Shown piece by piece: positions 1 through 64,000 of a stretch of 64,000 bases of DNA. The notes beneath the pieces were generated by a model, which worked only from the letters and a program-made list of their open reading frames with translations, had not been told where the DNA came from and ran no database searches. The position numbers were made by a program, and so were the translations under genes. Location of the stretch: the NCBI GenBank assembly GCA_032622095.1, contig CP136065.1, forward strand, positions 53,935,949-53,999,948. Direction: 5' to 3'. Source of the DNA: Siphonodentalium dalli. Its lineage: Eukaryota; Mollusca; Scaphopoda; Gadilida; Siphonodentaliidae. How positions within the stretch are numbered: position 1 is the first letter of the stretch; every line of letters begins with the position of its first letter.

Positions 1-1
1 G

Positions 2-294
2 TCACACCTTTGCTTTACCAAATGAATTCTATTATTTCCCCGGTCACAGCTATATGGTATTCAGAAAACAAATCGATTTGAGCAGAAATAGTTGTTTAAC
101 GGGTTAGTATCAATTAAGGTTGATAAACTGTGTCATTCACACCATAATTAGTTAGCCAAAAACATGCATACATATTAAGTCAGGTCGTGAGACACTCAAT
201 TATAGAAATTGCTTTGAGGACATTGTTATAATAACATTACGTAATAACCCCTTATCACTCCAGTCACACTTACGATCATTTTGTATGCCGAAAA
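2..294 (+). repeat. Left terminal inverted repeat arm
   Basis: It begins TCACACCTTTGCTTTACC and matches the reverse complement of 7991-8284 with scattered substitutions and small indels. It is more diverged than the inner arms. Bases 300-460 just inside it have no counterpart in the right arm. Confidence 0.85.
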
Positions 295-463
295 CTCCAG
301 GTAGCACCGATGATGTAACATTATATCACTGCTATTGTGCCAATGATAGGTTCAGACATGTTCTATGTTTAGAAATAGATAATCTGCAGGTGTTCACTTG
401 ACAAGAGATTTTGTACACTCAATCACAGACCAACGTGATAATACCAGCCCACACCCAACCCCC

Positions 464-493
464 AAGTTACCTATAATTCTGCTGTGGTTAAGC
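464..493 (+). repeat. J motif, copy 1 (partial)
   Basis: Starts at AAGTTACCTATAATTCTGC and lacks the first part of J. It is joined directly to CAA repeats of the ATPase poly-Q tract, so it marks the edge of a gene fragment. Confidence 0.8.
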
Positions 494-517
494 CACAACA
501 ACAACAACAACAACACC

Positions 518-548
<31 letters not shown>

Positions 549-613
549 GTCACCAAGCGACATAACATCCTGTTTTGATGATCCAATGGCCAATGTCCAT
601 GAAGATTTTATTT
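494..613 (+). pseudogene. Fragment of the ATPase gene, poly-Q tract plus about 20 following codons
   Basis: A CAA run is followed by codons matching the ATPase just before its Walker A region (the stretch around SDITSCFDDPM). It then breaks off at TTTATTTCC. It has no start, Walker motifs or zinc finger, so it cannot make a functional protein. It is bounded by J copies 1 and 2 and mirrored at 7811-7937. It is therefore older than, or was copied along with, the inversion of the arms. Confidence 0.85.
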
Positions 614-633
614 CCGATGCAAGTCATATTTCA

Positions 634-682
634 GACTAACTCCTGAAAAGTTACCTATAATTCTGCTGTGGTTAAGCAGTCC
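634..682 (+). repeat. J motif, copy 2
   Basis: Full 49-bp copy starting GACTAACTCCTGAAAAG. The 12 or so bases before it (AGTCATATTTCA) resemble those before J at the central hairpin (AGCCATATTTCC), so the conserved unit is slightly longer than 49 bp. Confidence 0.85.
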
Positions 683-1302
683 ATTATTTAGGGCATACCT
701 GTATGTAGGCCTACCAGTGGATGAATAGTCTGCCGGAGAAGTACTGTGTAGACAGGTCTTGTCGGTAAGAAAGTCAGACGAGTAGTGAAGGCTCGGCTAT
801 TAAAACATAGTAATGCGATAGCGAACATCAAACGAGTCTGCGCACGCATATCTGTCAAAGGATACAAGGGCAGTCATTGGTCAATTTATCCCCGGTGTCA
901 GCTCAGTACAATGGCAGTCATTGGTCAATTTATCCCCGGTGTCAGCTCAGTACACAATCGGCACGAAGCCGGAGGTCATAATTACTCTTACGAATGAAGA
1001 GCGTTGAACATATACGAAATTATTACACGAATGAACTGAAATTTATATTTCACATCTTACCAACAACAGATACAGACATAGTCATAGTGTTATATTATCT
1101 TACATGTACCCATGCTATGACATACTTAAAGGGGGATAATGCACACACGGTGTGTGGAATGTTAAAGTGACACGAGGTAAGGGACGTTATGTAATATTGG
1201 TGTGTGAATATTAAAGGAGCATTCTCGCTATACAAACCCCCCTCCCCACTTATAGATATATAACGAAGACGAGAATAACATGTTGATGAAGTTTATTGAA
1301 AT
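683..1302. repeat. Left copy of the gene-downstream non-coding block
   Basis: Reverse complement of 7123-7742, nearly identical. It holds a 44-bp unit repeated twice at 870-953. A 70-codon frame at 785-997 exists in both arms, but it consists largely of that doubled unit and is not supported as a gene. Nothing else is recognised. Confidence 0.8.
1292..1297 (-). terminator. Polyadenylation signal of the left outer ATPase copy
   Basis: AATAAA on the minus strand, six bases beyond the stop codon of the 1303-3069 gene. The same arrangement is found at 7128. The very compact 3' end is typical of virus-like elements. Confidence 0.6.
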
Positions 1303-2842
1303 TTAATCATTGTCTGAATCTTCGACCGTTAGATTTACTTCTAAGAGTTTCTTGAATTTTCTCATCGCTTCATCTGCAGCCCATTCATTATTATATCCGC
1401 GTTTGGTCAGTTTGACCATTTTCTTCATGATCGTGTTATGTATGGGTGATGTTTTCAATCGATACTGGTATTCTATTAATCGTCTATAACTTTTGAGAAA
1501 CAGAACAAACTCTGTGTCGATGGTATCCTCTTTTCCCGACATGCTCTCATCTCCCGAAATGCTCTCTTCTTCTTTCACATCAGTGGTGACGCGTTTCATC
1601 ATACTTTTGAATGTGTCCATCTCGTTGACACATCGCGCAGCTTTCTTAAGACCGAATACCGTTCTACTACCGACGACATTACCATCTTTTGAATCTGATA
1701 GCGTTCCTCGTTCATCTTCATCTGTATCTTCTCCGAAGAGAGTTGTTTTTGTCTCGGACATAGCTCCGTGTTCATCCGGGTCCTCAGTTAATTTTCGTTT
1801 TAACTTATTTTCTTGACACCAGTTTTTTACGTGTCTCTGAACATCATAATGATCTGCGAACAAAAGCCCGCATTCATTACAAGGGTACGACATGTCTTCT
1901 CGAATGTCTATACGTTTCTTCTTATTAATTTCATCGAGCTCACCAGGTGGCCGTATGTCGTTAGTATAGTCATTATGTTGACCCTGGGGCACAATATAAT
2001 TATATGTTATGCCCTTCTGTTGACCAGGGAGTTCTCTGTCATCGTATTTCATCGCATTCTGTTGACCCAGGGTCTCAGTGTCTTTTGTATGTTTTTTCAT
2101 CCCATTCTGTTCATCTGGGTGTTCTCTGTCTTTTTGGAGATTATATTTCATGCCATTCCATTCACCCCTATGTTGGTTCGTGTCCTCTTTTAGTACATTC
2201 TGTCGCAGACGTAATGTGTCCGGTGTTGCGGCTTTTAAATCCACAAGTAGGTAACCGTACGGTTCACTCGTCGCTTCCGAAAACTCTCGAACCATACGCT
2301 GAGGACATTCAGGATACATCTGTCTTGATAATGTTGAAATTAATCCCTTGTCGATTGGGTTATTGAACAATACCAAATATTGACAATTTCGTCGTTGCGT
2401 TGGATCTTTGTTGTAGTAGAAATTCTGGTTCAAACTTATCAAAGATAAGTTCAAATGGTGACTTCCTTCGGAATGCAAATCATTAACTCTCTGGTCTTTT
2501 GATGAAGTTTGCATCAAGTCATCGAGTATAACTAGATTTTTATACCGGGGGTTGATAAGCGAATCCAAGTTTGCTGGTATTCCTCGTATAAAGTTGACCT
2601 GAGGGGTGACGGTATACTTTAATTCGTCATATAGGGGCTGCCAATATTTATAAAACCATATTATTCTGTCAGGTGCGGGTGATATTTTTGAGGCAGACTT
2701 TTGTAGTAAGGTTTTCACGAAGTATGTCTTACCACAAGATGTCGGTCCACTTACACATGCCGTGAATGGATGCTTGAAAATAAAATCTTCATGGACATTG
2801 GCCATTGGATCATCAAAGCAGGATGTTATGTCGCTTGGTGGC

Positions 2843-2899
<57 letters not shown>

Positions 2900-3069
2900 G
2901 GGTGATGATACTGTTGTTGTTGTTGTTGTTGTTGTTGTTGTGGCTGATGATACTGTTGTTGTTGCTGTTGTTGTTGTTGTTCTGAAGGCGTGTGTTTAAC
3001 TTTGATATGACGCTTCAAACTATCTTGCCAAGCATAGACACTTAAGCACTCTTCACATTGATACTTCAT
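1303..3069 (-). CDS. Zinc-finger A32-like packaging ATPase, left outer copy (L1)
   Basis: 588 codons, intact. Order: C2H2 finger at the N-terminus (C-x2-C-x12-H-x4-H, residues 5-26), a long Gln tract with Tyr-His-(Gln/His)-Pro interruptions, then a P-loop NTPase domain with Walker A GPTSCGKT and Walker B NLVILDDLM. A conserved SHHLNLSLISLNQN segment and an FNNPIDK segment follow, then a second CCHC finger, an acidic linker and a basic C-terminal helix region. This is the FtsK/HerA-superfamily packaging ATPase pattern of Polinton-type elements, which drives DNA into a capsid. That role is inferred from the family. Compared with the 5347 copy it has private changes (Leu for Gln before GQQN, KKKRID for KKNRQN, Thr for Asn in RVTND) and a different poly-Q length. 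It is read outward from its own promoter. Confidence 0.88.
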
Positions 3070-3265
3070 TTAACTAGTTCAGGCTGTCGTTCACAACGTC
3101 TCTTAGTGTTGTTTGTACTGGATACAAATTTATCACATTAGCTACAATACAACCTACCTATCCAAATGTCAATGCAATTATGAGTGATTTCAATATGAAC
3201 ACTCTATTATATAGATATGTGTAACCTGGTGACTGACATGATGATACAGTTATGCACTAAATAAA
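3070..3265 (-). promoter_or_regulatory. Promoter block of L1
   Basis: 196-bp block present upstream of all three gene copies. A TATA-like TATATAAT lies at 3206-3213 on the minus strand, 137 bp from the ATG, the same distance as in the other two copies. It ends at J copy 3. It differs by single bases from the two other copies, which agree with each other. Confidence 0.6.
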
Positions 3266-4359
3266 GGACTGCTTAACCACAGCAGAATTATAGGTAACTT
3301 TTCAGGAGTTAGTCGTTTTAACTTATTTTCTTGACACCAGTTTTTTACGTGTCTCTGAACATCATAATGATCTGCGAACAAAAGCCCGCATTCATTACAA
3401 GGGTACGACATGTCTTCTCGAATGTTTTGACGATTCTTCTTATTAATTTCATCGAGCTCACCAGGTGGCCGTATGTCGTTAGTATAGTCATTATGTTGAC
3501 CCTGGGGCACAATATAATTATATGTTATGCCCTTCTGTTGACCAGGGAGTTCTCTGTCATCGTATTTCATCGCATTCTGTTGACCCTGGGTCTCAGTGTC
3601 TTTTGTATGTTTTTTCATCCCATTCTGTTCATCTGGGTGTTCTCTGTCTTTTTGGAGATTATATTTCATGCCATTCCATTCACCCCTATGTTGGTTCGTG
3701 TCCTCTTTTAGTACATTCTGTCGCAGACGTAATGTGTCTGGTGTTGCGGCTTTTAAATCCACCAGTAGGTAACCGTACGGTTCACTCGTCGCTTCCGAAA
3801 ACTCTCGAACCATACGCTGAGGACATTCAGGATACATCTGTCTTGATAATGTTGAAATTAATCCCTTGTCGATTGGGTTATTGAACAATACCAAATATTG
3901 ACAATTTCGTCGTTGCGTTGGATCTTTGTTGTAGTAGAAATTCTGGTTCAAACTTATCAAAGATAAGTTCAAATGGTGACTTCCTTCGGAATGCAAATCA
4001 TTAACTCTCTGGTCTTTTGATGAAGTTTGCATCAAGTCATCGAGTATAACTAGATTTTTATACCGGGGGTTGATAAGCGAATCCAAGTTTGCTGGTATTC
4101 CTCGTATAAAGTTGACCTGAGGGGTGACGGTATACTTTAATTCGTCATATAGGGGCTGCCAATATTTATAAAACCATATTATTCTGTCAGGTGCGGGTGA
4201 TATTTTTGAGGCAGACTTTTGTAGTAAGGTTTTCACGAAGTATGTCTTACCACAAGATGTCGGTCCACTTACACATGCCGTGAATGGATGCTTGAAAATA
4301 AAATCTTCATGGACATTGGCCATTGGATCATCAAAGCAGGATGTTATGTCGCTTGGTGG

Positions 4360-4403
<44 letters not shown>

Positions 4404-4444
4404 GGGGGTGATGATACTGTTGTTGTTGTTGTTGTTGTTGTTGG

Positions 4445-4475
<31 letters not shown>

Positions 4476-4638
4476 GGGGGTGATGATACTGTTGTTGTTG
4501 TTGTTGTTGTGGTTGATGATACTGTTGTTGTTGTTGTTGTTGTTGTTGTTCTGAAGGCGTGTGTTTAACTTTGATATGACGCTTCAAACTATCTTGCCAA
4601 GCATAGACACTTAAGCACTCTTCACATTGATACTTCAT
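3250..4638 (-). pseudogene. 3'-truncated ATPase copy (L2) with a J-derived tail
   Basis: 462 codons. It is identical in layout to the full protein through both zinc fingers and the ATPase core, with Walker A and Walker B intact. It then breaks after the second finger (Lys-Leu-Lys-Arg), where J copy 3 begins. The last 20 or so residues are translated from J and the adjoining L1 promoter sequence and are hydrophobic. The acidic linker and basic C-terminus are missing. At informative positions it agrees with the 5347 copy, not with L1. Its poly-Q tract has extra interruptions. Because the ATPase core is whole, a truncated protein could still be made from its own promoter. Whether it is expressed cannot be seen. 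Confidence 0.85.
3266..3314 (-). repeat. J motif, copy 3, at the L1/L2 junction
   Basis: Full 49-bp J. It separates the L1 promoter from the broken 3' end of L2: the coding sequence of L2 runs straight into J and is read through it to a stop. Confidence 0.9.
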
Positions 4639-4834
4639 TTAACTAGTTCAGGCTGTCGTTCACAACGTCTCTTAGTGTTGTTTGTACTGGATACAAATTT
4701 ATCACATTAGCTACAATACAACCTACCTATCCAAATGTCAATGCAATTATGAGTGATTTCAATATGAACACTCTATTATATAGATATGTGTAACCAGGTG
4801 ACTGACATGATGATACAGTTATGCACTAAATAAT
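4639..4834 (-). promoter_or_regulatory. Promoter block of L2
   Basis: Same 196-bp block as upstream of the other copies. TATA-like motif at 4775-4782 (minus), 137 bp before the ATG. It is the mirror image of 5151-5346. Confidence 0.6.
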
Positions 4835-4883
4835 GGACTGCTTAACCACAGCAGAATTATAGGTAACTTTTCAGGAGTTAGTC
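4835..4883 (-). repeat. J motif, copy 4, left flank of the central hairpin
   Basis: Full copy that pairs perfectly with J copy 5 across the centre of symmetry. Confidence 0.9.
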
Positions 4884-5101
4884 GGAAATATGGCTTGTTG
4901 CCATTCATCGGAAAGCTCTCACCGCCGGCGGCGACGGCGGCGGCGACGGTATTGCGGTATTTTACTGCGGCGGCGGTGCCGCCGCCGCCGCCGGGGTCCG
5001 CCGCCGGCGGACCCCCGCAGTAAAATACCGCAATGCCGCCGCCGCCGCCGTCGCCGCCGGCGGTGAGAGCTTTCCGATGAATGGCAACAAGCCATATTTC
5101 C
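4884..5101. other. GC-rich T/Y-shaped hairpin at the palindrome centre
   Basis: The outer stem is 4884-4970 against 5015-5101. It pairs almost perfectly about 4992.5 and continues into J copies 4 and 5. Two mismatches lie near 4946-4950. Inside the stem are two independent small palindromes side by side. One is 4971-4984 (CGGCGG-TG-CCGCCG). The other is 4993-5015 (an 11-bp arm GGGGTCCGCCG, one spacer base, and its complement). A long stem capped by two short arms is the topology of parvovirus/AAV-type inverted terminal repeats. Local GC is far above the surrounding DNA. The structure is read directly from the sequence. The function is inferred. Confidence 0.85.
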
Positions 5102-5150
5102 GACTAACTCCTGAAAAGTTACCTATAATTCTGCTGTGGTTAAGCAGTCC
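5102..5150 (+). repeat. J motif, copy 5, right flank of the central hairpin
   Basis: Full 49-bp copy, mirror of copy 4, followed by the right-arm promoter block. Confidence 0.9.
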
Positions 5151-5346
5151 ATTATTTAGTGCATAACTGTATCATCATGTCAGTCACCTGGTTACACATA
5201 TCTATATAATAGAGTGTTCATATTGAAATCACTCATAATTGCATTGACATTTGGATAGGTAGGTTGTATTGTAGCTAATGTGATAAATTTGTATCCAGTA
5301 CAAACAACACTAAGAGACGTTGTGAACGACAGCCTGAACTAGTTAA
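5151..5346 (+). promoter_or_regulatory. Promoter block of the right ATPase copy
   Basis: TATATAAT at 5203-5210, 137 bp before the ATG. It is the reverse complement of 4639-4834. The left and right copies thus form a divergent promoter pair separated by the hairpin. Confidence 0.6.
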
Positions 5347-5509
5347 ATGAAGTATCAATGTGAAGAGTGCTTAAGTGTCTATGCTTGGCAAGATAGTTTG
5401 AAGCGTCATATCAAAGTTAAACACACGCCTTCAGAACAACAACAACAACAACAACAACAACAGTATCATCAACCACAACAACAACAACAACAACAGTATC
5501 ATCACCCCC

Positions 5510-5583
<74 letters not shown>

Positions 5584-7122
5584 CCACCAAGCGACATAAC
5601 ATCCTGCTTTGATGATCCAATGGCCAATGTCCATGAAGATTTTATTTTCAAGCATCCATTCACGGCATGTGTAAGTGGACCGACATCTTGTGGTAAGACA
5701 TACTTCGTGAAAACCTTACTACAAAAGTCTGCCTCAAAAATATCACCCGCACCTGACAGAATAATATGGTTTTATAAATATTGGCAGCCCCTATATGACG
5801 AATTAAAGTATACCGTCACCCCTCAGGTCAACTTTATACGAGGAATACCAGCAAACTTGGATTCGCTTATCAACCCCCGGTATAAAAATCTAGTTATACT
5901 CGATGACTTGATGCAAACTTCATCAAAAGACCAGAGAGTTAATGATTTGCATTCCGAAGGAAGTCACCATTTGAACTTATCTTTGATAAGTTTGAACCAG
6001 AATTTCTACTACAACAAAGATCCAACGCAACGACGAAATTGTCAATATTTGGTATTGTTCAATAACCCAATCGACAAGGGATTAATTTCAACATTATCAA
6101 GACAGATGTATCCTGAATGTCCTCAGCGTATGGTTCGAGAGTTTTCGGAAGCGACGAGTGAACCGTACGGTTACCTACTGGTGGATTTAAAAGCCGCAAC
6201 ACCAGACACATTACGTCTGCGACAGAATGTACTAAAAGAGGACACGAACCAACATAGGGGTGAATGGAATGGCATGAAATATAATCTCCAAAAAGACAGA
6301 GAACACCCAGATGAACAGAATGGGATGAAAAAACATACAAAAGACACTGAGACCCAGGGTCAACAGAATGCGATGAAATACGATGACAGAGAACTCCCTG
6401 GTCAACAGAAGGGCATAACATATAATTATATTGTGCCCCAGGGTCAACATAATGACTATACTAACGACATACGGCCACCTGGTGAGCTCGATGAAATTAA
6501 TAAGAAGAATCGTCAAAACATTCGAGAAGACATGTCGTACCCTTGTAATGAATGCGGGCTTTTGTTCGCAGATCATTATGATGTTCAGAGACACGTAAAA
6601 AACTGGTGTCAAGAAAATAAGTTAAAACGAAAATTAACTGAGGACCCGGATGAACACGGAGCTATGTCCGAGACAAAAACAACTCTCTTCGGAGAAGATA
6701 CAGATGAAGATGAACGGGGAACGCTATCAGATTCAAAAGATGGTAATGTCGTCGGTAGTAGAACGGTATTCGGTCTTAAGAAAGCTGCGCGATGTGTCAA
6801 CGAGATGGACACATTCAAAAGTATGATGAAACGCGTCACCAATGATGTGAAAGAAGAAGAGAGCATTTCGGGAGATGAGAGCATGTCGGGAAAAGAGGAT
6901 ACCATCGACACAGAGTTTGTTCTGTTTCTCAAAAGTTATAGACGATTAATAGAATACCAGTATCGATTGAAAACATCACCCATACATAACACGATCATGA
7001 AGAAAATGGTCAAACTGACCAAACGTGGATATAATAATGAATGGGCTGCAGATGAAGCGATGAGAAAATTCAAGAAACTCTTAGAAGTAAATCTAACGGT
7101 CGAAGATTCAGACAATGATTAA
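5347..7122 (+). CDS. Zinc-finger A32-like packaging ATPase, right copy (R)
   Basis: 591 codons, intact, and the best reference copy. C2H2 finger C5/C8/H21/H26. Gln-rich tract at about residues 30-80. Walker A G111-P-T-S-C-G-K117-T118. Walker B with D186-D187. S206-H-H and L216-N-Q-N form the third conserved ATPase block. A CCHC finger uses C400, C403, H416 and C421. The tail is acidic, then basic and probably helical. This is the packaging-ATPase family of Polintons and related viruses. Fusion to an N-terminal DNA-binding finger suggests specific recognition of the element's DNA, which is inference. Start: first ATG after the promoter, conserved in three copies. An AATAAA lies six bases after the stop. 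It is read outward from the hairpin. Confidence 0.9.
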
Positions 7123-7127
7123 ATTTC

Positions 7128-7133
7128 AATAAA
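7128..7133 (+). terminator. Polyadenylation signal of the right ATPase copy
   Basis: AATAAA starting six bases after the TAA stop. Confidence 0.6.
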
Positions 7134-7742
7134 CTTCATCAACATGTTATTCTCGTCTTCGTTATATATCTATAAGTGGGGAGGGGGGTTTGTATAGCGA
7201 GAATGCTCCTTTAATATTCACACACCAATATTACATAACGTCCCTTACCTCATGTCACTTTAACATTCCACACCCCGTGTGTGCATTATCCCCCTTTAAG
7301 TATGTCATAACATGGGTACATGTAAGATAATATAACACTATGACTATGTCTGTATCTGTTGTTGGTAAGATGTGAAATATAAATTTCAGTTCATTCGTGT
7401 AATAATTTCGTATATGTTCAACGCTCTTCATTCGTAAGAGTAATTATGACCTCCGGCTTCGTGCCGATTGTGTACTGAGCTGACACCGGGGATAAATTGA
7501 CCAATGACTGCCATTGTACTGAGCTGACACCGGGGATAAATTGACCAATGACTGCCCTTGTATCCTTTGACAGATATGCGTGCGCAGACTCGTTTGATGT
7601 TCGCTATCGCATTACTATGTTTTAATAGCCGAGCCTTCACTACTCGTCTGACTTTCTTACCGACAAGACCTGTCTACACAGTACTTCTCCGGCAGACTAT
7701 TCATCAACTGGTAGGCCTACATACAGGTATGCCCTAAATAAT
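7134..7742. repeat. Right copy of the gene-downstream non-coding block
   Basis: Reverse complement of the left block at 683-1291, with about 1 percent difference in the stretches compared. It includes the same doubled 44-bp unit. No gene is recognised. Confidence 0.8.
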
Positions 7743-7791
7743 GGACTGCTTAACCACAGCAGAATTATAGGTAACTTTTCAGGAGTTAGTC
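7743..7791 (-). repeat. J motif, copy 6
   Basis: Full 49-bp copy, mirror of copy 2. It borders the ATPase gene fragment at 7811-7937. Confidence 0.85.
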
Positions 7792-7810
7792 TGAAATATG
7801 ACTTGCATCG

Positions 7811-7876
7811 GAAATAAAATCTTCATGGACATTGGCCATTGGATCATCAAAGCAGGTTGTTATGTCGCTTGGTGAC

Positions 7877-7907
<31 letters not shown>

Positions 7908-7937
7908 GGTGTTGTTGTTGTTGTTGTTGTTGTTGTC
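7811..7937 (-). pseudogene. Mirrored ATPase gene fragment
   Basis: Reverse-strand counterpart of 494-613: a poly-Q tract and the codons just after it, without start or Walker motifs. It lies between J copies 6 and 7. Its Gln tract has a CAC interruption at the same place as in the left fragment. Confidence 0.85.
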
Positions 7938-7970
7938 GCTTAACCACAGCAGAATTATAGGTAACTTTTC
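7938..7970 (-). repeat. J motif, copy 7 (partial)
   Basis: Matches the partial copy at 464-493. It stops at ...AACTTTTC, after which the terminal repeat region begins. Confidence 0.8.
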
Positions 7971-7990
7971 GTCATCTTCATTATATTGAA

Positions 7991-8284
7991 ATTTTTGGTA
8001 TACAAAATGAGCGTAAGTGTGAATGGAGTGATAAGGGGTTATTACGTAATGTTGTTATAACAATGTCATCATAGCAATTTGTATAATTGAGTGTCTCACG
8101 ACCTGACGTAATATGTATGCATGTTTTTGGCTAACTAATTATCGTGTGAATGACACAGTTTATCAACCTTAATTGATACTAACCCGTTAAACAACTATTT
8201 CTGCTCAAATCGATATGTTTTCTGAATACCATATAGCTGTGACCGGGGAAATAATAGAATTCATTTGGTAAAGCAAAGGTGTGA
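7991..8284 (-). repeat. Right terminal inverted repeat arm
   Basis: Reverse complement of 2-294. Sequence to the right of 8284 no longer pairs with the left arm as far as can be seen (one base only). The flank directly after it (8285 onward) is ordinary AT-rich DNA. Confidence 0.85.
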
Positions 8285-9480
8285 AAGACACATTGTTAAC
8301 ACCAATGTGGCGTGTGTGATTGAGTGTACATCGCTCATGTTCCATGTAAAAATGGCTGAGATTAAATCATCATTCATTCAATATGACAATTCATTCTGGA
8401 GGGTTCTAATTTCACATTACAATTTTCGACCGTTAGGGATTCAACATAGTACATTTCAATACTTCCAATAATTGACGAAAATACACGCCTGTCATATACT
8501 CAATAACTTCATATAGAGATAAGTAAAGAATAAACGCTCTTTATTATTTATGTAAAAAGTAATGGTGTCTATTTTCAGGTATGACAATTATATGAACTGC
8601 GTCCGTTAAACACTGGAATGTATGCATTCATACCGTTGGTCACAATGTCCAACATTACAGCGACTGTCCATACACATATAATTGGTATAAAGATATTTCT
8701 AAACATCGATTAATAAATACATTGAAACATTGGTTGAACAAAAAAATAACGAAAGATATTACGCGCAAATAATTTAACATTCGATATTTTTTAATATCGA
8801 GATTATCAGAAACCGAAAAACTCGTTATAAATTTTTTATTTAAACTTTTTTTTAGAGAAATAATTTTGAGGGTTTTGAAATTTTTTCTTTTGAAATTTTG
8901 GGGTTTTAAAATTTTTTGGAAGTTTTGAAATTTTTTGGAAAAAATAATTTTAGGGTTTTGAAATTTTTTGGAAAAAATAAATTTTGGAATTTTTTAATTT
9001 TTTTTTGGGTTTTGATATTTTGGAAGTTTTGGGAATATTTTAGTACAAACAATTTTAGACCCCAAGATTCTATTTTTAGATGTGACTCTAACGAGGCATC
9101 TATTCTTCTCTTGTCATCTATATATATAAACAAGGAGGATCTGTTCGGATTTTTCTCTCAGACCCCTGGACCGAGTTCAACCAAATTTGGTGTGGTGACC
9201 CGGGGTACCCTGGCAGATGTTATAATTGTGTTAATTTTTCAATATTTGGAATTAAAAAAAAAAAAAAAAAAAAAAAATTGGTTTTGTTAAATTGAGGAAG
9301 GAATTCGATCTAAAAAAAAATTAAATTAAAACAATATATATAAATCTAAATATTTCAGTGATCAAAATGTGCTTGAAGCGCACACAGGGGTCGCCGCTAA
9401 ATAAAGACTCTGTCTAAGATCAAAATGTGTGCGAAGTCCCAAAAATGGGGCCAAAGGTATCTCCGATTCTGAATATAGGC
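8285..9480. other. AT-rich non-coding flank with T-rich degenerate repeats
   Basis: No gene is seen. 8820-9045 is low-complexity T/G-rich sequence with recurring GAAATTTTTTGGAA phrases. An A-run lies near 9255-9277. 9113-9222 (around AACAAGGAGGATCTG and CAAATTTGGTGTGG) resembles a fragment of the degenerate-array families described at 12228 and 59190. Confidence 0.5.
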
Positions 9481-9491
9481 TCCCGAAGTTG

Positions 9492-9817
9492 CGCTGAAGG
9501 GGTCACTCTCACCAAAAAAAGTGCTGAAGGGAACACAGGTTTTGAAAATGTGCTGAAGGGGTACACATGTTTAAAATTCTCGTTCTGAATGACGTTTAGT
9601 TTTCATTTCTGCCATGATTTCTTTTAGAGAATAATTGTTTACGTTACAATGATCATTAAAATAAACCGAAAACAAACTTCTGATGGCGCCAGACTTTCAG
9701 GAACACGGTTGAAGTAACTGTGTTAGCGTCGATCACAAACCCTGTGTACCCTTCAGCACATTTTCAAAACCTGTGTACCCTTCAGCACTTTTTTTGGTGA
9801 GAGTGACCCCTTCAGCC
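9492..9817. mobile_element. Inverted-repeat element with arms of about 76 bp (MITE-like)
   Basis: Arms 9492-9567 and 9741-9817 are reverse complements (shared phrase GAAAATGTGCTGAAGGG), with a spacer of about 173 bp. Each arm repeats the phrase GTGCTGAAGGG internally. No target duplication was identified. Confidence 0.7.
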
Positions 9818-10263
9818 GTAAGTTGCTCCAGTACACTACCATAAGTGATATGGAATAAGTTAGAAAATGGGCTGGTTGACAGACTAATCAGGAAATGCTT
9901 AGAAATTATGAAATTGTGTGTATCCTGCACAATGACCTAGGTTTACAGATGATCCGCAATTTATAAAACATTTGTTTTCAATTAAAACAGCTTCTGAAAA
10001 AGGTTAAACTGTTATTTGAACTAAATGAGATAATTCCCAGTCATATGAGTGATATCAGTAGATTTTTATGCGGTTTTAGACCAAATTTAGTGAAATTTGG
10101 GGGGTGGATATAAAAAAAATTGGGAGTTAAACATTGTTTTTTTGCAGGTTTCTGGGTGGTGGGTCCCCGAAAATGCCAGATGCAAAAAAGCGGCATACCT
10201 TCCTGCAATTTGTTTTAAACCCCCCCCCCCTGCTTGAACTGCAATTTTAATTTTTCAAAGAAG

Positions 10264-10788
10264 TTAAAGGCACGGGCGGCGTTCGTTGCAGAAATATTCA
10301 TATTTGTTCAAATCGCCATCAACAGAAGGAATATTAAAATATATATAGTTTTGTTCATATGCCAAACATAATCAGCGCGTAAATAGTATATTGTCGTCAA
10401 GACGTACGATGTACGTAAACAAGAGCCTGCTTGTGTTACAGAAGTTTTGCTTCTGTTTACATAACACAGCGCAATTCTATTGGTTAATCACACACAAATA
10501 ATATAAACGCTCTTTACTAGTTCCATATCAGGAAAACAGTAACAAATAACGCACTTTATGTTTACCGTATCCGGATCTAAACAAAAGCCAGGTTCTGTAA
10601 CGTTTTTTGCTTTTGTTTACATAACAAAGGAAAAACATTTGACAATAACATGCTGTTTATGCCATATTTATGATTGGTAAAAGAACAAGGTCTGTCTATA
10701 TTTTACTATTATTTCTGTTTATGGCGGTTTTTGACGGCGGTGAATATTTTAACAGCATACCCACCGCCAACGCCGCTCGTATCTTTAA
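10264..10788 (+). mobile_element. TTAA-flanked MITE, copy 1
   Basis: Begins TTAA-AGGCACGGGCGGCGTT and ends AACGCCGCTCGTATCT-TTAA, giving imperfect terminal repeats of about 16 bp and TTAA at both ends. TTAA is the target duplication of piggyBac-type transposases. It contains repeated phrases such as CGCTCTTTA and TGTTTACATAACA. No transposase frame is present. Confidence 0.85.
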
Positions 10789-11575
10789 CCCTATGCCACG
10801 AAGGTTGTGGTGTGACAAATTTCATTATTTCAGTAGTGCGGTTCTGACCCTATAGTAAAGAAAAACATAAGATTTATATGCAGATTCCGTGCTAGAGCAG
10901 CCAGACATACTGAAATAATGAGACAATCTAAGACCTGCATGGGTATTATACTGGAAACAGTATGTACAAAAAACGTTTGAACTGAGGACAAAAGAAAATA
11001 TTTACAACATATCGGTTTAAAATCAATGGATGTGAAAACCAAAGTAAGCTAATAACAAATGTTGCGGTCGTAAATGAAATACACAATGTTTACGAGAGGG
11101 GTATTTATACACACAACATTGATACCAGATAGTCTCACCCAGCGATGAGCTCACGAGAGCAACATGGGACCCAGTCTCTTTAAAACCCGTCGATAATCTG
11201 TTCAGATTTACGTTTGTGGAACTGTGAGACATACTTGATTTCTAGGACTACGGAGCTTTCCCAAGATCACGTAATACAATTGTTTCCAAATATGGAGCGC
11301 ATGCCTGGTGTAGTTAATATGTGTCGGAATTGTGGTATTTAGTAGTAATAGAGATGTTTCTCAAACTCACGAATAGATTTACGACTAATTTTAGCTATTC
11401 CAATCCGTAAAATTCACGGAGGCCACAAAATTCATTTCGCAAAACGTAACGACTGCGATTAGGATTATTGTTTTGTTCTTTAGAATTAACATACCGATCG
11501 ATATTGTACTGAAAGGCAAATAAGTTGAGCACTATTATCGTCAAATTGACTGCAGACGGATAACAGTTATCTTTT
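10789..11575. other. Non-coding stretch, nothing recognised
   Basis: Short chance frames only. No domain, repeat or RNA gene is seen. Confidence 0.4.
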
Positions 11576-12227
11576 AGGCCTAACAAAAAAATACGTTTGT
11601 TTCCGCTAACGAGCTGAACAAAATTAGGGTAGGTAGGTAGGCTTAACTTTTTTTTTTTATTAACTTTTTTTTTCAGTATCTTTAAAAATAACTGTATAAT
11701 ACTTGTCAATAACCCAAACTATGCACTTCTAAGCCTCAATCATGTTAACCCAGATGACAGAGAAACTATAAACTCCAATTCAATCTTACATATGCTTTAA
11801 TATTTACATATATACTTGTCTATATACTAATATAGTCTTTGATAATCCTAATATTTCCCATATGGTCTGGCGACAACTGGCGTCAGTCCAGCACCACTGC
11901 ACTGTTCACATATTGGAGTGACCGTATTGTACCGATCTCTTAATGATGGCTTCAGAACACCACCTTCTCCGCATTCAGTGAAGGATCTAGGTATTTTTTG
12001 AGGACACCTGTTTTTGGGCAATGATATGCCAAAGGCATAACCTGAAGGCCTGAGCGGAGGAATGTTTGGGAGGGGTGACCCCCCCCCCCCCATGCTGATG
12101 GTGGGGGTTCTCACCCTGGAAAAATTGTGAAAATCCATTGCATTTGGAGCTAATCTAGGGCAGAGTCAGTATTTTGAATTTTACTGAGAGGTCAATTTGA
12201 TCAAGTTTCTCAAGCATAACTTTGGAA

Positions 12228-13045
12228 ATTTTTTATACCCCTTTTTAAAAAAAAGGGGAGTATACTGTTTTGCACCTGTCTGTCCGTGCGTCCGTCTATA
12301 CGTCCGTCCGATGTCTGTTCATAACTTGAACAGTATTACTCGGATCTCAATGAAATTAGGTATGGATTCGTTTTGTTCGGATTTTCAATTCTAGAGTGTT
12401 TCATCTTTGTTTATCTGGAAATGTTGGCTTTTTGGTCTGCCTGGGGTCTGTTCATGTCGTAACTTCAACAGTTGTGCTGGGATCTCAATGAAACTTGGTA
12501 TGGATGTTCACTACTATGAGGACATTAAAAAGAGGGTTCCATCGTTTTGTTCGAATTTTCCATTCTAGACTTATACATCTTTGTTTATCTGGAAATATTG
12601 GCTTTTTTGTCCGTCTGGTGTATGTTCATGTCGTAACTTCAACAGTTGTGCTCGGATCTCAATGAAATTTGGTATGGATGTTCACTACTATGAGGACATC
12701 CAATAGAGGGTTCCATTGTTCTGTTCCGCTTTTCAATTCTAGAGTTATTCATCAATGTTGGCTGTTTGGTCCATCCGACGTCTGTTCTGAGGTCATAACT
12801 TGAACAGTAATGCTCGGATCTCAATGAAATTTGGTATGGATGTTCACCACTATGAGGACATTTAATGGCACATTCAACTGTTTTGTTTTTGTTTTTTGTT
12901 TTATAGGTATTCATCTTTGTTTACATGAAAATGCCGATTTTTTGGGTGCATCTGTCTGAGTATAGCAATCATAAGTTATAGATATGCCCACATCAGGCGG
13001 TACGCGCTAAGAGGGTATGCACCGGACGACAGTCGATCTCTTGTT
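12228..13045 (+). repeat. Degenerate tandem array of about 150-bp units behind a hairpin head (type 1)
   Basis: Head: TATACCCC...GGGGAGTATA hairpin (12234-12262), then a CCGTCCGT-like run. Four degenerate units follow, each with GATCTCAATGAAATT(T)GGTATGGAT. An open frame on the minus strand (12639-12914) is a by-product of the repeat. Confidence 0.7.
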
Positions 13046-13560
13046 TTATATGTATGGTTGGAAATGCTTATTAGATATTGTCAGATATCTTTTTGTTCAA
13101 TGGACTATGATTATCCTGCTTGAAATGAGACTTACCATTATCACTCTAATTCATATAATAGGCTATTTTATAAAATTCAAGTGAGACACATACATAATAT
13201 ACTACATGTAGTACAGAAACAATGTCTAATAAGTTATTAATTACTATTTATAGTACTAATCTCTATGTTAATTTTTCATTTGATAACCAGGTTGATTTGA
13301 TCAAATTGTTAATGTTCCTGTACTGTATTTTATTGAAATACTGAAGTCTGAAGGCTGAATGATAACAAACCTGAACTCAAACTATTTGAAGTTTTCACAG
13401 ATGAAAGCTAGATAAAGCCAAACATACTTTACAGTACGGTATGATTCCAACTGTTGAACTTAAATCTTTTTGTAAACTTAAATTTCTTATGGCAATATAT
13501 ATAAATATATTAATGTTTTGCCTCTTGTTATGATATGAATTGGGGCCTAAATTGGAAGAA

Positions 13561-13607
13561 GAATTTTTTTTTTTTTTTTTTTTTTGTCCAATTGTTTTTT
13601 TTTTTTG
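13561..13607. repeat. Poly-T tract
   Basis: Two T runs separated by a few bases, next to the right end of the possible 11576-13692 element. Confidence 0.7.
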
Positions 13608-14167
13608 CAATGGCAATAAAAAGTTTAGGGTCGGGGGTTTAAAATAGGGTCGGTCGGGTTAGCGGAAACAAACGTCTTTTTTGTTTAGGCCTTAATATGG
13701 CGATATTCATGTCTGAACAGTACTTATTCACTTGTCTCATCTCTTGCTATCAATGTGTATCAGGCAGAAAACAACAGCGAGGAATGGCTGGTATAAATCG
13801 TGAGCAGTGAGTTTCCGCTTCGCACGATCTAGCGTGCATCATGCAGATTTAGTACAGCGCAAACGATAATCTTCTTATCAATCGGCCAATTGGGGATAGT
13901 TGTCCAAAGGATGATAAATGATGACTGCATGATACAACAAAACAAATTGACCGAGTGTCTGTATTGTTAAACGGATTTTTGGGTACACACCGAAGAAATT
14001 GATACTCTATCCGTCGCACGGTAATGACATTACAGCTACAGTTAGCAAGTGCGCATAGTCTGATGACGTATTACCCTAACCGCCACCCTGAACGTATCCG
14101 TTGCTCTATCCGTGAGTTGTGAAACCTCTCTATTGTTACTGATAGAAACAACGGGATGCAAACATAT

Positions 14168-14625
14168 GTGACCCGCCATATCAAATCCAGTCGGAAATCG
14201 GGATTTTTTTTACCCTGTGCCAATGCATTCTCTTATATATGCGAGTCGACCATAGGTCGCCTCGCATATATAAGAGAATGCATTGGCTTAACAATTTTTA
14301 TCATGTTTTTTAAATAAATGTTTCTTACAATTTTTAGGACATAGAATAAAAAAACATCCATTACCCTGCAGGGAGCCCCACACATATATAGAAGCACATA
14401 GAAGAGTGTCGTCTGCTCATGTTTGTCTGGGGCTCTGTATGGGTGAAATTTGTAAAATTGTTAAAGAATACAAGAACAAATTATTAAAATTGTAAAAAAT
14501 TGTTAGGCCAATGCATTCTCTTATATATGCGAGGCGACCTATGGTCGACTCGCATATATAAGAGAATGTATTGGCACAGGGTAAACAAATCCCGACTTCC
14601 GACTGGATTTGATCTGGCGGGTCAC
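14168..14625. mobile_element. Double-hairpin element, copy A
   Basis: Outer inverted ends run from GTGACCCGCC to GGCGGGTCAC and continue through GGATTT and CCCTGTG. Just inside each end is a 69-bp palindrome (14219-14287 and 14507-14575) with stem GCCAATGCATTCTCTTATAT and a short asymmetric loop. Between them lie AT-rich sequence and a small GAGCCCC/GGGGCTC inverted repeat. The whole unit folds on itself twice. No coding capacity. Confidence 0.85.
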
Positions 14626-14783
14626 AGATATCGTCGACTGAAGATAATGTCTCCCAGACTGCGATGAGTATATTGAATTAGGAATATGTCGGCTGTTTTC
14701 TACACTGTGTTGTTACGCAATATGTTGCAGAATTATCAACACGACATTGAACTTCGATCCCATAATTTAAATATAACCATTCG

Positions 14784-15310
14784 TTAAAGATGCGGGGGGC
14801 GTTGGCGGTGGCTATGCTGTTAAAATATTCACCTCCGTCAAAAACCGCCATAAACAGAAATAATAGTAAAATATAGACTGACTTTGTTCTTATACCAATC
14901 AGAAATATGGCATAAACAGTATGCTATTGTCAAATGTTTTCATTTGTTATGTAAACAAAAGCAAAAAACGTAACATAACCTGGCTTTTGTTTAGATCCGG
15001 ATATGGTAAACATAAAGAGCGTTATTTGTTACTGTTTTCCTGATATGGAAATAATAAAGAGCGTTTATATCGCGTGTTTGCGATTAACCAATAGAATTGC
15101 GCTGTGTTGTGTAAACAGAAGAAAAACTACTGTAACACGAGCAGGCTCTTGTTTACGCACACCATCGCACGTCTTGACGACAATATACTATTTACGCGAT
15201 GATTATGTTTGGGATATGAACAAAACTATATATTTTTTAATATTCCTTCTGTTGATAGCGATTTGAACAAATATGAATATTTCTGCAACGAACGCCGCCA
15301 GTGACTTTAA
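14784..15310 (-). mobile_element. TTAA-flanked MITE, copy 2 (reversed)
   Basis: Reverse-orientation copy of the family at 10264, with TTAA at both ends. The phrase TTTAAATATAACCATTCGTTA occurs on both flanks (14766-, 15306-). This suggests insertion at a TTAA inside a pre-existing tandem duplication. Confidence 0.85.
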
Positions 15311-15625
15311 ATATAACCATTCGTTACGTTAGGTGTGTAATTGTGTATACAGGACTGAATTCCACATTTCAAAGAACTATTGCGTTCACAACCAATGAAA
15401 TAGCGCCCAGTCTGAGACATAGCCAATGGAATGAAGGAAATCCCATAAACACACAAATCAAGTCTTTATCATAGTTTCACAGACGTAAATCTGAAAAAAA
15501 TTATCATCGGTTTTTAAAGATACTGCGTGGGTCCAACATCTTGTAGCTCGAAGATGGTCTTATAATTATTAGAATTTGTATTACTTTGGTTGCAGCTTTC
15601 TCTATCAAACGAGCAGTGCAGGCCA

Positions 15626-15730
15626 TTTCACTAATTAGATGCATAGATCACTGGCCTCTTACCTATCTGGTTAGGTTTCACTAATTAGATTCATAGATCA
15701 CTGGCCTCTTGCCTATCTCGTTAGGTTTCA
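15626..15730 (+). repeat. 50-bp tandem duplication
   Basis: Two copies starting TTTCACTAATTAGAT and the first bases of a third (TTAGGTTTCACTGAATGG). Confidence 0.8.
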
Positions 15731-16198
15731 CTGAATGGAGCTTTCTTCCACTGATTGAAACCCTCGACTCTGGGTCTATATTAATATATCGTCTCGACTA
15801 ACATCTCTTTTTTCAGCATATGTGCGAGATTTGATCTTTTCATTTGAAAATTATATTGGCACCGGATTCATCTATGTTATTTTCGCGAACTTACCTTCAA
15901 AGCAACTCGTCGACAGTGACCGGACTTTGCGCTTATGAAACAGACAGTACCATTATCATTATTTTAATAAACTCATCAAGAAAATGCCAGAAAGTAATCT
16001 TTATACAGACGCAGTGACATACCAATATTGTGTGAAGTAAATTGGATGGTATACACGAATCGAAGCCATCAGATGTTTCTTTTCATATATGTGAACAACA
16101 ACAACACGAAAATGATTACGCTTGATGCAGCCAAGTATACATATTTTGCCCTGACCGACATAATTTATTGAAAATGGCGTTCAGTACCCCTTTAACCA

Positions 16199-16290
16199 CC
16201 GTAGGTAACTTGTGATGGCACCGGTGTCCATCTTACTATGACACTATATCCTGTCCGTAATCGTAATAGTGATTTTTCGAAAGATCTCTA
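16199..16290 (+). repeat. Dispersed repeat, copy 1
   Basis: Shares GTCCGTAATCGTAATAGTGA and flanking sequence with 28698-28790. Family not recognised. Confidence 0.55.
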
Positions 16291-16423
16291 TTATAAAGAA
16301 TCTTTGTGATCATTTTAGACGTTTTACTTTTGAAAAAGTGTGTAAGAAATGTGAATTTCTATGATGCCTGTGTGATACGAAGATATAGCCTGTATAATGG
16401 GCTCAGTAAATTCTGAATTATTT

Positions 16424-16892
16424 TTAATCAGATCGGACCGATTTTTGTATCAACCCATATACCCTGTGACAATGCATTCTCTTATATATGCGAGTCGACC
16501 ATAGGTCGCCTCGCATATATAGGAGAATACATTGGCCTAACAATGTTTCATCATTTGTTATTATTTTTTTACAATGTTTTACAATTTTAATAATTTGTTC
16601 TTATTTTCTTTAACAGACTTATTTTGTAGGTTTAGTGCCAGGGAATCTTACGTTTTTCATGGGCATCAAAATCATTACTATGAATACTTGGTGATAGTTT
16701 TGAGTTATAACATGCCCCTAAGTTTTTATCCAGTTTGTTTTTAAATTCGCTATAGAATGCTTAAGCATACCCAAAAAAAATTCAACCCCAAAACAAACAA
16801 AAAACAAATTTAAAAAAAAATATTTTTAGGGCCGATTTTACAGAACGTAAATTAGGGCCGATGAGATCGGCCCCTGGCACTGAAAGGGTTAA
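16424..16892. mobile_element. Decayed TTAA element carrying a single hairpin cassette
   Basis: Right end GGCACTGAAAGGG-TTAA (16889-16892) matches the end of the palindrome at 40531-40745. The phrase ATTTTTGTATCAACCCATAT near the left also matches that element. At 16468-16536 lies one copy of the 69-bp hairpin found in the double-hairpin family, without its partner. The left boundary is uncertain. Confidence 0.55.
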
Positions 16893-17589
16893 GACTGGCA
16901 ACCTGTTTTCGAGTGATCATGCACCTAGACCGTTACACGAGCAACGTTATTTGAGAATTCCATCAAAAACAGAATCAGCATCATCATTGCATATCGGTGT
17001 GTTTGACGGCGTTTCATTAATTAAAATCTGCATGCGATCCCAAGATAGTGAGATATCAAAGTCAGACATAATCATGGTCCATGTCGTTCACCCGAACCTT
17101 TTGATTTGTTGCTAAAATACAGGAAGTAGTATCGAGTTATCGGTCGTGATCACGAAATTCTAATACGAATTAGAAGCCTACCTAATGAGATGCATAATAC
17201 TGCTTTTCATGTTATTGCGTGCATTGCTGCTATTTCGTTAAAGGGTAACACAATATTTTGATTGCGTATAACAGTTCGCCAAAAATGCAGTTAGCACATG
17301 AACACCATACTAAATTACTTTAGATGATTGCGTTTTAACGATTTGTGAAAACATATTTATTTGTTGACCCTCCGCAAGTTGAACATTACAACGTTATCCT
17401 GTTGGTGATCAATTTCCGCGCGAAGCAATTTTATGATAAGATCAGGGTATAAAGCGACTCAGTGGTCGGGCCTCAAGTTAACTGAAATTTAGCTTGCCTT
17501 TGTCACATTGGCCAGTGTCAGTAATATCACAGTAATATTAATAATACAATTAGATTAATTTATATAGCACAATCGACAGTAAGTAAATT
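16893..17589. other. Non-coding stretch, nothing recognised
   Basis: No supported gene, RNA or repeat is seen. Confidence 0.4.
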
Positions 17590-17895
17590 AGTTTCAATGT
17601 GCTTTACATTATTATTACCCCGGTGATAAGCCATTGGTTATATACCCATCCTCGCTTAAGCGGAAGCAATCCGAGCAACTAAAGAGTACATCACGATTAC
17701 CATACTGACAATATCCATCGACTCCCGACCGGGTACCCGGTTAACGGGACAGTCCCCGTGGCAACTGTAGTGTGAGATCGCGTGCCGAATGCACCAACAC
17801 AGCGTTTGATAAGCAATGGCAGAGAGTGGGATTCGAACGAATGACGCTTTCACACATATATTGCATGAATCCGCTAGGCATTTTGTAACAGTGTT
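17590..17895 (-). mobile_element. tRNA-derived SINE-like sequence
   Basis: On the minus strand a B-box-like GTTCGAATCCC (about 17828-17838) follows an A-box-like TGCCTAGCGGATTC (about 17867-17880) at roughly tRNA spacing. About 230 bp of unrelated body follow. Divergence from a functional tRNA fold argues for a SINE rather than a tRNA gene. Confidence 0.45.
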
Positions 17896-17904
17896 ACAAT
17901 TGTT

Positions 17905-18245
17905 AGAAATGTTACAAATGATTTAAAGTCCCGAGTAGAAAACCGCAGCATATTTTATTCCTACCGTCTCAGTGTAGCGGCATGTTACACAGCGTTACAA
18001 GTGTTACATTATTTCTGAGATTCCAGAGAGAACGCACGTAGACGGGTGTTACAAGTGTTACAAATGTTACAAATGATTTAAAGTCCCAGTAGAGAACCGC
18101 AGCATATTTTATTCCTACCGTCTCAGTGTAGCGACATGTTACAAAGCGTTACAAGTTACATTATTACGTTACGTTACATTATTTCGTAGATACCAGAGAG
18201 ACCGCTCGTAGACGGGTGTTACAAGTGTTACAAATGTTACAATGT
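17905..18245 (+). repeat. Two tandem copies of a unit of about 160-170 bp rich in GTTACAA
   Basis: Shared blocks include AACCGCAGCATATTTTATTC and GACGGGTGTTACAAGTGTTA. Each unit also contains short GTTACAAGT/GTTACAAAT repeats. Confidence 0.75.
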
Positions 18246-18471
18246 TCCACACCATACCATTAAGCGTCGAGCACGATAACCGTTGGACCACCGCGTCACT
18301 ACAGTAGGTTTGTTGGTCACAGTGATGCAGTTGAACATATTTATTGTCACCAACTACATATAGTTTAAATTACACATATTATGTAAATACATGTATGCGT
18401 GTTGGCAGGATCGCAGGATCGCAGCACAAGTTGCCGATCTTCAGAGCTCCTTTCCCATCATCATCGACCAT

Positions 18472-18617
18472 TAAAAAAATGGTGACCTGGCTCGAGGGCA
18501 ACATTGCGGATTGTCTCCCCGAGTAACCAATGTCTCCCGAGGCGGAGCCGAGGGAGACATTGGTCCCAAGGGGAGACTATCCGCAATGTTGCCCTCGAGC
18601 CAGGTCACCATTGTTTT
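18472..18617. repeat. Near-perfect 146-bp palindrome with a nested inner hairpin
   Basis: Outer arms 18472-18520 and 18570-18617 (phrase GGTGACCTGGCTCGAGGG and its complement). The inner hairpin at 18526-18562 (CCAATGTCTCCC...GGGAGACATTGG) has its own loop. Open frames on both strands here are palindrome artefacts. Confidence 0.9.
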
Positions 18618-18904
18618 TACTATACCGAATAACCATGTCAGCAGTTCTGAAAATTTAACCGGCATCCATGATGTTTACTTTGAAGAATGCGGAAGTCGTC
18701 TGAATCGTGACGATTTGGGGTTTCCGGTTTGAATGTCACGGTGAACATGTTCGGGCTCTTTCGGTCGGAGTGGTAAACATTGCAAAAAATGGCGACCGGC
18801 AATGTTTCATGGGCGGGAAACATTGCAAATTGTAAAATCACACCCTATGGGAAATTAACATAGGCTTTTAATATGAGGTATAATAAATATATTTACTCAA
18901 CAGC

Positions 18905-19003
18905 ATCGCGACTACCACCATCATCACTATTATGATAATCATTTCATCACCAACATCATCATCATAATCATCACCATATCAACGACAACATCCTCATCAT
19001 AAT

Positions 19004-19035
<32 letters not shown>

Positions 19036-19285
19036 TCGTCATCATCATCATCACCACCATCAGAAGCAGCACCATCATCATCATCACCATCATCATCATC
19101 GTCATAGTCGTATTCATTTAACATCATCTCCATGTCAATATCATCATCATGATCACAATTACCATCATCACCATCATCATCATCGCCGTTGTCATCGTCA
19201 TCATCATCGTCTTCATATCAATCGTCATAATCATCGTATACATTATCATCATAATCACCATTACCATCAACGACAACAACATCCA
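18905..19285 (+). repeat. TCA/ATC trinucleotide microsatellite with interruptions
   Basis: Long imperfect (CAT)n run. The Asp- and Met-rich open frames on the reverse strand are produced by the repeat. Confidence 0.9.
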
Positions 19286-20029
19286 TCCATCGATATGTCG
19301 ATAAATAAATAAATAATAAATACAGAGATACACGATTGAACTGCAATGTGTATATTCAATGTGTCACTGTAGCGCAGTAAGTCAAAAATGATTCTTTTTC
19401 AGCGATAATGGCCACATTAAATTAATCCAACCGTGTCTACGTAATAAAATCTGCATGGAATACGCGTACAAATGACAACTGAAGAAAAATGGTTTGCGTA
19501 TACACGTGGATTACCACAAGCATAAGCTGTGTTGTTCATATTTATCAAAGTTTGTGTCACTGCAGTTATTGATCTCTCTACAGTGATGCAGTGTGGTGAC
19601 CGTTTTCCGTCATACTTACTTTGGTACAGTTAGGTATAGGCAATGTCGCCTTGATGCTGTACTTGCCCAAATGAGTTTGCCTGAACACATTAACCCGTCA
19701 TGTCTCGTGGACACCCAACACTCATTGTTAAAAGTTCACTTGGTACGTTCTTACACAATTTATTCCTGCCAAAGTCATGTTTTTTGTTATCAAGAAAAGA
19801 TCGCCAGCGTGTAGTTTCTTAACATATCATCCGATCCGTATGATGTTATACGCTACCACGGGCAATATGTTTAAAAAGTTAGGCTCTGATCTTTCTAGCG
19901 GGAGATTCGTTCTCCGCTGGTGGTGTTAACACAAAGTTCGACAACTCTCTATTTAACGTACTTTCGACTAAATAACGGATTTATCTGATACATTTTACAA
20001 CACCACATGTGAGCTCTTTGAAATCACTT

Positions 20030-20130
20030 CTTCGGAGAAAAAAACGCTCTTTAAAATAACCTCTTCAAAGAGGAAAAAAAACCTCTTTAAAATCACTTCT
20101 TTGGGGGAAAAAAACTCTCTTTAAAAATGT
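20030..20130 (+). repeat. Three degenerate copies of a unit of about 44 bp (CTTCTTYGGRGRAAAAAAA..CTCTTTAAA)
   Basis: Successive ACTTCTT/ACCTCTT starts and CTCTTTAAAAT ends with A-runs between. Confidence 0.6.
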
Positions 20131-23100
20131 TGGCGGTGCCACCAGATGGATATCGAATATCAAGCTATACAAATCAGATCATGGTAGGGCTGCCAGGGAC
20201 TAACATTATAAACAGGTTTGCTGGTAGCACATAACATTGTTAGGATAGATTGAACATGTATAAGTGAACCAGGCCGGATATATGAGTGAGCGAATCAGCT
20301 TACTTGGTTCATCATGGAGATTGTCACGATCGAGTAAAATTCCTAGCGATCATGCAATAAGTTAATTTGTTCGGTAAGCTCGTGAACTATATCATAAAGA
20401 AGATACTAGATATCTGCGTGTTGAGTAACGATCAATCGCCAGCGCGAAGCACCGGGTAAATAATGTGATCAGACATAAACTATGTAACAATAACTACAAG
20501 AAAACTAAGGTGCATGCATCATGTCACACACGAACTCTTTAACATAGAATTATTGAGCTATATTATATATCTATTTACACATTTAATTGCAACTTATATT
20601 GTGCAAAGAAATGTTTGACACAGGAATGTATATAGGGCCATATAGGGTTGACACAAAATAGATAGGACGAAATGTTAATGGGGAACAATATGATCATAGG
20701 TAAGCGTAATTTGCACACGTTTGTTAATTTCCGAGGGATGATCAAATAAAGGTTTGAGTGACGATAAACAGTAACTGGACATTGGCAATTCATATATTCC
20801 AAATTAGTTATGACAAACATACTAAGTAAATATATTTGTCATCAGAATCACTCTGTCAAATTTCTAATGTTATATACAGACTATATACCGTTAACAAGAT
20901 ATGTAAACCATGACAAATGGAGTCATCTGTTTCAGGAAGCCGTACTACCACTTTCATACAGGACAAATTCGGTACACAAGAGCCAAATAAAACACGATAA
21001 CAGCATACATTATTATATTCACATGTTACGATATAGATATTCCCATAGCACCGGATACATGTATATAATGTATATATATCATTATATTCCTTTTGTAAAT
21101 ACTTCTTTCTCTGTGCTTCTCTATGTTCATGCGAATTGTGAGAATATATCATCATCACCGTGGGTGATGACACGTACCATAAATATAATCTGCGAGTTCG
21201 ATTTCTGCGAGTTCGATTTATTCTGAGATACTGAGCTGTCAATACTCATTTGGAAATTTGCCAGATTAAATCAGAATATAACCGACAAAAGTCGTTAATA
21301 AACAATGTTAGATTTATTACATTCTGTATACGTGATGGCAGTGGTAAGATCGGCGTACCATGGGACTTAACTCTGCATTGCAGTCTGGATGACAATAGGT
21401 CGACAAGTATTCATGAAATAATTATATGCGGACTCCATAAAATTATACTCATAAAATATGCACCTAACTATCAGAAATTTAATAGCTATTTTCCACGCTC
21501 TTTATTAATATATTATCATGATTAATCTTACAATTATGTTTCTTTATAGTTACACAGCTGTTACATGCTGCGGGAACATTTTCTCTGAGGCGATATTCGC
21601 TATATATCACTTCGATAAGTTTACCCGAGGAATATAAAAGCCGTATAATATGCATGCCATGTATTTATCGATATATTTGGACTTTACGACTGCTGTGATG
21701 TGTCATAAGATAATCTTTAAGTTAAGACCTACGTTGTGATCCGCAGTTCGTCCGAAATGTGGATGGGATCTAGTTCATGTAGATATTATTATAAACACAT
21801 TTAACTGAATAACATCTTGCTAGCACGGAGGGGTGTTTCATTAATGGTAGTAATTAATACCCAACTGGTAAGCTATAGCAGTGACGTGGCCAGTGGTTGC
21901 AAGATTGGCGGGGTGTCCGCTACTAACTGCAAACCGTCAAGACCGGACTATATATACATTTCTAATTGCTGTAACAAAAAGAATATATTTCCATAGAGTT
22001 GGACATCATTTGCGATTCAAATCACCCAATCGCACTGTATACAATACTCATGTTGAGACAATTAGTCCGAACATTTTCACATCGAGGATAATAGTGAATG
22101 ATTTATACTCAGTTTTTTTTATAAATGCTTATGTCAGCTATTATTATTATTTACTTGCCTTTCTATATTATTATGTTATAATTTGATTGTAAAATGTATT
22201 GCATATGTACCCCGTATATATATCGGCAAGATAATAATACATAACATATGTTATTTTATTAGTATTATGTTTATTATCATAACCCACACACGCGAATTTC
22301 AGATCTTATACATTTATTACATCTGCATCGCATGTTTATTAACTATGAAATAAAAAGACATATAGCATGTATATAGTATACGGACCGCGCGGGCAGACCG
22401 GGATCCGCGAAAGAACATCTTAAGTCCCAACTATGTCATAAGTTGACTTCATGAAACAGGGCCCTGTATATCGTGAACAATGAAACACTGTGCCTATGTG
22501 TTCAAATGCCCATAACAAAATAATCGTACTCAGCGCAGGTTAAAGTTTGCATACAATTGGCAGCACAGAACGCGTCAGTATTGTATATAAATTATAGAGT
22601 AGCTCTCGTTGAGGGAATCATCCGGTTTGTTTATCAGTAATTAATTGGAAATGAACTGAATATTTATATTTTGCATAGTTCAGATGACACGGTGCTTGGA
22701 CATAGTGCACCTGGTGTGGTCGAAGTTGCCGGCAATGATACATGTAATGGATTGTTTCGTTCACCAAACGGATTAAACGTCTACCTAGCATAGCAGTGAA
22801 GTATAAGTTTATATGTACAGATAATTATTATGAGACACTATATTTAAGACCAGTCCACCTGTTAGAAAGTATACCTCCATTTACTATAAATTTCACTGTT
22901 TTCAGGTAACATTTAACTGTAATATTGAACTTTTTTTCAATAGTGCAGTTTTCTTATCCATAATGAATTAATATTGATTTTATATCGACATTTTCTTATA
23001 TACCGCAATTGGGACAATGTGCGTTACTACTTTGAGAATTTTCAGATAGTGTTATCCCGCACGCTACTCTCCGAACGAAGGCGCGAGCCTTAAAATGTCC

Positions 23101-23270
23101 CAAATTTACTCTATGTATATCATACCAGACACTTCGAAATATAATCAATATAAGTTGATAGAAGCGTTTCCGAACAGGGTGTCATCGATTCATATTTACT
23201 ATTTTATATAGACCCCGGAAACTATATATATAAAACTTCTGATAGGAAGAGATATACCATCTTTAAGTTA
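20131..23270. other. 3.1-kb non-coding stretch, nothing recognised
   Basis: Chance frames up to 138 codons (20810-21226 plus and overlapping minus) have no domain, no conserved motif and low-complexity Tyr/Ile-rich composition. No tandem repeat or RNA gene is evident. Confidence 0.4.
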
Positions 23271-23279
23271 TGTTCGAGC

Positions 23280-24923
23280 AGGGGGGGTGGGAACAAATTT
23301 CCAGACACGTATGCTACTTTTTTGCCGATGACCACTTTTTGGTCCCACCCACCCTCGACCCCAAATTTTTTTCCATTTCATAGAGTTTTTTTCCGGCCAT
23401 GTTTTGACACCCACCCCCTTGTGGAACGCAAAACACAAACATACAGAGAAAACCAGGACCAAACCTCCTACATTGAGATTCAGTGAATCTAGTAATGAAC
23501 AGCAGGACTGGTCTCTAGCAGTATATTCTTGACTGCAGTGGATTTTGTCCCTAGAAACACCATATTCACACTATATATGACCATGGAAATATTATAGATT
23601 TGTGCAAGAGATACTGATTTAATAAAAAAAAACTAGAGCTCGAGGACTAAGACACCAAAGCTCCAGGAATGAGACATAAATTGTTTGGGACAGGGATGCT
23701 GATAATCTGAAAATAGGGTTTTTCCCCTGATTTAAGTCAATAAGTAAACCATATGAGGTAAGTAAGTCCCCTTGCAGTGACACCACATGCATGCTACATA
23801 GTATATGACCATAGTAATAGCCCAAATCTGTGCAAACATACATTTATAAACATAAAACAAATCATATAGCAAATTTCTAGAGTTCTGGGAAGGAGACATC
23901 ACTTCTTTGGATATAGGGATGCTGATAATATGTAATTAGGGATTATCATTGTTGAACACATACTCACAGTTGACTGTTGAGTACTCAGGCTAATTAAAAC
24001 AGATTAAAATTAGCTCCTCTTGTGTTGCTAGGTGATACACCAGGTCATGCCAATAGTTTATGGGTAGGTTAACTTAGATACTTAGATAGTATAGTCACAA
24101 TTCTACGCTTAAGCGTAAATGCCCTAATTGTGCCTACGCACAATATGTGTTTTTTTCGCGCTTAAGCGCAAAGTTCTGATTGCGCTTAATTGCAATGAAT
24201 TATGCTTAAGCGCTATTCATTATTAAATGTGAATTTGGCCTCCCATACATGCACGCGTCCTACCATCAGAACCCGCAGGTTTAAAAATACATTATACAAT
24301 GTAGGCTATACGTTCGATTTAACTATATATAAGACATGAAATTGGTCAGTTGAAATTGGAATAACGATAGGTGCTAGTGAGCTAGACAGCAAGTATTCCG
24401 CTGACTAAAAGTTAACTGTGTATCATGTATGTTCTGTGGTGGTGATGCCAGTGGGAGGCATGTGCATGACATCTCTTTTGTCACATAAGAGATAATTGTG
24501 TTATCCACTCACAAGTCTAGGTTACATGTTTTTTTTCTTTATACATTGATCAGTGTATGCATCAGTGTTTAATGTCCATGTTTGACCAGATTTGGCATTA
24601 CATTTATTTCTTTAAAGTTATCCTTATTTGATGTTAATTACATATAATACTGCATGGGTGATTCAGCTGCATTAAGAATACTTTCCCTTGTCCTAAAGAG
24701 GCACAAACCAACATCCAATGGCCCTAGCGTGTTTAGTGTTGCTGCAGTTCCTTATTATTGTTTTCTTAGTGTTACAAACCAGTACAAACTAGTAAAAATC
24801 CAATAAAAGGTGTGAAGGAAAAAAAATAATTTTGTCACGGAAAAAAATGCTTTGGGCTTATTTTGACACCCACCACTCCCAGCATACGTGTCGGAAAAAA
24901 ATATCACCCCCCCCCCCCCCCCG
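23280..24923. mobile_element. G/C-run-ended element with 8-bp flanking direct repeats, long copy
   Basis: Starts at a G run followed by TGGGAACAAATTTCC and ends at a C run preceded by GGAAAAAAATATCA. GTTCGAGC occurs directly outside both ends (about 23272-23279 and 24924-24931). The sub-terminal regions are imperfect inverted repeats (CACGTATGCT against AGCATACGTG). The interior has a diverged duplication of about 245 bp (23540-23700, 23780-23940). No transposase frame. The 8-bp duplication would suit a hAT-like or similar DNA transposon. Confidence 0.6.
24107..24215. repeat. Cluster of GCTTAAGC palindromes
   Basis: ACGCTTAAGCGT, GCGCTTAAGCGC, GCGCTTAA and GCTTAAGCGC all occur within about 100 bp, inside the 23280-24923 element. 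Confidence 0.65.
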
Positions 24924-25036
24924 GTTCGAGCGCACAATTTTTCAAAATATCGTGTCATATATGATGAAGATCGTTTATGGTTGTATTCTTCTATGTGAGT
25001 TGTTTTTGTATATAGTGTGTTTGTGATGCCAGCAGG

Positions 25037-25572
25037 TTAAAGGCACGGGCGGCGTTCGTTGCAGAAATATTTATATTTGTTCAAATCGCCATCAACAGAA
25101 GGAACACCAAAATATATACAGTTCCGCTCATATGCCAAACATAATCAGCGCGTAAATAGTATATTGTCGTCAAGACGTACGATGGTGTACGCAAATAAGA
25201 GCATGCTCGTGTTACAGAAGTTGTGCTTCTGTTTACATAACACAGCGCAGTTCTATTGGTTAATCACACACAAATTATATAAACGCTCTTTATTATTTCC
25301 ATATAAGGAAAACAGTAATAAATAACGCTCTTTATTTTACCATATCCGGATCTAAACACAAGCCAGGAAATAATTAACGTATAGTTTTTTGCTTTTGTTT
25401 ACATAAGAAAGGGGGGGGGGGGTTGACAATAACATACTTTTTATGCCATATTTCTGATTTGCATAAGAACAAAGTATGTCTATATCTTACTATTCCTTCT
25501 GTTTATGGCGGTTTTTGACGGAGGTGAATATCTTAACAGCATACCCACCGCCGACGCCGCCCGTATCTTTAA
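25037..25572 (+). mobile_element. TTAA-flanked MITE, copy 3
   Basis: Same ends as the 10264 copy, TTAA on both sides. It carries a poly-G insertion near 25410. Confidence 0.85.
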
Positions 25573-26536
25573 AGATAACGCGATTGCAATTCATGTTTTA
25601 TTCATTGATATAGTAAGCGTAATATACACTCAGGGGATTTTAACTATAAACTGTTTTAAATTTTCAAGAACAGGTGTAATGGCATTTTTCACACGTTTCT
25701 TATGTGATATAGTATATTTACAAATCTATCGTTAAAATGATGCTCATAAAAGATATGTTGTTGATGGTGTTGTTAATGTTGGTAGCGTATTTGTTGTTGT
25801 TGCAAGAATGACGTTACTCCACCGCGGAGACCCGAATTCCCATATTCGGAAAATTCTATTTACTCCCATTGCGTTGGAATTTTCCTAATGTTTCGTCAAG
25901 CTTTCAAAGTGTTAGAATTTGCTAACCTGACCTGGTTGACATTTTCCAACTGATCACCATTTCATTAAAAAAATATGCCACCAAATACGGGTTGGAAACC
26001 CAAGCTACATGTATCAGCCGAGTTAAAACTTATGTTTGGTCTTCAATTTCCATTGATGTTGTGTCACGCATGAATTTTTCAACTGTCGACATTTTGAAGA
26101 AAGTGTGCGGGTCTTTTTGTTCGACATATAAATATATATACAATCTGCTCTCGTGTGAATACGAGTTTGTGTACGTAAACGTAGGATTCCCGCATCAAAT
26201 TCACAATGTCTTAATTACCTTAAACGTCGAACATTCCTATGTGTATATACAGGTACTAATCTACATTGACATCGCGACCTTTTGCTTTTGAGTCTCTTCC
26301 CAAATATCTGTCTTTGTCGTCTGAATTGCTCCGCTGATCCGAGGCAAAATAATTGATCAAAGGTAGATACAACCTGTGTGCCGTCTTACTCAATTATACT
26401 GTTATGATTCGTTTATAATTGAATTCTTACGGATTAATACATGCACGCATAATTGTCGTTGTCTGTTGTCTGTTTCTTGGTCTTCTACCTTGCGTCACCA
26501 CTTGTATGTATTTAACCCTATACTAAATAGTAGTAG
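25573..26536. other. Non-coding stretch, nothing recognised
   Basis: Short GTTGTTG-rich sequence near 25755-25805. No supported gene. Confidence 0.4.
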
Positions 26537-26544
26537 TTCCCTCA

Positions 26545-27104
26545 GGGGGGAGTCGGAAAAAATTTGTAGGCACGTATGCTGATTTTTGACTTTCGACCCT
26601 TGTTGGGACCCACCCACTCCCGCGTCCAAATTTTTTTCCGTTTTCGGCAGTTTTTCCGACCATTTTTGGACACCCACCCCCTTTTAACACTAAAACAGAG
26701 ATTTTCGGGGGGAAATTCACTGTAAACAGCTGTATATGAATTTTTGTGCATACTATTAGTCATGGATGTTAACATTGACGTGTAAATAGGAACAAGTCAT
26801 TTTGGGGTCATTCGGTCAAAAAAAAACATGGCTGCCAGTAGCCATCTTGGATTTCAAAATTCAATCCATTAGCATGGGCTACAGGCAAAACTGTTTGTCT
26901 GATCATCATGAATTTGTCATTTATGTTAACATTGACATATAGATGTGTTTTAAGCCAAACTCATTGCAAAAACAGTCAAAAAGACTTGCAGGAAAAATAT
27001 TTTTGAGTTGCGGAAAAAATTGTTTGTTGGTCCTATCGACCACCCACACACCCCGGCATATGTGCCCGGAAAAAACTTTTTTCCACCCCCCCCCCCGGTT
27101 CCCT
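26545..27104. mobile_element. G/C-run-ended element, short copy
   Basis: Same family as 23280-24923. It starts with a G run then AGTCGGAAAAAATTTG and ends GGAAAAAACTTTTTTCC plus a C run. GTTCCCTCA stands directly outside both ends (26536-, 27107-), a candidate 8-9 bp target duplication different from that of the long copy. Confidence 0.65.
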
Positions 27105-27119
27105 CAGGAAATATTCATA

Positions 27120-27957
27120 TAATCGTTCAAGGTCGTTTGTTGAACTTAATATCTGAACATTTCCCACCAATGATTACGAATCATTCTGCTCTTGTCTGTT
27201 TTGCACTTTTAGTATCTGTCATCTGCTTTTATTACATGTACACCCCTCTGAAAGAATAATAGACCATAACAATGTATATTATAACTGAATGGGAAAATTC
27301 ATTTAGTATAGGAAGGTTTGTCACCCTCACTAACATATAAATTTTTCACAGCAAGTATATCGGAAGATCGTGTATCCATCGCTTAACTTATGGAAACACC
27401 GTAGAGGCACTCTAACTTACAGTTGTGGAAATTTTGTTGAAGTCCGATTGTCATGCTTATCGCATAATGTACCAAGATTCAAACTCAAATATTCCTTCGA
27501 TTACGTCGACATTTTGGTCCAGCCATATAACATGCATCGTTGTACAACATGCTGCGTGCCATTCTTTCCGTGTCCATAATATAATTAGAGATAGTAATCG
27601 CCATCAAATAGACATCCACGACAAACTAATGACTGGTGATGGAACCTTAATTCTTAGATAAAGGCGTAGGTGGCATTTTATTCTATTTGCGAACGAAAGT
27701 CTTCGAATATATTCATGTGGTAATTGCTGGCGATGAGAGACAAGCTTGATAGCTAATTACAATGGTTGATCCAAGTAGAATTAATTCATATTGCGGGGGA
27801 AGTAAATCGTATGAAGACATGTTACGTCAATGACTATAGCGACAATGATAATGATAATATCTAAAGTTACTGCTAATTTTTATTTTATGAATTAATATAT
27901 CAATGATTTATTTAGGCTCATCTAAAGTTTATTTTTATTATAATCAGAATATATGGA
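27120..27957. other. Non-coding stretch, nothing recognised
   Basis: Only short chance frames. Confidence 0.4.
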
Positions 27958-28421
27958 CAGATGGAAAATAAGAGATGGTCAGAAAAAGCGCATCAGCTCT
28001 GCGGTGCCGCGGAGGGATGGCTGGGCCGATCAGGCCATGCGCCTTGGCAAAGCACATCCCGCTCCACACGAGACAAATGCACCGTGTCGAGTGGGGTGAT
28101 GTGGTATGGCAGGGATGGTTGGAGTGAGGGTGTTACCACAGTAATTGGTAGTTGTGGGTATGTGGTATGGAAGGGATGGTAGGAGTGAGGGTGTTACCAC
28201 AGTAATTGGTAGTTGTGGGTAGATATGAGCTGCATGCATTGATGGGATCTCCAAGTAATGTATGTAGCTGTAGTTTGCTCGCAGCTGCCTGCTACTGTGG
28301 ATGAAAATATTGCTACGCACGCGTATAATCTGTAAATTTTATGCACATATGTTAACTAATGTTGTCTAAATGTCATTACTTGGTTTAGTAGACAATAAAC
28401 TTGATTGATTGATTGACTGTG
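27958..28421 (+). mobile_element. Probable retroelement 3' fragment with ATTG tail
   Basis: Ends GACAATAAACTTGATTGATTGATTGACTG, the short-repeat tail typical of non-LTR retrotransposon 3' ends (shown here in parts: AATAAACTTG then ATTG repeats). A unit of about 62 bp is duplicated at 28100-28221 (GAGTGAGGGTGTTACCACAG). No intact reverse transcriptase. Confidence 0.45.
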
Positions 28422-28697
28422 ATTATTTCACAGTATATCAAACTGATAGTTCACGACTCATTTGAAGAAATCATAAACTATTACTCTCGAAATAATCAAC
28501 AACATCGGCTGTAAAACACAACGTCTGATGTGTCAAGGATGTGCCACCTGTCCTGCTTGGGGACGCTCTAACATTATCCGTGTGGTGTATAACACACGGA
28601 TAAGAACAACGGATCTGAAAGGGACACACATTACTTTTACCATTAAATATATAGGTGTAACTGAATACAGTCGGGCATATGCCGTCTCACCAATTAA

Positions 28698-28790
28698 CCA
28701 TCGTATATGTAAGTTGTTATGGTGTCCACCTTAAACTAGGACAATATATCCTATCCGTAATCGTAATAGTGATTTTGCGAAAGGTCACTA
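28698..28790 (+). repeat. Dispersed repeat, copy 2
   Basis: Same family as 16199-16290. Confidence 0.55.
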
Positions 28791-28873
28791 TTGATTTCGC
28801 CAACGACAATTAATTTCTTTAATTTACACGAAATAATGACGTTGTGTTCTGGTAATTTCAATGCAAAATGTAA

Positions 28874-29374
28874 TTAAAGGCACGTGGGGCCTTAGTTGTC
28901 GAAAATATTCATATTTGTTCTAATCACCGTAAACAGAAAAACATTAAAACGCATACAGTTTCGTTCATATATACCATGACCATCACGTAAACAACATGTT
29001 ATCATAAAGACCTACTATATTTTACCTAAGCAAGAGCCTGATTGTGTTACAGAAGACAGCACAATGCTACTGGTTAATCACACACAAATGGCATAAACGC
29101 TCTTTATTAGTTCCATATCAGGAATTCACCAACAAAGAACGCTCTTTATGTTTACCATCATAATATAAACAAACACCAGAAAAGTAACTTTTTATGCGTT
29201 TGTTTACATAACAATGGTCAAACATTTGACAATAACATACTGTTTATGCGATATTTCTTATATGTATACGGACAAAGTCTGTCTACATTTTATGTTCTTT
29301 CTGTTTGTGGCGGTTTTTGACGGGTGGAAATATTTTCACAGGATACCCACCGCCAAGGCCAACCGTGTCTTTAA
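28874..29374 (+). mobile_element. TTAA-flanked MITE, copy 4 (diverged)
   Basis: Ends AAGGCACGTGGGGCC and GGCCAACCGTGTCT with TTAA on both sides. It is the most diverged member of the family. Confidence 0.8.
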
Positions 29375-30284
29375 ATACCTGCGTGAAGCGAGTTTATTCG
29401 TTGTGAGCCAGAACAGAGTGTTTCAAATCACTTAAAATATTTTGAGTTTGTTTAGATTTACAGACTCTATTTAGAGAAAAATACGTCGCTTTCGACCAAT
29501 CTGTTTAGGATTGTGATTTCATAAAATAGGTTGAACTGTTGGACCACAACTTAAACGGACATGCTCATTCGAGCTTTCAAATATTGTGTACTTAATTCGG
29601 AAGGAGGTGTAAGATAGGTTGAAAAATACACGAACTATTGATATACTGGATTAAAATGTTCTGAAAAATACTTGCCACGGTCACAGTCATTTTCCATCTG
29701 TTTTCAATTTTTCCCACAGAAGTGAAACGAACGCTCCTATTTATACCATATCAGGAATAAACTAACACAAAACTTTTTTTTCTGTTTCATACCGTGCATA
29801 TGGCTCTTGTTTGTTTGGAACCCTAACACCGTGTTTAACATTGTATTTTTTATGACTTCATTGCGTCTTTCTTGGACATATTATGTAGAAAGGTAGTTCA
29901 AGTATTTATTGACCTATTTCGATACCGCACAACCCGCTTTAAAATTAAAATATACTTATAGTTTCGTATAGCCACCACCCTGGATGCTAGGGCTAATAGC
30001 AAATGTAACTGTTTGGAAACCATAGAAATAGCCGGGGACCGTATATCCACTGGAATGCCACTGTAGCGTTCGCTCTTACCGATTGTAAGTAAAACAAAAC
30101 ACGTTTACGACCTTTAGGACACACGTTCGATCTCAGGTTTGTTTTGAGATCGTGAATCAATCCTGGTCTAAGGTAAACCACAAGACATGCTCCGAATTTG
30201 GGCTTTATCGGATTTATGGGTGAAATTTTGTAAATGCGCGAAAATTGTGAGAGAGTAATAGACAACCAGACTTTAGGTTTTATA
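29375..30284. other. Non-coding stretch, nothing recognised
   Basis: No supported gene or repeat. Confidence 0.4.
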
Positions 30285-30530
30285 TATCATATTTATGGAG
30301 GCACGGAGTATGGGTGTACATTGCTTCAAATGAGCTTGCTTCAGTGAGAGCGAACAAATTCTCATTTCTTGTCGAACTGGCCATGTATCGGTCGGAATGG
30401 CACATTGAGATGTTCCTCAACTCCCCCAAGCTTGAAAATAGGTACCGATTTTCACCCGTCGGGGTTCGAACCCGCGCCAACCTCGCTATTCATTGCAATG
30501 ATAATATGGATTACTGAGGTCTCGACCAAA
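30285..30530 (-). mobile_element. tRNA-derived SINE candidate
   Basis: On the minus strand an A-box-like GGTCGAGACCTCAG is followed by a B box GGGTTCGAACCCC (complement at about 30471-30484). A body runs to about 30290. Open frames on both strands here are chance. Confidence 0.45.
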
Positions 30531-33025
30531 TGTGTGTGTGGGTGTGGGGAGTTCTACATACATAATACTACCCACGCACTATGCTGCTCATACATTTTAT
30601 AAGCAGTTTATTGTTTATATTTTCGGACAATGCGATGAATTTCCTGATAAATTGCCAGGAAATTTTTCCCAGTCATTACTGTGTGTGAAATATTCTTCGA
30701 ACAAGAACTCACAGGGGCGTTCAATTACTGGGGCGTTTTACAATATGCGATACTGTGGAACAAATATTCTACAGGAGATTAACGTTTATTTTGTTAGGTC
30801 ATGTTTTCCTATCAAAGGGGACCTGCCAATTTCAACAGGAATCTACATCATTATCCCCCCCCCGTCGCTGGAGTATAATTACAATGAGTATATATACTGT
30901 CTATTATTAATCAACGCCATGCCATCTTCGGCCGTTATCAATGACTTGGTATTCACATCACACTCTGGGGGAAACGTAGTAACGTACATATTCAAAACTA
31001 TAGAGCTAAATGCATAAGGCATTTCATAACGAATTAATGGACAACAGGAAATTGACATCCGGATCGTCCTTCCATCACCATAGATTTGCCTTATTTCCAT
31101 ACAACTCTTGGGATTTCTGTAATGGCATGCAGTTGATACAGAGCCACATGAATCACTGATGTTTTGCTTGATGATTCCATTGTATGCTCACATGTGTTGC
31201 CGCCTATTGTGCATAACAACGACCATATATACATGCCTCTCTGCTGTGTCATTTCAGATGATCAAGAATTTCTCGATTATATGTCAATGGTATGTCCTCT
31301 GGGTGTGAATGAGATTTGATCTTACTGTGTTTGAATAACCGTTGCAAGGTGAGGTTATTATCACATTTACATGACTTGACTTGAAACAATTTTTATTTGC
31401 ATAATATACAAAAGGGATTGGGGCACAAGTTTTTGCAACTTATGAAGCCCCTCTCCTAATTCAATATAATAACACACATGTGATCAAAATGACGGTACAA
31501 ACGTATTTACATGGTGATAAGTTATGAGAGATATAGTGTGTAGTGCCTTCCAGATATGATCATACATGAGGTTTCTTGGCTGTGAGAAAATTTGTATTTA
31601 AAGAATGTCACTACATAATGAATTTTGGTATGATTGACAAGTGCCAATATATTATTTATTCTTAGTACTTTTATGTTGGCTGTAAAATATAATGGTACAC
31701 TTGATTTGTTTTCTATTTTTGTTTTTGTTTTGCTCTGGAAGGCAATAAAGAGAATAAATCAGAATGAGATTTTTTTTTTATACATTTACATTACCCTCTT
31801 GTTCTGTCGAAATCTAAGCCCAATATAAAATATTGCTACATTCTCACCCTTTCTCGACCCCATTTTGGGCCACTCTTTGATTTGGTTTTAAACAATTTTT
31901 TTGTTGACAATTTTGGTAATTACTATTTTTCTCACACCTTGTTTAATTACATTGCAATGTATAACCAATCAGTGAAATGTTATCAAATTGAGCACTTTCG
32001 AAGCGCATGCTATGCTGTATAGTAGCATACTGCTTCAGTATCCAGAACAGACCATGGTGGTTTCTGTTGGTAAAATAAAAATAATATAGAAGAGAATGCA
32101 TTGGTACATAGTTTTTCGCAAAATTTCAGGAAGATCCAGTCATGGAAGGATTAAGCCAAATCACTATGGTCCAGACTTAGGCTATATTCAGTGCTGCAAA
32201 TTTGCGAGTAATAAACCACGGAGTTTGGTTTGGGCAACGTAAATACCACAAGTGCATTATTGCACGATTTATTCTTGGCAAATATCCGAAGGTTAATTCA
32301 TAGAAAATATCAGCTATGCAATCGCTTATGGGAGTATAGAGATTTTACTGCCATGTATGACGGTGTAGTTAACTCTTGTGATTATGCTTTTTGTTAGCAG
32401 TGTGTTGTCCCTAATCTATAACATCATCTGCAACAAATTGCCGAAACATGTCAGACAAATTTGCCATTGTGTGGTTGTAGCCTTTTAATGAGGAAGAACT
32501 TGCGTTACATAACATACTTACGTGTAAATACGAGTAAATTGCATGAAAGAAGCTATTTATGTCAGGGTGTCGATACGGATACTCATTGTAAGAGTAATTC
32601 ACCAGGCGAAAGTACGGTAACTATACTATGAGAGACTAGTTAATTGAGCTACTGCCATACCACACCGACGGCTACTCCGGCAGTTTTTGGCGCATCACAA
32701 TCACGCATTCTTGTCTGTCATTTGAATAAAGCGGAGCTAGGCCATTATAGGAGTTATCCAGGATAATTGACTTCAATACGAAGAGTGCGCTTCCGGTAAT
32801 CTGTCAACTTATTGTTTGGGGGTGGATGTTCAAGTACGTGTTCTTGTATGTTCGGCAATTGTACAATGCATGCACAAATGGACCAAGAAGTGATTCACGC
32901 AGGATTGACGATTCGAACACTGACTACCGGACACGGGCGTGTTCGGGGTGAGTGAGAATTCAAACCCGCGAACACGACATACAGCTCGCAGCCAAGTTAT
33001 CGGTGTTCGGTCTTGGCAAGCTACC
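30531..33025. other. Mostly unrecognised non-coding sequence
   Basis: A 161-codon frame (30532-31017) has no recognisable domain. 31390-31460 shares GGATTGGGGCACAAGTT and following sequence with 63439-63512, a dispersed repeat. Confidence 0.4.
32087..32154 (-). mobile_element. Remnant of a hairpin-cassette TTAA element
   Basis: On the minus strand it starts TTAATCCTTCCATGACTGGA and ends in CCAATGCATTCTCTT, the first bases of the 69-bp hairpin. It matches the outer end found at 39118. Confidence 0.65.
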
Positions 33026-35174
33026 GTAGCGAACTACCAAGAATGCGGATTTTAATATACACCAAGACGCTGGCAACCGTTAGCGAACTACCAAGAACGC
33101 GGCTTCGAATATACACCATGACGCTGGCCACCGTTAGCGAACTACAAAGAGCTCGGATTCGAATATACATCAAGATGCTAGCCATCGTTAGCAAACTACC
33201 AAGAACGCGGCTTCGAATATACACCAATACGCTGGCTACCATTTGGGAACTACCAAGAGCACGGATTCGAATATACACCAAGACGCTGGCCACCGTTAGC
33301 GAACTACAAAGTGCTCGGATTCGAATATACATAAAGATGCTAGCCATCGTTAGCAAACTACCAAGAATGCGGCTTCGAATGTACATCAAGACGCTGGCTA
33401 CCATTTGGGAACTACCAAGAGCACGGATTCGAATATACACCAAGACGCTGGCCACCGTTAGCGAACTACAAAGAGCTCGGATTCGAATATGCATCAAGAT
33501 GCTAGCCATCGTTAGTAACTACCAAGAACGCGGCTTCGAATGTACATCAAGACGCTGGCTACCATTTGGGAACTACCAAGAGCACGGATTCGAATATACA
33601 TCAAGACGCTGGCCACCGTTAGTAACTACCAAGAACGCGACTTCGAATGTACATCAAGACGCTGGCTACCATTTGGGAACTACCAAGAGCACGGATTCGA
33701 ATATACATCAAGACGCTGGCCACCGTTAGCGAACTACAAAGAGATCGGATTCGAATATACATCAAGATGCTAGCCATCGTTAGTAAACTACCAAGAACGC
33801 GGCTTCGAATATACATCAAGACGCTGGCTACCATTTGGGAACTACCAAGAGCACGGATTCGAATATACACCAAGACGCTGGCCACCGTTAGCTAACTACA
33901 AAGAGCTCGGATTCGAATATACATCAAGATGCTAGCCATCGTTGGCAAACTACCAAGAACGCGGCTTCGAATATACACCAAGACGCTGGCTACCATTTGG
34001 GAACCACCAAGATCACGGATTCGAATATACACCAAGACGCTGGCCACCGTTAGCGAACTACAAAGAGCTCGGATTCGGATATACATCAAGATGCTAGCCA
34101 TCGTTAGCAAACTACCAAGAACGCGGCTTCGAATATACATCAAGACGCTGGCTACCATTTAGGAACTACCAAGAGCACGGATTCGAATATACACCAAGAC
34201 GCTGGCCACCGTTAGCGAACTACAAAGAGCTCGGGTTCGAATATACATTAAGATGTTAGCCATTGTTAGCAAACTACCAAGAACGCGGCTTCGAATATAC
34301 ATCAAGACGCTGGCTACCATTTGGGAACTACCAAGAGCACGGATTCGAATATACACCAAGACACTGGCCACCGTTAGCTAACTACAAAGAGCTCGGATTC
34401 GAATATACATCAAGATGCTAGCCATCGTTAGCAAACTACCAAGAACGCGGCTTCGAATATACACCAAGACGCTGGCTACCATTTGGGAACTACCAAGATC
34501 ACGGATTCGAATATACACCAAGACGCTGGCCACCGTTAGCGAACTACAAAGAGCTCGGATTTGAATATACATCAAGATGCTAGCCATCGTTAGCAAACTT
34601 CCAAGAACGCGGCTTCGAATATACATCAAGACGCTGGCTACCATTTAGGAACTACCAAGAGCACGGATTCGAATATACACCAAGACGCTGGCCACCGTTA
34701 GCGAACTACAAAGAGCTCGGATTTGAATATACATTAAGATGTTAGCCATTGTTAGCAAACTACCAAGAACGCGGCTTCGAATATACATCAAGACGCTGGC
34801 TACCATTTGGGAACTACCAAGAGCACGGATTCGAATATACAACCAGACGCTGGGCACCGTTAGCGAACTACAAAGAGTTCGGATTCGAATATACATCAAG
34901 ATGCTAGCCATCGTTAGCAAACTACCAAGAACGCGGCTTCGAATGTACATCAAGACGCTGGCTACCATTTGGGAACTACCAAGAGCACGGATTCAAATGT
35001 ACACCAAGACGCTGGCCACCGTTAGCGAACTACAAAGTGCACGGATTCGAATATACACCAAGACGCTGGCCACCGTTAGCTAACTACAAAGAGCTCGGAT
35101 TCGAATATACATCAAGATGCTAGCCATCGTTAGCAAACTACCAAGAACGCGGCTTCGAATATACACCAATACTC
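33026..35174 (+). repeat. 54-bp satellite in a 162-bp three-unit higher order
   Basis: About 40 units of 54 bp. Three alternating types can be told apart: ...AACGCGGCTTCG...CCATTTGGGAA, ...AGCACGGATTCG...CCGTTAGCGAA and ...AGAGCTCGGATTCG...ATCGTTAGCAAA. The trimer repeats about 13 times. The period is divisible by three, so 18-residue repeat frames stay open on both strands, interrupted by single-base deletions near 33515 and 33622 and by TAA variants. Coding is not supported. Confidence 0.95.
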
Positions 35175-35292
35175 TGGTCAATAGCTTTAATTCCTCTGAC
35201 AACTATATATACATGTATATATGTTGAACCGCATTATCTTATTCGATACAAGAAAGCACATAATCAATAGACATGGCATCCGCCTTCAGAAG

Positions 35293-35371
35293 AAAGTTCA
35301 GTCTACGGAGGGGTGGTTGAGTTCAGTCTACGGAGGGGTGGTTGAGTTCAGTCTACGGAGGGGTGGTTGAG
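35293..35371 (+). repeat. Three exact copies of a 25-bp unit
   Basis: Unit starts AGTTCAGTCTACGGAGGGG. The copies are identical, so recent. Confidence 0.9.
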
Positions 35372-35867
35372 AACTAACACAACTCGAGACATGTTCTTTT
35401 TTCTTTTTGTATGTTTTAAGTATTTTCTAATATTAGCGAATGTTTACGGCCTTTGTATAGAGAACACGACAATGCCATGGGCGAAACGACAACTGTTGCA
35501 ACACAATGCGATATGTCCTGCATCGGTCGTGGGGTGAATATACGAAAGCCATCTCCAGCTGTCAATATATAGTCGGGCAAATTTAATTGTTTTCTGTCAA
35601 TACCAGCAGAGTTGTCCAATTGTCGACATGGGGAAGTCGCCACACATGGGAAATCACGAAATTGCATGCAATCTGAAAGTTACTCGTACCATTACACATG
35701 CGTGTACTCAACATTATACTTTATGCAATCTACCATCGGTTGATATAGACATGTGCATGCAGATTAAAAGCTGCGACACACAACAGGACGGGCGTTCATG
35801 GTGTTGTTTATTCTCCTCACGTATGTTCATCATTATCTCAATATGGCGCAATTCTACTCTACATATT

Positions 35868-36310
35868 TTATACCCCACCCCCGCCCCCGCAACGAAGTTG
35901 TGAGGGGTATATACTGGCATCAGCTCGTTCGTCCGTCCGTCCGTCCGTCCGTGGACACAAATTTCTCAGTCGTTTTTTAATCATATTCCGTGAAACTTGG
36001 CACAGACATCAACCACCATGGGAACCTGTGTACCTGCGATTATGACGTATGTCTGACTTTTTTGGTGGAGTTATCCCCCTTTTTCGAAATAGACAATTTT
36101 CCCATCATGTATAATTTTGTCCGAGCTTTTATTCCTACATTTTTAAATAATTTTTTTTTAACCTTGGCACCTATATTTAGTACCATGGGAACATGTGCAG
36201 CTGCGATTATGACGTCTGTCCGACTTTTTTGGTGGATTTATATCCCCCTTATTCGAATTAGAAAATGTTCGCAGCATATATAATTTTGTCCGAGCTTTTA
36301 TTCCTACATT
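35868..36310 (+). repeat. Degenerate array with hairpin head (type 2)
   Basis: Head TATACCCC...GGGGTATATA (35870-35913), a CCGTCCGT run (35931-35952), then two diverged units with GAAACTTGGCACAG / ACCTTGGCACC and TTTTGGTGGA. Confidence 0.7.
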
Positions 36311-36868
36311 TTTCGGTTAATAGGTTTAGGATTAGGTTTAGGGTTGTGCACCAGAAATGGGAATATGTTATTTTATTATTTTAACTTAATGTATACTGAC
36401 ATGTGAAACATCTTAAGAGTTTTAAAAGCACGGGGGTATCCTTAGTCCCATCTGGACAGTCACACCTCTAGTTTTATAAATAATCAATGTCATCCATGGT
36501 TACAGTAAAAGCAGTAGATATCCCACTGACATTCTCTGATTCTATATTATAAAGCTATTACACAATGTTGTGTACAGTATGTGTTTTTCTTGTACTCGTC
36601 CAGTTGGTGGTGAAAAGGTCATATTGGACTCGACACGCACACACGGTACACAACATTGTATAATGACATTTTTATTATCCATCTGTATGTTTATCCAAAT
36701 TTTGGGAATAAAACTTAGTTATTTTTGGTATTTGTCGGCACTTAATTCTCTATAAAAGCCTGTATTTGATCATCGGAAAGCATGATTTGGAACAGTAAAC
36801 ACGGAAGTGAAAAAAAACCTCAATGCGGAAGTGAAACGTCTGCTAAATCCACCAGTGTTTGCGCGCGC

Positions 36869-37041
36869 ATCACAATTTCCCCCATTCATTTCGCAATAGT
36901 TAATTCCTGACGTCACGGAGTCCCGATAAAAAAGTAATATTACACACTTGGGAGTCCAATATGACAGTCGGCAGTCCAATATGGCTTTTTCCCGGATTAT
37001 CACGAGGCGGCTTTTTCCCAATCAGAAATAGTGTTAGTTAA
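36869..37041 (+). mobile_element. Right half of a fold-back TTAA element
   Basis: Matches the centre and right arm of 46826-47090 and ends in AGTG-TTAG-TTAA. It includes a perfect TGACGTCA at 36908-36915. The left arm is missing. Confidence 0.75.
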
Positions 37042-38122
37042 GGGATGGATAATATTACATAATACATATATGTGATATGTGTAGGCAGCCTGTTCTCCTG
37101 AAAATAAGCTCATATTAATTGAACTTATTTCAAAAACACAAATGAGCCCATATCTGCATTATTTTTACGCTCTATGTGAACCTAGCTCGACTCACCAGAT
37201 GTACGCTCTATATACTATAATGTGTGTTCACTGTGGCCGCGTCATAAAACGGAATGACGGGTATATATGTCGAATTTGTAATACGACCCTGCCTAACTAT
37301 GCTTAAAAGCCATGTCCTGATTGGCCAGTGGCCCGAGTTACCATGGCTATCTCGTTCCAGTTTTGTGGTACAATTCTACTTTTTCCAATTGTACCACGAA
37401 AAAAATCGGTTTATTCAGATCGCCGCACGCGACTTTTCCCGTCTTTTCTAACTCCGCGCAAACGGGGCATCAACGGAGTACACCCGCACCCGTAACTCTT
37501 TGAATTAATTTGCTACGTCTTGACAATCTTGCGAATTTTCTAGCGATTTTTCGCTTGAAACCAGTTTGGTTGCCAATGAATATGGTCCAAATGATGTTAT
37601 TATATACTGATATATGTTACGACCAAAAAAGTTACTTAATAAGTATATTAAATGACAAAATAAATCCATGGGGCCGGGCTGTGCATTCGTCGATTCGAAT
37701 CTCGATCATATTCGATATTTCGGAATCAAGTTGAAAATGAAAGCGCTTGTTCACCAGTACAGAAGGGGAATAAGATTAGTTTAGTAAACTAGATCATTTA
37801 GATCGCTTTGTGTAAGGAAAATGGTCCATAGTCGATGATAATATTCATGTTGTCCCAACAACGTTCAACACAGAAATGACAGCAATCGTATTTCCTGTAC
37901 AATTTAAATGAAAGACACGGGCGCCGCTGAAAACACATCGTTTTTTAGCCAATCACAACGATTATTCACGCAAACAAATTACTGGAGTACTCCATGCAAA
38001 GAATCTAGTACGTCCAATACGAATTACACCACGAAATGTTTTCTCACCTGAGACCGAAAAAGCGCAGTATTTCGTTGACTATTCAGTCGAATTGTGACCA
38101 TAAACTTTCAGTCGTATTACAA
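37042..38122. other. Non-coding stretch, nothing recognised
   Basis: No supported gene or repeat. Confidence 0.4.
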
Positions 38123-38269
38123 AAGAAATAAATACACGGTGTATCGGTGTGTTTGGTCAAGTTGTACAACAAAAAACTTATTGTAGGACTCCGCTACGCG
38201 TCGTCCTACAATCAGTTTTTTGTGGTACAACTTGACCATACACACCGATACACCGTGTATTTATTTCTT
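38123..38269. repeat. Near-perfect 147-bp palindrome
   Basis: Arms meet near 38196 around GCTACGCG. Only a few mismatches (for example GTTTGG against GTATGG, ACAACA against ACCACA). AT-rich ends AAGAAATAAATACACGG. Probably a fold-back element. Confidence 0.9.
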
Positions 38270-39117
38270 AAATGAACCTATTTGCACGATGATATGTTGA
38301 TTTAGGAAATACAACAGTCAAAGCGTGAAATAGATAAACCATTTTAAGAGGTTGTATCACTTCCATGCAGTTTATGTATTGATTCAGAGGTACATGTGTA
38401 ACATAAATAGTTTTAATCACAAAGACCAGTAAACAGATGTTACTGCATCTAGGAAATAGTTTGTTCCCTAAGGGGAACTTAGATGCACCGGAAATGTTAA
38501 TATTATAGAACATTATGACATTTATTACGCACAGCTATCTTCGATAACAATTTAAATTTAAATGTGTGCAACCAGATATTTCCCCCGTGTTGGTGGAATA
38601 TTAATGCACACGCGTCCAAATACAATTTGTATTTGACGGGTAGATAGAGCATATGTTTACATTATACCACTGTCGTAAAAAGAGACCATGCGTACTAAAT
38701 GTGGGTATACGAGGAAGGAAACAATAGATATCATTACAAAAAATATCCCGATAAGGTAAAGCATATCCGTAAACAATAACACTCGACCAGAGATACTATA
38801 TAGTATATCTGACTCGACCGCCACGCACTCGAGCCAAATATAGCTCATAATAATCTTAACTTCAGATAAGACCACTGTGATAACGACCCATAGGTTTTGA
38901 CAGCGAATTTAGTTCATATTGGATATCACAAAGTACAACCCGTGTCAACCCAAAACAAGTGCTGACATGGGCTTTCTCCTAAACGATATATGCATACTTC
39001 TCTGTGAATGCCGGAAAGGGTTACACAAAATATTGTTTGCAATGGCCACATGACGATGGTTGACTGCAGTGATCAAACTATAGTGTCTGTTTCGTATATA
39101 TTCAGTCTTCTGTCAGT

Positions 39118-39304
39118 TTAACCCTTTCCATGACTGGAGATTCCTGAAATATTGCGATAACCCTGTGCCAATGCTTTATCTTATATATGCGAGTCTCCGA
39201 TGTATATATAGGGAGCCTCGCATTTATAAGATAACGCATTTGCAAAACAATATTTACCTTGACCTGTAAGCCAGTGCATTCTCTTATATATGCGAGGCTC
39301 CCTG
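39118..39304 (+). mobile_element. Hairpin-cassette element, copy C (right side lost)
   Basis: Begins TTAACCCTTTCCATGACTGGA. First hairpin at 39167-39243. Only the left half of the second hairpin remains at 39270-39304. The first stem carries a paired C-to-A and G-to-T change relative to other copies, keeping the pairing. Confidence 0.75.
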
Positions 39305-39733
39305 CGGGACAGATAGTAAGTCAACCACTAAATACCCAATCAAATAGCCACGACCATGTACAATATATTGGTCCCATGCTGCCTGAGTGAGGTATTCATG
39401 ACACGATATGGCACCAATATCTTGTATAAATACATATTGTCATCTTAAGAATATTGGGTATCATTTTCCGTTAGTGGGCGAAATAACCAAAAAAGCTAAG
39501 AGCTTACTGTCGTCTCCGTTTCCAACCGATTTTACATGCATGCAAAACTCCGATAAGATATAGGCAACAATGTTATCTCCACTCTGTCTCAATATGGTAT
39601 ATATGTCTTATGCATCGGTGTGTTTTGTATTTGTGTTGGAATAAAGTATGTTTAAGCAAAAACTAAAAGAGAATAGGAATTTGCAGTAAGATAAAAGCTA
39701 GATCATGCCATGAATCCCTACTCTTAGCGACGC

Positions 39734-40184
39734 ACGTAGAGATAATATATTCCACCAGTACAACAACTGGGAACTTTTTGAAGTTCTCACAGGGAACCTT
39801 ATATAGTGGAAAAATAACGCGGGGAATATATTTCTTCGTTATTATCTGTTCCTTAATAATTTACTTCACTGTAGGTGAAGGTCGGAACTCAAAATCGCAT
39901 GTTTTTCTATGACTTTTGTGAGCTGATATGGCAAAAAACATTGCATTAATTACCCATGAGAAATTCCATAATTGTAAGCGACGAAAAGCAAAATCGCTCA
40001 CAAAGTCACTTAAATCGTGAAATTTCGAGTTGGAACCTTCACATACAGTGAAGTACATTATTAAGGAACAGATCATAACAGAGAAATATATATTCCCTGT
40101 GTTATTTTTTCGACTTTATAAGGTTCCCTGTCAAAACTTCAAAAAGTTCCAAGGTTGTGTAATATGTGGAATATGATCTCTACG
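39734..40184. mobile_element. Fold-back element with long imperfect arms
   Basis: Arms start CGTAGAGATAATATATTCCAC and pair with GTGGAATATGATCTCTACG. They continue through GGAACTTTTTGAAGTT and TTCCTTAATAAT to a centre near 39960. No coding capacity. Confidence 0.8.
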
Positions 40185-40530
40185 GGCGTGAGCCAGAGTA
40201 GTGATCCAAGGCATGATCTAGGTAAAAGCTTGTTGGTGCCGTCTCATGTAGATATAATAATATGAATTTATGGATGATAACACGATGAGACATGAGTAAA
40301 TTTAATGTTTGTACTAGTGTGTGCGCACATGTCCCCTGCTGCGACCTGTGAGTTAGTGTATACAAATATCGTTTTTATTTTGTTGCATTTTTGTCATGGT
40401 TTCCTCTGCTGTGGTCCCTGACACCCACCAATCCCTAAATTATATCGATTCATGCATGTCCGGGAAAGTTCAATCAGTTTGTATAATACGATTGTTCGAT
40501 AATCAATTGACTTGTGTTTGAACCTATTAG

Positions 40531-40745
40531 TTAACCATTTCAGTGCCAAGTCAGATTTTTGTATCAACCCATATTTCCTTGATAATTTTTCAAATTTATT
40601 GGTTATAATAATGTAATACATTGATGGAAAGAGCTCTAAGAGTTCTTTCCATCAATGTATCACATTATTATAAGCAATAAATTTGAAAAATTATCAAGGA
40701 AATATGGGTTGATACAAAAATCGGACTTGGCACTGAAAGGGTTAA
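40531..40745. mobile_element. TTAA-flanked palindrome of about 215 bp
   Basis: TTAA at both ends, then CC(A/C)TTTCAGTGCCAAGTC. The arms pair nearly perfectly to a centre near 40637 (AGAGCTCTAAGAG). Its ends match the right end of the element at 16424-16892. Confidence 0.9.
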
Positions 40746-41208
40746 AAGCATGAATTTCTTAACTTGGACTAGTATGGAAATGTTTTCCTCTAGTTTTAGG
40801 TTGCTGGAGCGTTTCATTAGAGTTTATATTTCGGCGATTTTCTTCATTTCTATAAAACGCACATATCGTTCGGCCTCGTATAATGGTCAGTAATGGATGA
40901 AGTTGTTTACGGTTTTGATTTCGCCACAAATTCACATGGGATATTATCTAAGGTGATTGCGATACAGGTCATAATTCAAGTTGCTGTAGCCTTGACTTAG
41001 TCGGAAGTGATATACCTGCTATACCTGTTCTTTCAAAACGGCCCAGTGACTCGGTGTAATCCACGACATCGTTTTCCAATGGACTTTGACCAAAAAGAGC
41101 AACCAGAACATCCTAATTCTATTTTGAAAGACGTAGAAACTATATACATTACAAAGAAACACATCGCAGTGCTATTGGATATCCAGATGGCAATATGTAA
41201 TGCGGTGA

Positions 41209-41636
41209 CATTGATAGAAACGATTTTGTTTATACCTTTCTTAATTTGTCTTCTTAAAAAAAAAAAAACAACAAAATTGTACATGAGTCGGTCGTGGAGC
41301 TGGAATGCAGAATGTAACGAAACGAGCCGTGTCCACCCCATGCTTCATTGTTGACAGACGAGAATACAATAAACCAATATATATGGCCGATGTTCATTTG
41401 TAAATAGTGTAGTTATCTCATTGATAGAAACGATTTTGTTTATACCTTTCTTAATTTGTCTTCTTAAAGAAAAACAACAACAAAAATGTACATGAGTCGG
41501 TCGTGGAGCTGGGGATGCAGAATGTAACGAAACGAGTCTTGTCCACCCCATACTTCATTGTTGACAGACGAGAATACAATAAACCAATATATATGGCCGA
41601 TGTTCATTTGTAAATAGTGTAGTTATCTCATGTCCC
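41209..41636 (+). repeat. Tandem duplication of about 210 bp
   Basis: Two copies beginning ATTGATAGAAACGATTTTG, each with an A-rich tract, an AATAAA and a GTAGTTATCTCA end. A 115-codon frame (41007-41354) enters the first copy. It has a hydrophobic segment but no recognised domain. Confidence 0.85.
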
Positions 41637-42585
41637 ATGAAAGGTGACTGACATTTAGTTTTTTAACAGTTCAGTCCAAACAAAAATGCGAATATATATA
41701 TATATATATATTTATATACATACAACTATGTTATCTGTTGATACATGTTATATCTACCATGTCATATACGGTGGATTATTGGTGGAACTATAATAGTAAT
41801 CAACATAATGCACAAGCGAACGCCGAATGATTTACACTATAGTTCTCAAGCCATCATGTCATTGCGAAATAATTACTGAACATTTATATCAATCGCCTGG
41901 ATGTGTCAGAATTCCTATACGCATATAATATACTTGTGGTTGACTATCTAGGTTTTAGTCATCCTAAGATAGAGACAGATAGTTTATTTTTCATCGAAAT
42001 CACGTGAGCGCGTACAACATTCGTTCATATGTATATACAATTAAATTATGATGCGCATTACATTTGGAAATTACAAATTCATGGTGCTTTAATTGTTTTG
42101 TGAATAATATCCATTTTGGTTGGGCGTTTCAGCTTGTCAAAGTAGGGGTTAGGTGGGGACGGATGAGTCACGATGGGCACACATATTCGGTGTATATCAT
42201 TGTGTGTATACTATCTATATGACATGGGGCCCGATACAAATATATAATGGGCATGGTGGGCGGGTGGTGTAGGGCTACGGTTGGGATACGGATTTAGGTT
42301 GCCTTAATTATGTGCATAATATATATCTAACATGGGGGAAATGGTGTTACTTGGTTTCACATTGATGATACGATGGGGTGGGTTCATGGTTGGGTTGTCT
42401 GATTTGTTTGATTTCTGCCTCAGGGTGCTCTCGCGATATATATAGGGCTTCTTTTATGAATATTGATAGATTTATTAGGGTTTTCATGTTTGTAGAAGTG
42501 AAGAGACTATTTAGTTTCAAAATATTTGATCTCATATAATAAAGCAGCAATGCTTCGACAAATCTCAAACAGACTTGGGGTTTGA

Positions 42586-42715
42586 AACTCCACCAGATAA
42601 TGATTTCGAGTTACAAAGTCCCCGATGGAAACATGTGGATTTGAACCCTAATCCCCAGCGCTGGAGGGCGAAACGGCTTGGAGTTGTACCCCTAACCGAT
42701 TGAGCCACCGTCTGC
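42586..42715 (-). mobile_element. tRNA-like SINE head or tRNA pseudogene
   Basis: On the minus strand an A box TGGCTCAATCGGTTAG (complement about 42691-42706) and a B box GGTTCAAATCC (complement 42636-42646) are separated by an extended middle region. The aminoacyl stem does not close, so a SINE or pseudogene is more likely than a working tRNA. Confidence 0.5.
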
Positions 42716-43296
42716 AAATGAATTAGATCTTTTGCGTATATGAACGGAGTGGTTCGTTATATTCCAACGTATATATATATATGTTGCATGTTGTTATTAA
42801 AAAGTTCGCTGTCCATCTAAACGATATTTTGTTGACGCACATATGAAGCAACACCATACTGAGCCAGTGAATCCACCCATTATAATATATCTCGTAAAAA
42901 GCAACGAAGAGCCTACTTGATTTCCGTCGCCTGCTAAGTTAAAAAGAACTTAATTAAACAGGCAATCCTCAACATGATATTACCTTCCGATGGACTACTG
43001 AGATAAATAAAGTAACTTTTTGGCATTCGATATTACGTAATTACACACCAAAGGAATAACTACCGTACGTAATTACTTACAATCCTTTTAAATCCACACT
43101 ACGGATTTACCACTCTTCATTCACACGCTGTCGTAACGGCGCATTTGTGACCAGTCTAACATAACTATAATCTTTGTTCAATATATAGTCGCGCCCATGC
43201 ATATCTTGGCCGGACTTCTTTATCGTGGTTGTTTTTGTTTCAGCTCACCATATCGACCCACCAATCGTTCTATTACACGAACCGTCTTCACACTGA

Positions 43297-43312
43297 TATA
43301 AATCTTATAAAG
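43297..43312 (+). promoter_or_regulatory. TATA-like region of the receptor gene
   Basis: TATAAATCTTATAAAG, about 150 bp before the ATG at 43451. It is plausible as a core promoter, but the transcription start is not determined. Confidence 0.4.
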
Positions 43313-43450
43313 CGAAGGGCGAAACTAGTCCGACCAGGCATGTCACTATCGAAGTGCACGGCCACAGCGACGCAGATTCAACGCCCGTCAACTTCACGTC
43401 AGACGTCAATCAGCGGCGATGTTTCCTGACGGAGTCACGTGATTGTAAAA

Positions 43451-43801
43451 ATGACATCCGTTTTGACGTTGACGTCCCTCATCTTGTTCTTCACATTATG
43501 TTCTCAGTCATATGGCTATACACATAACATCAGTTTTTTGGCGTCGACCAGCTTTGGACACGAGGGGAAGCGTTACGCCGGTGCTTTCTTCGTCGCCCTC
43601 GATGACGTTCGTGCGAAGTTGGCGTCACGTAACGTCTCGCTCGGGTACTACTTTACGGATACCCGGAAGGATACACTGCGGGTTATCAGAGGGATGACAA
43701 AGGATTACTTCCATGATACCATCGCCTTCGTTGGACCGGATTACAAGTGTTCTATTGAAGCGACTGTAGCAGGTGCCTGGGGAAAGCCAATGATAGCCTA
43801 C
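43451..43801 (+). CDS. First coding exon of a natriuretic-peptide-receptor / receptor guanylyl cyclase-like protein
   Basis: 117 codons. Residues 1-22 form a classic signal peptide (Thr-Ser-rich start, Leu/Ile/Phe core, ending Ser-Tyr-Gly). Then comes the opening of a periplasmic-binding-protein-fold ligand-binding domain (ANF_receptor): a beta strand ISFLAS, GKRYAGAFFVALDDV and FTDTRKDTLRVIRGMT. The diagnostic FVGPDYKCSIEATVAGAW and KPMIAY close the exon, as in natriuretic peptide receptors, where Gly-Pro-x-x-x-Cys and Ala-x-x-Trp-x-x-Pro-Met-Ile are conserved. The exon ends in phase 0 at a strong donor GTGAGT (43802-43807). The ATG has A at -3. An upstream in-frame GTG at 43439 is not used by animals. 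Later exons (rest of ligand domain, TM, kinase-homology, cyclase) were not found in the window. The exact paralogue is uncertain. Confidence 0.85.
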
Positions 43802-43961
43802 GTGAGTACATCTATCTATATGTAGACTCTGGTCAACCTTGATACATATGTACAATTGGAAAATGACATGCCCGAATCAAGAGCAGTTGAAAATATCACG
43901 CCGAAATAGACTGTCATCCCAAAACTATGAGGACAATTCCAACGATTTGAAATTCAATACT

Positions 43962-44057
43962 AATCCCATTATGGCTGGAAACTGTCCAACTGATAGCCAT
44001 CCCAAAACTATGAGGACAATACCAATCAGTTGGACAGTTTCCAGCCATAATGGGATT
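43962..44057. repeat. Perfect 33-bp-arm hairpin inside a looser fold-back
   Basis: Arms 43962-43994 and 44025-44057. Outer partial pairing continues to about 43935 and 44083. The loop (ATCCCAAAACTATGAGGACAA) repeats, in direct orientation, the sequence at 43916-43936 just outside. Confidence 0.85.
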
Positions 44058-44126
44058 AATTTTTAAATTTTAAACCGTTGGAAAGGGCAATACACAAGTT
44101 GAATCATCTGGGTATATATATGTTAA

Positions 44127-44237
44127 TGTCCAAGTGTTGGTTTTGTGTAGCTTAATTTCATAACCAAACTTGACAGCATTATATATGGCCTCAATAGAGA
44201 TAGGGGATTCTCCACACTCTCTACCAACACTTGGACA
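44127..44237. repeat. Inverted repeat with 15-bp arms
   Basis: TGTCCAAGTGTTGGT (44127-44141) and its complement (44223-44237), with an AT-rich loop. Confidence 0.75.
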
Positions 44238-44388
44238 TAAACATAGAGATGATACACGACGACGTACACATACGTCATGTCTCTTGGAGAGACGGTATCG
44301 GACTGACGGGAACTACCATTGTATCGGTAAAGGTCACAAGTACGACCGAAAGTTCGAAATATTAAAGAAAAACAAGAGCTACGCTGGG

Positions 44389-45319
44389 CGTGCAATATAC
44401 GCCCTCTCTTGGGTCGGCGGAAACTGGTAAAAAAGGGGCATAACTCTGGTAAAAATTGGCGCACGGAACTCAAATTTGAACTTGACCTGTGTTTTGGTGG
44501 GAGAAAGTAATATACCAAATTATCATTGAATCCGATAAGCTCTAGTAAAGTTATCATCCGGACAACAAATTTCAGGGATTTTCTAAGTCAAATTACGTCA
44601 AATAAGGGGCATAACTCCGGTGAAAATTGGCGGACGGAACCCAAATTCGAACTTGAGCTGTCTTTTCTCCTAATAAACCCACATACCAAATTTGATTGAA
44701 ATCGGTTCACTCTAACTAAAGTTATCATCCGGACAACAAATTTCAGGGATTTTCTAAGTCAAATTACGTCAAAAAAGGGGCCATAACTCTTGCAAAAATT
44801 ATCGGATTAAAACTTGAGCTGTATTTCGATATATGTAATCCACAAAAAAACGGGTTTTGCGTATAAACATTCCAAAATCGAGTTATCATCCGGAAACCAA
44901 AAAACATAAGAAAAACTGAATTTTCTGAGTCGAAAAAGGGGCATAACTCTGCCAAAAATGTTCGGACAGAACCCAAGTTCGAACTTGACCTGTGTTTTGG
45001 TGGGAGAAAGTAATATACCAAATTTGAATTCATTCCGATAAACTATACTAAAGTTATCATCCGGACAACAAATTTCAAGGATTTTCTAAGTCAAAAAACG
45101 TCAAAGAAGGGGCATAACTCAGGTGAAAATTGGCGGGCGGAACCCAAATTCGAACTTGAACTTACTTTTCGACTAATAAACCCACATACCAAATTTTATT
45201 AAATTTGGTTGACTCTAACTAAAGTTATCATCCGGACAACAGGTTAACGGACGGACGCCCGGACGCCCGGACGGACAGACCAATACTATAATACGGCCTT
45301 TTTTTCAAAAGGGCGTATA
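44389..45319 (-). repeat. Degenerate array of about 170-bp units with hairpin head (type 3, reversed)
   Basis: Five units, each with AAGGGGCATAACTC, GTTATCATCCGGACAACA and TTTCTAAGTCAAA. On the minus strand the head is TATACGCCC...GGCCGTAT followed by GTCCGTCCGGGCGTCC, the same layout as types 1 and 2. Confidence 0.8.
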
Positions 45320-46470
45320 AAAAGTATAAAATGTGTATCCCTCAACCCCATCATTGATACAGACTTGTGTGGCTGAATTTGCTTCTCTTGTTTCGAAGAT
45401 TATATGGCCATTTAATTTAACTCTATATGATTCGCGCTTCAACATTTTGAAGCAAAACAAAAGAAGCGCATGTGAATGTGTTTGGTGAGTCCGACAAAGG
45501 TAAACTCTAATACATGTATACCATGGTGTATTCTATTCCGCATTCTTGTGTGTGGTAACAGCGGATTACCAAGATATATGGTCACACAACGAGTGGAATA
45601 CCGAGATAATATCAAGAACAGGCAACGGCAAATAGTGACACCCAACCTGTTAGAACATTAGTGTGGTGTTTTTAGTCGATGCCGACCTTATCAGGCTTTT
45701 CAATTGGACTTTTATGATTTCCGCGCCTTTGGGCTTTAAAGCTAAGCGTAATATCCAGGGTTCAAGCTAAGCCTAATATAATTGGAATGATAGAAATTAC
45801 CGCGTTAGAAGAAATAAGTGAAATTTGTTCTGTGTTACCTTCTCGTGGCAAACACTATATGACGCTCGTCTAATTTCTGTGCAGAACAATGGAATAAGTT
45901 ACTAATTATATGCAATACTTCAGTAAGTCGTTCGGTGGAACGTAATGTCAGTATATATATACAAATATCTCGCATTAAACCCATCGATATCTTTTTATCC
46001 CTGGAACAAGAAATATGTCTGAAATTTCTTTTTGAAGTTTGGCACGATCAATTATTGTGACACACTTTTTAAGAAAAATCAATTCGCTGGAATTCTAACA
46101 TCATTTATATTATACTTTTATGGCTTGAGAAATATTCAATATGTCGCTGTTTTAATGTACCAATATCTTCTGTTTTAAGAGATATGTAGTTTAGATGTCC
46201 ATGATATCGTGCCCTATATCTGACGATATAATTTTCTATATTTGAGAATTTCACGCCATGCCTGCTGACCAATGAAACATTGGGCAAAGATGAGTTTTAT
46301 GCCATAGCTTCATAGCCAAATCCACAGCTGACCTGGCAAATCTAACACTGTGGTTTATTTCCAGCTGATTGCTCCCTGCTTGAATGAACCAGTCTGCTTT
46401 TCACATTGCTGCAATATATGTGGTTGCTGTATTTTGCATTGTATTAAATGGGGTATATATTACCCATCCC
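45320..46470. other. Non-coding stretch, nothing recognised
   Basis: No supported gene or repeat. Confidence 0.4.
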
Positions 46471-46829
46471 TTAGGGTACGTTCATACACTGGCAAGTTTG
46501 CACGGTATGGTTTACAGGCATTTTGTCATAGAAAACGATATTGTGCTATAATATGAATGGGGGAAATCACATAAAGTGCATCTGTGCCATAGCTAACTAC
46601 ATGCGAAGTAAACTCTCTGAAGATCCACTAGTACCGATGCTACTGGAATTTGCCTGTAAAACTCATGCAATTATCTTGCAAAAATTAATCATGCAGGTAT
46701 TTGAATGCAAATTCCAGTAGCACTGTTACAAGTGGAACAAGATAATGTTACTTCTCATGTTTTCTATGATGACCAAATGCCCGCAAAAACATACCGTACA
46801 AACTTGCCAGCATATGAACGTACCCTTAA
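46471..46829. mobile_element. Fold-back element with GGGTACGTTCATA ends
   Basis: Left TTA-GGGTACGTTCATACACTGG, right CATATGAACGTACCC-TTAA. Inner segments also pair, for example CTACTGGAATTTGC with GCAAATTCCAGTAG. TTA is present on both sides. It abuts the next element. Confidence 0.8.
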
Positions 46830-47090
46830 CTAGCACTATTTCTGATTGGGCTAAAGCCGCCACGTGATAATCCGGGAAAAAGTTATATTGGACTCCCGAA
46901 TGTCACATTGGACTCCCATCACAATTTCACCGATTCATTTCGCAATAGTTAATTCGTGACGTCACGGAGTCGCGATAAAAAAGTCGTATTGCACACCTGG
47001 GAGTCCAATATGACTTTCGGGAGTCTAATATGACTTTGTCCCGGATTATCACGTGACGGCTTTTGTCCAATCAGAAATAGTGTTAGTTAA
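46826..47090. mobile_element. Fold-back TTAA element with a central CRE-like site
   Basis: TTAA at both ends. Arms of about 90 bp (CACTATTTCTGATTGG; GTGATAATCCGGGA; repeated GGACTCCC). The centre holds a perfect TGACGTCA at 46957-46964. The partial copy at 36869-37041 preserves the same site. Confidence 0.85.
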
Positions 47091-47674
47091 GGGGTGGATA
47101 ATAAAATAAGATATTTGGTAATTGGCTGTTGTGCGAAATTATTAATTATTCTAGTAGTTCCTGTTACATAAATGAACAAAAAAGAAAACGACATTTTCAA
47201 CGTATTAATTAATGTATTAAAATCCATTATTGTGGCCTAATAATTGTTCAAAGTCAATATACAATGAAGATGAGGATATGTGAAATTAAAGATTTTTCGC
47301 CAGATAAATCCAATTTTTTAATTGCTTGCATTTTTTGTATGGATTTATGCAAAAGGCCCTTAACCACCAAATCAGTTAAAATGTCCTGAGCCAGTTTTTC
47401 GGTTGCCAACCAATTAAACATATATTTCAGTCAACATCATTCGTGACACAGAGAAGCCTCGCGAACGTCCATTGTGATACGACGCGAATAAGCAGGTTAT
47501 AATATTTTATGAACGCTCTCTAATGATCGCCGTTAACGGGTAATGTATGTTATATTTTGAGTTTTTTAGCGCTCGGCCGATGAAACTGTCTCTTTTAAAA
47601 GTCGATACCTTTCAACAAAAAAGTGTTTTAAAACAGCGATTGATATTCAATCGGAGTAACGCGTGTCACCCGAT
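47091..47674. other. Non-coding stretch, nothing recognised
   Basis: No supported gene or repeat. Confidence 0.4.
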
Positions 47675-48246
47675 GTTAGGATTAAGAGGTTAGGATTAAG
47701 AGGTTAGGATTGAGAGGTGAGGATTGAGAGGTTAGAATTAAGAAGTTAGGATTGAGAGGTTATGGTTAATATGTTAGGATTAAGATGTTAGGATTAAGTG
47801 GTTAGGATTAAGAGGTTTGGGATTGAGAGGTTATGATTGAGAATTTAGGATTAAGAGGTTCGGATTGACAGGTTATGATTAAGAAGTTATGATTAAGAAG
47901 TTAGGATTGAGAGGTCATGCTTGAGAGGTTAGGATTGAGAGGTTAAGATTGAGAGGTTAGGATTCAGAGGTTAGGATTCAGAGATTAGGATTGAGATGTT
48001 AGGATTAAGAGGTTATGATTAAGAAGTTATGACTAAGAGGTTAGGATTGAGAGGTTAGGATTAAGAAGTTATGATTGAGAGGTTATGATTGAGAGGTTAG
48101 GATTAAGAGGTTAGGATTGAGAGGTTATCATTAAGAAGTTAGGATTAAGAAGTTAGGATTGAGAGGTTAGGATTGAGAGGTTATGATTGAGAGGTTAGGA
48201 TTAAGTTGTTATGATTAAGAAGTTATGATTAAGAGGTTAGGATTGA
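47675..48246 (+). repeat. 14-bp tandem array (GGTTAGGATTRAGA)
   Basis: About 40 units with A/G variation at one position and a few 15-bp units. Each contains TTAGG, but the spacing is not that of a telomere. Confidence 0.95.
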
Positions 48247-48530
48247 CGAATTAACGGAGAATTAGTTAATTAATTATTTGAAAAACGTGTTTTTATGGAG
48301 CGTACCCCAAACTTCACCAAGACCCAGCCACCCAATAGGAGAATTTGACTTATGTCAGATCAAAGTTGATCACTTTTGGTATTGTAAGTTCTTTCAGACA
48401 AATATCCGTTATTTCGTCAAAGTACGTTCTATATAGAGTTATCGCCCTTCCTGATAACTCAGCATACTCATTGCGAAATATAATCCTAACCTCATGTTGC
48501 ATGCATGTGTAAGTCAGATTGAATATAAAT

Positions 48531-48690
48531 CGCTACCTAATCGCGAACCCCGATTAAGAATCTGTAGCTTTGGTCGTGAACCCCGATTAACTATCTGTCG
48601 CTATCTAATCGCGAACTCCGATTAAGTATATGTCGCTATCTAATCGCGAACCCCGATTAAGTATCTGTCGCTATCCAATCGTGTGTGTAT
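48531..48690 (+). repeat. Four copies of a unit of about 37 bp (AATCGCGAACCCCGATTAAG...)
   Basis: Imperfect tandem repeats, each with TCGCTATCTAATCGCG-like phrases. Confidence 0.85.
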
Positions 48691-48774
48691 TAGGTATCGA
48701 TGCGGCACTGGCGATATCAAGGAAGGTCCTAACTCGAGGCTCTGTCTCTCGTTCTATACTTCCGCGGTGGCACT

Positions 48775-49786
48775 CGTGCCATACCGACAAACCCATTCAC
48801 AGACTCGTGCCGTGCCGACAAATCCATTCACTCTCTCGTGTCGTACCAACAAACCCATTAACACACTCGTTTCATACAGACAAACCCATCCACACACTCG
48901 TGTAGTACCGACTAATCCATTCACACACTCGTTTCGTACCGACAAACCCATTCACGCACTCGTTTCGTACAGACAACCCCATTTACACACTGGTGTCGTA
49001 CCGAATAATCCATTCACTCTCTCGTGTCGTACCGACAGACCCGGCATCCACACACTCGTGTAGTACCGACTAATCCATTCACACACTCGTTTCGTACAGA
49101 CAAACCCATTCACACACTCGTGCCGTACCGGCAAACCCATTCACACACTCGTGTATAGTACAGACAAACCCATTCACACACTCGTGTCGTACCAACAAAC
49201 CCATTCACACACTCGTGCCGTACCGACAAACCCATTCACACACTCGTGTAGTACAGACAAACCCATTCACACACTCGTGTCGTACCGACAGACCCATTCA
49301 CACACTCGTGTAGTACCGACTAACCCATTCACACACTCGTGTCGTCCCGACTAATCAATTCACTCTCTCGTGCCGTACCGACTAATCCATTCACTCTCTC
49401 GTGCCGTACCGACAGACCCATTAACACACTCGTTTCGTACCGACTAATCCCATCACACACTCGTCTAGTACCGACTAATCAATTCACACACTCGTGTCGT
49501 ACCGACTAATCAATTCACTCTCTCGTGCCGTACCGACTAACCCATTCACACACTCGTGTCGAATCGACTAACCCGTTCACACACTCGTGTAGTACCGACT
49601 AATCCATTCAGACACTCGTGTAGTACCGACTAACCCATTCACACACACACTCGTGTAGTACCGACTAACCCATTCACACACTCGTGTCGTATCGACTAAC
49701 CCATCCACACACTCGTGTAGTACCGACTAATACATTCACACACTCGTGTCGTACCGACTAACACATTCACACACACACTCGTATCG
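48775..49786 (+). repeat. 31-bp tandem array
   Basis: About 33 units built on CACACACTCGTGTCGTACCG followed by ACTAACCCATT, with mixed variants (GACAAACCC/GACTAATCC; TCTCTCG). Open frames on both strands derive from the repeat. Confidence 0.95.
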
Positions 49787-50321
49787 GTCTGTTTATGTAC
49801 TTTCCGGTGCGTTAGTTCAAAAATTGGATGAGCAATCTGTACGGAGGTAAGATATTTGCTCGCTGAATACGTGTTGCTATATAAGACTCAAAATTCCGAG
49901 AATAAAATTTACAGCGATATACAATCACTGCGATGTCCTGTGATTACATCGCATTACGAGACAACATTTCCATCGGAAACGTTTGTGTCGCTGCTGTATT
50001 TGGCGCTTGAAACGTTGACATTTTGCAAGGAATCTAGAGCTGTAAACCCTTCCAGACATCTTGCCCGAAGTGCCAAGTAATAATGCGGATTACATGGATT
50101 TACATAATTATGCCAGCCCGTCCGCCAGGATAATTATGATGTTCCGGATACTCTAACTACTTGTGATAGCCCAGCTAGTTTCTCCTGCGACTGATCGACA
50201 AGACTCGATATGTCCTTACAGACCAGTATACAGGGGTGACGAAAAGCAACATCTACTTAGTGACGGAAACGTGGTTAAAATATCCCTTTGATAACTGGAG
50301 CTTCCTCTATTTTTTGCGAAA
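49787..50321. other. Non-coding stretch, nothing recognised
   Basis: A 74-codon frame at 49856-50080 has no recognised domain. Confidence 0.4.
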
Positions 50322-50487
50322 ACCCTGTGCCAATGCATTCTCTTACATATGCGAGCATCCCATAGTGCGCCTCACATATATAAGAGAATGCATTGGCCTA
50401 ACAATAGTTACCTTGACGTTATAAGCCAGTGCATTCTCTTATAAATGCGAGATTCGTATATATAAGAGAATGCACTGGCACAGGGTC
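50322..50487. mobile_element. Double-hairpin element, copy D (compact)
   Basis: ACCCTGTGCCA...TGGCACAGGGT ends. Hairpins at 50329-50397 and 50425-50479 with a spacer of only 27 bp. The second hairpin has paired changes (CCAGTGC with GCACTGG instead of CCAATGC with GCATTGG) and a shorter loop. Confidence 0.85.
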
Positions 50488-50718
50488 TTTAATGATGCAC
50501 CAACGCAGCTCCCATCATGAAAGTGTTATTACCTCGAGTTGTGTTTGTTTGAGGGTGTAAGCATGGTGGTGGTGTCTATAGCCAATCATCTTTGTCTCGG
50601 GTACCCTATCGATGAAGCAGCCTTTTTATTGTTCACTGATAGATCAGTTTATTTCTCATAAACCTATATATAACATAGGTATGGAGATAATATAAGCTAA
50701 ATATATACAATAAATAGA

Positions 50719-50861
50719 TAGAACCGCATGAGTGTCTGGATTTTGACGAATTATCGCACGAGATTGGTTGGCGGAGCGATCGTCCCGCACGAGAGGTATC
50801 GCGTTCCGCCAACAAATCGAGTGCGATAATTCGTCAAAATCCAGACACTCATGCGGTTCTA
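50719..50861. repeat. Near-perfect 143-bp palindrome
   Basis: Arms begin TAGAACCGCATGAGTGTCTG and meet near 50790. A few mismatches close to the centre. AT-rich surroundings. Open frames across it on the minus strand are artefacts. Confidence 0.9.
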
Positions 50862-51513
50862 TTTTTAATACATATCTCCGTATCATAGTAAGTTGACTCA
50901 CAATCGTACATCTCCGGTACAGAAATGTGAATTTAATTGAGTTTTAACGGCATTTTAGGGTTAACGCAACAACCAGACAGGGATCCCGTCTATCCGCGAG
51001 TGACCTTGACCCATCTTTAATGATGCGTTTAAATTAAATTCTAATAGCTTTTCCAAAAAAATAACCCAATCAGCGCGCTGCTATTTCGGCAAGTGGGTTG
51101 TCACCCTTGCGTTTAAAAAGTAAAAATAGTAACGGCGAGAACCAGTCTAACAACACTGAATGAAATAGTTCCGTCGACAGATTGCACTAGTGCAATTCTG
51201 AGAATTATCACACGCCTGGAAACTCGTGCGATCATGCGAATTACGTTGATAGATATGTAATAAATTATATAAACGAGTGGCGAGAAAATTATTAATGCTT
51301 GACTGCTTCCAGATAGCTACCACTGCATGCATCATTTACCGGACTGTTAGCTGAAAGTATCACGTGTACCTCGCCGACGATAGCAGACGATGTCGCGCTG
51401 ATTTCCTTAACAAAATTCGGCATGGATAGATCCCAATCGGCAAACCTCGGTGAAATCTGCAGTACCGTTCTCTGCTATGGTAAAATTTTCTGAGACAATA
51501 TTCAACTTTATTT
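50862..51513. other. Non-coding stretch, nothing recognised
   Basis: No supported gene. Confidence 0.4.
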
Positions 51514-51567
51514 TGGGCTTGGGTAGTGCAGTCGTTCTATTGGGCTTGGGTAGTGTAGTCGTTCTAT
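51514..51567 (+). repeat. 27-bp unit in two copies
   Basis: TGGGCTTGGGTAGTG(C/T)AGTC followed by GTTCTAT, twice. Confidence 0.85.
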
Positions 51568-52783
51568 TCTGACTTTGAGTTGGAGTATGTGATACAAAAT
51601 GGCGATACGTTGGAGCTCGTCGCAGACTATTCAAGCAGTGAATTGTTTAGATTGAACTGTTATGACTTGGTTGAAAAGTGCTATAGTAAAACCACTGCGC
51701 TACCCATATTCCCATTCTATCTCATTAGTTTGTGCCAAAAGCAACATCATTTGGGAAAGTCACTTTTTCTAATTTCCCCCCAGAACGCTCTGTCGCGCTA
51801 GGCGGAATTGAACGTACAACGATAACGCAATTCTTGCTCATAAGAAGGTAGTCTTATTGTGAATCCTATAATTTGGCATATATTCGTAATGAAGCCCTCA
51901 ACTTATACGTCTAGGAGTTTCCTGGGGGCTAGAGAGATATTTGCTCAAGAGGAAAGCAGATGATCATACGAACGTAAATCGTCTCTATTTTTTGATCATT
52001 TGGTCAAAGGAAAAGCTAGATTCGCTTTAGTATACTTCATTATTGTAACGCGGTATCAAACAGGCCCCTAATTGCTTAGTTCGAAATGTCTACAACACCC
52101 CAAGCCAGTGTAACTCGTTCAGCAATTAAATATGCATTGCTGGCCAATACATCAAATGCTATTAGTGGCAACCTCTCATACATCACAGAACCTAGCTGCT
52201 GGAATTGTAATTGATGAAAATAACGTGCCGTGATATTAAACTGGACACCATTAATGAGCGAAATTACTGTTGAATTTCAAAGGAGGATAACTCATGACTC
52301 ATTTGAAATTAGCTGACAAACCGTTGACCATTAAACATATCATTACAAACTAATGTATACTGAGATGTTACTAAGACCTTAACTTAATGATAGAGTTGAT
52401 ATTGTCATCAAGTTAATAGATTATTTTAGGTGGGGAAAGCTCTTCTTGTCTGGAAATTCAGGAAATGAAATTTTGGAAGTGTGCCAAATTGCAATGAAGC
52501 CACAAGTTCATGGTGTAACTTTGTTAATGGAATATTTAATTTTTGAATAAAAAAAAATGATTTGGCTATAGATGACGAAATACATCATTACTGTGCAACT
52601 TTGATACAAACAATAAAATGTAACAATGGCGAAAGTGGTTCCAATCCCCTTGCGCGATGGTTGATGTTTGGGACAAAGGTACGACATCATGATTCGTGAA
52701 AATGAGCAAACGATATATGCGTGTAGTGTGAAGTTACCCCTATGTGATCATTCGTCCAACAATAACACTCAGAAAGAGAGATA
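51568..52783. other. Non-coding stretch, nothing recognised
   Basis: No supported gene or repeat. Confidence 0.4.
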
Positions 52784-52900
52784 GAGAGATATATAGAGAA
52801 CGAAAGAGAGAGAGAGATAGATATATAGATAGATAGATACTTTATTACTCCATATCAACGGAGATTACACAAACACAAATAACAAATTATCAAATTCGTG
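52784..52900 (-). mobile_element. Probable retroelement 3' end with GATA-type microsatellite tail
   Basis: GAGAGATA/GATA repeats (52784-52842) adjoin ACTTTATTACTCCATATCAACG. On the minus strand this reads as sequence ending in AATAAAGTATCTATCTATC, a common non-LTR retrotransposon tail form. Confidence 0.4.
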
Positions 52901-54687
52901 TTATGATTATGGGTTAATATACCTTAACGATCAAACTCGTGATTTGGGACTCCATAAGAATATTCATGGACATCACCAAACAAACTTACAACATACCTTA
53001 GGCAAATAAAAGAGCACATGCGTTTTCAAATTTACGAGATTCTATTAATTCATCATGCAATTAAAATTTATCTGATGCAACATTTTATGTATTGAACCCT
53101 TGTGAAGATTAAGTGGTCCTGCTGAATTGGTATGATGCTGTCAAGGAAGTGTACCGTTATGCTTTTTAAAGTTGTCATTTTCGCAGTTAATCAGAGCAGT
53201 CTGAGAAGATGACAGTGTCCAAGGGAAACATTCCATAACATACATATTTTAAAAATATTTTAATCTTGGCCTGGCTGATGTTTGCAAAACGACAGTAGTA
53301 GACATTTGGAGACAGTGTTTGGAATCTTTTGTCGCTTACAATTGATTCTGCATTATTCTGATAAGTCGAGCTGTCCATATTAATTTGAAAATTAGCTAGA
53401 TCAAGCCAGAATTAATTTTAACCGAATAACACTTTAATACAGTATGTTCGATTTAAGTCGGAAAATTTGCGTGATGTCAGCTGTCAAACCAGCATATTGA
53501 GGGGACCGATAAATTGCATTGTAGTTTGGATTTTGTCAAGGGTTTGCAGGTCCAGAAGAAAAAAAGTTAAAAATACAAGTACTTTCAAGCACATCTATGT
53601 GCCATGTTGTTTTTATGTGTAACCAATACAGGTAAGTACGTGACTGACCAGGTAACACGAGTTCCAGGGTAAGTAACACAAACCCTAGCACACCAGAAAG
53701 AGAAACCAAGACAGAGTAATGCACTGGGAGGTTGACCAAAGGCCTTTTTGTTAGTCAGCAGAGTTTTTGGTAAGAAAGAAAAATGGCTTAAACATATTCG
53801 TCATTTTACTCACATAATATTGACGGTGCAAAAAAATGTAATGATGTCAAAAACAAGAGGAGAGTGTGTGCAAAGTATATGAAAGAAGGGGGGTATATTA
53901 GGGTCAGGGTCCCAATCACATGCAGATACTGTGTTCTTCGTGTTCTTGGCAAAATTTAACAGTTGGAGAGCAAAGTCCCGGAGCGGCTAAAAGACTTTTG
54001 AGAAGTAATTTGGAACGTACAGGTCGAAAGAGGATAATTAAAATCAAAGACCCCTAAACAAAATTAATTTAAGGAAAAAGATAAAAACTTTAAAATTTCA
54101 AAGACCAAAGAGGTAAAGTTTTGAAAAGTCAAAAGATAATATAAAACAATAGGATCTTCCTCAGTTGCAAATCGCTAACCTGTGTCATATTAAGCATGTG
54201 AACACAAGCGTATCGGCCTTTACTCGCACGAGGGCCCTGACACGTGTATGGCCCATTCAATTATCGTATTACCATGATAATGTTGTATAGTGTCCATGTT
54301 AGATATGTGATCGATCCCTCACGAATTTGTTTGAACCATCAAAAAGATAAAATTTACTACTGAATATGATTTAATTTTTGTTGCTCAACTCACGCTCTGA
54401 TAATGTGGTTTTGGGCCTCACCGTGTGAGCGACGATATCTGATATGTAGCATTTTCTGGTGGATGCATGATGTCTTCCACATTGCTGTACATTTAGTCAT
54501 GTAATGACAAGTGTGTGTTACGTATTTGTTATTGATTCTTAGATTAACATGTGGTCCCAAATGCAGATGGCAGTTCTGGCAGTTCCGACGTGATATACAC
54601 GTTAGCAGTCGATATCTGCGCACAAACTTCATGCAGGGTTTACCTCCCTTGTTGACTCGGTAAGACCGCTGCTATCGGCGACATTTG
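52901..54687. other. Non-coding stretch, nothing recognised
   Basis: Several chance frames under 81 codons. No domain seen. Confidence 0.4.
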
Positions 54688-55130
54688 GGTTACACTGGTG
54701 TAAATGTTTTCCGTAGGCCTCAGTGCTAACGTTTTAATGTATACTGTTGGCAATATAAATGTTGGGTCCAAAATTTTCTTTAAATCTGAAAAATTGACAT
54801 TTTGGGAAACTTTTTACTCAAAAAAATCATGTCTGTCTGGCAGGGAATTCGCCTTTAAATCTTGTGTTTTCGTAACTAGTGTCACAACCGCATAAAAAAA
54901 TAATGTCATATTTTAGACCACACCAACATTTTCAAACTTCACTACAAAGGGTTAATTCCTGTGCCAATGGTTATTTTACCTCTGGGAAATCATAGGAAGA
55001 GGTGTGATGATTTTTTTTATGCGAAAAGGCTAATGACCAATCAGGGCCCAGTGTCTATTTTATTCTCTCCAATATATTCCTCCCGCATCCGCTAGATGTC
55101 ACTCCGAACCGTATTTACACCAGTGTAACC
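54688..55130. mobile_element. GGTTACACTGGTGTAAAT-ended MITE, copy 1
   Basis: Terminal inverted repeats GGTTACACTGGTGTAAAT / ATTTACACCAGTGTAACC. The end itself is nearly self-complementary (TTACAC..GTGTAA). About 440 bp, no coding capacity. Flanks TTTG and TAAAG fit a degraded TA duplication. Confidence 0.85.
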
Positions 55131-56032
55131 TAAAGCGATATCCCGCTTTTTCACGGAATAATTGTAACTCCCTACATTTCTTCAGAATTACCCATCAATG
55201 AAACAAATGTGTTAAAAAACAATATCACTTCTGTGGTTCTTTATTTATCCCACACAATTTAACCCCACCCCTTTAACACATTATTCATCAAAAAAGCACA
55301 ATTTTCCACCACCCGTCATGTTCAGGCCCCATGTTCACTCAGTTTTTGGGGTCTGGTGTTGCAAACTTGGATCAGCTATGGAAGACTGTACAAGATTCTT
55401 TCCATGAGAGAACTTCTGGTGATGTGAGGTCATTGAGTCCAGATCTGATCAGCTGAACATCAAGCGCATGACATTATCAGTGCATGGAAGACTAAAATAT
55501 GACATTTTCAGGTCTGCAAGGGTGATCCAAGATAACTGGATGTGGGTGTATATTGAATTAGTTGAATAAAGATATTCTCTCTTTGTATTGCTGAAGCATT
55601 TTCTTAAATGTGTCCAAGTTTTAGTGCTATTAACCTTCAAATGGCCATACCCACCAGTGGAAATGACACACTTTTATGATATATATCTGTATATCACTGG
55701 CTATAAAATCCAAAATACTTGTTAGATTAGCTTCTTATAACAATTGATATGTGTGTCATTGACATGCTCATTTTATGGGTCATTTGCATTATCATGTGAC
55801 TATTACCACCTTGAAAAGTTTTGAAAATACCTTGAAAAATTGGCATTTTTTATAAAAAATCATACTATTTTTTTGCCTGATGTAAGTGAAAGAAAACATC
55901 AGCAACAAGAATAGCCACACCATACATGAGATATTCATTGGACTGAAAGACCAGGCTCTGAAAAATGCATTAAAATGCTTTAAAGTGACTCCCAGTAATC
56001 AAAAATGCCAAAAAGCTATTTTTTCCCCTTTA
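55131..56032. other. Unrecognised sequence between the two MITE copies
   Basis: About 900 bp, AT-rich, no gene recognised. Confidence 0.4.
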
Positions 56033-56486
56033 GGTTACACTGGTGTAAATGTTTTCCATAGGCCTCAGTGCTAACGTTTTAGTGTATACTGTTTGCAATA
56101 TAAATGTTGGGTCCAAAATTTTCTTTAAATCTGAAAAATTGACATTTTGGGAAACGTTTTACACAAAAAAATCATGTCTGTCTAGCAGGGAATTCGCCTT
56201 TAAATCTTGTAAATTGTGTTTTCGTAACTAGTGTCACAACCGCATAAAAAAATACTGTCATATTTTAGACCACACCAAAAAATTCAAACTACAAATGGTT
56301 AATTCCTGTGCCAATGGTTATTTTACCTCTAGGAAATCATAGGGAAGAGGTGTGATGATTTTTTTTATGCGAAAAGCACACAAGGCTATTGACCAATCAG
56401 GGCCCAGGGTCTATTTTATTCTCTCCTATATATTCCTCCCGCATCCGCTAGATGTCACTCCGTACCTTATTTACACCAGTGTAACC
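56033..56486. mobile_element. GGTTACACTGGTGTAAAT-ended MITE, copy 2
   Basis: Same orientation as copy 1 and highly similar along its length, flanked by TA on both sides (TTTA / TATGG). A Tc1/mariner-type TA duplication is the simplest reading. Confidence 0.85.
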
Positions 56487-57938
56487 TATGGTGGACTTCC
56501 GCGATATTAAAATATATACTAAGCGATAAGAGCAAAATGCTGCCACTATTTAGCCCACAACCCCTGCATGTCGCCTGGTCTGTGACTGCTGATGGTAATA
56601 TTCGATGACAGTATCATCTAAAATCAGTGCAAACAAGCCAAACTCAAACTCCAGCCGAACATGTCTCATTACCATTCCGCCAGAGTAACGCACCAACAAA
56701 AGAAATCGACGCATGTGTCATCCAGGTTTATGCAGTTTTCGTTCACTAATCAGCCGTGTCTGTTATGGTACAAATTATGCAACGACGGTGCCATATCAGG
56801 GGAATCAAGTCGTAAGCTGTTTCGTTGCTTCCGAATTCTCATCGCTAATGTCTCACTGTGAGCTAGTCGCACAGTTAATATAAATTACGACCCTAATGAA
56901 ATTAACCTTTGTAGAAATCTCACCATTTGCATTTCACGCCAGTAAAAAGCCCACGATGAGCGTCACATTCAAAATGTAAAAGCAAACCATATCTACATCG
57001 ACGTCTGATAGCGCTGCCATTTGCCAATGGCAAAAATAATTCAAATTTGGCAAAAAATATTTTCATTTGGCAAAAGTTTTGGCAAGTCACTTTAATTATA
57101 TTAGTGGTGTTTTATATGGTTTCGGAAAAGTTAACACCTCCATTAAGATGCAGTTTATGTGGTAACATTATTATCGATGGGTCGAGAGATTACCAGTATT
57201 TAGTGTGATGGTGGTGTTTACATATACCTAATCCTCTTGTGATGTCCCCTTCTGATGAAGCAACTCTTATACCATTTTATTGTTTATTGTCGTATGATAA
57301 ACCATAATAGAGATGCGAGTATAATTATAAACTAACTCCTTTCCTATCGATATCAAACCGCGAGTGTCGAAACATAAAACTCATTCTAATAGAATTTGTC
57401 CAAAAAAAATTGTTTGGCAAATTATTTGGCAAAAGTAAATTTCGGTCCAGCGGGGACCCTGGATAGCACATTTGTATAGAATAGCATGCCAAGTCTTTTA
57501 TTCAGGTCTCGCAGTCGTCTTCCTGCATTATTTAGAGTTTAACTTCGTAATCTGAATCGAAAGACGAGCTACAGTCTAAGGCAATTCCGTTTTTTTTAAT
57601 GGAAATTTAATTGTTTCTTTTAGGCTTGCCACAAGCATGTAGCCGATTGTACTTCCCGGTAGAACCTAATTTGTTGAAGTTATAGCGTTTGAAACAGTGG
57701 TCCTGTGGAAACGAGCGCTTGAGTCACACGTCGTATGAACATATTGTCCTTGCTACTCAGATATATATTTCCAAAACTAAACGCTTTACGTAACCATCAT
57801 CAATAAAGTTCAGTAACTTCAGAAGTAGTAGTTGCAATGTGTCATGTTCCTCTTCCTTTTCACTTCAGGTCTTCATTTCGGCTGCCCCACTCAATAAAAA
57901 AAGAGTTCTTGTGTGGAAGTTTATTCTTGGTTCTTATA
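56487..57938. other. Non-coding stretch
   Basis: TTTGGCAAA-like phrases recur at 57018-57090 and 57408-57440. No gene recognised. Confidence 0.4.
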
Positions 57939-58383
57939 TTAAAGGCACGGGCGGCGTTCGTTGCAGAAATATTCATATCTGTTCAAATCGTGATCAACAG
58001 AAGGAATATTAAAATATATATAGTTTTGTTCATATGCCAAACATAATCAACGCGTAAATAGTATATTGTCGTCAAGACGTACGATGATGTACGTAAACAA
58101 AAGCCCGCTCGTGTTAAAGAAGTTTTGCTTCTGTTTACATAACACAGCGCAATTCTATTGGTTAATCACACACAAATGATATAAACGCTCTTTATTATTT
58201 CCATATCAGGAAAACAGTAACAAATAACGCTCTTTATGTTTACCATATCCGGATCTAAACAAAAGCCAGGTTCTGTAACGTTGTTTTTCTCTATTTTACT
58301 ATTATTTATGTTTATTGCGGGTTTTGACGGAGTTGAATATTTTAACAGCATATACCCACCACCAATGCCGCCCGTATCTTTAA
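57939..58383 (+). mobile_element. TTAA-flanked MITE, copy 5 (internal deletion)
   Basis: Same ends as 10264 with TTAA on both sides, about 80 bp shorter. The deletion removes the segment after TTCTGTAACGTT. Confidence 0.85.
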
Positions 58384-59189
58384 TTTCCGTGGTTATATCT
58401 GGTATTGTTATAATTTGATTTACCGCATCATTACGTTCTGTTCACTTGTGCTTAGCGGACCACATCTGAGTGATAAGCATTTTTTTTCCGAATTCCTGTT
58501 TGTCGCACATTTTGGATATATCTTAGTTGGGAGTTCGAACCACGTGATAAGCCACCAAAGAGAACAATTGGGCGAAACCATTTAAAAAAATAAAATAAAA
58601 CTGTTTCTAAATATTGAATCAAATGGAACTCCATGAAACCTACAAAAATAACAAAACATAATTTCAACTGTATCTACCAACATGGCGCATCAGCCACACA
58701 CCAAGAATGGTCTCGCGTTTCAGAGTTCCCGAAAGCCGCCAAATGTTACCGACTCTTGCTCTGGTTTCGAATTATTTTTCTCTTAAAACACTAATTAAAC
58801 TCGATTCCCATCCCCTTGATCAATCATTCTTTATTCGTGCAAAAAATAGCATGTTGTAGGATTTTAAGCAGGGGAGTTTGTCAGTTAATTAGAATTTGAG
58901 ACGATTTGATAGAACGATTCGGTATAGGTCTGACAGTACGTTTCACAGCGTAGTGTTGATTTCCGATACGAGTTGGCACGTGTTCCATTATGCGCTACGT
59001 CTGGGTTGTTCCACGTTCACTTGGAAATTGAAATTCGTGCATTGTTCTTAAAACAATAAAGACACAAAAGTACCCCCAAACAGTACCACACAATTAGCGG
59101 ATGCAAAGACTACCTTTGCATCGATGCGTTTTCCTCAGGAATTTGGAAGGCTGCATGAAAGCTCTGTCATTTCGAATCCTTTAGATATC
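58384..59189. other. Non-coding stretch, nothing recognised
   Basis: No supported gene. Confidence 0.4.
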
Positions 59190-60062
59190 TATTATATATT
59201 TTGGAAGATCTGTGTGTCTGTGTGTCTGTGTGTGTGTTCGCGATGAACTCGAAAACAACCGACCCGATTTCTATGAAACTTGGTATGTGGGGGTATTTTC
59301 GGCCGGGAACGGGCATAGGCCTATTAATTTGCCCGTGCGACGTGACATTGACCTTGAAATCGGGTAATTTCAAGGTCAAACGCCCGAATATCACGGGATT
59401 TCGATGAAACTTGGTATGTGGGGGTATTTTCGGCCGGGAACGGGCATAGGCCTATTAATTTGCCCGTGCGACGTGACCTTGACCTTAAAATCTGGTAATT
59501 TCAAGGTCAAACGCCCGAATATCGCGGGATTTCGATGAAACTTGGTATGTGGGGTTATCTCCGGCTGGGGAGTGGCATAAACCTATTAATTTGCCCGTGC
59601 GACGTGACCTTGACCCTGAAATCGGGTCATTTCAAGGTCAAACGCCCGAATATCACGGGATTTCGATGTAACTTGGTGTGTGGGGGTCCTTTCGCATGGG
59701 GAGTCTCATAAGCATATTCATTTGCCCGTGCGACGTGACCTTGACCTTGGAATCGGGTAACTTCAAGGTCAAATCGCCAATTTTGATGGGATTTCGACGA
59801 AATTTGATACGTGGGGTTACTTTTGTCCACTGATTGTTTTGGACGGGTCATATCGTGACCCCGACCTGACCTTGACCTTCAAAATGATCAATTCGAGGTC
59901 AAATCGGGTAAAACCCGATGGATTTCGACGGGCACCTTTGTCGGGTACTTTTGTCCGGGTAGTGTTTTGGACAGGTCAAATCGTGACCCCACTTGACCTT
60001 GACATTCAAAATGGACAATTCAAGGTCAAAGCCCGGACGAAGTCGGGTCACCTTCTAGTAAT
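59190..60062 (+). repeat. Degenerate array of about 120-bp units (type 4)
   Basis: Head GATCTGTGTGTCTGTGTGTC, then six to seven units with GATTTCGATGAAACTTGGTA, GCCCGTGCGACGTGACCTTG and TTTCAAGGTCAAA. Open frames on both strands are by-products. Confidence 0.85.
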
Positions 60063-60165
60063 ATATATTACTTGAATTAAAGCTACTATTTGAGACAAGT
60101 ATATCATTGAACTCTGTCACTCGAGCGTCATGTGTGGTCGGCTGGACCCGCCACTGTACTGTATA

Positions 60166-60553
60166 TTAAAGGTACACAATCCGATTCGATGACCCCCGTA
60201 TCATCACATTACAACAACATCAACAACATTTCTTCAAAATACGCTTTAGTTATCAGAATCGATTAATTACCAAAAACTAATACTATAACCACTGTCAAGT
60301 CTAGTATTTTCCCCAAAACGTGTTATATATCAACATTTTGTTCAACACAATTTGGTATCGAGAGTATGTCGGTTGGGTCGTAGAATATTTTCTAGGCCGC
60401 CAAATATTCCAGGTTGTGCAAAATAAAAGATTTCAAAATTCGTTATCTGATAATTACGAGCTTTGATGGGTGGGTTCCTCGACTCGAATCAAATTGTTTT
60501 TACCCCCGAAGCCAAAGAGATAGTAAATTAGGAGCGTTAATTTATGTATCTAT
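60166..60553. mobile_element. TTAA-end inverted-repeat element, copy 1
   Basis: Left TTAAAGGTACACAATCCGATT. The right side, read in reverse, matches the left part of 61956-62150, including ATATTTGGCGGCC and AACCCACC(A/C)ATCAAAGCTC. Confidence 0.55.
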
Positions 60554-61339
60554 AAGTCTCGTATATATGCTGCGTATTCTCGGAGAACAAACGAACGTTA
60601 TATATGGTAGAGATTTATCTGAATGGACGGAGTCACCGGCTCAGTATGCATGGTGTATGCATGGCTTCATACATGCGTGGACAAATTATGCTTATTTACG
60701 TGTCAGATCTAACCACATATTAGGTGAGATAATGACAAGATTATATGTCGTCAAATAATTATGGAGTGCACTTAACTTCTGTGCCGCACATTCAGTAATA
60801 TTAAAATAAGCACAACGTGTATCGTATTGCCATTAATGAATGGGTAATGGGTAATGGATTTGCGTATTTATTCGACTTGATTATTATTAAAGACTATAAA
60901 GCAACAGATGCGATATCTGATACCACACACACGATGAATATAACGGTATCAAGATCGCCCCTTTGTTCGATACATGTCACCATATAAAGTACATATGTCT
61001 ATTAAACTTATCGTCGAAAAACTAAAATGGTGTTTGCACGCAATCCAATATTCGATAATGTTGAAAGAAATATCTTGCTGGACACTATTGGATCCATATT
61101 CCCATTGAAATTAGATTTTGATACCCACTTAATTGTTAACATTGAATTCGAACGCATTAAATGGTAGGCTTGGTTAAAGGGACATATGAACCTCCAAATT
61201 ATGTACATGTATATAAATATACGTCGATAAATACGTGAACTTCAGGCCTTATATAACCTCTAACAATACTTGCCAAAGTAAATTTATGTGCCCACTTTTT
61301 TCAAATTTTCGCACATTACTGAGACAAACTTCTTTGTTG
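60554..61339. other. Non-coding stretch, nothing recognised
   Basis: No supported gene. Confidence 0.4.
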
Positions 61340-61736
61340 TTAACCCTTTACCCAACAAACCGGCCAAAATTGGCCAAATAAAGCTTCAACAGCCTAAAAT
61401 ATCTTTGGTCTGTCTCAATAGAACCATACAAATATGGATATCATTGGAACCGGCTCATTGACCACATTGTGATGGTTACAGTTATGCCCTGTTCCATGCA
61501 TTCTCTTATATATGCGAGTCGACCATAGGTCGCCTCGCAAATATAAGAGAATGCATTGGCCTAAAAAAATTTTTTTTAACACTTTTTACCATTTTTTCTT
61601 ACATTCTTTAACAATTTTATAATTTTTAATGTGTTAAACCAATGCATTCTCTTATATATGCGAGGCGACCTATGGTCGACTCGCATATATAAGAGAATGC
61701 ATTGGCACAGGGCCCTTCTGTTGGTTAAAGGGTTAA
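61340..61736. mobile_element. Double-hairpin element, copy E, with TTAA ends
   Basis: TTAACCCTTTACCCAACA at the left and TTGGTTAAAGGGTTAA at the right. Hairpins at 61492-61560 and 61638-61706 in mirrored orientation. About 130 bp of extra sequence lie between the left end and the first hairpin. Confidence 0.85.
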
Positions 61737-61955
61737 CATAGCAGGAATATACCAACAATGGGGTGTCTTTATTGTTTTATGCTGAAGAAAATTCGGGCCC
61801 CGATTCAAATTGAATTACTTGATTAAGTATTTCTGTTGCATAGATATATAGAAAGTACTTAACATATTCAACGACCTATTTCATTCCCTGGAATGGCTTG
61901 TGACAAAAGCGAGCTTTACGATATATAGATATAATTTGGGGCTTCAACCCGCAAT

Positions 61956-62150
61956 TTAAAGATACATAATCCGATTTAACGCCCCTAAATAAATATTTCT
62001 TGGGCTTTGGGCGTAAACAATATTTGAATTGTTTCGACGAACCCACCAATCAAAGCTCTACTCGGAGTTATCAGATTTAGATATTTGAAATCCGTTATTT
62101 TTCACCACCTGGAATATTTGGCGGCCAGGCAAATATTCTGCTGACTTCTT
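61956..62150. mobile_element. TTAA-end repeat, copy 2 (one end)
   Basis: Starts TTAAAGATACATAATCCGATT and matches the reverse complement of the right part of 60166-60553. Confidence 0.5.
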
Positions 62151-63930
62151 CCAGAAATAGTACAGACAGGCGCAAGATCACGGCTCCCTGTACGATCAGT
62201 GGCCGTCGCAAATTAATTTCGGAATAATGTATAAGACGATGAAAGGTATGCCTATCAACAAGAATACGGTATGTTGTGATAGCTGATGTGCGGATACATA
62301 CACATACTTATTTACGAATCGGTAATCATGTTATATTCATGCAAACTGACATGTTATATGGCACCATGCTGGTTACCCATGGAAATGCTATGTGTTTAAA
62401 TTTGTGATAACTCTTGTTGGGTAATTCTAATTTGAACTAGGAATAACCATATATGGAAACTGTAAACCACACTCGCTCATCTCCAAACTGCCAAGAAAAA
62501 CCGTTATAGGACTTTTTCGGAAAATATTATACCGTGAGTGGTATTGTTGTGAGTATTTATTGGTGATAAACTAATTTGGATAACTAGATCGGCTTTTGGT
62601 GAAATTCCGTTGTTGTTGTTGTTGTTATTGTTGTTGTTATTGTTGTTGTAACTGGATGACACGGGGACCAACGAATCGGATTAGGTATATTTAAGAAACA
62701 TGTATGAGGACACACAGCGTCTGAGAGGCTATGTGAACTGAAATCTTTAGAACTGCCAACACTGGAAAAAAACAAGAGAAACGAATGTGTGCAATCGGTT
62801 ATATGTGCACGAATGACTCTTTGGATATCTGGCGCCGGCGGTTTACGCTTTCCAACTCTAAAACTCCAGCCCATTTGGATAAGATCGGTTCATCCATCAT
62901 TGCAGATAAATATTCTCACAATCGTAATGTCGTAAGTGTCAAGAAATACACATCGGTCGCAGGGTTTGAAAAATGCTTTCCTGCTATCTCCCAAAAACCA
63001 ATCGATACACAATTTGGGGAAATAATTGTCCCCTTAGAAGGATTTCAGAAGTCTGTAAGCTCCTATAGGTCACCCATATACTGCAAGTCGATCACTCCTC
63101 GCGTAAGTTAAACAGATGTGTCAACGATAGTCGATATTCGGTAATTGTAACGTGTTTTCTGACGCCTCGTTTGTTGAAGCAATATGCCTATCAATAAACG
63201 GGTGATAGTAAGAGTGTATGATTGAATAGTTTGAGGTATATTATAGCCGTCATAGTATGTGTTGAGTATCATGGCACATATTGATTCGTGTCACAAACTC
63301 ACAAATCGAAATTTCGGCTGTCCCTGCTGGTTTATGACAGAATGAGACTACGAAACACACTTTTTGAGTTTCGACATCATATTCTCGTACAAGAGCTAGT
63401 ATGTATAACTTAAATAGTAACATAGGTTAGTTTAAACATATTTTATTAGCAAAAATAGCTAACTGGATTGGGGCACAAGTTAAACATTGCTAACTTATTG
63501 ACGCCCCTTTCCAACAAACAATTGACAATTAACAAAAAGAGTTAGGCTTTCTGCCTGCAATACATAACACAAAGGTATACAAACAACACTTGTATGATTA
63601 AAATATGATGATAAAGAGGGGATACACGTTAAGATGTAAAAGTGTATTGTTTGCGTCAGAATGGGGCTGTGATTGTGGGCCTTCGATTGATTATGTGATA
63701 TTTTGTTTCCTAATTTATATATTACTATTTCCATTCGCTAGGTTTGGTATACTATTAATCATTAAATCGTTGTGTTTCTATAATATACTTTTGAGCAAAA
63801 ATGAATAACTTGCAATTTATTTGCTCAGTCTCATGGGTGGAGCCGAAAAGTATATTTTCAATGGTCAAGTGTAGTATGCACAGTTGAGATATACTATCAT
63901 ACACAGGTTCATACTGGATTTATTTTATTC
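62151..63930. other. Mostly unrecognised non-coding sequence
   Basis: GTT/ATT repeat at 62611-62650. A 108-codon frame at 62785-63111 ends just after GTAAGT but has no recognised domain or acceptor-supported start. 63439-63512 is a dispersed repeat also seen at 31390-31460. Confidence 0.4.
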
Positions 63931-64000
63931 TTAACCCTTTACCCAACAGAACGGCCCTGTGCCAATGCATTCTCTTATATATGCGAGTCGACCATAGGTC
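63931..64000 (+). mobile_element. Double-hairpin element, copy F, cut by the window end
   Basis: TTAACCCTTTACCCAACAGA, then CCCTGTGCC and the first half of the 69-bp hairpin. The left end matches the ends of copy E. Confidence 0.85.

What the first reader, a model, noticed from the sequence alone, without database searches (positions are those of the whole stretch)
2..8284. A palindromic, ATPase-only, hairpin-centred mobile element
Directly seen: inverted arms about 3.3 and 5 kb long, mirrored gene order, and a packaging-type ATPase as the only recognisable gene. Known: this ATPase family belongs to Polintons/adintoviruses, which normally also carry polymerase, integrase, protease and capsid genes. 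Inference: this is a non-autonomous or novel lineage that moves as hairpin-ended DNA and integrated as an inverted dimer. I do not recognise it as a described element.
Basis: partly seen in the sequence, partly recalled or inferred. Interest (0 to 1): 0.92.

Follow-up and report, generated by a model that had tools for sequence, protein, structure and literature searches.

The report
Palindromic Polinton satellite with packaging ATPase
This stretch is one copy of a mobile DNA family that inserts as a near-perfect mirror image of itself, carrying the same DNA-packaging gene twice and sharing its ends with a larger virus-like transposon (a Polinton) in the same animal genome, which makes it a candidate transposon satellite.

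Summary
It starts 5'-AG, ends CT-3', and CTTGTC flanks both sides. Of 19 further loci fetched, 16 show both ends, and all 16 have an exact 6-bp target duplication outside the whole palindrome. So the inverted dimer is what was inserted. Arms of one copy match each other better than any other copy (12 of 12 loci compared). The terminus pattern occurs 1,356 times. Elements of about 16 kb share these ends; 6 of 11 listed hold an open PolB frame, and those 6 have 6-bp target duplications. Best explanation: a non-autonomous Polinton derivative that depends on those elements, with arms copied from each other through a snap-back form. Its ATPase is not the partner's (31% identity). Snap-back copying and a packaging role are inferred. 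Seven literature searches listed no palindromic Polinton that I recognised; Repbase was not available.

The parts
1..9109 (.). The inserted palindromic element; its first 817 bp lie left of the window (C5:53935132-53935948)
   Evidence: termini and CTTGTC on both sides
7992..9109 (-). Right terminal repeat, shared with the 16-kb Polinton-type element (91% and 87%)
1..294 (+). Inner part of the left terminal repeat; the rest is in L022:8683-9499
9110..9115 (.). Right copy of the 6-bp target duplication CTTGTC; the left copy is outside the window
5347..7122 (+). ATPase gene of the right arm, 591 aa, open: C2H2 finger, polyQ, A32-type ATPase core, C2H2 finger, C-terminal part
1303..3069 (-). ATPase gene of the left arm, 588 aa, open
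3250..4638 (-). Frame of the truncated ATPase copy in the extra partial unit, 462 aa; its tail runs into the neighbouring repeat
4898..5087 (.). GC-rich centre; folds as stem with two ears
5088..5172 (+). 85-bp repeat at the central side of the right ATPase unit
7721..7805 (-). Inverted 85-bp repeat at the outer side of the right ATPase unit (95% to 5088-5172)
620..704 (+). The same repeat at the outer side of the left ATPase unit
3313..4897 (-). Extra partial unit peculiar to this copy; joined to the left unit at about 3313-3315
7812..7970 (-). Remnant: inverted 5' fragment of the ATPase gene plus a 33-bp piece of the 85-bp repeat
464..613 (+). The mirrored remnant in the left arm

Best explanation
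A non-autonomous, palindromic derivative of the Polinton/Maverick group, living as a satellite of 16-kb Polinton-type elements in the same genome. A copy is: helper-type terminal repeat - ATPase unit - centre - inverted ATPase unit - inverted terminal repeat. SHOWN: the whole palindrome is the inserted unit; its ends are those of the 16-kb elements; the arms of one copy are nearly identical while copies differ; most larger indels are mirrored in both arms. INFERRED: the 16-kb elements supply polymerase and integrase in trans; the displaced palindromic single strand snaps back on its centre, so that one arm is copied from or repaired against the other in each cycle; integrase inserts the double-stranded palindrome. 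The retained ATPase, from another Polinton lineage than the helper's own, most likely serves packaging or transfer of the satellite (least certain step).
For: Exact 6-bp target duplications outside the palindrome in 16 of 16 loci with both ends in view (of 19 fetched) and in the window copy, and in 3 of 4 further 8-kb elements. Ends shared over 1,042-1,145 bp of the 16-kb element's terminal repeat, 82-95% identical, in 16 of 16 loci, though in 6 of them the match misses the outermost 14-53 bp. 689 + 667 termini in the genome, reversed control 0. Six of 7 PolB loci on C1 up to 147.9 Mb lie in 16-kb facing pairs, and those 6 elements have exact 6-bp duplications. Arms within a locus differ 0.05-0.48%, nearest other locus 0.88-2.5% (12 of 12); 17 of 17 left-right end pairs are sisters; 113 of 127 gap runs mirrored. 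Seven centres picked without regard to the ATPase are all inverted repeats, 6 of them continuous. ATPase core matches viral packaging NTPases; bivalve relatives are predicted together with chromodomain, rve or adenovirus-type protease.
Against: No extrachromosomal form seen. The partner's integrase, protease and capsid were not found: none of the 150 scored rve matches falls in the 11 listed 16-kb pairs on C1, Peptidase_C5 gave none (its control rang nowhere), capsid not searched. The partner's own ATPase is only 31% identical and points inward, so the satellite is not a simple end-duplication of it. The arms' likeness could also come from gene conversion after insertion. Only 14 of 24 arms keep an open ATPase frame, and the between-copy pN/pS of 0.61 is weak selection. 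Only 3 of the 7 unbiased centres carry the ATPase and its 5' region. L038 has one ATPase arm only.
Confidence: 0.75

Rival explanations
1. Arms are homogenised on the chromosome: the element transposes as an ordinary double-stranded DNA with very long inverted repeats, and gene conversion after insertion keeps the arms alike. Same element, no snap-back copying.
For: In the window copy the outer ends differ by 2.8% but the inner units much less (13 substitutions in 1,776 bp) and the extra unit not at all outside the tip, as conversion acting mostly near the centre would give. The ATPase is far less diverged between copies (0.5%) than the ends (about 7%).
Against: Within-locus divergence is about equally low in ATPase (0.15%), flank (0.11%) and outermost segment (0.34%), right up to ends next to unique host DNA; 113 of 127 gap runs mirrored.
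Confidence: 0.3
2. Assembly artefact: fold-back reads or two haplotypes joined head to head made the mirror.
For: Long palindromes are classic assembly problems; no raw reads were available to me.
Against: A fold-back copies host flank and would not stop at AG...CT termini with a private 6-bp duplication in 16 of 16 loci. Units within the window copy differ by substitutions and a 42-bp indel.
Confidence: 0.02
3. Inverted duplication after insertion: a monomer inserted and was later duplicated in inverted orientation together with flank.
For: The arms looked as if they contained host flank when only the window was seen.
Against: The supposed flank is the terminal repeat shared with the 16-kb elements, and the target duplications lie outside the full palindrome.
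Confidence: 0.02
4. Parvovirus-like rolling-hairpin replicon: the GC-rich centre is a hairpin telomere at a dimer junction.
For: The centre has a stem plus two self-complementary ears in the window and in 7 other centres (L025, L026, L032, L039, L041, L043, L047) of 27 sequences scanned.
Against: No Rep-like frame; outer ends and target duplications are Polinton-type; L033 and L035 have other centres and a second family has a plain loop. The two ear orders only reflect the strand read, so they are no flip/flop evidence.
Confidence: 0.07

Closest known systems
Polintons/Mavericks (polintoviruses), autonomous
   Same: 6-bp target duplication and AG...CT ends (as recalled for Polintons), long terminal inverted repeat, packaging ATPase; ends shared with PolB-bearing 16-kb elements of the same genome
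   Different: No PolB, integrase, protease or capsid frame; half the size; the whole element is one inverted repeat with the ATPase gene twice
Non-autonomous DNA transposons (deletion derivatives, MITEs) in general
   Same: Keep the ends of an autonomous partner and have lost its genes
   Different: Full palindrome, arms matched copy by copy, and an open gene from another lineage
Snap-back defective DNA of adenovirus incomplete particles (recalled, Daniell 1976; I saw only the citation in PMC12090768)
   Same: Inverted duplication of a terminal segment in a protein-primed DNA virus related to Polintons
   Different: Here integrated, dispersed and inherited; the inner gene is not from the helper's end
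Phage satellites that redirect helper packaging (PICI, P4; recalled)
   Same: Small element with a packaging gene and a presumed larger helper
   Different: Animal genome, palindromic; helper dependence and packaging not shown
Foldback elements such as Galileo (recalled; name seen in a reference of PMC8504770)
   Same: Very long inverted repeats
   Different: Other transposase class (recalled); here a viral packaging ATPase sits in each arm and the ends are Polinton-type

Membership tests
Polinton/Maverick, autonomous | protein-primed PolB and rve integrase encoded | tested here: not met
   no such frame in the window element or in 4 right arms examined
Polinton/Maverick, autonomous | protease and capsid genes encoded | tested here: not met
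   ATPase is the only non-overlapping ATG frame of 90 aa or more in 4 right arms
Non-autonomous Polinton | 6-bp target duplication | tested here: met
   16 of 16 plus the window; 3 of 4 further 8-kb elements, the fourth displaced by 3 bp. That Polintons make 6-bp duplications is recalled; the founding paper is not held
Non-autonomous Polinton | ends shared with a PolB-bearing element of the same genome | tested here: met
   1,042-1,145 bp of terminal repeat shared in 16 of 16 loci; PolB in 6 of 11 listed 16-kb pairs on C1
Non-autonomous Polinton | partner encodes an rve integrase | tested here: inconclusive
   150 best rve matches of 4,228 candidates, none in the 11 listed pairs on C1; list swamped by other elements
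Non-autonomous Polinton | partner encodes adenovirus-type protease | tested here: inconclusive
   0 matches, and the control rang nowhere
Non-autonomous Polinton | partner encodes a double jelly-roll capsid protein | not tested
   no search made
Non-autonomous Polinton | ATPase belongs to the DJR-virus packaging family | tested here: met
   Pox_A32 over cut-off; fold matches B204; relatives joined to integrase or protease segments
Parvovirus-like rolling-hairpin replicon | Rep/NS1 nickase and hairpins at the outer ends | tested here: not met
   no Rep-like frame; hairpin is central, outer ends are Polinton-type
Packaging-hijack satellite | encapsidation by, or interference with, a helper | not testable with these tools
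   needs particle or expression data

The most novel reading that the evidence does not exclude
The palindrome is a true satellite of animal Polintons: a self-complementary genome that copies one arm from the other through a snap-back single strand in each cycle, borrows the helper's polymerase, integrase and capsid, and encodes its own packaging ATPase, taken from a different Polinton lineage, to draw helper capsids to its own DNA, as phage satellites do.
Probability: 0.25. Interest if true: 0.95.

Novelty: new variant of a known kind. Interest (0 to 1): 0.83.

Why it matters
Polintons look like viruses, but an extracellular form had not been detected according to the abstract of PMC7805220 (start of abstract seen). 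A dispersed palindromic derivative with matched ends, mirrored changes and clean target duplications is a natural record of how such DNA is copied: the arm-to-arm identity makes a snap-back intermediate testable. A satellite that keeps only a packaging ATPase would be indirect evidence that animal Polintons package DNA, and would extend satellite-helper conflict to animal transposons. It also shows that near-perfect palindromes of 8-9 kb persist at many places in an animal genome.

Tried and rejected
Assembly artefact and post-insertion duplication were considered and rejected on the target duplications. A flip/flop claim from the two ear orders was dropped: in a palindrome the order only depends on the strand read. 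My early idea that the arm is a direct snap-back of the helper's ATPase end was dropped after reading both ends of one helper: its ATPase is 31% identical and points inward. An early note said ATPase features occur in 5 of 7 unbiased centres; the stricter look gives 3 of 7 with ATPase and 5' region (L043, L045, L047), one with a 47-bp ATPase fragment (L042), two with part of the 3' segment (L044, L048) and one with none (L046).

Led nowhere: IMG/VR scans with the ATPase and with short DNA patterns; a search with the C-terminal part alone (none at E 0.001); PDB sequence search (zinc fingers and low-complexity matches only, none below E 0.04); rve and Peptidase_C5 searches. Requests to find the helper-type ATPase genome-wide and to count ATPase copies by an exact pattern did not complete.

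Rows left out of counts: the arm comparison and the mirrored-gap count used 12 of 19 loci; L029, L030, L033, L034, L035, L036 and L038 were left out beforehand as one-ended, rearranged or differently centred. The ends tree used 16 loci and the window as pairs, with L029, L030, L038 and the helper as single ends. The 7 centres were picked by me from the 31 listed C1 pairs of 7.1-11.1 kb, as were 4 such pairs (3 of them the same elements). The terminus search lists only the first 100 places, so size classes come from C1 alone.
Full report
WHAT WAS CLAIMED AND WHAT IS THERE. The inverted match is real: 5101-7967 against 3315-464 at 98.4%, and 7992-8284 against 294-2 at 96.2%, with ATPase frames at 5347-7122 (+), 1303-3069 (-) and a truncated one at 3250-4638 (-). 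The mirror ran to the window's first bases, so its outer limit could not be seen from the window alone. The window is G000:C5:53935949-53999948 in an assembly of 2.23 Gb and 9 contigs. The animal is not named to me; most named protein hits are bivalve, so it is probably a mollusc.

TRUE BOUNDARIES. With the left flank fetched (L022) the element runs from C5:53935132 to C5:53945057 (window 9109), 9,926 bp. It starts AGAAGAATAG and ends CTATTCTTCT, and CTTGTC lies directly outside both ends.

THE FAMILY. A genome search with 1,284 bp of the ATPase unit gave 44 matches from 40 scored of 1,611 candidates, 95-100% identical, many as divergent pairs about 2 kb apart. I fetched 19 further loci of 10 kb. 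Twelve are single palindromes of 8.4-8.9 kb by one unbroken self-reverse match (L023-L028, L031, L032, L037, L039-L041), and L033 is a shorter one of 7.4 kb; L034, L035 and L036 match in pieces or with an altered centre; L029 and L030 show one end and partial matches; L038 has one ATPase arm, with a 383-bp remnant on the other side. From the centre outwards the usual order is centre, 85-bp repeat, 5' region, ATPase, 3' region, 85-bp repeat, remnant, terminal repeat. Of the 19 loci, 16 show both termini; all 16 have an exact 6-bp target duplication, each of a different sequence; with the window that is 17 of 17. Of four more 8-kb elements, three were exact; the fourth has the six letters displaced by three bases. 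The duplications lie outside the palindrome, so it was inserted whole.

ARMS ARE COPIED FROM EACH OTHER. In 12 loci the two arms differ by 0.05-0.48%, while the nearest arm of another locus among the 12 differs by 0.88-2.5%. In the inner part of the terminal repeat, arms differ by 0.11% within and 6.8% between loci. In a tree of ends all 17 left-right pairs are sisters, though not all forks have full support; the window pair is 0.028 apart, the widest of them, so this copy is older or less homogenised. Of 127 gap runs of 15 columns or more, 113 are mirrored in both arms; 10 of the other 14 lie in the polyQ tract and most of the rest at one column, 2934. In the listed part of the terminus search, the two 35-letter ends are identical in 45 of 46 facing pairs (read by eye; the exception differs by one letter); 11 of these pairs are 16-kb elements. 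This fits a hairpin or snap-back stage in each cycle; conversion after insertion remains possible.

THE PARTNER. The terminus pattern occurs 689 times forward and 667 times reverse, reversed control 0. The 46 facing pairs among the 100 listed places, all on C1, fall into 11 of 15.6-17.4 kb, 31 of 7.1-11.1 kb and 4 under 7 kb. A PF03175 search gave 149 matches from 69 scored of 1,596 candidates. On C1 up to 147.9 Mb they make 7 PolB loci: 6 lie inside 6 of the 11 16-kb pairs, with open frames of 844-952 aa; the seventh belongs to a class of about 1,320 aa and is in no listed pair. These 6 elements have exact 6-bp target duplications. Two pieces of one were read. At one end, a 533-codon frame continuing into the PolB locus stands next to a terminal repeat whose outer 1,042 bp match the window's right end at 91% and 87%. 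At the other end, the repeat is identical over the 220 bp of overlap and is followed by the partner's own small ATPase pointing inward (its Pfam matches are all below cut-off). Sixteen of 16 palindromes share the repeat up to position 1,042-1,145 at 82-95%. The partner's integrase and protease were not found and its capsid was not searched.

THE ATPASE. The 591-aa protein has C2H2 fingers on both sides of an A32-type core. Its predicted core (pLDDT mostly about 80-90; mean of the whole model 57.5) matches the packaging NTPase B204 of Sulfolobus turreted icosahedral viruses best. Relatives share the architecture; some predicted proteins join it to chromodomain, rve or adenovirus-type protease segments. 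A Bathymodiolus contig has it beside a PolB fragment (E 8e-5, below the family cut-off). The partner's own ATPase is 31% identical over 206 residues, so the satellite's gene seems to come from another Polinton lineage. The frame is open to its C-terminus in 14 of 24 arms and in at least one arm of 10 of 12 loci. pN/pS is 0.61 between 13 copies (78 pairs) and 0.89 within loci: a weak sign of selection.

THE CENTRE. The window centre folds as a long stem with two ears. I see the same layout in 7 others of 27 sequences scanned; 8 were not found by the marker used, and one match was a marker artefact. L033 and L035 have other centres. A second, diverged ATPase family also sits as divergent pairs; the one centre read is a 601-bp inverted repeat with a 32-nt loop and no GC-rich part. 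Whether that family has the same ends or target duplications was not tested.

THE UNBIASED SAMPLE. Of 7 centres from 8-kb-class pairs picked without regard to the ATPase, 6 are continuous inverted repeats (89-96% with the asymmetric tip) and one has 273-bp arms around a 454-bp middle. Three carry the ATPase start and its 5' region. The palindromic form is wider than the ATPase cargo.

UNEXPLAINED. Between loci the ATPase differs by 0.5% but the terminal repeats by about 7%, as if the ATPase unit spread recently among end lineages. Each unit has its own 85-bp inverted repeats, whose role I do not know. The window copy's extra partial unit was probably made by fold-back copying and end joining.

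LITERATURE. Seven searches that might have shown a palindromic or solo-ATPase Polinton listed none that I recognised; only the top rows were seen. I saw passages of PMC6431247, PMC4028283, PMC10294476, PMC4046053, PMC10120064, PMC2836005, PMC6035795, PMC8504770, PMC9939771 and PMC12090768, no whole text. Repbase and most subscription papers were not available, so an earlier entry is possible.

VERDICT. A real, recent, multi-copy palindromic element of Polinton type, satellite-like; the snap-back copying and the packaging role are the open, testable parts.

Noticed in passing
L072 (C5:130153176-130153776); pairs such as C3:252236683/252238532, C4:214227685/214229541, C5:53853933/53855794: A second, diverged ATPase family (46-48% to a scallop protein) also sits as divergent pairs about 500 bp apart; one centre read is a 601-bp inverted repeat with a plain 32-nt loop.
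   Followed up: partly
L044, L048, L046 (C1:37244354, C1:70721171, C1:44363752): Palindromic or inverted-repeat centres of elements with the same termini but without the ATPase at the centre; their cargo is unknown.
   Followed up: partly
C1:137917395, C4:45381862, C2:38052324 and others: Another PolB class with frames of about 1,310-1,330 aa; the one on C1 below 147.9 Mb is in no listed terminus pair.
   Followed up: no
L001 (JACCHT010000018.1): A contig filed under a Bathymodiolus symbiont MAG carries the bivalve-type ATPase and a PolB fragment, so it looks like host or mobile-element contamination.
   Followed up: partly
window 33020-35177, 47675-48244, 48771-49774: Long tandem arrays with periods of 54/162, 14 and 31 bp.
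   Followed up: no
window 43430-43825: An open frame of 131 codons that by eye resembles the start of an ANF-receptor-type extracellular domain, possibly a host exon (not searched).
   Followed up: no
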